The notes: generated by a model from the sequence alone, not told the origin. 37,795 nucleotides of DNA from Sphingomonas sp. (GCA_013816595.1 JACDEB010000010.1:1-37795); one strand, 5' to 3'. Counted from the first letter of the stretch, positions 1-37,795 are shown. Numbers and translations: made by a program.

Positions 1-114
1 GCTCACCACTTCCTCTGACCGTATGATGTGGCAGCTCCAAGCTGACCACGGACAGAAGCAAGTAACCAGCGGCAGGACCAACCGGGGCAGCTTGACTCAA
101 GGCCCATTACAGAA

Positions 115-169
115 GCGGACATTAGTAGGACCCGACCAAGTGATCGCGTTTGGCCGAAGGCGGACATAG
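115..169 (+). repeat. Two partial copies (right arms) of the GTCCGC...GCGGAC palindrome family
   Basis: GCGGACATTAG at 115-125 (preceded by CCATTACAGAA) and GCGGACATAG at 160-169. Confidence 0.55.
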
Positions 170-345
170 CAGGCCGAGCTAACCTTCCATTTTAGAATGA
201 ATTTGTAGAAGGCGTTCCAATCCAGTAGGTTAGGCCCGCTAACAGACGCAGACGGTCTATGGCGCTTTGCCGCTCCAATTCCTTGTCGTTCGCTTCTCCT
301 AGCATTGAGAGGTCGACTGGCTCCGGCCTAAGAAGGAAACACCAA

Positions 346-552
346 ATGATCACCGGAATTGTGAAATTCTTCAACGCCGACAAGGGCTCTGGCTTCATCG
401 AGCCGATCGATGGCGGCAACGATGCATTCGTGCACATCGGCGAAGTGCAGGCTGCCGGCATGGCTACGTTGGAACAAGGCCAGCGCGTTAATTACGAAAT
501 CGAGAACGATGCCAGCGGCCGGGCGAGTGTTGTGAACCTGCAAGCCGGGTGA
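346..552 (+). CDS. Cold-shock domain (CspA-like) protein
   Basis: Internal ATG of ORF 259..552 gives MITGIVKFFNADKGSGFIEPIDGGNDAFVHIGEV..., a typical single cold-shock domain with RNP1-like (KGSGFI) and RNP2-like (AFVHI) motifs. Confidence 0.9.
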   Translation: MITGIVKFFNADKGSGFIEPIDGGNDAFVHIGEVQAAGMATLEQGQRVNYEIENDASGRASVVNLQAG

Positions 553-618
553 TGGAGCGAAACTGCTTCGCGGCTGTCGAAGGAGATCTGTCGGAAAAAA
601 GTAAGAGGGAGCTTCAGA

Positions 619-831
619 ATGTCGATGCTGCAATTCTACACCGAGCGATCAGCGGACTGCCGGCGCGACGCGGATTCCACGACACTCGACAACGTTCGGC
701 AGCGTTACCTGAGTGCAGCACTTGCCTGGGACAACATGGCCGACCGGGTGCGGCTAACAGAAGCCTACCGAGCAGACGGCGTTGCGCGGAAGGCGGCTGA
801 GCAGAGTTCCGTCAACGAGCTGGCGCTCTAA
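619..831 (+). CDS. Small hypothetical protein (70 aa)
   Basis: ORF directly downstream of csp with a purine-rich stretch (aagtaagagggagc) before the ATG; amphipathic sequence MSMLQFYTERSADCRRDADSTTLDNVRQRYLSAALAWDNMADRV. Confidence 0.55.
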   Translation: MSMLQFYTERSADCRRDADSTTLDNVRQRYLSAALAWDNMADRVRLTEAYRADGVARKAAEQSSVNELAL

Positions 832-1055
832 ACCAGGATGACTTTTCAGGACCAGGTGAGCGCGTTTATTGCGGGCCGTGCGCCGGCGCCAATTTATGAT
901 AGTTGCGTGGCCGACCATTTGGCACTTAGCCGCACCCAAGTCTCATCGACCGGGCCAGGGTTGAGGCGGGACGGGTCCTTCAGTCGATTTACGGGGCGCT
1001 GTTCAGGCTGCTGCACATCGCGGAAAGTAACAGCCTCGGCGGAAGACTGACCCAG

Positions 1056-1105
1056 CGTCCTTAATGGGTCGATTGCCGTCAGTCCGCAAAGAGTACAAAG
1101 CGGAC
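1056..1105 (+). repeat. Degenerate doublet of the palindrome family
   Basis: GTCCTTAATGGGTCGATTGCC followed by GTCCGC(1082-1087)-AAAGAGTACAAA-GCGGAC(1100-1105); second copy has perfect 6-bp arms and a 12-nt loop. Confidence 0.6.
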
Positions 1106-1170
1106 AGGGCCGAAATCCGGCACAACCAGACCGTGTGTGCGTTTGGGAGCCTGAACTCGTGAGGTGCTGA

Positions 1171-1506
1171 ATGCGAACGTTACTGGCCCTTGCCATGATT
1201 GCTTCATCGGCGGCGTGTCAGCGAACCCCCGAGCAGCAGCAGGCCGACCTGTTAAGGAACGACGCGCAACAACGCGGCTCCGCCATAGAGAGTCAAGCGG
1301 GAACGCAAGCTGATCGGCTGGAGCAGCAGGCAGACGCGCTCAACAACGAGTCCAAGCAGGCGGGCGGTCTCACGGGAGAGCGCTTGAAGGTGCGGGCCGA
1401 CGCCCTCGCGAAGGAAGCGAAGATCGTCCGGAAACAGGCTGACATGCAGGCTGACGCCATCAAGGAAGCCACGGATGCTCGTATCAAGGCCTCGGAGAGC
1501 CGCTAG
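1171..1506 (+). CDS. Small putative lipoprotein, Gln/Ala-rich coiled-coil
   Basis: MRTLLALAMIASSAACQRTPEQQ: signal peptide with lipobox-like SAAC, followed by heptad-like QAD/RADAL repeats. Confidence 0.65.
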   Translation: MRTLLALAMIASSAACQRTPEQQQADLLRNDAQQRGSAIESQAGTQADRLEQQADALNNESKQAGGLTGERLKVRADALAKEAKIVRKQADMQADAIKEATDARIKASESR

Positions 1507-1515
1507 CAATCGAAC

Positions 1516-1568
1516 GTCCGCAATGGTGGAAAGCGGCTGATCCGCTATGGGTGGAAAGCGGACATTAG
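1516..1568 (+). repeat. Tandem doublet of the palindrome family
   Basis: GTCCGC-AATGGTGGAAA-GCGGCT (1516-1538) followed by ATCCGC-TATGGGTGGAAA-GCGGACATTAG (1540-1568). Confidence 0.8.
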
Positions 1569-1676
1569 CCAATTTCGTGGAAGCGGTTGGATCGATCGCT
1601 GTTCCGCCATGCCCAAACTCTATTCGGTTCTAAGCGAACTGGCCGGGACGCCTCTCGCCCCGGCCGCTTCGCCAAG

Positions 1677-2261
1677 CTACATTTTCATGGAGTTGAGCAT
1701 GTCGAGGTGCGCCTCGACCACCGGGGCGGCATTGCTGGCGAAGGTCTTGAGCGAGGCGACGTCGCCGCCTGACGCATAGGATTTGAGCGCAGCAAGGGTC
1801 TTTCTATGGCCCTCCTTCTGCTGCTCAAGGAACAACGTATCGAACGCCGCGCCCTTGGCAGCTTTGAGCGCGTCAAGCTTAGCTTGGAGCTCGGCGGGAA
1901 GTGAAGTCGGCAAGCTGACCACCGGGCTCGCGGCGGCGGCGGCGCTTTTAAGCAGGGCGCTCGACTTGGTGTGATCGGTGACGAGCATCACGCCAAACTT
2001 CTTGCACGCCTCGTTGGTCGCCATCGTCTGGGCCAACTTGCCCGAAGCAATTTGAAACATGTCGCTCGCAGCAATGGTCGAGGCGAAGTCCTTCGCGGAC
2101 ATCGGCGCCATCGCCATGTCGTTGGCCATATTCATGTCGCCGGCCAAGCCGTCGTTCATCATCATGTCATTGGTGGCGGTGTCGTCGGTCTCGGCCGGTT
2201 TTTGACAAGCGGCGGTCACGATTGCCAGGCTGGCTGCCGCGGCGGTAAGAATGAGGCGCAT
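1677..2261 (-). CDS. DUF4142-like periplasmic lipoprotein with Met-rich linker
   Basis: Internal start MRLILTAAAASLAIVTAACQKPAETDDTATNDMMMNDGLAGDMNMANDMAMAPMSAKDFASTIAASDMFQIASGKLA...; the C-terminal domain resembles DUF4142 (SDMFQI.S..LA...... K.F...MV.DHTK). Confidence 0.8.
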   Translation of the reverse strand: MRLILTAAAASLAIVTAACQKPAETDDTATNDMMMNDGLAGDMNMANDMAMAPMSAKDFASTIAASDMFQIASGKLAQTMATNEACKKFGVMLVTDHTKSSALLKSAAAAASPVVSLPTSLPAELQAKLDALKAAKGAAFDTLFLEQQKEGHRKTLAALKSYASGGDVASLKTFASNAAPVVEAHLDMLNSMKM

Positions 2262-2390
2262 GGTGCTGTCCTTTTGCGTGGAACTTAGGTGAAGGCAAAA
2301 CGCGTGCGTGCCGCGGGACGTTCCTCGGCTAAAGCAATGCTCGTCAGGCCGCGCTGGAGCGCCCCGCGGGCTTAAAACGTTGCGGCCGAC

Positions 2391-2414
2391 GTCCGCATTG
2401 GGTCGAAAGCGGAC
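2391..2414 (+). repeat. Palindrome family copy (perfect core arms)
   Basis: GTCCGC-ATTGGGTCGAAA-GCGGAC. Confidence 0.85.
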
Positions 2415-2427
2415 ACAGCTGAACAGT

Positions 2428-2832
2428 TCAGGATCGAAACAGCCATGCAATCCGCCGCTGCCATGCAAACAGCAGAGGCACGACCACCAACTCCATCACG
2501 AGAGCGAGTTGAAGAGCGATCGTCGGCGCCCCGGCGTCAGCGACCGCGAAAAGCCGCGCCAGGCCCCCGATAACGACTAAACCCGAGAGTGCCAGGAACA
2601 CCTCGGATCGACGTTCGATACTCGGGATTGACGCAGCGAAGCCCAGGCCCAAACCTAGCAGTAGACCCGACAAATACCGAAAGTGGCTCTCAAGATCGGG
2701 ATCAACTCCAGCCGACATTTCCTTGAGCATAGCTGGCCCTTCCGCAACGCCCATTGCTCCGGCGGCCAACGGGACCGTGCACGCAAGCGCAACAGCTACT
2801 TGGAGAAGGCGGCGTTCAGTGTTTCGGTTCAT
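2428..2832 (-). CDS. Small integral membrane protein, possibly DUF4345-like
   Basis: 134-aa ORF with four hydrophobic stretches; SGLLLGLGLGFAASIPSIERRSEVFLALSGLVVIGGLARL. Confidence 0.6.
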   Translation of the reverse strand: MNRNTERRLLQVAVALACTVPLAAGAMGVAEGPAMLKEMSAGVDPDLESHFRYLSGLLLGLGLGFAASIPSIERRSEVFLALSGLVVIGGLARLFAVADAGAPTIALQLALVMELVVVPLLFAWQRRIAWLFRS

Positions 2833-2857
2833 GACGCAGCACTACCAGCGGCATCGA

Positions 2858-2891
2858 CTAATGTCCGCAATGGGTGGGAAGGCGGACATAG
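2858..2891 (+). repeat. Palindrome family copy with extended arms
   Basis: CTAATGTCCGC-AATGGGTGGGAAG-GCGGACATAG. Confidence 0.85.
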
Positions 2892-2956
2892 GCAGGCGTA
2901 CCAGGAGCAGAACGAAGGGGAGATCCGTTCCGCCTCGCCCATGTATTATGAACCGT

Positions 2957-3322
2957 TCAGATTGCCCAGGCGCACCAAGCAACGAGCAACGTTCCGGCTG
3001 CCGCGAGCGTGATGTGTACATAGAGCAGCCACAAGGGAAGGAGCTTTCCAGCGAGTTGGTAGCCGAGGTTCATGACTACGCCTCCGCCCGCTGCGACGGC
3101 CAATAGAATGAGACCGAGCATCGCGCCGCCTTCAACGCGGTCGGTTAGGGCGGCATAGGTCAAAAGGGTCAACCCTGAGGCTGCAAGGAAGCCATGCGCC
3201 ATCGCCAGCCATGATGGCGGATTGGCCCTCTGGGCGATGCGTCGGAAGGCCATCAAGATGCCCCCGGTCGCGGTGAGCAGCAGTAGGATGGAAGCAGTCT
3301 GCAACATCGTCACTGAATTCAT
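2957..3322 (-). CDS. Small integral membrane protein, about 4 TM
   Basis: 121-aa ORF with four evenly spaced hydrophobic segments; MNSVTMLQTASILLLLTATGGILMAFRRIAQRANPPSWLAMAHGFLAASG... Confidence 0.6.
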   Translation of the reverse strand: MNSVTMLQTASILLLLTATGGILMAFRRIAQRANPPSWLAMAHGFLAASGLTLLTYAALTDRVEGGAMLGLILLAVAAGGGVVMNLGYQLAGKLLPLWLLYVHITLAAAGTLLVAWCAWAI

Positions 3323-3453
3323 CGCTAGCCTCGCTTGCCTGACACCACCCGGAGCCGCGCTTTGGAGCCGATTGCGACGGTCTGGTCAATCTTTCGCATA
3401 TCTCCCGGCAAAAAGGTCGGCCGTAGCGGGCGCCTTGCGGTCGTAAGCCTGAC

Positions 3454-3477
3454 GTCCGCAATGGGTCGAAAGCGGGT
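3454..3477 (+). repeat. Palindrome family copy
   Basis: GTCCGC-AATGGGTCGAAA-GCGGGT; right arm has a mismatch. Confidence 0.8.
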
Positions 3478-3568
3478 CTAAGCGTCTGCGTTCGCTTTCG
3501 CTGTAAAGTGTACATAGGTCCGAGGCATAACATCTGGAGTTCAGCAGCTCCGGCGGACGCCTGCGTCG

Positions 3569-3961
3569 ATGGAGGCACCTTTGAAACGACTGATTATTAC
3601 TATCCTTGCGGATGTCATCGTTTCCGGCCCCGCTCAAGCTGTAACCCCGATGATCGTCTCGGTCTCGATGACAAACTTCAAGTTCACTCCTGCAACCGTT
3701 CAGCTGCTAGTCAACGCACCCACGACTTTGCGATTTCTCAATGACTCTGGAGCTGGACACAACTTCGCGGCCCCTGCGTTTTTCAAGACTGCAAAAATCG
3801 ATCCTGCTTCCATTGGGCTGGTCAGAAACGGACGCGTCGAAGTCCCCGCGCACTCAACGGTATCTGTAGCCCTGACGCCAGCAGCTGGGCAGTTTCCGTT
3901 GAAGTGCAGTCATACCTTACACGCGACTTTCGGAATGCGAGGAACGATAGTTGTGCGCTAA
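3569..3961 (+). CDS. Cupredoxin-like periplasmic copper protein
   Basis: SMTNFKFTPATVQLLVNAPTTLRFLNDSGAGHNFAAPAFF...GQFPLKCSHTLHATFGMRGTIVV: type-1-copper-like ligand pattern (His ... Cys-x-His ... Met) on a beta-sandwich-like sequence; N-terminal signal-like segment. Confidence 0.75.
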   Translation: MEAPLKRLIITILADVIVSGPAQAVTPMIVSVSMTNFKFTPATVQLLVNAPTTLRFLNDSGAGHNFAAPAFFKTAKIDPASIGLVRNGRVEVPAHSTVSVALTPAAGQFPLKCSHTLHATFGMRGTIVVR

Positions 3962-4040
3962 ACGCGTGTAGCTCGGTCCACGCTCGGTAGCCGCTTTCGC
4001 TCAAATCGAAGAATGCGCAGCCGATGGTCCTTAAGGCACC

Positions 4041-4069
4041 CTAATGTCTGCTTGGGGTCGAAAACGGAC
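4041..4069 (+). repeat. Palindrome family copy
   Basis: CTAATGTCTGC-TTGGGGTCGAAA-ACGGAC. Confidence 0.75.
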
Positions 4070-4122
4070 TTTATTCCCCGACACCAACGTTTGGAAGAGC
4101 CCCCGGAGACCGGGCGTATCGC

Positions 4123-4860
4123 TCACACGGCCGCCGTCGATTTGAAGGGCTTCCCTGGCAATCGATCTGCGTCGTCGTGTTCGTCAGCCCAGTCCGCGCG
4201 GCGGGGGAGCCGCGAACTGAAAAACAGAAACGGAAGCTTCACCAGCAACAGCTCCGAGTGGATCATTCTGTCCAAGGCCCTTTCCCACCAGGCCGAATCC
4301 CTCTTTGCGTTCGCCTCGAGCCAACCGTCGTAGGGCGCCCAATGACTCGGCTCGTCCGCCTCGATGATGCGAAAAATCTTCATCAGACCGCGGTCGCTTT
4401 GAACTATCCGGTTGCGCAACAGAATTTCGACCTGACGATAGCCGCGCTTCTCCGTCAATGAGATGATCCGGCACAAGCGCGCGAAAAGCGCGCCGTCTCC
4501 GATCATGCGTTCGGGTTGCAGTTCATCGATCCGCGCGCCGAACATAATCTCGATAAAGCGATCGATATGACCGCATGCCCGATCAATCTTGAACGGCATG
4601 ACCCCCCGCCGCTCGAACCAGCGACGAAACATTAGATAATGCTTCTGTTCGTCACCGCGATGCTTCTCGATCTCAGCGATCAATTTGAGATCCTCAGGCC
4701 ACCGCGCGCGCACCGCCCGAAGAACTTGGTCGATAGCAGTGTAACCCCGGTGCTCATTATAGATGTAAATCGATCCTATGAGTTCGAGATAACGACTTTG
4801 AAGGAACCTAAGCAAACGCGGCTCCTTGGTATCGCCGAGTGTCGTGTCAATCGAGGTCAC
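4123..4860 (-). CDS. Ferritin-like (di-iron) superfamily protein
   Basis: Helical 245-aa protein with EIEKHRGDEQKHYLMF and IEADEPSHWAPY, matching paired ExxH di-iron ligand motifs; its ATG overlaps the stop of the upstream glycosyltransferase. Confidence 0.7.
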   Translation of the reverse strand: MTSIDTTLGDTKEPRLLRFLQSRYLELIGSIYIYNEHRGYTAIDQVLRAVRARWPEDLKLIAEIEKHRGDEQKHYLMFRRWFERRGVMPFKIDRACGHIDRFIEIMFGARIDELQPERMIGDGALFARLCRIISLTEKRGYRQVEILLRNRIVQSDRGLMKIFRIIEADEPSHWAPYDGWLEANAKRDSAWWERALDRMIHSELLLVKLPFLFFSSRLPRRADWADEHDDADRLPGKPFKSTAAV

Positions 4861-6212
4861 CGATCGATATCTTCTGAAGGCGTTTCAACGCCGGCTCTCG
4901 TCGATTGTTCATCTTCCCGCTGTAGCAATAATCTGCCCCTCAACATGCCCACGATTGATGTCACCGCCTCCTCCGACCCATGCTCCCGGCAAACAATTGC
5001 GCGTGCCGCATCGGCCTCCTCCTGAAAGGAAGGGGTTCGAAGCAATTTTCGAAGGATCGGCACGGCTCGGGCTGCCGTGAAACGGTTTGCCTTCAAGGAT
5101 AGCCCCAGACCCATCCGCTCAATGCGGCGGGCGTGGTCACTTTGGTCACCCATATGAGGGACAATCAATTGCGGCTTGCCCGCTCGCAGCGCCTGGCCCG
5201 TCGTGCCCACGCCGCCGTGATGGACGATGACAGCCGCGTGAGGGAAGAGAAGCGAATGTGGCACATAGCCGCAACGGATGATCGTCCCGTCCACGCTTGC
5301 GTCACTTTTCTCACCCATCAACATTACGGCTCGCACGCCCAGGGATCGCGCCGTTGCCGTGGCTTGCTCGTAAAACCTGCCCGCACCATCCACCGCGAAC
5401 GTGCCCAGCGTGAACACGACCGGCGCGGGGCCATCGCGCAGGAAGTCGGACATGACAGGGACGAGGACCTCTTTTCCGCCCACCCGCCTGTCGAAGAATG
5501 GGAACCCGACAATTTTCGTGTTGCCGGGTGCATCGGCCGGCAGTGGTCCGAAGATCTTGGAGTAGCAGCCCAGGACGAGAGCCGCTTTGCGTTGTGGTTC
5601 GAGCATGTCGGCCGCACCTTCCGCGTCCAGGCCATGTTCGATGCGCACCGCGTCAAGTTGCTGTGAGTAGAAGCGCTTGAGGAACTGCCGCATGGTCGCA
5701 TAGACAGCGCCGTTCCACAGCGCCCCTGCACGCCCGACGGGGGCCTGCTTTGCCATCCAGAAGTCAGGGGTCGAGGGTGGATCGTATGACGAGAGCATGG
5801 CCATCGGCTGTAGCACGGCGATGATCAATGGAATGGCTCGTTTCTCGGCGATGATCGGCGCGGCGAATACAAAGGGGGTCGCGATGATCGCCTCGGCATC
5901 GGCAGACACTTCATCCAGCGCCCGCGTGCATGAAGCGAGCGACGGAAGAAGAATGCGTTCGAGGAACTCGCGCTGACTGGACATGAGCAGCCTAACTGCG
6001 TCCTCTTTCGAGATCCCCATTTCTCGCCGGATCGACTCGAAGCTCGGTAATATGGCGACTGTGTCGAGGCCAGCCGCTCGGGCCTTAGCTTCCTGGTCCT
6101 CTGCTACAGCCAAAAGTGGACTGAAGCCGCGCTCCTTCAGGGCAAGGCCGATCGCGATGAATGGATGAAGGTCGCCGAGCGTGCCGATGGTGGTGAGGGT
6201 CAGCCTTCGCAT
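4857..6212 (-). CDS. GT1-family (UGT-like) glycosyltransferase
   Basis: 451 aa; N-terminal TLTTIGTLGDLHPFIAIGLALKERG and C-terminal VIVHHGGVGTTGQALRAGKPQLIVPHMGDQSDHARRIERMGLG signature typical of UGT/rhamnosyltransferase-type enzymes. Confidence 0.9.
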   Translation of the reverse strand: MRRLTLTTIGTLGDLHPFIAIGLALKERGFSPLLAVAEDQEAKARAAGLDTVAILPSFESIRREMGISKEDAVRLLMSSQREFLERILLPSLASCTRALDEVSADAEAIIATPFVFAAPIIAEKRAIPLIIAVLQPMAMLSSYDPPSTPDFWMAKQAPVGRAGALWNGAVYATMRQFLKRFYSQQLDAVRIEHGLDAEGAADMLEPQRKAALVLGCYSKIFGPLPADAPGNTKIVGFPFFDRRVGGKEVLVPVMSDFLRDGPAPVVFTLGTFAVDGAGRFYEQATATARSLGVRAVMLMGEKSDASVDGTIIRCGYVPHSLLFPHAAVIVHHGGVGTTGQALRAGKPQLIVPHMGDQSDHARRIERMGLGLSLKANRFTAARAVPILRKLLRTPSFQEEADAARAIVCREHGSEEAVTSIVGMLRGRLLLQREDEQSTRAGVETPSEDIDR

Positions 6213-6824
6213 TGCCTTCCTCAGTCGCTAGCGGCCACGGTCCCGTCAATCCCCGCGCTCCTCAGGCCGACCCTTTGCGATCCTGTTCGCGGAACCGTCG
6301 GCGGCGGCAAGTCGGCGCCAATGGAGCTGCTAATCGATCACGAGATCCTCGCCTAAACGGCAGGACTTCGCGCACAGCCAGCTGACGAGCACGTTTCCGT
6401 GGACGATTTCTCGGCCATGGCTGAACCGCGATTGCTATCCTAACGCGAGCCGAGGAGCATGTCTTCGGCGCGATGCAATATCCGACGGCACTGGCGAAGC
6501 GCCTCCCGTACTCACGGTTGGCTTCCTTCAATTCGGCTTCGTCGGACTTGTTGGCCATCTCTTCTCTGCAAAAGCGGCCCAGCGATGGGGGATACGCTGA
6601 GCCGCTACTGCAACTGACAGTCGCAGGCCCATGGGGCATGGAGCGACCGTCAGAGCGGCAACGGACTAAGTGAGGGCAGGTTCCAAGCTGACGAGCGAGC
6701 CGGCGCACATTCTGGAACTCGTGACTGATCGATCACGCGCGGTCAGCGATTACTCAAGTGGCGTTGGCAAAATCGTCGAGGAAGTAACAAGCTATTCCCC
6801 ATGCAGTGTCGCCGTGAGGCCGAT

Positions 6825-6885
6825 GTCTGCAATGGGTCGAAAGCAGACCTAAGCTGCTAACGTCCGTAATGGGTGAAAAGGGGAC
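6825..6885 (+). repeat. Tandem doublet of the palindrome family, first copy with compensatory stem change
   Basis: GTCTGC-AATGGGTCGAAA-GCAGAC (6825-6848), then CTAACGTCCGT-AATGGGTGAAAAGG-GGAC (ending 6885). Confidence 0.85.
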
Positions 6886-6996
6886 ATCGCGGCCAGCCTT
6901 TAAAAGGCCGGTCATGGCCGACACGGGACCGTCTGCTTCGCAGTGCCGGATTTAAGTTTGAGCAGATCTTTTCCTAGGGCAGCTGCAATCCAAGTC

Positions 6997-7569
6997 ATGA
7001 AATCGAACGAGCAGCAATGGATAATGCTTCTGGCGCAGCTTCCCGCTGCGCCCTCGAGTGCGCGCGTCGCGTTGTGGCGTCGCCTTCGCGCGGCAGGCGC
7101 GGCCAGCCTGTTGAATGGCGCTTGGGCGCTTCCGGCACAAGAGAGGCACGCTGCTCTATTCCTGCAACTTGCGGAAACGGTGCGGGCTCAAGGCGGAAAG
7201 GCCGCCGTTTTCCATGCGCAAGCCGCCGGCGCCGACGACGAAGCGACTATCGAATGTTTCCGCTCGGATCGTTCGCGCGAATATGGCGAACTCGACCAGC
7301 GTTGCGCTGCCTTCTTTGCCGAGATCGAGAAGGAACAAAGGCTGGAAAAGTTCACCTTTGCCGAACTCGAGGAAATCGAGGACGACTTCCACAAGCTCGC
7401 GGCGTGGCTGGCGAAGATCGAAGCCCGCGACTTCTTTCCCGGCGAGCAAAGGACGCTCGCCCGCGATACCCTCAGGCGGTGCGAGGGCGCACGCGTCCAA
7501 TTTGCGGAGACCGTCTATGCCCGTGAAGGCCTTGAGCAGCCTGATGAGGAAATATCACCGATGGATTAG
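6997..7569 (+). CDS. ChrB N-terminal domain-like protein
   Basis: MKSNEQQWIMLLAQLPAAPSSARVALWRRLRAAGAASLLNGAWALPA... resembles the N-terminal region of chromate resistance protein ChrB (LPA.PSS.RV..WR.L...GA..L..G...LP). Confidence 0.7.
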   Translation: MKSNEQQWIMLLAQLPAAPSSARVALWRRLRAAGAASLLNGAWALPAQERHAALFLQLAETVRAQGGKAAVFHAQAAGADDEATIECFRSDRSREYGELDQRCAAFFAEIEKEQRLEKFTFAELEEIEDDFHKLAAWLAKIEARDFFPGEQRTLARDTLRRCEGARVQFAETVYAREGLEQPDEEISPMD

Positions 7570-8080
7570 CGCGGTTGCTGCAATCTTCCTTCTGATCGTT
7601 TCGACCACCGGCGTGACGCTGCAAGTCCAGAAACTGACCGGAAGCGATGGTGAGGCCGATGCCGAGGGCCGGGGAAGCGCGAAACCCGCGCTGACCAGTG
7701 CGATGGAGTCACCGGTTTATGCTGCGTTGGCCACGCGAACACTCGATGCTGCGCGCCGCCGAGCTCCCAACGCCCCGATCACGTCTGTGACACTTCGCAG
7801 CGCCGATGAGGGAGTCGAAGGCGTTGTGAGCATTCCAGGCGAGCCACCACGGGAAATCGTCGTCGATGCACGTTCAGGTCGCGTGATCAGCGACGAGCAC
7901 CACGAGGAATCTCTGATCCGCCGAATTCACAGCGGTGCCATCCTCGGCGAGCCCGGCACGGTCCTTGGTATTCTGTGGGGCCTGGCCTTGGTCATTCTCT
8001 CGATCACCGGCGGCTGGGTCTATCTCGACATGTATCGCAAACGCCGCCGGAACAGCGGCAAGACGGGCCTGTTCTGGTGA
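7517..8080 (+). CDS. PepSY-associated TM protein
   Basis: MRKYHRWISAVAAIFLLIVSTTGVTLQVQK... periplasmic PepSY-like segment ...REIVVDARSGRVISDEHHEESLIRRIHSGAILGEPGTVLGILWGLALVILSITGGWVYLDMYRKRR. Start could be 7517 or 7544; either overlaps the upstream gene. Confidence 0.8.
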   Translation: MPVKALSSLMRKYHRWISAVAAIFLLIVSTTGVTLQVQKLTGSDGEADAEGRGSAKPALTSAMESPVYAALATRTLDAARRRAPNAPITSVTLRSADEGVEGVVSIPGEPPREIVVDARSGRVISDEHHEESLIRRIHSGAILGEPGTVLGILWGLALVILSITGGWVYLDMYRKRRRNSGKTGLFW

Positions 8081-9384
8081 TCCGGTCCGCTCCTGCGCCG
8101 CGCCGCCGATCGAGCTGCTCATGGCCGCTTCTCGCAGCCGTCGTGGCCGGCAGCCTTGGATGGCCGGCATTTGCTCAAGACTCGTTGGGACCGCCCGCTC
8201 CAGCAACATCCGAACCGCCGCCGGCACAGCCGAGCGACGAAGCATCCGCTGCCAAACAAGGCTTCTCCTTCAACCCGGACGCGGGAATCGTCTACCAGTC
8301 GGGCGACTTCCGGGTAACGGCATGGGGTTTTGCTGAGCGCGCCATCGACTTCAGCGGTCCCGACTATTTCCGCCGCTTCCGGCAGGGAGCGGAGATCGAT
8401 CTGCCGCGCCTGTCGGACAGCGTGCGCCCGGCGATTGTTTATGAAGTCGATCTGACCAACACCAACTTCTTCGGCGACTTCGGTGGCAAAGGCGGGAAGG
8501 TCGGCCGGCGCAACTTCGAGAATTTGTTCGTCGCCCTCCAGGATCCCGACGACCCGGGCAAGTTCAGACTGCTGATCGGTGAAAACACGCATATCCTGTC
8601 GCGCGACGACAATCTGTCATCGGGCAATCTTCCGACCATCAACCGCTCGCTGATTCTCGAGGAACATGGTTCGGTCAACAGCTTCGGGACGCAATTCGGA
8701 GTCCAGTTCCAGAAGGCGCTTTCCGATAAGCTGACCATTCAGCTCGGCGCGCAGGATAACCGAGGTTCGCTCAACGCCGCCGACGCGCGGTATGAAATCG
8801 GCAACTCGCTGTCGGGCAAAATCATCCTTTTGCCGCTGAACGCCGGCGGACGAAAGCTGACAATCGGAGCGGCGGTCGACCACACCCGCGACATTCGCGA
8901 CCGCGTGTTCACGCTGGCGACGGCGATCGGAGCGGTGCCGCTCGGGGGCGTGGCGGCGACCGGCGACAAGCTCACCGGCGAGGCCGACATAGCCTACACC
9001 TTCCCGCTGTTCGGTCACGCCACGACGCTCGAAGCCGAAGGGATATATTCGCGCTTCTCGGCAAGCCATAGCGGCGTGGGCGGTGGCTACGCGATGGCGC
9101 AAGTCTCGCTGTTCGACGCGCCGAAAACCGGCGATCTCGACCTCTTCGTGCGCTACGACGTGGTGAGCCTCGGCATCGACGGCATCAACCGCCGAGCGAC
9201 CCAGCACGCGCTGCGCGCCGGCCTCAACTACAACCTCCCTCGCACCAACAAGCTTGCCAGCCTGCACGTCGAATATGCTCATAATGCGCTCAGCGGACCC
9301 ACCGCGATCGTTACCGACCGTAATCCCGGCGACGAGTTTCGGATGGTTCTGCGGGTGAGCCTGCAACGCTACGTCCGCCATTAG
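8077..9384 (+). CDS. Outer-membrane porin, OprO/OprP (phosphate-selective)-like
   Basis: GTG start in a GTGA overlap with the PepSY stop; signal peptide ...AAVVAGSLGWPAFAQ; beta-barrel-like DFRVTAWGFAERAIDFSG...RRFRQGAEIDLPRLSD..., ending in terminal RVSLQRYVRH. Family is tentative. Confidence 0.75.
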   Translation: MIRSAPAPRRRSSCSWPLLAAVVAGSLGWPAFAQDSLGPPAPATSEPPPAQPSDEASAAKQGFSFNPDAGIVYQSGDFRVTAWGFAERAIDFSGPDYFRRFRQGAEIDLPRLSDSVRPAIVYEVDLTNTNFFGDFGGKGGKVGRRNFENLFVALQDPDDPGKFRLLIGENTHILSRDDNLSSGNLPTINRSLILEEHGSVNSFGTQFGVQFQKALSDKLTIQLGAQDNRGSLNAADARYEIGNSLSGKIILLPLNAGGRKLTIGAAVDHTRDIRDRVFTLATAIGAVPLGGVAATGDKLTGEADIAYTFPLFGHATTLEAEGIYSRFSASHSGVGGGYAMAQVSLFDAPKTGDLDLFVRYDVVSLGIDGINRRATQHALRAGLNYNLPRTNKLASLHVEYAHNALSGPTAIVTDRNPGDEFRMVLRVSLQRYVRH

Positions 9385-9392
9385 GGGATCGC

Positions 9393-9470
9393 ATGGACTT
9401 CCTCATTATCGGCATGACCGCGTTTTTCGCCTCGGGGCTGACGCGGGCAGAGCGTAGGTCGGATCGCTAA
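9393..9470 (+). pseudogene. Possible truncated 5' end of a TauE/SafE-type membrane transporter
   Basis: 25-codon ORF MDFLIIGMTAFFASGLT-RAERRSDR*: the first 17 residues look like a TauE/SafE first TM helix (…FFASGLT…), then the sequence becomes unrelated and stops. Sits 8 bp after the porin stop. Confidence 0.45.
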
Positions 9471-9564
9471 CTGATCCAAAGCGCCCCAAACCTTACCCAA
9501 GCGCGACCCAAAGGCTTACGGCCACAACGCAGCCACTCGGCGAGCTTGCCTGTGAAAGGGCCGG

Positions 9565-9637
9565 TGCCGCTTACAGGACTCGAACCTGTGACCCCCGCAT
9601 TACGAATGCGATGCTCTACCAACTGAGCTAAAGCGGC
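9565..9637 (-). tRNA. tRNA-Thr (anticodon CGT)
   Basis: Minus strand GCCGCTT-TA-GCTC-AGTTGGTA-GAGC-A-TCGCA-TTCGTAA-TGCGG-GGGTC-ACAGG-TTCGAGT-CCTGT-AAGCGGC-A folds into a full cloverleaf; anticodon loop TTCGTAA; CCA not encoded. Confidence 0.96.
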
Positions 9638-9791
9638 TTGGCCCCTGCGAATTGGAGCGGTTGGCGCACTAACAGCGCGCTTCGCGGCGGGCAAGGGCGC
9701 CACAAAATCGACCGTGAGCGAACAACTTAACGCTTTGGTAACCGTGTTTCGCCATTTTCCATGGTCTATGGAGCAGGTGGGGCCCGAGTGA

Positions 9792-11051
9792 ATGGATAGC
9801 TATCGCGATTTTCCGAGCGATTATGAGCCGGGGTCTTCGTCAGAAGCCCCGGACCATTCAGTCGATGTCGCCGCGGCGATCGGCACCGATGAGCGGCGGA
9901 TGCACGTCCGCGCCTATAATTACTGGGTGTCGCTGCTCGACGGGCGCGATTTTCCATCGATCGAGGACCTCGAACCTGGCGACCTCAACGACTTTTCCGG
10001 CAATAGCGTGCTGCTCGATTTCACCTGCGGCCGCGATAATCCGGCAATCCCGTACATCGGCGGCGCAATCCGCGACGAATGCGGGCTCGATGACGACACG
10101 CGGATGATTTCCGACGTTCCCAGCCGCTCGCTCCTGTCGCGGCTGACCGATCATTATATGCAGATAATCGCCAATCGCGCGCCGGTCGGGTTCGAAGCCG
10201 AATTCGTCAACCAGCGCAGCCAGAACATCTGCTATCGCGGGATCCTGATGCCCTTCTCGTCGGACGGGGAATCGATCGATTTCATCTACGGCGTCATCAA
10301 TTGGAAAAAGGAAGATGCCGATTTCGCGAGTTCGAGCGAGGTGCTCGCAGCGCCCATGTTCGAGCAGCCAGCGGATTTCGAGCCCACGTTTGAGGAGCAA
10401 GCGGACGCGCCGGTGAGCGCCGCAGAACTCCAACTGGACAACGAGCTTGTCGTGACGCCTGTGGGCGACGACGCCGGGCTGGCCGATTTGCTGTGCGCTG
10501 CGCGCGCAACCGCCGAAGCCGTCAAGGCTGGAGAAGGGCGGACCCGGGCGGCACTCTATCAGGCCTTGTCGCAGGCCTATAATTTCGCGCTCACTGCTCG
10601 CGGCAGTCCCGACGATTTCGCCCAACTGCTGGCTGATACTGGCGTCAAGGCTCAGGCCCGCGCACCGATGACCCCGATCGTGAAACTCGTGTTCGGGGTC
10701 GATTACGACAAGTCGCGGTTGACCGAATTCGCAGCCGCATTGTCATTCGCCGACCGCCGTTCGGTCGCCCCTGGTGGGTTCGAACCGTTCATCGTCGGCC
10801 AGCAAGGCGGGTTGAAAGCCTTGGTCGCCGCCGAACGCCAGGCGCGGCGTCCCGCCGACAAGGGCGAAAACAGCAATGAAGCGGCCCGAACTACACTGCG
10901 TTCCGCTCCGGTTCTGTCGCTCGACCACTTCGGCGACCATGGCGAATTCGCGCTGCTTGTCGTTCGCCGCTCGGCCGATGGCGGTTATGAACCGGTTGCG
11001 CTGGTTGCGGACGACGGGCTGACCGACCGCGCCATTCGCAAGGCGGCCTGA
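9792..11051 (+). CDS. PAS-like domain protein, possible sensor or regulator
   Basis: YNYWVSLLDGRDFPSIEDLEPGDLNDFSGNSVLLDFTCGRDNPAIPYIGGAIRDECG...PSRSLLSRLTDHYMQIIANRAPVGFEAEFVN...ICYRGILMPFSSDGESIDFIYGVINWK resembles the PAS_5-type fold of alphaproteobacterial proteins. Confidence 0.7.
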   Translation: MDSYRDFPSDYEPGSSSEAPDHSVDVAAAIGTDERRMHVRAYNYWVSLLDGRDFPSIEDLEPGDLNDFSGNSVLLDFTCGRDNPAIPYIGGAIRDECGLDDDTRMISDVPSRSLLSRLTDHYMQIIANRAPVGFEAEFVNQRSQNICYRGILMPFSSDGESIDFIYGVINWKKEDADFASSSEVLAAPMFEQPADFEPTFEEQADAPVSAAELQLDNELVVTPVGDDAGLADLLCAARATAEAVKAGEGRTRAALYQALSQAYNFALTARGSPDDFAQLLADTGVKAQARAPMTPIVKLVFGVDYDKSRLTEFAAALSFADRRSVAPGGFEPFIVGQQGGLKALVAAERQARRPADKGENSNEAARTTLRSAPVLSLDHFGDHGEFALLVVRRSADGGYEPVALVADDGLTDRAIRKAA

Positions 11052-11189
11052 AGCCCGAATTTCGCTCGACACGCCGCCGAAATTTCGGTGACGGCCAAGG
11101 GAAACATCGCTGCGACGGGCTTGTCCGGCCAAGGGGCGGGGGTCTATAGGCGCTCGCCAGCGCTACATCCTCCGGAGCATCAGCAGTTC

Positions 11190-14100
11190 ATGACCGTTCA
11201 CACGCGCCTGGCGCCGCCGCTGGTCGAGCTGATCCGCAAAGCGCTGACAATGAACGCCCTGCCGGGGGAAATCGAGAGTCTGAGCGAAGCGGCGGAAAAG
11301 GATGCTGCCGAATTCCTCGCCCAGGTCGCGGCCAAGCGCAAAGCGGGTGACGTCGCGCTCGCCATCCAGTCGCTCGGCGGCAAGGCCGGGCGCCGGCGAA
11401 TGCGCATCGCGATCGTCAATGATGACATGCCCTTCCTGGTCGATTCGATCGCCAATGCATTGGCCGGACGCCAACTGACCATTTTCAACCTGCTTCACCC
11501 CGTCGTGTGCGTGGAGCGCGACGACAAGGGCGTTCTGACGTCGATCGAGCCGATGTGCTCCGACAAGAGCCGCCGCGAATCGATGATCTATATCGAGCTC
11601 GACCGCGCCGATGCCAGAAACCGCCAGACGCTCGCCGCCGAATTGCGTTCGGTCCTCGCCGATGTCCGGGTCGCGGTTCGCGACTGGCAGCAGCTCCAGT
11701 CGAAGATGCGCGACGACGCTGAGCTAATCGCTGAACCCGAAGCGAGCGCTCTGCTCGACTGGTTCGCCGATGGTGCGATGACCCTACTCGGCTATCACGT
11801 CGAGCGGCCCGGCAAGCCGCCGAGCGGCGGCCTGGGCATTTTCAGCCGACCGGGTGACCCGACTGACGACGGCGGCTGCGGCGAAGCAATCCGCTATCTC
11901 GATCAGGGCGGCGACGTACCGTTGTTGGCAAAAGCCGGGCTCCGGTCAACCGTCCATCGCCGGGTTCCGCTCGACTTGGTCGTCGTCCCCATTCGTGAGC
12001 AGGGCAAAGTCACGGCGATCGGTGTTCACGCCGGGCTGTGGACCAGCGAGGCCCTCAAACTGCCGCCCGGAGAGGTGCCGATCCTGCGCGAACGGCTCAA
12101 GAAGCTCGATCAGCTGTTCGGCTTCGATCCCAAGGGCCATTCGGGCAAGGCGCTGCGCCACGCCGTCGCGTCGCTGCCGCGCGATCTTTTGATCAACCTC
12201 AGCCTCGCTTCGGTGCGCGACCTGGTGATGATGGCGATGTCGCTGGCCGATCGACCGCGCCCGGCCGTGGTCCAGGTCCGAAGCATCCTCAAGGGCCATT
12301 TGTTCAGCTTCGTCTGGCTGCCGCGCGAGGAACTGACGACGGCCCGGCGAATGGCCATTGCCAAGCTGCTCGAGGACAAGGCCGGAAGCCCGGTAACCAG
12401 CTGGTCGGTCGAGCTCGGCGACGGCGATTTGGCGCTGATCCGCTATTCCCAATTCATCGCCAATGACGCGCCATTGCCCAATTCGCGCCAACTCGACGAT
12501 GCAGTGGTCGAAATGGTCCGCGGTTGGGAGCCGGGGGTTGAAAGCGAGCTGATCCGTCTGGCGGGCGCGTCGCGCGCAACCCGCCTCGCCTTGACCTACA
12601 TCGGCAATTTCCCGGACGAGTATCGCACCCGCACCTCGCCGAGAGAAAGTGCATCGGACATTTTACGGCTATGCTCGCTGTCAAGCGATCTTGACCGGGA
12701 CGTCCGCATTTCTCCCGATGGCGGGGTCGATCAGCGTCAGCTTCGGCTCAAGACCTATCGCCGTGGCGGCGTGATCGCTTTGAGCGAAGTCGTCCCGGTC
12801 CTCGAGAACTTCGGCCTCCGGGTGCTCGAGGAAATACCGACCATGCTCGATGGCGGGATCGGCTATATCCATGACTTTTCGGTCGAGGTCGCCGACGCCG
12901 CCCATGTCAAATCGATCCTCGCCCGGGTCGGCGAAATTGAACGCGCGATCGCCCATGTCCTGTGCGGCCAGGCAGAAAACGACGAATTCAACCAGCTGGT
13001 GGTCTATGCCGGGCTGGAAACCCAGGCGGTGGTGTGGCTGCGCGCCTGGTTCCGCTATTTGCGCCAGACCGGGAGCAGCTTTGGGCTGATTACCGTTGTC
13101 GACGCACTGCGCCGCGAGGCGGCCGCCACGCGAGCGCTGGTCAGCCTGTTCGCTGCAGCCCACGATTCGGATCAGTCGGGCAGCGACGATGCCGCCAAAA
13201 TCCGAACCGCGCTCCATAGCGCTTTGGCGGGGATTCGCTCAATCGACGACGACCGCATCCTGCGCCGCTTGTTCGCGCTCGTTGAAGCGATTGTCCGAAC
13301 CAATGCGTTCGCACCGGCGGCCAAGGAAGCACTCGCATTCAAGATCGATTCCGCGCTTGTGCCGGGACTTCCGGCGCCGGTGCCGTGGCGCGAAATTTGG
13401 GTCTACAGCCCGCGCGTCGAGGGTATTCACCTGCGCGGCGGCCCGGTCGCCCGCGGCGGGCTTCGCTGGTCCGACCGGCGGGACGACTTCCGCACCGAAA
13501 TCCTCGGCCTGATGAAGGCGCAATTGGTCAAGAATGCGGTCATCGTTCCGACCGGAGCCAAGGGCGGCTTCTACCCCAAGCAATTGCCCGACGCCGGGCT
13601 GGACCGCGACGCCTGGCTTGCGGAAGGGACCGAAAGCTACTGCATTTTCATCCGGTCCTTGCTCTCGGTCACTGACAATCTGGTCAATGACAAGGTCGTT
13701 CATCCCGAAAAGGTTGTCATCCACGACGGCGACGATCCCTATTTCGTGGTCGCCGCGGACAAGGGCACCGCGAGATTCTCGGACATCGCCAACGGCATTG
13801 CGCTCGACCGCAATTTCTGGCTCGGCGACGCCTTCGCCAGCGGCGGATCGAACGGCTATGACCACAAAGCGATGGGCATCACCGCCAAGGGGGCGTGGAT
13901 TTCGGTCCAGCGTCACTTCCTGGAAATGGGCGTCGATGTGCAATGCGAGCCGGTCACGGTTGCGGGTTGCGGGGACATGTCCGGTGACGTGTTCGGTAAT
14001 GGGATGCTGCTGTCGAAGACAATCCGGCTGGTCGCTGCATTCGACCATCGCCACATCTTCCTCGATCCCGATCCTGACGCGCATAAAAGCTGGCACGAGC

Positions 14101-15830
14101 GCGACCGGATGTTCACGCTGCCGCGATCGAGCTGGGACGATTATAACCGCAAGACCCTGTCCAAGGGCGGCGGAATATTTGCTCGCACCGAAAAATCGAT
14201 TCCGCTCAGCCCGGAAGTCCGCATATTGCTCGGCACCGACGCCACCGCGCTTGACCCGACCGCGCTCATCAACCTGATCCTCAAAAGCACCGTCGATCTG
14301 CTGTGGTTTGGCGGCATCGGCACCTACATTAAGGCTGCGGCGCAGAGCCAGAGCGATGTCGGCGACCCGTCGAACGACGCCTTGCGAGTCAGTGCCGATG
14401 AGGTCCACGCAAAGGTTATCGGGGAAGGCGCCAACCTTGCCATCACCCAGACCGGGCGGATCGAGTTCGCGGCCCGCGGCGGGCGCATCAACACCGACTT
14501 CATCGACAATTCGGCGGGCGTGGATTGCTCGGACAATGAAGTGAACATCAAGATCCCGCTCAATCGCGAAATGCGCGACGGCAAACTGACCTTGGCCAAA
14601 CGCAACGCTTTGCTGGCACGGATGACCGACGAAGTGTCCGACCTCGTGCTCGAAGACAATCGCCTGCAGACGCTGGCGCTGTCGATTGCCGAGGCGGGTG
14701 GCTCGGTCGGACTACCCGGCCAGGTCCGGACACTGGAACTGCTTGAGGCGAGCGGCCGGCTCGACCGCCGCGTCGAAGGGCTTCAGTCGAGCGAGGACTT
14801 GCTGCGCCGGGCGCAGGACGGGCGCGGACTGACCCGGCCCGAACTGGCGGTCCTGATGGCGGTGTCGAAGCTCGAACTTCAGGATTCGGCGGAAGGGCTT
14901 GGACTGGCCGATGACAAGCTGATCGCTCCGCAATTATTCGATGCTTTCCCGGCGCCGATGCGCAAAGCGCATGCGGCGGCGATTCGCGCCCATCGGCTGC
15001 GCAACGAAATCCTGGGCACCAAAGTCGCCAATCGGCTGGTCAACCGGCTTGGCCCCGGGGTTGCCTTCGATCTGACCGAAGAAGAAGGCTCCTCGCTCGG
15101 TCAGGTGGTCGCAGCTTTCCTGGTCGCGGAGCGGTTGCTCAACCTTGACACCTTATGGGAAGAAATCGAGCAGGATGCGCTGCCCGAGACGGTTCGCATC
15201 GAACTGTTCATCATCGCCGCGGCAAGCGTCCGAGCGCATCTGTCCGACATCATTCGCGCGGCGAGCGGCGAAACGCGGGTCGAAAAGATGTGCGCCTTGC
15301 TCGAACCCGGCGTTCGCAAAATCGGCACCGCGGCAACCAAGCTCATTCGTTCGGAAGTGAAGAACGAAGCCGAGGCCCGCCGCGACCGCTTGCTCGCGCT
15401 TGGCGCCAGCGAGGATATCGTCAAGGGCCTCGTCCGACTCTATGAGCTCGACGGCGTTTTCGGCCTCGCGGCGCTCGCCCAACGGCGCAAGATCGACGAC
15501 GTCAGGTTGACCCGCGCGTACACCCGGCTCGGCGAAGCTTTGTCGCTCGACTGGGCGCAGCAACAGGTCGCGCGGTTCATTCCGGCGGACCAGTGGGAAC
15601 GCTTGCTGATCGCTGGTTTGGCCCGCGATTTCGAACAATTGCGGATCGAATTCCTGTCGCGCGGAAAGGGCAGTGCGCCCGACGACGCTGTCGATGACTG
15701 GCTGGCGGCGCAAAAGGACCGCATCGACCAGTTCCGCCAGCTCATCGCCCGGGCGCGAAGCGAAGGCCACGTCAGCGCCTCGATGCTCGCCCAGATTGCC
15801 GGCCAGGCGCGGATCTTGCTTGCTCGATGA
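11190..15830 (+). CDS. gdhB: NAD-specific glutamate dehydrogenase, large (180-kDa-class) type
   Basis: ~1546 aa; contains PRVEGIHLRGGPVARGGLRWSDRRDDFRTEILGLMKAQLVKNAVIVPTGAKGGFYPKQLP and VAGCGDMSGDVFGNGMLLSKTIRLVAAFDHRHIFLDPDPD, diagnostic of the large NAD-GDH family. Confidence 0.97.
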   Translation: MTVHTRLAPPLVELIRKALTMNALPGEIESLSEAAEKDAAEFLAQVAAKRKAGDVALAIQSLGGKAGRRRMRIAIVNDDMPFLVDSIANALAGRQLTIFNLLHPVVCVERDDKGVLTSIEPMCSDKSRRESMIYIELDRADARNRQTLAAELRSVLADVRVAVRDWQQLQSKMRDDAELIAEPEASALLDWFADGAMTLLGYHVERPGKPPSGGLGIFSRPGDPTDDGGCGEAIRYLDQGGDVPLLAKAGLRSTVHRRVPLDLVVVPIREQGKVTAIGVHAGLWTSEALKLPPGEVPILRERLKKLDQLFGFDPKGHSGKALRHAVASLPRDLLINLSLASVRDLVMMAMSLADRPRPAVVQVRSILKGHLFSFVWLPREELTTARRMAIAKLLEDKAGSPVTSWSVELGDGDLALIRYSQFIANDAPLPNSRQLDDAVVEMVRGWEPGVESELIRLAGASRATRLALTYIGNFPDEYRTRTSPRESASDILRLCSLSSDLDRDVRISPDGGVDQRQLRLKTYRRGGVIALSEVVPVLENFGLRVLEEIPTMLDGGIGYIHDFSVEVADAAHVKSILARVGEIERAIAHVLCGQAENDEFNQLVVYAGLETQAVVWLRAWFRYLRQTGSSFGLITVVDALRREAAATRALVSLFAAAHDSDQSGSDDAAKIRTALHSALAGIRSIDDDRILRRLFALVEAIVRTNAFAPAAKEALAFKIDSALVPGLPAPVPWREIWVYSPRVEGIHLRGGPVARGGLRWSDRRDDFRTEILGLMKAQLVKNAVIVPTGAKGGFYPKQLPDAGLDRDAWLAEGTESYCIFIRSLLSVTDNLVNDKVVHPEKVVIHDGDDPYFVVAADKGTARFSDIANGIALDRNFWLGDAFASGGSNGYDHKAMGITAKGAWISVQRHFLEMGVDVQCEPVTVAGCGDMSGDVFGNGMLLSKTIRLVAAFDHRHIFLDPDPDAHKSWHERDRMFTLPRSSWDDYNRKTLSKGGGIFARTEKSIPLSPEVRILLGTDATALDPTALINLILKSTVDLLWFGGIGTYIKAAAQSQSDVGDPSNDALRVSADEVHAKVIGEGANLAITQTGRIEFAARGGRINTDFIDNSAGVDCSDNEVNIKIPLNREMRDGKLTLAKRNALLARMTDEVSDLVLEDNRLQTLALSIAEAGGSVGLPGQVRTLELLEASGRLDRRVEGLQSSEDLLRRAQDGRGLTRPELAVLMAVSKLELQDSAEGLGLADDKLIAPQLFDAFPAPMRKAHAAAIRAHRLRNEILGTKVANRLVNRLGPGVAFDLTEEEGSSLGQVVAAFLVAERLLNLDTLWEEIEQDALPETVRIELFIIAAASVRAHLSDIIRAASGETRVEKMCALLEPGVRKIGTAATKLIRSEVKNEAEARRDRLLALGASEDIVKGLVRLYELDGVFGLAALAQRRKIDDVRLTRAYTRLGEALSLDWAQQQVARFIPADQWERLLIAGLARDFEQLRIEFLSRGKGSAPDDAVDDWLAAQKDRIDQFRQLIARARSEGHVSASMLAQIAGQARILLAR

Positions 15831-16675
15831 TCCGCGCGGCGGTGCTTGTCCCGGCACCGGACTATCCCGAGGACTGGGCGTGGGCGTTCGACGTCGAGGC
15901 TGCGGCGCTGCAGCGCGGCGGGATGAAGGTCGAGGCGCGGCCGTGGAGAGACCCCGGCGACCTTACCGACTTCGATCTGGTGCTGCCGCTGGTGGCCTGG
16001 GGTTATCACTTCGATCCGAAGCGCTGGCTGGATTTGCTCGACCGGTTGGAAAACGAACGTCCGGTGACGGTAAATCCGATCCCGTTGCTGCGCTGGAACA
16101 GCGACAAGGTCTATCTCGAGGAGCTTGGCGCGAAGGGCATTCCGACCGTCCCGACGGCACTTGTGGATCAGCTCGATATGCAATCGATCGCCGAGGCCCG
16201 CGACCGTTTTAGCGGCGATCTGGTGATCAAACCGCCGATCTCGGCCTCGGCTTATGGAACGCACCGGCTGGGCCCGACCGATTACCTGCCGGCAGAGGTG
16301 ATTGGCCAGACGATGATGGTCCAGCCGTTCCTGCGCTCGGTGATGGACGAAGGCGAATATTCACTGATGCTGTTCGATGGCGAATTGAGCCATTCGATCA
16401 TCAAGCGCCCGACCGCCGGCGATTATCGCACCCAGCCGCACCTCGGCGGGACGGAAGTCGCCTGCGCCGTTCCCGATGGAGCGCTCGACGTCGCCCGCGC
16501 CGCGCTTGGCGCCGCGCCGGCCCCGGCGGCTTATGCCCGGGTCGACCTCATCCGCCTCGATGACGGTGCATTGGGGGTGATCGAACTCGAATTGATCGAG
16601 CCCAGCCTGTGGCTCCAGTACGCCCCCGACCACGGCACATCATTCGCCGCCGCGATCGCCGCCCGCGCGCGCTAA
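15827..16675 (+). CDS. ATP-grasp domain protein (RimK/glutathione synthetase-like)
   Basis: ATGA overlap with the GDH stop; sequence TVNPIPLLRWNSDKVYLEELGAKGIPTVPT...DLVIKPPISASAYGTHRL...VQPFLRSVMDEGEYSLMLFDGELSHSIIKRPTAGDYRTQPHLGG...YARVDLIRLDDGALGVIELELIEPSLWLQYAP. Confidence 0.9.
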   Translation: MIRAAVLVPAPDYPEDWAWAFDVEAAALQRGGMKVEARPWRDPGDLTDFDLVLPLVAWGYHFDPKRWLDLLDRLENERPVTVNPIPLLRWNSDKVYLEELGAKGIPTVPTALVDQLDMQSIAEARDRFSGDLVIKPPISASAYGTHRLGPTDYLPAEVIGQTMMVQPFLRSVMDEGEYSLMLFDGELSHSIIKRPTAGDYRTQPHLGGTEVACAVPDGALDVARAALGAAPAPAAYARVDLIRLDDGALGVIELELIEPSLWLQYAPDHGTSFAAAIAARAR

Positions 16676-16834
16676 CAACGCCGAGACGATTTTGGGGGTG
16701 GCGACCAATGGTGCTGCTAATTAGGTCGTTCCCGAACCACCAGGCGAACGCGCAAGCTTATCTGCTTCTCCTTTTCGGACAGTGCTTGATATCCTGCCGG
16801 CATGCGAAGGCTCCGACTGGAAGGTGGTCGGGAT

Positions 16835-17083
16835 TTACGTCGATTGAGCGCCGCGGCCGAGCGCGAATAGCCACTGGCGGATCGCGGAGGTCAGATTGGG
16901 CGGGCGATCCGCTCCGAGCCGCTCGGCATCGATTTCGGCGACCAGCGCATTGATCGGGCAATTGCGTGTCCGCGCCGCTACCTCAAGCGCCGCCCAGAAT
17001 GCGGGCTCGAGGCTGATCGAGGTCTGGTGACCGGCGATCAGCACCGATCTTTTGCGCGGCGGCGCGTAGTCCACCGGATCCAT
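16835..17083 (-). CDS. Ribbon-helix-helix domain protein
   Basis: 82 aa: KRSVLIAGHQTSISLEPAFWAALEVAARTRNCPINALVAEIDAERLG...NLTSAIRQWLFA, typical of the RHH_4-type domain; ATG overlaps the phaB stop (TGATG). Confidence 0.85.
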   Translation of the reverse strand: MDPVDYAPPRKRSVLIAGHQTSISLEPAFWAALEVAARTRNCPINALVAEIDAERLGADRPPNLTSAIRQWLFALGRGAQST

Positions 17084-17805
17084 CAATACATGTGCTGCCC
17101 GCCGTTGATCGACAGAGTCGAGCCGGTGATGAACCCGCCATTCTCGTCGACCAGGAAAGCGACTCCGCGGGCGATTTCTTCGGCCTTGCCGAGCCGGTTG
17201 ACGGGGATTTTCGCAACGATCTTGCCGAGCACTTCGGGGGGCACCGCGGCGACCATGTCGGTGTCGATATAGCCCGGAGCGATGGCGTTGACGGTAACGC
17301 CGGCGCGCGCGCCTTCCTGGGCCAATGCCTTGGTGAAACCGTGAATGCCCGATTTGGCGGCGGCATAATTGACTTGGCCATATTGCCCCGCCTGACCGTT
17401 GATCGAGCCGATATTGACGATCCGCCCATATTTGCGGTCGACCATGCCTTCGAACACCGCTTTGGCCATGTTGAAACAACCGCCCAAATTGGTGTCCATC
17501 ACATCCCGCCACTTTTGATGGTCCATGCGCTTCATCGTCGTGTCGCGGGTAATTCCGGCATTGTTGACGAGCACGTCGACCGGCCCCAGTTCGGCCTCGA
17601 TCTTGCGCACGCCTTCCTGGCATGCGTCATGGTCGGCGACGTCCCATTTATAGGCGTGAATTCCAGTGCGCTCGCTAAATTCGCGCGCTCGCTCGTCGTT
17701 GCCGGCATAGGTCGCGGCGACCTTCATGCCCATGTCCTTGAGCGCGATGCTGATCGCTTCGCCAATGCCGCGCGTACCGCCGGTGACAATTGCCACTCGA
17801 GCCAT
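17083..17805 (-). CDS. phaB: Acetoacetyl-CoA reductase (SDR family)
   Basis: VAIVTGGTRGIGEAIS...VDVLVNNAGITRDTTMKRMDHQKWRDVMDTNLGGCFNMAK...GRIVNIGSINGQAGQYGQVNYAAAKSGIHGFTKALAQEGA...INGGQHMY; PhaB-like. Confidence 0.93.
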   Translation of the reverse strand: MARVAIVTGGTRGIGEAISIALKDMGMKVAATYAGNDERAREFSERTGIHAYKWDVADHDACQEGVRKIEAELGPVDVLVNNAGITRDTTMKRMDHQKWRDVMDTNLGGCFNMAKAVFEGMVDRKYGRIVNIGSINGQAGQYGQVNYAAAKSGIHGFTKALAQEGARAGVTVNAIAPGYIDTDMVAAVPPEVLGKIVAKIPVNRLGKAEEIARGVAFLVDENGGFITGSTLSINGGQHMY

Positions 17806-17837
17806 AATATTCTCCTCTCAATCCCTCGAGGAGGCGC

Positions 17838-18842
17838 TTAGGGCGCGGACAGCCAACCTTCAAGTTCGCGTGCCACGAGCCGTTCCAGCATCGCGACGCC
17901 CGCCACTGATGTGTTGAGGCAGTCGAGCCTTGCGAAATGCGTTCCGCCCGCGGCGAGGAAGCTCGCGCGACCGCGAATTCCCAGTTCCTCGATCGTCTCC
18001 AGGCAGTCGGCCGAAAATCCCGGCGCCGCGATGGCGAGTTTATGCACGCCTTGGCCCGGATAAGCTTCGAGCACCTTGTCGGTCGCCGGTTCGAGCCATT
18101 GGGCGCGGCCGAACCGCGACTGGAACGCGACATCGACCTCGCGCTCAAGCGCCTCCCCCAACAGCCGAGCGGTCTTGCGGCAATGGCAATGATAAGGGTC
18201 GCCTAGCTCAAGCGTTCGCTGCGGCATTCCGTGGAAGCTCAACAACAGCCGGTCGGGAGTGAAGTCGAGTGCTTCAAGCTGGCGCTCGATGTCAGTTTTC
18301 AGCGCGCCGATATAAAGCGGGTCGTCGTGATAGGGCGGCAAGGTCCGAAGCGCCGGCTGCCAGCGCATTGCGGCAAGCGCGACGAACGCCGCATCATTGG
18401 CGGTGGCGGTCGTCGCCGCGCAATATTGCGGATAGAGCGGCGCCAGCAGGATACGTTCGCAGCCCGCGGCCTTGAGCGCTTCGAGCTTGCCCGCAATCCC
18501 CGGATTGCCATAGCGCATCGCCCAATCGACCATTGCCCGGCCAGCGAAAATTTTGGCCAGCGCCTCGGCCTGGCGTTTCGTGATCGCGGCAAGCGGCGAT
18601 CCGTCCTCCGTCCATACCTGGGAATAGGCATGGGCGCTCTTGGCCGGACGAGTGTTGAGAATGATTCCGCGAAGGATCGGCTGCCACAGGAACGACGGAA
18701 TCTCGATGACGCGCTTGTCGCTCAGAAATTCGCGCAAATAACGTTTAACCGACGGTGCGTCGGGCGCGTCGGGGGTGCCGAGGTTGACCAGCAGAACGCC
18801 GATTTGCGGGGTAGGTATATCGGGGTGGCCGGCGCTGATCAT
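17838..18842 (-). CDS. hemH: Ferrochelatase
   Basis: IGVLLVNLGTPDAPDAPSVKRYLREFLSDKRVIEIP...PLYPQYCAATTATA...LLLSFHGMPQRTLELGDPYHCHCRKTARLL...QSRFGRAQWLEPATDKVL. Confidence 0.97.
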   Translation of the reverse strand: MISAGHPDIPTPQIGVLLVNLGTPDAPDAPSVKRYLREFLSDKRVIEIPSFLWQPILRGIILNTRPAKSAHAYSQVWTEDGSPLAAITKRQAEALAKIFAGRAMVDWAMRYGNPGIAGKLEALKAAGCERILLAPLYPQYCAATTATANDAAFVALAAMRWQPALRTLPPYHDDPLYIGALKTDIERQLEALDFTPDRLLLSFHGMPQRTLELGDPYHCHCRKTARLLGEALEREVDVAFQSRFGRAQWLEPATDKVLEAYPGQGVHKLAIAAPGFSADCLETIEELGIRGRASFLAAGGTHFARLDCLNTSVAGVAMLERLVARELEGWLSAP

Positions 18843-21019
18843 GCCGTCCCCATAGGATCGAACGGCAGCGAGCGCATCCTCTTGCCGGTGGCTGCTTCAA
18901 GGGCATTGGCAACCGCTGGGGCCAAAGGCAAAGTGCCAAGGCCGCTCAAGCCGCCCGGCGCGGCCGTGCTCGATACGAAGCGGACGATGATTTCGGGTGT
19001 TTCACCTATGCGCGGAAGACCGCTGGTAGCCATAGGCCCCGCCTTGGCGAGACCCCCGACTAATTCAGGCGCCGCTGCGACCGACTGGGCAAAAGCCCAC
19101 AGCAACCCGGCCTCAATTTGCTGGGTGGCGAGGCCAATGTTGATCACCCGGCCGCAATCGACGCTTGCGACCAATTTGTGGATTCGCACGCGCTGATTGC
19201 TGCCGATGCTTGCGAACGCGACCAGCGCGATATGTGAGCCAAAGGCCGAGGCGCCGGCGATGCCCATTTCGCTGCCACTGCCACCGCCATCCCAGCCGGC
19301 GAGCTGGGCCGCCGACTGGAAGCAATGCGCGAGGCGCGGGTTGCCGCCGAGCAGCGACATCCGCAACGCCAGGGGCTCCTGGCCCTTGCGGCGGGCTAGT
19401 TCGTCGATGAAGCTTTCGGTGAAAAAAATCAGCTCGCGCTGCGGCGAGCAGCGCATATAGCCAGTTGCGAACGGCAATTTCGGCGCCGCCGCGCGGACGT
19501 CGACATGGTCGAAACCGTAAGGCAGGATCATCCCGCCGCGAAAATTGGGAACCACTGGAGCGCTCGACTGGCCGCCAAGCCGATCCATCGTCGCCGCCAT
19601 ACCGTCGCTTCCGGCAAGCCGCATTCGCCACCCGATTGGAAATCCGTCGCGATCGATCACAGCGCTCATCCTCGCCATCGCGCCTGGCGACAGTGGAGCG
19701 ATATTCCGGCTCGCGGCATGTGGCAGCGTCACCTGAACCGGACGTTTAAGCCTTGCCGCGAGTGCGATCGCGATTGGCGCTGCGGGGTTTTCCATCGCCC
19801 GGCCCGACGGTTCGCCGACCGGCATCAGGTAAAGCGCGGTCGCGGACTGCCCGACATCGCCCGATTCAGCGCCCAGCGCCTGAACGAAGCCGGGCGCCTG
19901 GGCTGGCGACCACAATTCGAGCGACCCGTGGGTCCAGCGCGCGGTCGCGCTTACAGTCTCAAGCGCCAAATGCTCCGACGGCGCGACATAAAAAGTCGCC
20001 GCAATCGGCCGCAGACCTTGCGCGGCCTGGTCGAAATTGCCCGATTTGAGCAGCACGTCGGAATCGGTCGATGTTAGAGCTTGTTCGAACAACGGTCGCG
20101 GATCGCCTGCGCTTGGCGGCGCGGAAAAGACCGGATTGGCGGCATGGAGAGCGCGTTCGGCAATGGTCCACTGATCGGCGACGACCGCGATCCAGGTACC
20201 GGTGGTCTCGAAATGGCGGACATTGCGCAGGGCGGCTTTCGAAAAACCGGCCAATCTGCCGCCTGGCGGTGCCAGCCGGGCCGAAGCGAACAGCATGTCA
20301 GGAAGCCGCACATCGCCGGCGAAACGAAGCGATCCATTGGTCTTGGCCGGACCGTCGAGCCGGTGCAGTGGCCTGCCGATCAGCCGGCCTTTGGTATCGC
20401 CGCGCGGCGGCGCCGAGCCCGGCGCGGAGCGTGACGAAGCCTCTTCAGCGAGTTCGCCAAAGGAGAAGGTTCGGCCGCCATTGAGCACCAGCCCGTCCGC
20501 GGTCTGGCACTCATCCGGAGCGACGCCCCAACGATCCGCGGCGGCGCCGACAAGCATCGTCCGGGCGACCGCTGCGGCCGACCGCAATGGACCTTCGAAC
20601 GCTCTGACCGACGTCGATCCGGCGGTGATCCGGCTTCGCCCGTCGTCGAGGATGCGGTGGGTCCGGAGCGTTCCAAATCCATCGAGCCAGCCTTCGTCCG
20701 AGGCCAAAGGATTGCCATAGGCCGCGGTTAGCGGTGCGGGTTCGACACCGACCTTCGCCCACGCCGCGCCAAGTTCATCGGCGACAATTTGCGGCAGCGC
20801 GGTCCAGACGCCCTGGCCGGTTTCGGTCTGCGGCACCGCCACCGTCACGCGACCGTTGCGGGCGATCTTGATAAAGGCTCCAAAGCCGTTCTCGCCGCTC
20901 GCGGTTGCAAGGTCGCTGGCCAGGCCGCCGGGCCAAACGGCAAAAGCGACCACCAGTCCGACGCCGATTCCGCCGCCGATCAGCAGCGTCCGGCGATCGA
21001 GCGCCGGGATCAGGCTCAA
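18839..21019 (-). CDS. Molybdenum hydroxylase large subunit (isoquinoline 1-oxidoreductase beta / aldehyde oxidase-like)
   Basis: 726 aa with TAT/TM-like N-terminus (LDRRTLLIGGGIGVGLVVAFAVWP), NGRVTVAVPQTETGQGVWTALPQIVADELGAAWAKV, and VASVDCGRVINIGLATQQIEAGLLWAFAQ. Confidence 0.9.
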   Translation of the reverse strand: MSLIPALDRRTLLIGGGIGVGLVVAFAVWPGGLASDLATASGENGFGAFIKIARNGRVTVAVPQTETGQGVWTALPQIVADELGAAWAKVGVEPAPLTAAYGNPLASDEGWLDGFGTLRTHRILDDGRSRITAGSTSVRAFEGPLRSAAAVARTMLVGAAADRWGVAPDECQTADGLVLNGGRTFSFGELAEEASSRSAPGSAPPRGDTKGRLIGRPLHRLDGPAKTNGSLRFAGDVRLPDMLFASARLAPPGGRLAGFSKAALRNVRHFETTGTWIAVVADQWTIAERALHAANPVFSAPPSAGDPRPLFEQALTSTDSDVLLKSGNFDQAAQGLRPIAATFYVAPSEHLALETVSATARWTHGSLELWSPAQAPGFVQALGAESGDVGQSATALYLMPVGEPSGRAMENPAAPIAIALAARLKRPVQVTLPHAASRNIAPLSPGAMARMSAVIDRDGFPIGWRMRLAGSDGMAATMDRLGGQSSAPVVPNFRGGMILPYGFDHVDVRAAAPKLPFATGYMRCSPQRELIFFTESFIDELARRKGQEPLALRMSLLGGNPRLAHCFQSAAQLAGWDGGGSGSEMGIAGASAFGSHIALVAFASIGSNQRVRIHKLVASVDCGRVINIGLATQQIEAGLLWAFAQSVAAAPELVGGLAKAGPMATSGLPRIGETPEIIVRFVSSTAAPGGLSGLGTLPLAPAVANALEAATGKRMRSLPFDPMGTA

Positions 21020-22683
21020 TTGGCGAAGCGCGTCTTGAGCGCGCGGCGGTCGATCTTGCCGGTGCCGAGCTTGGGCAGCTCCTCATCGACGAAAATGAAG
21101 CGTTCGGGCACTTTGAACCGTGCCAGCCTTTGGGTGAGGAACGCGCGCAGATCATCGGCCGACAACGACCCGGGTGCGGTCGCCAGGATGACCGCGACCG
21201 GGACTTCGCCAAGCCGCTCGTGGGGCGCTCCGAACACGCTTGCCTCGGCCACTCCGGGGAAAGCGTAGCAGGCCGCCTCGACCTCGGCGCTGGCGATATT
21301 CTCGCCGCCGCGGATGATGATTTCCTTTTTGCGGTCGACGATGAACAAATAGCCGTCCCCGTCGAGGTAACCAATATCGCCGGTGCGGACATAATGGTCG
21401 GCAGTGAACAAGGCCGCGGTCGCCTCGGGCGCGTTCCAATAGCCGCGGATGTTCGCGGCGGTGCGAATGCCGATCTCACCGGTTTCATGGGGCGGCAGAT
21501 GAGCATCACCGGCGCCAAGGATCGCGAGTTCCACAAACGGCGTGTGGGCGCGGCCGGTGGAACCCGGCTTGGCGGCATAATTGGTCCAGAAATTATGCGC
21601 TCCAACGGCATTGGTCTCGGTCAGCCCATAGCCAAGCGCGGGTTGCGCATTGGGGAAGGTCTGTTGCAGCCGCTCGACGTGGCTGACCGGGCGCGGAGCG
21701 CCGCCGGCGGCGATGTCGGTCAGTGACGACACATCATATTTGCCATGATCGGGGTGGGTCATCAGCTCGAGACTCATGGTCGGAACGCCGACGAAATAGC
21801 TGACCTTTTCCGTCTCGATCAGGCGCAAGGCCTCGCCCGCGTCCCATTTCGGCATCATTACCAGGCAGCGCCCGACGACGAAGCTGTTGAGCATTACCGG
21901 AACTTCACCGGTGACGTGGAACAGCGGCACGCTGAGCAGAACCCGCGGCTTGGACTTGGGCGCACGGCCGTCTTCGGTCAGCAGCCCGAGCATTGTGATC
22001 AGTCCGGTGGCATAAGCATAAGTCGCGGTGGTCACCGCGCGATGGGTCGAAACCGCGCCCTTGGCGTCGCCGGTCGATCCCGAGGTGAACAGGATCGTTG
22101 CATCGTCCTCGGGCTCGACATCGGGCAGGACGATGACCGGGTCGTCGGCATCGAGCAGTTCGGCCAGAGCTTGCTCGACCGGAAGCTCGATCGGCAGTGT
22201 GATCACCGCGCAATCGCTGCACGCGGCGGCGATCCGCTGAGCTCGGGGCGGGTCGGCGATGATCAATTGGGGTTTGGTCAGGCTCAGCGCATGGGCGAGC
22301 TCATTGCTTTCCCACCAGCCGTTGAGCAAAGTCGCGATGCCGCCAGCCTTGAGGATCGCGAAGTAAGTGACGAGCCACGACGGGCAGTTGCGCATCGCGA
22401 TCCCGACCCGGTCGCCGTGTTCGATGCCGCGCGCGACCAGCGCCCGCGCAAGCCGTTCCGACAGCGCGTCGACGTCCGGGAATTTGAGCCGTTCATCGCC
22501 CGCGACGATCGCTTCATGTTCGGCATTCAGCTTGGAAAATTCCCGCACCAGCCCGGGCAAAGTCGCTGGGAAATTGGTCACGATCGCTTGGCCCAAAGCG
22601 TCCTTGCAGACCGTCAGCATGCCGCCCGGCCCGGTGACCTGGGCGTTGACCCGGTCGTAATTTCGATCGAGCTCGCTCGCCAT
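21016..22683 (-). CDS. AMP-dependent acyl-CoA synthetase/ligase (adenylate-forming)
   Basis: ILFTSGSTGDAKGAVSTHRA (P-loop-like motif), YGLTETNAVG, YVRTGDIGYLDGDGYLFIVDRKKEIIIRGGENIASAEVE, and LPKLGTGKIDRRAL. Confidence 0.95.
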   Translation of the reverse strand: MASELDRNYDRVNAQVTGPGGMLTVCKDALGQAIVTNFPATLPGLVREFSKLNAEHEAIVAGDERLKFPDVDALSERLARALVARGIEHGDRVGIAMRNCPSWLVTYFAILKAGGIATLLNGWWESNELAHALSLTKPQLIIADPPRAQRIAAACSDCAVITLPIELPVEQALAELLDADDPVIVLPDVEPEDDATILFTSGSTGDAKGAVSTHRAVTTATYAYATGLITMLGLLTEDGRAPKSKPRVLLSVPLFHVTGEVPVMLNSFVVGRCLVMMPKWDAGEALRLIETEKVSYFVGVPTMSLELMTHPDHGKYDVSSLTDIAAGGAPRPVSHVERLQQTFPNAQPALGYGLTETNAVGAHNFWTNYAAKPGSTGRAHTPFVELAILGAGDAHLPPHETGEIGIRTAANIRGYWNAPEATAALFTADHYVRTGDIGYLDGDGYLFIVDRKKEIIIRGGENIASAEVEAACYAFPGVAEASVFGAPHERLGEVPVAVILATAPGSLSADDLRAFLTQRLARFKVPERFIFVDEELPKLGTGKIDRRALKTRFAN

Positions 22684-22759
22684 TATATTTGCGCCAACGC
22701 CTCCTTTGCCCTTTTCGTCGCCGCATCTTATGAGGCGCTGTCCTTAAAGGGGGAAGCCC

Positions 22760-23638
22760 TTGCGCGCGCTCGATAGTTCAAACTTTACCGCTTTCACCGA
22801 TCTCCATTTGTCGCCGGTCCTGTTTTCGATCGGGCCGTTCGACCTGCGCTGGTACAGCCTGGCCTATTTTGCCGGGATCATCGTCGGTTACTGGTATTTG
22901 CTTAAATTGCTCAAGCAGCCGGGCGCACCGCTGGCCCGGCGCCACGCCGACGATCTCGTCTTTTACGCAGCGCTCGGGATCATTCTTGGCGGCCGGATCG
23001 GCTATGTCTTGTTCTACAATCTATCCAATTACCTGGAGCACCCGCTCGACATCGTGAAGATGTGGGATGGCGGCATGTCGTTCCATGGCGGGGTGGTCGG
23101 AACGTCGCTCGGCATCTTCTATTTCGCCTTTCGGCAGAAATTGTCGTGGCTCAGGGTTCACGATTATATCGCCTGCTGCGTCCCCTTCGGTCTGTTCTTC
23201 GGGCGTCTTGCGAATTTCGTGAACCAGGAATTATGGGGCGCGCAAACCACCGTGCCCTGGGCCATCCGCTTCGTCGAATATACGCCGTTGGGGTCGGTTC
23301 TTGGCCCGCCGCGCCATCCCAGCCAGCTCTATGAGGCACTGCTCGAGGGCGTTCTTCTGGCGGCGATTCTGGGCTGGATGTTCTGGCGCACCGATGCTCG
23401 CTACCAGCCGGGCAAGCTGGTCGGCGCATTCATCCTGTTCTACGGCATCTTCCGCTTCGCCATCGAATTCGTCCGCGAACCCGATTCGCAATTGATCGCT
23501 TTTGCCCAGGCGACCGGCCTGCACATGGGCCAGTGGCTGTCGCTGCCGATGATCCTTGGCGGGCTCTATCTGATGCTGACCGCGAACCGGCGCCGGGTGC
23601 GGATCGAAGGGACCGCCGGAACCGCGAGCGTCGCTTAG
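22760..23638 (+). CDS. lgt: Prolipoprotein diacylglyceryl transferase
   Basis: [29 protein letters not shown]...[11 protein letters not shown]...[13 protein letters not shown]...[13 protein letters not shown]...[13 protein letters not shown]. Confidence 0.98.
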
Positions 23639-23640
23639 TC

Positions 23641-24618
23641 GTGACCCCGCTGGAGCGCGCCTTGCGTGAGCGAATCCGAACCGAAGGCGCAATCAGTGTC
23701 GAGGCCTATATGCAGGCTTGCAACGATTTTTATTACGCCACTCGCGACCCGCTCGGGGCCGACGGCGATTTTACCACGGCGCCGGAAATCAGCCAGATGT
23801 TCGGCGAGATGATTGGCGCTGCACTGGCCGATTGCTGGCGCCGGGCGGGCGCTCCTGAAGACGCCATCTACGCCGAGCTTGGGCCGGGGCGGGGCACGCT
23901 GGCGGCGGACGCGCTGCGGGTGCTTAGACAAGCTGGGTTCGCCGGCGCTGTGCACTTGGTCGAGACCAGCCCGGTCTTGCGCGCGGCCCAGGCGGAGGCG
24001 GTGCCCGGCGCGCTGTGGCATGGATCGATCGACGAGCTTCTCGACGCGCCGTTGCTCCTCGCTGCCAATGAATTCCTCGACGCGCTCCCGATCCGCCAGT
24101 TCGTCGGCGGTGTCGAGCGCAAGATCGTCATCACCGGCGGTAGCCTCGCCTTCGACCGCGATGGGGAGATCGTCGAGCGATCGCCCGGGCGCTCGGCGTC
24201 CGTGACCAGCATCGCCGCGAAGCTCGTCAGGTCGGGCGGGGCGGCAATCATCGTGGATTATGGCCATGCCGCGAGTGCTCCGGGCGAGACCCTGCAGGCG
24301 GTGCGCAGCCACGGTTGCGCGCCATTGCTAGCCGATCCGGGGGAGCAGGATCTCACCGCCCACGTCGATTTCGAAGCCGTTGCCGTAGTCGCGTGGGAGG
24401 CCGGCGCGCTGGTCAGCCCGCTTGAGACCCAGGGCCAGTGGCTCAAGCGGCTTGGGATCGAGACCCGGGCGGAGGCGCTGACCGCCGCCAATCCCGAGCG
24501 CGCTTCCGCCATCGCCGCAGCGCTCGACCGGCTCATTTCGAGTGCCGGAATGGGGGAATTGTTCAAGGTTGTCGCGCTCCACTCGCCGGCCTGGCCGCAA
24601 CCCGCGGGCTTCGAATGA
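23641..24618 (+). CDS. SAM-dependent methyltransferase, MidA/NDUFAF7-like
   Basis: GTG start just after lgt; GAISVEAYMQACNDFYYATRDPLGADGDFTTAPEISQMFGEMIG...AELGPGRGTLAADALR...LLLAANEFLDALPIRQF. Confidence 0.93.
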   Translation: MTPLERALRERIRTEGAISVEAYMQACNDFYYATRDPLGADGDFTTAPEISQMFGEMIGAALADCWRRAGAPEDAIYAELGPGRGTLAADALRVLRQAGFAGAVHLVETSPVLRAAQAEAVPGALWHGSIDELLDAPLLLAANEFLDALPIRQFVGGVERKIVITGGSLAFDRDGEIVERSPGRSASVTSIAAKLVRSGGAAIIVDYGHAASAPGETLQAVRSHGCAPLLADPGEQDLTAHVDFEAVAVVAWEAGALVSPLETQGQWLKRLGIETRAEALTAANPERASAIAAALDRLISSAGMGELFKVVALHSPAWPQPAGFE

Positions 24619-25124
24619 CCGGCTTCACCCGCGATGCCGGGGCCGCGGACTTGCCCGTCATCGACCATCTGTTCCGGACGAGCTTCGGCGGCACTTTCGG
24701 CCATCTCTATAACGCCGAGGACCTCGCCTTCTTCCTCGCCGGTTTCACGCCCGAAGCGTGGCAGAGTGTCCATGACGATCCCCGCTTCGCCCTGCGTCTC
24801 GCCGAACTCGACGGTCGCCCGGTCGGCTATGCCAAGATCGGGCCGATGGCGCTGCCCGCCGACCATGGTCCCGATGCCGTCCAGCTGTATCAGCTTTATC
24901 TGCTCGACGACGCCAAGGGCCGGGGCATCGCCGGCGAGCTGATGGAGTGGGTCTTCACCGAAGCGCGCGCCCGCGGCGCCGATGCGCTGTTCCTCAGCGT
25001 TTTTGTCGAGAATCAGCGGGCGCGGCGCTTTTACCAGCGCCATGGCTTTGTCGACGTCGGCCCCTATCATTTTCTGGTCGGCGACCAGGCCGATGAGGAC
25101 GTTGTGATGAAGGTCGCGTTATGA
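24615..25124 (+). CDS. GNAT family N-acetyltransferase
   Basis: VQLYQLYLLDDAKGRGIAGELMEWVFTEARARGADALFLSVFVENQRARRFYQRHGFVDVG; ATGA overlap with the upstream gene. Confidence 0.92.
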   Translation: MTGFTRDAGAADLPVIDHLFRTSFGGTFGHLYNAEDLAFFLAGFTPEAWQSVHDDPRFALRLAELDGRPVGYAKIGPMALPADHGPDAVQLYQLYLLDDAKGRGIAGELMEWVFTEARARGADALFLSVFVENQRARRFYQRHGFVDVGPYHFLVGDQADEDVVMKVAL

Positions 25125-25882
25125 GTGTCGAGCGGTTTCAATCGCCGTTGCTGAAAGGCGTCTTCCATGGCTTTCTCGGGCGGCGCGGCGGGGTTTCGCT
25201 GGGCGATCTGGCGGGATTGAATGTTGGCTTTGGAAGCAATGACGACCGCGTTCTGGTCGCTGAAAATCGCCGTCGGGCGAGCAATTCAATCGCGCCCGGC
25301 GCAGCCCTCGTCACCGTCCACCAGGTTCATTCCGCAACCGCCGTCGTAGCGGCCGCGCCCTGGCCGCTCGATGAGCGGCCCCACGCCGACGCCCTGGTCA
25401 CCGACCGGCCCGGATTGCTGCTCGGAATAGTCACCGCCGATTGTGCGCCGATCCTGCTTGCCGACCGCGCCTCGGGCGTGATCGGCGCCGCCCATGCCGG
25501 CTGGCGCGGCGCGCTTGCCGGGGTGGCCGAGAAAACGATCGCGGCGATGGAGCGGATCGGCGCGCACCGCTCCAACATCAAAGCCATCGTCGGCCCTTGC
25601 ATCGCTCAGGCCAGCTACGAGGTCGATGACGCGTTCCGCGATCGCTTTCTCGCCAATGACCGTGCTTATGTCCGATTCTTCACTTCGGGACCGGCCGGCA
25701 AACCGCATTTCGATCTTCCCGGCTTTGTCCTCGATCGCTTCGCGCAAGCCGGCATCGGCGGTGCCGAAGCGCTCGGACTCAACACCTACGCCGATCCGGG
25801 CGCCTTTTACTCGTATCGCCGCTCGACCCACCTCGGCGAGGCCGATTACGGCCGCCAGTTGAGCGCCATCGCGCTGCCCTAG
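25121..25882 (+). CDS. pgeF: Peptidoglycan editing factor / multicopper polyphenol oxidase-like (YfiH/LACC1 family)
   Basis: GFLGRRGGVSLGDLAGLNVGFGSNDD...VHQVHSATAV...ADALVTDRPGLLLGIVTADCAPILLAD...GAAHAGWRGALAGV...IKAIVGPCIAQASYEV. Confidence 0.95.
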   Translation: MSVERFQSPLLKGVFHGFLGRRGGVSLGDLAGLNVGFGSNDDRVLVAENRRRASNSIAPGAALVTVHQVHSATAVVAAAPWPLDERPHADALVTDRPGLLLGIVTADCAPILLADRASGVIGAAHAGWRGALAGVAEKTIAAMERIGAHRSNIKAIVGPCIAQASYEVDDAFRDRFLANDRAYVRFFTSGPAGKPHFDLPGFVLDRFAQAGIGGAEALGLNTYADPGAFYSYRRSTHLGEADYGRQLSAIALP

Positions 25883-25929
25883 CGGGCGCCGCGCATTTGC
25901 GGCTAAAGGCCGCGCCAAGGAGACCAATT

Positions 25930-27219
25930 TTGTCCAGCGACACCAGCAGCCGCACCCCCAAGCAGTCACCCACGAAAATTGGCAATCACCGGCTCAAGCC
26001 CGCCACGCTCATGATGGGTTACGGCTTCGATCCGGCGCTCAGCGAGGGGTCGCTCAAGCCACCGATCTTCCTCACCTCGACCTTCGTCTTCGACCGCGCC
26101 GCCGACGGCAAGCATTTCTTCGAAGGCATTACCGGCAAGCGCCCGGGCGGCACTTCGGGCCTCATCTATTCGCGCTTCAACAATCCGAATCTGCAAATCC
26201 TCGAGGACCGGCTGGCGATCTGGGAAGATGCCGAGGAAGCGCTCGCTTTCTCCAGCGGAATGACCGCGATCACGACCCTGTTCCTGACCTTCGTGCGCCC
26301 CGGCGACGTGATCGTTCATTCGGGTCCGCTCTACGCCGCGACCGAAAGCATCATCGCCAAGATCCTCAGCCAGTTCGGGGTCAAATATATCGACTTCCCG
26401 GCGGGTGCCACGCGCGAGGAAATCGATTCGGCGATCGCGACAGCCAAGACCGTGGGGCGGGTCAGCCTGATCTACCTCGAAAGCCCCGCCAACCCGACCA
26501 ACGCCTTGGTCGATGTCGAAGCGGTGCGCGATGCCCGCGCCGCCGCTTTCCCCGGCGACGCGCTGCCGCCGATCGCCATCGATAATACCTTCCTTGGGCC
26601 ATTGTGGGCCAGACCACTGGCGCAGGGCGCCGACATTTCGGTCTACAGCCTGACCAAATACGCCGGTGGCCACAGCGATCTCGTCGCCGGCGGCCTCACT
26701 GGCAGCAAGGCGCTGCTCGACCGGGTGCGGATGATCCGCAACACCATGGGCGGAGCGCTCGACCCCAATAGCTCGTGGATGCTGATGAGGAGCTTGGAGA
26801 CGCTCGAATTGCGCATGAACCGCGCGGGCGAAAACGCCGTCAAAGTATGCGAATTCCTGCGCGATCACCCCAAGGTCGAAAAGGTCGGCTATCTCGGCTT
26901 TCTCGAGGAGGGCTCGCGCCAGGCAGACATTTACAACCGCCATTGCAGCGGCGCAGGATCGACTTTCTCGCTCTATCTCAAAGGGGGTGAGAAAGAAGCG
27001 TTCGCGTTCCTCGACGCGCTTCAGATCGCGCATCTCGCGGTCAGCCTCGGCGGCACCGAAACCCTCGCCAGCGCACCCGCGGCAATGACCCATCTTTCGG
27101 TTCCGGACGAGCGCAAGAAGGCGCTCGACATCACCGACAACCTCGTCCGCATCTCGATCGGCGTCGAAGACCCCGACGACCTCATCGCCGACTTCGAAAA
27201 TGCGTTACGGGCGGTTTAG
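25930..27219 (+). CDS. Cys/Met metabolism PLP-dependent enzyme (cystathionine gamma-synthase family)
   Basis: PPIFLTSTFVF...YSRFNNPNLQILEDRLAIWEDAEEALAFSSGMTAITT...DNTFLGPLWARPLAQGADISVYSLTKYAGGHSDLVAGG. AAGGAG RBS before a TTG at 25930; the upstream ATG (25897) is an alternative start. Confidence 0.93.
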   Translation: MSSDTSSRTPKQSPTKIGNHRLKPATLMMGYGFDPALSEGSLKPPIFLTSTFVFDRAADGKHFFEGITGKRPGGTSGLIYSRFNNPNLQILEDRLAIWEDAEEALAFSSGMTAITTLFLTFVRPGDVIVHSGPLYAATESIIAKILSQFGVKYIDFPAGATREEIDSAIATAKTVGRVSLIYLESPANPTNALVDVEAVRDARAAAFPGDALPPIAIDNTFLGPLWARPLAQGADISVYSLTKYAGGHSDLVAGGLTGSKALLDRVRMIRNTMGGALDPNSSWMLMRSLETLELRMNRAGENAVKVCEFLRDHPKVEKVGYLGFLEEGSRQADIYNRHCSGAGSTFSLYLKGGEKEAFAFLDALQIAHLAVSLGGTETLASAPAAMTHLSVPDERKKALDITDNLVRISIGVEDPDDLIADFENALRAV

Positions 27220-27221
27220 CG

Positions 27222-27905
27222 CTAGCCCCAATCCTCGACCGCCCAGCTGCGCTGTTTTGCCAAGCGTTCCAACTTGCCGTGCGGGTTGACTGCGACCGGC
27301 TCATCCGACCATTCGAACACCGGCGCATCCGACACGTGGTCAGAATAGAAGCGGACGTGGCCGTGCTTGTCCAGAAGCCCTGATTTTTTCACCCATGCAG
27401 CGATCATCCTGAGTTTGGCTGGCCCATAGCAATTCTCCCCGTCGATCAGCGCGTGAAGGTGCTCGTCGAGGCCGATAATCGAATGAGTAGCGATGACGTC
27501 ATCAAACCCGAGCCGCTCGGCGATCGCTTGCGAATACAGCCGGTAAGAAGCGGTCGCGAGAACCAGCCGGCGACCTTGCGCTTTGTCGCGGAAAATCGCC
27601 TTGAGCGCTCCGGGGCGGATGTTCGAACGTATTTGCGCATCGGCGAAACTGTCGACCAGCGGCTGCAGGTTGCGCTGGTGGATCGTCCGGCCGAGCAGCA
27701 GCCGATGGTTGATCTGCTTCAATTCGCCGCGATCGATCAGCCGCGCCAGATAGGCGAGCATCGAGCCCGCCACCAAGGGCACGAACAGCAGCCGCCACGG
27801 CGCCCGTCGAATCGCGCAGTGAAGCAGGAACAGGGTGTAGGTGGGGCGCCTCGTGATCGTCCGGTCCATGTCATAAATCGCGAGATCGCGCCCGGGGTCG
27901 CTCAT
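27222..27905 (-). CDS. HAD-IB family hydrolase (phosphoserine-phosphatase-like)
   Basis: LAIYDMDRTITRRPTYTLFLLHCAIR...RRLVLATASYRLYSQAIAERLGFDDVIATHS...HVRFYSDHVSDAPVFEWSDEPVAVNPHGKLERLA. Confidence 0.92.
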   Translation of the reverse strand: MSDPGRDLAIYDMDRTITRRPTYTLFLLHCAIRRAPWRLLFVPLVAGSMLAYLARLIDRGELKQINHRLLLGRTIHQRNLQPLVDSFADAQIRSNIRPGALKAIFRDKAQGRRLVLATASYRLYSQAIAERLGFDDVIATHSIIGLDEHLHALIDGENCYGPAKLRMIAAWVKKSGLLDKHGHVRFYSDHVSDAPVFEWSDEPVAVNPHGKLERLAKQRSWAVEDWG

Positions 27906-28678
27906 GCCGTCCCCGCCAGTATCGCTTCGACCATCTCGAGGTCGGCCGGCTTGTCGACGTCGATAGCTGCCAGTGGATCGCTTAGTTGAACGATTCGAAT
28001 CGATAGTCCGAGTTTGCCACCGATCGCCGCAGCGGTCTGCTCGATGGTCCGCAATTTGAACAGCGCGCCAAGCAATACGGATGGCCCAAGCGCGAACAGC
28101 AGACGCCAGCCTTTCTTGCGCTCCTGCTCGACCACGCTCCAGTGGTCGACTGCGCCGGCCACTTTCGCCGACCCGAAGGCGAACAGATTGGCGCCGCTGT
28201 AGCGTCCCCCCTTAAACCCGATCCACGTCCGCTGTGCCTGCGGGAAGCGCGCCAGAAGGCCGGCGGATTCGACCACTCCGATGGCAAGATCGGCACCCGC
28301 CGCCGCGCTGCAGAATTGCGCGATCATCGCCGGTGACAGCAAGGCGTGGTCGGCGGTCGTCACGAGCATCGGAAAATGCGCGCTGTCGTCGGCGACGAGC
28401 GACTGAACGGTGCGCGCAATCGTTTCCATGGATAGCTTCAAGCTCACCCTCCGATCGTTCGGGATCACGCTCCGCAACGGCACGATGTCCTGCGCCATGA
28501 CCGCGATTCGATCGATTTCCGGGCTGTCGAGTAGCGATTGCAAGGGTCGCAGCACCATTGGAACACCGCCGACCTCGATTAGCGCCTTGTGGCCCATCAG
28601 CAGCGACGATGCTTTGGGATGGCCGCGCAGCCGCGAGCCTGCCAGCAGCACCGCGCTCCAGCGAGTCACGACAGCCAT
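27902..28678 (-). CDS. MobA-like NTP transferase
   Basis: WSAVLLAGSRLRGHPKASSLLMGHKALIEVGGVPMVLRPLQSLLDSPEIDRIAVMAQD...FPMLVTTADHALLSPAMI. Confidence 0.88.
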   Translation of the reverse strand: MAVVTRWSAVLLAGSRLRGHPKASSLLMGHKALIEVGGVPMVLRPLQSLLDSPEIDRIAVMAQDIVPLRSVIPNDRRVSLKLSMETIARTVQSLVADDSAHFPMLVTTADHALLSPAMIAQFCSAAAGADLAIGVVESAGLLARFPQAQRTWIGFKGGRYSGANLFAFGSAKVAGAVDHWSVVEQERKKGWRLLFALGPSVLLGALFKLRTIEQTAAAIGGKLGLSIRIVQLSDPLAAIDVDKPADLEMVEAILAGTA

Positions 28679-29784
28679 GATGTGATCGGCACTCCGCGCG
28701 CGCTGTCGCCTTGGGCCTGGGCCATTCGTACGGCGTGGAAGATCAGGCTGACGATCGTCCAGGCGGCAACCAGTTCAAGCCCGACGTCGGGCCGGGCGAA
28801 GATCAATGCAGCGACCAGGATCACCATATTGGGGTTGCGCCGAGCGGTGATCAGCCGGACGCGGCTGTCGATCGGCTTCCACACATGGATGTGGATCCCG
28901 CCGAAGCGGCGCATAAACACGCCCTCGATCAGCCGCTGCAGGACATACCCGCCGATGATCGCCCATAGCACCATCGTCGTCATCACCGGCTCCAGCGGAC
29001 GGCCGTAAGCGGCCAGGCCATGGGCCCACGCCCACCACCAGAACGGCGGGTGGATAAGGTCGATCCCGTGATCGAAGACATTGCCCCATTTGGACGAGGC
29101 GCCGGTGCAGCGCGCCAGTTTTCCATCGACCGTGTCGAGGACCATGAAGATGAAGCCCGACAAGGTGCCGAGCCAATAGTCGCCGTTCCAGAACAGGAAG
29201 AAGGCGGCAACGCACAAGATCGCGCCGACACTGGTCACGGCATTCGGCGACAGCCCCGCCTGCGCCGCCCAGCGGGTCAGATAGAATGCCGGCTTGCGCC
29301 ACAGATACAGCGTCAGGACATCAGTCACGCCCTTGTAGGAGGCGTCGTAAGCGGCGCGCTCGACCGGCTCAGGGTCGGCGGGATCGAGCGGCAGGACGAA
29401 CGGCCGGTCGCGCTTGCGCAATTCGGCGTAATTAAGCTGGGCGGTCTCGGCATCGAGCCGATCGAGCCCCGCGGGGATCTTGCCGCTGGCGAATTCAGCC
29501 AGCGCCTTGGCTTGACCCGGCCCGGCGGACACATGGGCCATGACCGGCTTGCCGTTCAATGTCAGGACGGTGCCGGGGCGACCGCGCAGGGCCTTCAGCC
29601 ACGCCGGATCCCAGGCGAATCCCATGTCGGCGAGCAGCGCCGCCCGCCCTTCGGTTGTGGTAACGGCGCAGTCCAGGCCGGCGTTGACGGCAAGGCGATT
29701 GGACCGCTCCTTCGCGCCCATCCCGAACAGACGCGCGGAGCTGTCGTTTACGGCCACGAACAGCGGATCATCGTCACTCTTCAT
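28666..29784 (-). CDS. CDP-alcohol phosphatidyltransferase with additional N-terminal domain
   Basis: DTVDGKLARCTGASSKWGNVFDHGIDLIHP matches the DxxDGxxARxxxxxxxxGxxxDxxxD signature; multiple TM helices; ~170-residue N-terminal extension. MKSDDD at 29784 is chosen as the likely start. Confidence 0.9.
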   Translation of the reverse strand: MKSDDDPLFVAVNDSSARLFGMGAKERSNRLAVNAGLDCAVTTTEGRAALLADMGFAWDPAWLKALRGRPGTVLTLNGKPVMAHVSAGPGQAKALAEFASGKIPAGLDRLDAETAQLNYAELRKRDRPFVLPLDPADPEPVERAAYDASYKGVTDVLTLYLWRKPAFYLTRWAAQAGLSPNAVTSVGAILCVAAFFLFWNGDYWLGTLSGFIFMVLDTVDGKLARCTGASSKWGNVFDHGIDLIHPPFWWWAWAHGLAAYGRPLEPVMTTMVLWAIIGGYVLQRLIEGVFMRRFGGIHIHVWKPIDSRVRLITARRNPNMVILVAALIFARPDVGLELVAAWTIVSLIFHAVRMAQAQGDSARGVPITSWLS

Positions 29785-29878
29785 CGGGTCCGAATACGGG
29801 CGCTTCGGCAAGCAGGGAAGGGGGCGCGAAAATGGCGGCTTGCCGACGTGGCCCATTTCGCGCATCACTCCTCGCGAA

Positions 29879-30979
29879 ATGGCCGTAAACGACCAACAAT
29901 CGGGGGATCAGCGGGGATCGACCTATCGCGTCGCGGGGGCGCTGACGATCACCCGTGCCGCGACCACACAGCGTGAAATTGCCGCGCTCTCCGATCCGTT
30001 GACGATCGACCTGTCGAAGGTCGAACGCATGGACACAGTCGGCGCGTGGCTCGTCTACCGCTCGGTTCGCGATCGCAAGGCCAAGGTCATTGGAGCGACC
30101 GCTGAAGAGCAGGCTTTGCTCGACGAGGTGGCCGAATATGACAAGCCGGTAAAGATCCAGCCCGACGGGCCGACCGGCGCGCGCAAGGTGTTCATCGAAC
30201 TTGGCGAATGGGTGGTCGGGACCGGCCACACCTTGGTCGGGCTGCTCGGTTTCTTCGGCGCGACCCTCATTGCTTATGGCAATGTTATTCGCCGGCCCAG
30301 GAAATTTCGCTTCAACTCGGTCGTTCAGCGTTTCGATGTCGTAGGCGTTCGGGCGCTTGGAATCATCGGTCTGATGAGCTTCCTCATCGGCATCGTCATC
30401 GGCCAGCAGGGCGCGGTCCAGCTCGAACAATTTGGCGCCGAAATCTACACCATCAACCTGATTGGCCGGATTACGGTGCGCGAACTCGGCGTTCTTATGA
30501 CCGCGATCATGGTCGCCGGCCGCTCGGGCTCGGCCTTTGCGGCGCAGATCGGTACGATGAAGATTACCGAGGAAATCGATGCCATGCGGACCATCGGTGT
30601 GTCGCCGATCGAAGCCCTCGTCCTGCCGCGCATGACCGCTTGCGTGTTGATGATGCCGCTGCTCGGCTTTTGGGCGATCGTGATGTCTCTGCTCGGCGGC
30701 GGAATTCTCGTCTGGACTCAGCTCGGCATTCCACCGACCACCTATATCCAGCGGCTCCAGGAGGTCATTCCGATGACCGACCTGTGGATCGCGCTGATCA
30801 AGGCGCCGGTGTTCGGGTTCATCATCGCGCTCGCCGGTTGTTTCCAGGGCATGTTGGTCGAAGGCGATAGCGAACAAGTCGGCTCGCGGACCACGACCGC
30901 GGTGGTCCAGTCGATCTTCCTAGTGATCGTTCTCGACGCGGTGTTTGCGGTATTCTTCAGCGGGATCGGCTGGCGATGA
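29879..30979 (+). CDS. mlaE: MlaE-type ABC permease with N-terminal STAS-like domain
   Basis: N-terminus TYRVAGALTITRAATTQREIAALSDPLTIDLSKVERMDTVGAWLVYRSV is STAS-like; C-terminus MlaE-like (IGIVIGQQGAVQLEQFGAEIYTINLIGRITVRELGVLMTAIMVAGRSGSAFAAQIGTMKITEEIDAMRTIGVSP). Confidence 0.94.
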   Translation: MAVNDQQSGDQRGSTYRVAGALTITRAATTQREIAALSDPLTIDLSKVERMDTVGAWLVYRSVRDRKAKVIGATAEEQALLDEVAEYDKPVKIQPDGPTGARKVFIELGEWVVGTGHTLVGLLGFFGATLIAYGNVIRRPRKFRFNSVVQRFDVVGVRALGIIGLMSFLIGIVIGQQGAVQLEQFGAEIYTINLIGRITVRELGVLMTAIMVAGRSGSAFAAQIGTMKITEEIDAMRTIGVSPIEALVLPRMTACVLMMPLLGFWAIVMSLLGGGILVWTQLGIPPTTYIQRLQEVIPMTDLWIALIKAPVFGFIIALAGCFQGMLVEGDSEQVGSRTTTAVVQSIFLVIVLDAVFAVFFSGIGWR

Positions 30980-31926
30980 GCAAGCCGCCGCGCAACCCCG
31001 GCGATGACGCGCCCGAACCCGGTCCGCCACTCAAGACACCGGCCCAAACCGCCCGTGCCGGGGCCGCGAACCCGAAGGATTCGGAACTTCGAGCGTCGGT
31101 GCGCGCGGCCCCGGCCGAGCGCCGCCCGCCGGACAAGGACTCGCCGACGATCATCAAGGTCACCGGCCTCCACAACGCTTTTGGCGACGCGGTCATCCAC
31201 GACAAGCTCGACCTTACGGTGCGCCGCGGCGAAATTCTTGGCGTGGTCGGAGGTTCGGGCACCGGCAAGTCGGTGCTGTTGCGCTCGATCATCGGCCTCC
31301 AGACCCCGGGCGAAGGGACCGTCGAGGTTCTCGGCGAGGACATGATCGACCGCACCGAAGATGAAGCCAAGAACATCCGCCGGCGGTGGGGCATCCTGTT
31401 CCAGAACGGCGCCTTGTTTTCGACCCTGACGGTGGCCGAAAATGTCGAATTGCCGATCCGCGAATATTTTCCGTTTCTAAAGCCGCCGTTGCTCGATGAA
31501 ATTGCATCCTACAAGATCGCGATGGGCGGCCTTCCGCCCGATGCCGGCCCCAAATTCCCGTCAGAGCTGTCGGGCGGAATGGTCAAGCGCGCCGGTCTCG
31601 CGCGGGCGCTCGCGCTCGATCCCGAACTGTTGTTCCTTGACGAACCAACCGCGGGCCTTGACCCGATTGCGGCGGCGGCGTTCGACCAATTGATCCTGTC
31701 GCTGCAGCATCGGCTCGGCCTGACCGTGTTCCTGATAACCCACGATCTCGACACCCTGCACGCAATCTGCGACCGGGTGGCGGTATTGGCCGACAAGCGC
31801 GTGGTTGCGGTCGATACGATTTCAAACCTCTTGGCTTTGGATCATCCTTGGATACAAGAGTATTTCAATGGACCTCGCGGCCGAACCGCGGCCGAGAGCT
31901 ATTATAAAGAGGGGGCGGTCGCCTGA
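30976..31926 (+). CDS. mlaF: MlaF-type ABC ATPase
   Basis: Walker A GGSGTGKS, signature ELSGGMVKRAGLARALALDPELLFLDEPTAGLDPIAA; ATGA overlap with mlaE. Confidence 0.95.
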   Translation: MSKPPRNPGDDAPEPGPPLKTPAQTARAGAANPKDSELRASVRAAPAERRPPDKDSPTIIKVTGLHNAFGDAVIHDKLDLTVRRGEILGVVGGSGTGKSVLLRSIIGLQTPGEGTVEVLGEDMIDRTEDEAKNIRRRWGILFQNGALFSTLTVAENVELPIREYFPFLKPPLLDEIASYKIAMGGLPPDAGPKFPSELSGGMVKRAGLARALALDPELLFLDEPTAGLDPIAAAAFDQLILSLQHRLGLTVFLITHDLDTLHAICDRVAVLADKRVVAVDTISNLLALDHPWIQEYFNGPRGRTAAESYYKEGAVA

Positions 31927-32879
31927 TGGAGACCCGGTCAAACTATGTCATGGTCGGCGCTGTAACGACGGCATTGCTCATCGGCGTCCTGCTGTTCATC
32001 GTCTGGCTTGCCGGGCTGTCGAACAAGCAGACCAAATGCTTCGACATCTATTTCGGCCAGGCGGTCGGCGGACTCAACAAGGGCTCGAGCGTAACCTTTT
32101 CGGGCGTTCCGGTCGGCCAGATCGACAAGATTTCGCTGCTTCCCAATCGCCCCGAATTCGTGTGGGTGAGGATCGAGGTCGACGAACAGACCCCAGTGCT
32201 TCAAGGCACGACGGCGCAGATCAAGGGCGTCGGCTTTACTGGTGTCAGCGAAATCCAGCTCGACGGCGCGGTCAAGGGAACGCCGCCGATCACGCAAATG
32301 GGTCCGCAGGGTTGCCCGGTGCTGCCGTCGAGCCAGAGCGGCCTCGGCGCCTTACTTAATAGCGCTCCGGAATTGATCGACCGGATCCAGCGCCTGACCG
32401 AGCGCCTGACTGAGTTGCTCAACGACAAGAATCAGAATTCGCTTTCCGACATCCTCGAGAATATCGACAAGACGACACTCGTTCTTCGCGAGCGGGCGCC
32501 GGACATGGCCCAGACCATCGCCGAGCTGCGGATTGCGGCGCGCAACGCCGGCCTCGCCGCCCAGCGGGTCGGCATCCTGTCCGATAGCACCAATCGGCTG
32601 GTCAACGAACAGGGCAAGCCGGCCGCCGAAGACTTGCGCAAATCGATCGCCGCGATCCAGAAAGCGGCGGAGAATATGGACGGAATGATTTCCGATGCGC
32701 GGCCGGGCGTCCAGAACTTCAGCAAGTCGACCTTGCCCGAAGCCAATCGCCTGGTGCGCGAAATGCAGGAACTGACCCAGTCGCTGAAATCGGTCACCGA
32801 TCGGGTCGACCAGGGCGGCATTGGCGGGGCACTCGGGCCGCAGAAACTGCCCGACTATGATCCGGGGAAGAAAAAATGA
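31926..32879 (+). CDS. mlaD: MCE/MlaD family protein
   Basis: METRSNYVMVGAVTTALLIGVLLFIVWLAG...CFDIYFGQAVGGLNKGSSVTFSGVPVGQIDKISLLPNRPEFVWVRIEVDEQTPVLQGTTAQIKGVGFTGVSEIQLDG. Confidence 0.94.
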   Translation: METRSNYVMVGAVTTALLIGVLLFIVWLAGLSNKQTKCFDIYFGQAVGGLNKGSSVTFSGVPVGQIDKISLLPNRPEFVWVRIEVDEQTPVLQGTTAQIKGVGFTGVSEIQLDGAVKGTPPITQMGPQGCPVLPSSQSGLGALLNSAPELIDRIQRLTERLTELLNDKNQNSLSDILENIDKTTLVLRERAPDMAQTIAELRIAARNAGLAAQRVGILSDSTNRLVNEQGKPAAEDLRKSIAAIQKAAENMDGMISDARPGVQNFSKSTLPEANRLVREMQELTQSLKSVTDRVDQGGIGGALGPQKLPDYDPGKKK

Positions 32880-33460
32880 GGATTTCGCGTTCATTGATTC
32901 CGCTGGCTTTGGCCGCGGCGCTTGGCGGATGTTTCGGCGGTGGAAAGGTTCCGGCGACGCTCTATACGCTCAGCCCGAATGCGCCCGATCCCGGAACGCT
33001 CAGCCGCGCTGCGGCCGCCGGCCAGGCGGTGACCATCGCCGTTCCGATCATCGACAAGGCGCTTCGCACCGTCCGGGTGTCGGTCGACCGCGGCCCGACC
33101 CAGCTCCAATATGTGAAAGACGTGCAGCTGGTCGATTATCCCGACAAACTGTTCCAGCAACTGCTTTCGGAAACGGTCCGCCGGACCACCAATCGAGTCG
33201 TCCTCAGCCCCGATCAAGCCTCGCTCGACCCGGGCGTGGTCGTAACCGGCCAGTTGCAGAAGTTCGGCTATGATTCGGGCGCTGGCCAAGTCGTTGTTCA
33301 ATATGATGCCGCGCTGTCGACCGACGGCGGAAGGCAGATCGAATCGCGCCGCTTTACCGGCACCGCGCCGTCGGACGGAACCGCCGCGACGGTCGGCTCC
33401 GCGCTCAACGACGCCGCTAACCAGGTCGCCGCCGATGTCGCCAAATGGATCGGCGGATGA
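32876..33460 (+). CDS. ABC-type transport auxiliary lipoprotein
   Basis: LALAAALGGCFGGGKVPATLYTLSPNAPDPG: lipoprotein signal with LGGC, then YTL motif typical of the auxiliary lipoprotein family; last gene of the MCE operon. Confidence 0.88.
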   Translation: MRISRSLIPLALAAALGGCFGGGKVPATLYTLSPNAPDPGTLSRAAAAGQAVTIAVPIIDKALRTVRVSVDRGPTQLQYVKDVQLVDYPDKLFQQLLSETVRRTTNRVVLSPDQASLDPGVVVTGQLQKFGYDSGAGQVVVQYDAALSTDGGRQIESRRFTGTAPSDGTAATVGSALNDAANQVAADVAKWIGG

Positions 33461-33472
33461 GGCTCTAGCGAG

Positions 33473-36097
33473 TTATGCCAGGCTCTTCGACGCTTGCTCG
33501 TAAACGTCCTTCGACAGGTCCGGCGCAGCCGCAATCCGCTCCAGCGCCTGGCGCATCAGCGCTGCTCGATTGGGTTCGAACCGGCGCCACCTGCCGAATG
33601 GAGTGATCAACCGGGCGGCGGTTTGGGGGTTCAACCGGTCGGCTTCGATGATCATGTCGGCGAGCAATCGATAGCCTTCGCCTGATGCAGTGTTGAAAGC
33701 CCATTGGTTGGCGCCGAACGTGCCGGCAAGCGCGCGCAGGCGGTTGGGATTGGAAAAGGTAAATTCGGCGTGTTTGGTAAGGCGCTTCACCGCCGCAACG
33801 GTGTTGGTCCGCTGCGCCGTTGCTTGCAACGCAAACCATTTGTCGATGACCAAAGGATCGGCCTTGAAACGGTCGTAGAATGCGTCGAGCGCCGCCTCGC
33901 GCTCGGGCGCATCGAGCGACACCAATATGCCAAGCGCGCCCTGACGATCGGTCATATTGTCGGCGGCATCATATTGCGCCTTGGCAAGCGCTGCGCCTGT
34001 CGCCGGATCGCCAGCGGCAAGCAGTGCTAGGGTCACGCTGCGCAGTCGGCGAACGCCCTTGGCGCCGGGGCTGAGGTCGCCGCCAGCGGCACGTCCCGAA
34101 CGGTGAACAGACTGCAGCACGTCGGCGAGTGCGGCGCCGATCGCCTGGCGCAACTCCTCGCGGGTGGAGTGGATCGAATCGGGGTCGATCACCTCCATCC
34201 GGTCGGCGATCAGCGCCTCGCCCGGAAGCAGAATCGCTTCGGCCTTGAACGCCACGTCGAGCGCGTTCGACGACAGGGTCGAGCCGATCGCCTGGATGAC
34301 CGGCGCCCAGTCCCGGCGTCCACCGGTTGCAGCGCGGATCAGCAAGCGCATCATCAATTCCTGCATCGCTTCGAAGCGGGCGAACGGATCGCTGTCGCTG
34401 AGCGCGAGCTTTTCGAGTTCGCCGGAGCGGCGCTGAACGGCCATTGTCACCGGTGCCGAGAAATCGCGGTTGATGGACAGCAAGGGCGGCTCGGTCACAT
34501 CCTCGAAGGTGACAGCGGTGGTCGCCGAATCGAACAGGATCAGCGTTTCCGGCGCCAGCTCCGCGCCGCTGCCGGCTCCGATCAGCGCGGTCTTGAGCGG
34601 GATTGGCATGATCTGTTTTTGCGGTTGGCCGGGAGTCGGATCGACATGCTGCTTGAGATGGAGCGTCGCGGTCGCCGATGCTGAATCGTGGTCGAGCCGG
34701 GCTTCGACCTTGGGCGTTCCGGCCTGGCTGTACCAGATATTGAACGCTGACAGATCGGCTCCGCTGGCATCTTCCAGCGAAGCAACGAACTGGTCGCAGG
34801 TCGCGGCTTCGCCGTCGTGGCGTTCGAAATACAAATCGGTGCCGGCGCGGAATTTGTCGGGGCCGAGCATGGTGTGCATCATCCGGATCAGCTCGGCGCC
34901 CTTGTTGTAGATGGTCGCGGTGTAGAAGTTCGAAATCTCGATGAAGCTGTCGGGGCGGACCGGGTGGGCGAGGGGGCCGGCGTCTTCCGGGAATTGCGCG
35001 GCTCGGAGCACCCGCACGTCCTCGATCCGTTTGACCGCCGGGCTGCCCATGTCGGCCGAAAAGCTCTGATCGCGAAACACGGTGAAGCCTTCCTTCAAAC
35101 TGAGCTGGAACCAGTCGCGGCAGGTCACCCGGTCGCCCGACCAATTGTGAAAATATTCATGCGCCACGACCCGAGCGATATTGTCGAAATCCATGTCGGT
35201 CGCGGTGTCCTGATCGGCCAGAACATAAGCAGTATTGAAGATGTTGAGGCTCTTGTTCTCCATCGCCCCCATGTTGAAATCGCTGACCGCGACGATGTTG
35301 AACAGATCGAGGTCATATTCGCGGCCATAGATGCGCTCGTCCCAGTCCATTGCTGCCTTGAGGCTGGCCATGGCGTGGGCGGTGCGCGGCAGATCAGCCT
35401 CGCGCACCCAAATAGCGAGCTCGACTTCGCGCCCACTCATCGTGGTGAAGCGGTCGCGGTTGGCGGCAAGGTCGCCGGCGACCAATGCGAACAGATAACA
35501 GGGCTTGGGAAAGGGATCGGTCCACTCGGCCCAATGCCGCCCGCCGTCGCTGTCCCCTTCGCCGGTGCGGTTGCCGTTGGACAGCAGGATCGGAAACTTG
35601 GCCTTGTCCGCTTCCATCCGCACCGAATAGCGCGACAGCACGTCGGGCCGATCGGGGAAGAAGGTGATGCGGCGGAAGCCCTCGGCCTCGCACTGGGTGC
35701 ACAACATTCCGCCCGAGGCATAGAGCCCAATCAATTTGGTATTAGCGGCGGGCGCGATGGCGATTTCCGTTTCGACATTTGCCGATCCCCCGGTGATGTC
35801 GACGATCAGCGCAGGCCCATCCATGCGCCACTCTGCCTCCTTGCTGTCGACGCGCACCGCGAGCGGTTTCTGACCGTCGCCGTCGAGCCGGAGCGGGCGG
35901 TCGTGATCGCCGTTGCGGGTCACGGCCAATGTCGCCTTGACCATTGTCCGGTCGGGATCGAGCGCAAAGTCGAGCGAGATTTTAGGCACCAGCCAGTCGG
36001 GCGGTCGATAATCCTCCCGCCGGATGGTCAGATGGGTGGGCGGAACCGGCGCTTCGGCATGCGGTTCGGTGATCGGCAGTTCGGTGCGTACATCCAT
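33473..36097 (-). CDS. pepN: Aminopeptidase N (M1 family)
   Basis: GAMENKSLNIFNTAYVLADQDTATDMDFDNIARVVAHEYFHNWSGDRVTCRDWFQLSLKEGFTVFRDQSFSADM; HEYFHNW zinc site. Start set at MDVRTELPITEP; the longer ORF is a read-through extension. Confidence 0.96.
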   Translation of the reverse strand: MDVRTELPITEPHAEAPVPPTHLTIRREDYRPPDWLVPKISLDFALDPDRTMVKATLAVTRNGDHDRPLRLDGDGQKPLAVRVDSKEAEWRMDGPALIVDITGGSANVETEIAIAPAANTKLIGLYASGGMLCTQCEAEGFRRITFFPDRPDVLSRYSVRMEADKAKFPILLSNGNRTGEGDSDGGRHWAEWTDPFPKPCYLFALVAGDLAANRDRFTTMSGREVELAIWVREADLPRTAHAMASLKAAMDWDERIYGREYDLDLFNIVAVSDFNMGAMENKSLNIFNTAYVLADQDTATDMDFDNIARVVAHEYFHNWSGDRVTCRDWFQLSLKEGFTVFRDQSFSADMGSPAVKRIEDVRVLRAAQFPEDAGPLAHPVRPDSFIEISNFYTATIYNKGAELIRMMHTMLGPDKFRAGTDLYFERHDGEAATCDQFVASLEDASGADLSAFNIWYSQAGTPKVEARLDHDSASATATLHLKQHVDPTPGQPQKQIMPIPLKTALIGAGSGAELAPETLILFDSATTAVTFEDVTEPPLLSINRDFSAPVTMAVQRRSGELEKLALSDSDPFARFEAMQELMMRLLIRAATGGRRDWAPVIQAIGSTLSSNALDVAFKAEAILLPGEALIADRMEVIDPDSIHSTREELRQAIGAALADVLQSVHRSGRAAGGDLSPGAKGVRRLRSVTLALLAAGDPATGAALAKAQYDAADNMTDRQGALGILVSLDAPEREAALDAFYDRFKADPLVIDKWFALQATAQRTNTVAAVKRLTKHAEFTFSNPNRLRALAGTFGANQWAFNTASGEGYRLLADMIIEADRLNPQTAARLITPFGRWRRFEPNRAALMRQALERIAAAPDLSKDVYEQASKSLA

Positions 36098-36147
36098 GCC
36101 GACGGCGATAGTCGGACCCGCCCTGGCGCTCAAGTGATTGCGGCGGC

Positions 36148-36297
36148 CTAGCGCAGTGGGCCGCCGTCCTCGCCCTGGACGCTGTCCGCCCATTGATCGA
36201 CCGAGATCGACAAGGTGCGAAGCAGCGGAACGCTGGCGATCCAGCGGACGATGGCGATGGCCAGGATGACGGCGAGGCTCGCAAGGGTAAAGATCAT
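36148..36297 (-). CDS. Small single-TM protein (49 aa)
   Basis: MIFTLASLAVILAIAIVRWIASVPLLRTLSISVDQWADSVQGEDGGPLR; clear TM helix, aaggaaagg RBS-like sequence upstream on the minus strand. Confidence 0.5.
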   Translation of the reverse strand: MIFTLASLAVILAIAIVRWIASVPLLRTLSISVDQWADSVQGEDGGPLR

Positions 36298-36442
36298 GCG
36301 GTTTTTCCTTTCCTTGCCAGCCCTTGTCGCACCGCCGGATGACAAAGCGCGGTCGCCGTGATGGCATTGCGGTGACGGCGATTCCGGGCGCAGCCTTCGA
36401 CGTGCTAATGCGTTGGTGCACCGAACCACAGAGGAGACAGCG

Positions 36443-36703
36443 ATGAGCAGCTTCACCGACATTCGTGACCGCATGGAAGTGATCGGCGCCGACGGCGTCC
36501 ACATCGGCACTGTCGACCGTGTGGATGGCGACCGCATCAAACTGACGCGCCATGACAGCGGCGCGGCCCACGAAGACCATCACCATTATATTCCCAGGGG
36601 ACTGGTCGCCGAAGTCGAAGGCGACAAGGTCCGGTTGAGCGCCAATGGCGATGTCGTTGCGGCGCTGTTCGAAGAGGAAAAGGACGGCAAGCCGATCGGC
36701 TGA
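36443..36703 (+). CDS. DUF2171-like protein
   Basis: MSSFTDIRDRMEVIGADGVHIGTVDRVDGDRIKLTRHDSGAAHEDHHHYIPRGLVAEVEGDKVRLSANGDVV; GAGGAG RBS just upstream. Confidence 0.88.
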   Translation: MSSFTDIRDRMEVIGADGVHIGTVDRVDGDRIKLTRHDSGAAHEDHHHYIPRGLVAEVEGDKVRLSANGDVVAALFEEEKDGKPIG

Positions 36704-36761
36704 TACTGGACAATCGCCGCTCCGCCGCCGATGCTCGCGGTTCGACGGGCACAGGGGGATA

Positions 36762-36962
36762 GTGACGGAGATTCTGGAGGGCACGATCGAGCCCGCCGAA
36801 CCGCGGCGTAACAAGCATGGATACATGTTTTTCGACCAGCTGCGGTTCGGCGACATGGCCGGCACCGAGCGTATGCTGCCCAAGATCTGCGCCGGGGGAG
36901 CGGTCGCGACCGACCGCCGCCCGACCCCGCATTGGACAATTCGGAGTAGCGGCGGGCCGTAA
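36762..36962 (+). CDS. Short hypothetical ORF, possibly degraded
   Basis: GTG start gives VTEILEGTIEPAEPRRNKHGYMFFDQLRFGDMAGTERMLPKICAGGAVATDRR...; the first ~45 residues look protein-like, the tail does not. Confidence 0.3.
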   Translation: MTEILEGTIEPAEPRRNKHGYMFFDQLRFGDMAGTERMLPKICAGGAVATDRRPTPHWTIRSSGGP

Positions 36963-37020
36963 GCGCCCCCGCACGAAGCCGCTAACCGGTTGATAACCGC
37001 TTGGCCTTAGGATCGCGGTC

Positions 37021-37266
37021 ATGGCCAGTCCGCTTCATTCCGGCAAAAGCTCCGTCAATCTGGGGCCGACCGCGGTGCCCGGATCGCGCATCCGCCGCGA
37101 CCCGCCGCCACCGGTTAAGAAAGTCGTCGACCGCGATCCCGACACCGCCGACAGCTGGACCGTGATCACCGGCATCTTGACCTTCGAACTCGCCTTGTTC
37201 GTGATCATCGTCGCGATCAGCAGCTACAATGGCTGGTCGCCGCGGCACACCATCGTCCAATTCTGA
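37021..37266 (+). CDS. Small membrane-anchored hypothetical protein (81 aa)
   Basis: MASPLHSGKSSVNLGPTAVPGSRIRRDPPPPVKKVVDRDPDTADSWTVITGILTFELALFVIIVAISSYNGWSPRHTIVQF: single C-terminal TM with Pro/basic N-terminus. Confidence 0.65.
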   Translation: MASPLHSGKSSVNLGPTAVPGSRIRRDPPPPVKKVVDRDPDTADSWTVITGILTFELALFVIIVAISSYNGWSPRHTIVQF

Positions 37267-37335
37267 AGCCGGCGCGCCGCAAGCGCGGCCGCTGAACGCA
37301 TCTTGCCGTCACTCAAAAGCGGTCCGCCACTGTCG

Positions 37336-37795
37336 TCAGCCCAGCGCCTCGACTTCGGCGGCGAGCGCGGCGAAATCGGCGTGCCCGGTGACCGGAGCGA
37401 TCCGCTCGGCCCACATCGCGTCGATCCTCTCCGCGACCGATTGCGGAAGCGCCCGCGGATCGCTGCCGCTCGACTGGACCTTGGATGAATCGCTGTCCGC
37501 CGGGATCCCGATCTTGGCGGCGAGCGCATCGCTCACCAGGCGGTCGTCGAACTGGTGCTTGTGGGCGTGCATGAACGCGCGCGACGTGCGCTCGTCGACC
37601 AGAGCGGCGGCCTCGTCGGTCAGCGGGAGGCTGAGGAAGCCGGCCAAGCGGCGGATCATCGCCGGCCGGTTCGCCGCCGCCCAGCGATAGGTCGCGAGCA
37701 AAGTGTCGGGCTGGTGGCGGCGCGCATGCCAGCTGAGCAAGTGGGTGAAATAGTCGCAGCCACCGGGCCCGCCGCCCACCCACAACGGGAAGAAC
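37336..37795 (-). CDS. Sulfotransferase-like protein, C-terminal part (gene runs off the window)
   Basis: ...GGPGGCDYFTHLLSWHARRHQPDTLLATYRWAAANRPAMIRRLAGFLSLPLTDEAAALVDERTSRAFMHAHKHQFDDRLV... resembles the C-terminus of P-loop sulfotransferases; the reading frame stays open to the window edge. Confidence 0.7.
   Translation of the reverse strand, partial: FFPLWVGGGPGGCDYFTHLLSWHARRHQPDTLLATYRWAAANRPAMIRRLAGFLSLPLTDEAAALVDERTSRAFMHAHKHQFDDRLVSDALAAKIGIPADSDSSKVQSSGSDPRALPQSVAERIDAMWAERIAPVTGHADFAALAAEVEALG

Follow-up and report, generated by a model that had tools for sequence, protein, structure and literature searches.

A 34-bp palindromic repeat in Sphingomonas as the probable core site of a gene-cassette shuffling system served by a short tyrosine recombinase

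Introduction

Integrons are among the described systems closest to the locus reported here, in that a tyrosine recombinase lies beside a directional array of small cassettes with one recombination site each. Integrons, like some of the genomes described below, also have orphan arrays without an integrase (PMC8618304), and their integrases retain an ancestral capacity for recombination at duplex sites (PMC4792948). In Acinetobacter dif (pdif) modules, core sites of ~28 bp for tyrosine recombinases flank genes that are shuffled through exchange at the spacer (PMC13141974, PMC6449649). Dispersed palindromes offer another point of comparison, and the Br-REP elements of Bradyrhizobium differ in sequence from the palindrome under study (PMC5082802). 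A limited literature search, mainly of open-access papers, found no description of the system presented here, although one might exist in a subscription journal, and a keyword look-up in a classification paper on tyrosine recombinases (PMC8138268) returned none.

Here we analyse a 37,795-nucleotide stretch of a Sphingomonas sp. draft genome (1.91 Mb in 110 contigs, 83% complete), hereafter called the window. An earlier note had described a family of short palindromes near its start and proposed a REP/BIME-like or self-mobile element. Based on comparisons of the copies within and among genomes, we propose that gene cassettes are shuffled here by site-specific recombination, with the repeat very probably serving as the 34-bp core site and a short tyrosine recombinase as the enzyme.

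Results

A repeat family with uniform orientation

The window holds seven 34-bp copies within 1535-6890, all on the + strand and each matching 26-28 of the 34 positions of the consensus given in the earlier note, whereas thresholds of at least 24 matches yielded none in 100 dinucleotide shuffles. Degenerate copies with 20-22 matches lie at 137, 1052, 1077 and 1511 (Table 1), and downstream of 6890 no match in the rest of the window rises above the shuffle level. The family, confined to the first ~7 kb, is therefore real. The loop AATGGGTCGAAA, with up to two mismatches, occurs 12 times in the window (2.7 expected). Every site in the window is on the + strand, and the intervening genes are on both strands.

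Table 1. Repeat copies and candidate cassettes in the window
Feature	Position	Strand	Basis or remark
Right half-site GAAGCGGACATTAG, decayed copy	112..125	+	seen directly in sequence
Decayed site, 22/34	137..170	+	consensus scoring vs shuffles
Decayed site, 22/34	1052..1085	+	overlaps second decayed site 1077-1110
Site, spacer with one base deleted	1511..1544	+	tandem with 1535 site
Core site	1535..1568	+	consensus scoring
Core site	2386..2419	+	consensus scoring
Core site, one extra base in spacer	2858..2891	+	consensus scoring
Core site	3449..3482	+	consensus scoring
Core site	4041..4074	+	consensus scoring
Core site	6820..6853	+	consensus scoring
Core site, last of array	6857..6890	+	tandem with 6820 site
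Cassette, DUF4142 gene 1677-2261 (-)	1553..2403		ends at inferred crossover
Cassette, DUF4345 membrane protein 2428-2832 (-)	2404..2875		ends at inferred crossover
Cassette, 121-aa membrane protein 2957-3322 (-)	2876..3466		duplicate on contig C7
Cassette, cupredoxin-like secreted protein 3569-3961 (+)	3467..4058		ends at inferred crossover
Two-gene unit: 245-aa protein 4123-4860 (-), UDP-glycosyltransferase-like protein 4857-6212 (-)	4059..6837		

The earlier note had allowed that copies might prove no commoner than in shuffled sequence, and the source genome gave a different answer, with 35 matches to GTCYGCNNTGGGTSRAAAGC (at most one mismatch) and none to the reversed pattern. Between 1 and 94 copies are present in 62 of 71 genomes of the genus. 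The order-wide distribution is patchier, with at least one match in 22 of 80 genera, and a loose palindrome pattern applied across the phylum performed no better than its control and yields no distribution. As the note had also stated, the copies are mostly intergenic (250 of 258 sites in the analysed arrays, although ~70% of this DNA is coding according to a crude gene caller), and spurious ORFs such as MSAMGRKQT cross the palindrome.

Copies cluster in islands, again as anticipated, and are spaced 0.2-3 kb apart within arrays. Adjacent gaps shorter than 3 kb number 40 of 58 and 35 of 66, compared with 3.7 and 4.6 expected. For the listed places in the source genome and in genomes G002-G010, neighbours closer than 3 kb share a strand by 70:3, and at greater distances agreement falls back to ~50:50. 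Neighbouring sites in the fetched arrays are co-oriented by 177:7 (177 of 184 pairs) with genes on either strand between them, and at loci from other genera the ratio is 194:23. The intervals mostly contain single small accessory genes, roughly one per site. Uniform orientation within a cluster, regardless of gene direction, is a property that the earlier note had overlooked.

Dispersed, intergenic and palindromic copies, present in some places as two to three in tandem, could be taken for selfish REP/BIME- or MITE-like palindromes that accumulated between genes and were shuffled by ordinary homologous recombination. We regard this explanation as very unlikely, since selfish insertion does not account for co-orientation that is independent of the genes, and since breakpoints within a 34-bp site, with a half-site boundary at one dinucleotide (see below), are a poor fit to RecA. 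Furthermore, the RAYT transposase (Y1_Tnp, PF01797) is absent from 68 of the 71 genomes of the genus and present in three, and the REP/BIME-like interpretation was dropped.

An RNA-level role, as a terminator or 3'-UTR stabiliser, seems more improbable still. The consensus hairpin has a predicted energy of -16 kcal/mol, and 152 of the 236 genes following a site (about two thirds) end at it. However, in 10 of 11 pairs the facing arm positions covary no more than chance predicts, no T-run follows the copies in the window, orientation relative to genes is variable, and no Rfam family reached its cut-off, with chance matches only. The single exception, arm pair 7-28 (z=5), may reflect a genome-specific dialect.

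Gene units with breakpoints inside the site

In G015, a relative with a complete genome, three gene units each occur twice at 97-99.7% identity in unrelated flanks: cassette X is 99.7% identical in two arrays ~230 kb apart, cassette Y is duplicated at 99.5%, and the copies of cassette Z are 97% identical and ~630 kb apart. The integrase unit of this genome, bounded by a - site and a + site, also occurs twice (91%). All ends of these duplicated units fall inside the 34-bp site, and several independent movements are thus recorded there. Because the identity of cassette X begins at position 19 of its left site and that of cassette Z stops at position 18 of its right site, we place the crossover at AATGGGT^SGAAA, centrally within the 'loop', an exact position that reflects two informative events in one genome. 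The earlier note had recognised that the loop must be conserved for a reason, and had passed over the breakpoints at its centre.

Sequence variation among the sites bears the same mark. Among 283 distinct sites, positions of the left half share mutual information at z=16.5 and those of the right half at z=4.4, whereas positions in different halves are barely linked (z=1.7). Spacer dialects mix freely, such that combinations of AA or TT at positions 12-13 with G or C at position 19 are represented by AA-G 92, AA-C 92, TT-G 34 and TT-C 34. Independent site halves are the trace expected from repeated exchange at the site centre. Given that breakpoints lie inside the repeat and that its halves vary independently, we interpret the repeat as a core site of the lox/dif kind, marking the limits of mobile gene cassettes. 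The proposal that the palindrome itself is mobile therefore gives way to one in which either the integrase unit or a gene flanked by two copies moves, and the palindrome is the joint.

Cassette ends in the window (Table 1) were placed between site positions 18 and 19 as inferred from relatives. Distant homologues of the DUF4345 unit begin and finish near the same sites, and a homologue of the two-gene unit in another genome (G052, 78%) covers 4067-6252. The unit encoding the 121-aa membrane protein has a second copy elsewhere in the source genome at 87% identity, where homology begins at the site and the flank is unrelated. At its other end, homology is lost 27 bp short of the next site, at a point where no site can be recognised, which counts against our reading. 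The tandem sites at 6820 and 6857, with 37 bp between crossover points and no gene, form an empty unit. The array runs into the contig edge with no integrase in view, and may be the right-hand arm of a pair, with the integrase past that edge.

A short tyrosine recombinase at array centres

We were led to the integrase by palindrome-bearing Pantoea plasmids, in which units with sharp, recurring ends include a ~200-aa 'site-specific integrase'. Homologues with 48-62% identity are found in about half of the genomes of the genus, and that of the source genome (C18:469-1047) adjoins sites. The protein qualifies as a PF00589 tyrosine recombinase both by domain match (74.8 bits for integrase P0002, cut-off 27.1) and by the catalytic residues R60, K88, H157, R160, H183 and Y192 (R-K-HxxR-H-Y), which are invariant in six sequences. 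Only this catalytic domain was recognised, with no N-terminal domain. Matches to models of tyrosine-type DNA invertases are weak (9e-7) and far below the cut-offs, and the nearest solved structure by sequence is XerD (E 9e-4).

Within roughly 3.5 kb, a site is located near 21 of 30 integrase loci in the genus. Upstream sites are on the - strand by 24:1 and downstream sites on the + strand by 39:2, such that the gene sits at the centre of two outward-facing arrays, as exemplified by G035 with eight - sites to the left and four + sites to the right. Two integrase subgroups differ in how far ahead of the start the closest upstream site lies, 25-26 or 51-64 nt, with little variation within each. 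At two loci outside the genus, L131 (Dyella) and L187, this polarity is reversed. Genomes in which the integrase adjoins a site have more copies (median 35; Mann-Whitney p=3e-4, uncorrected for shared ancestry). Mere presence or absence of the integrase is a poor predictor of copy number (p=0.04): eleven genomes with at least 20 copies, G009, G012 and G039 among them, lack a full-length integrase, four of these holding fragments, and four genomes with the integrase have zero copies of this site dialect.

Other taxa contain comparable units. A Pantoea GNAT cassette at 1627-2328 of locus L226 is found again at 3001-3702 of L264, between unrelated flanks, running from AAGCGGAC at one end to GTCCGCTNCTGGCACA at the other. 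Larger Pantoea units made up of the integrase and one to three cassettes are repeated in L261, L262 and L265, and spacer types A (CTGGCACA) and B (ATGAGCGA) alternate ~39 nt apart. The integrase unit is present in 861 of 5,426 complete E. coli genomes. In two E. coli loci whose flanks are unrelated, a 2.2-kb unit of the integrase and one further gene matches at 99.6% and ends at GTCCGCTCCTGGCACAGAGCGGAC; two strains have a common flank to the right of the same A site with different genes to the left. In E. coli K-12, a candidate empty site at CP4-44 is interrupted by IS insertions. The integrase was detected in 46 of 299 sampled genomes and in 437 plasmid records. A search with the palindrome alone led to loci in Lysobacter, Dyella, Caulobacter, Hyphomicrobium and others, including one Caulobacter contig with nine + sites within 3.4 kb, and the integrase lies inside 7 of 124 such loci outside the genus.

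A 34-bp palindrome with a short spacer looks Xer-type, and some of the copy-rich genomes without the small integrase have XerC/D-like matches. It is conceivable, if unlikely, that housekeeping XerC/XerD recombine the sites, as in Acinetobacter dif modules, and that the small integrase is a passenger. However, dif modules alternate inversely oriented sites (PMC13141974), whereas the sites described here are co-oriented. Against this possibility also stand the central position of integrase genes in arrays, their nearly constant spacing to an upstream site, and the Pantoea and E. coli integrase units that end in half-sites of the same palindrome. We favour the small integrase as the enzyme that would catalyse recombination at the site.

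Discussion

Proposed mechanism

We envisage that the inverted arms CTAATGTCCGC and GCGGACATTAG bind protomers of the ~200-aa tyrosine recombinase, and that strands are exchanged within the asymmetric, conserved centre AATGGGTSGAAA, the crossover falling at about AATGGGT^SGAAA. On this reading, the earlier suggestion of a protein- or RNA-recognised unit would hold for protein. Recombination between two co-oriented sites would release the intervening DNA as a circle with one site, presumably the intermediate of transfer. Entry of the circle into a resident site would leave a site on either side of the insert, both facing the same way, and repeated insertion could build directional arrays in which each cassette is a gene between two half sites. 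The integrase would remain central between two arrays pointing outward and, together with its flanking inverted sites, would itself be a mobile unit. Because the site is conserved in sequence and its arms lack covariation, the substrate is probably duplex DNA rather than a folded single strand. The system may also be active at present. The earlier note holds as regards protein recognition, the conserved loop, islands and spurious ORFs, and its REP/BIME and self-mobile interpretations are wrong or lack support.

If this proposal is correct, a very common yet unnamed 'site-specific integrase' drives gene-cassette exchange in many Proteobacteria, and many spurious small ORFs of the MSAMGRKQT type would be accounted for. 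The arrays would also reveal trading places of accessory genes, such as those for acetyltransferases, NUDIX proteins and immunity-type functions. A duplex-DNA counterpart of integrons would become available for studying integron origin, as would an orthogonal 34-bp recombinase/site pair usable in engineering.

Comparison with known systems

REP/BIME elements are likewise short, dispersed, intergenic palindromes, but the family described here has no RAYT, forms co-oriented arrays and has breakpoints inside the repeat. FimB and FimE resemble the integrase in size (~200 aa) and in comprising only a catalytic domain, although they invert a single switch whereas whole genes move here. The logic of a short core site is common to this system and to dif modules, which differ in relying on host XerC/D and alternating inverse sites instead of co-oriented sites and a dedicated integrase.

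Directional arrays of mobile single-gene cassettes are found in integrons as well. However, none of the 71 genomes of the genus has an IntI (TIGR02249) over the cut-off, and P0001 scored 13.7 bits against this model (cut-off 265). Integron attC sites have variable sequence, a conserved single-strand fold and a GTTRRRY-type crossover, whereas the site here is conserved in sequence and crosses over at AATGGGT^SGAAA. The integrase here is ~200 aa and its site 34 bp, arrays extend from the integrase in both directions, and integrase units move as well. The system works like an integron, yet by these comparisons it has neither IntI nor attC-type pairing. On balance, we lean towards regarding it as a third, independent cassette platform beside integrons and Xer dif modules, one of short tyrosine recombinases and duplex 34-bp sites with bidirectional, self-mobilising arrays in Alpha-, Beta- and Gammaproteobacteria. 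Integron integrases can still recombine duplex sites (PMC4792948), so a cassette system based on such sites would be a plausible counterpart in evolutionary terms. Integrons are thought to have evolved from duplex-site recombination, and the present system may resemble that starting point.

Arrangement of sites within the genus

Locus comparison shows that the window carries an empty site relative to G003, a genome of the same genus that holds an insert of ~2.4 kb at the same junction, between the same two flanking genes (see table). A site directly adjoins the left edge of this insert, which contains several small genes and at least three clear '-' sites, with composites besides. In G009, another genome of the genus (L038 5327-7150 and L041 6719-8585), two homologous blocks lie on swapped sides of a site, a pattern such as a circular permutation would give.

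Coordinates of the empty site and of the composite double sites
Feature	Position	Junction	Comparison
Empty site	window 27219-27223	HAD-hydrolase / metC-like	G003 L049 5530-7932
Composite double site, one arm common	L049 6812-6871
Composite double site, one arm common	window 1511-1568

Sites also occur on a 128-kb record of Sphingomonas daechungensis deposited as a linear plasmid (NZ_CP060781.1; locus L227), where the 24 kb examined contain ten + sites, two strong and the others weak or composite.

Comparison with other systems

Sites flanking the integrase in Dyella (L131 3128-7302) and at L187 2929-3712 have a polarity opposite to that in the sphingomonad genus. In Escherichia coli, integrase units at L300, L302, L303 and L304 lie within prophage and defence-type islands; examples of their neighbours are a prophage region with hokD, an anti-phage dGTPase, and genes for dynamin or a GTPase. 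The best matches in the genus to the integron-integrase model, both sub-threshold, are reading frames of about 295-311 aa (G018:C1:2514489-2515286 and G061:C8:1799-2620) that are possibly integron-related. Finally, the composite double sites resemble the A-B pairs of Pantoea, in which two spacer types of the site alternate.
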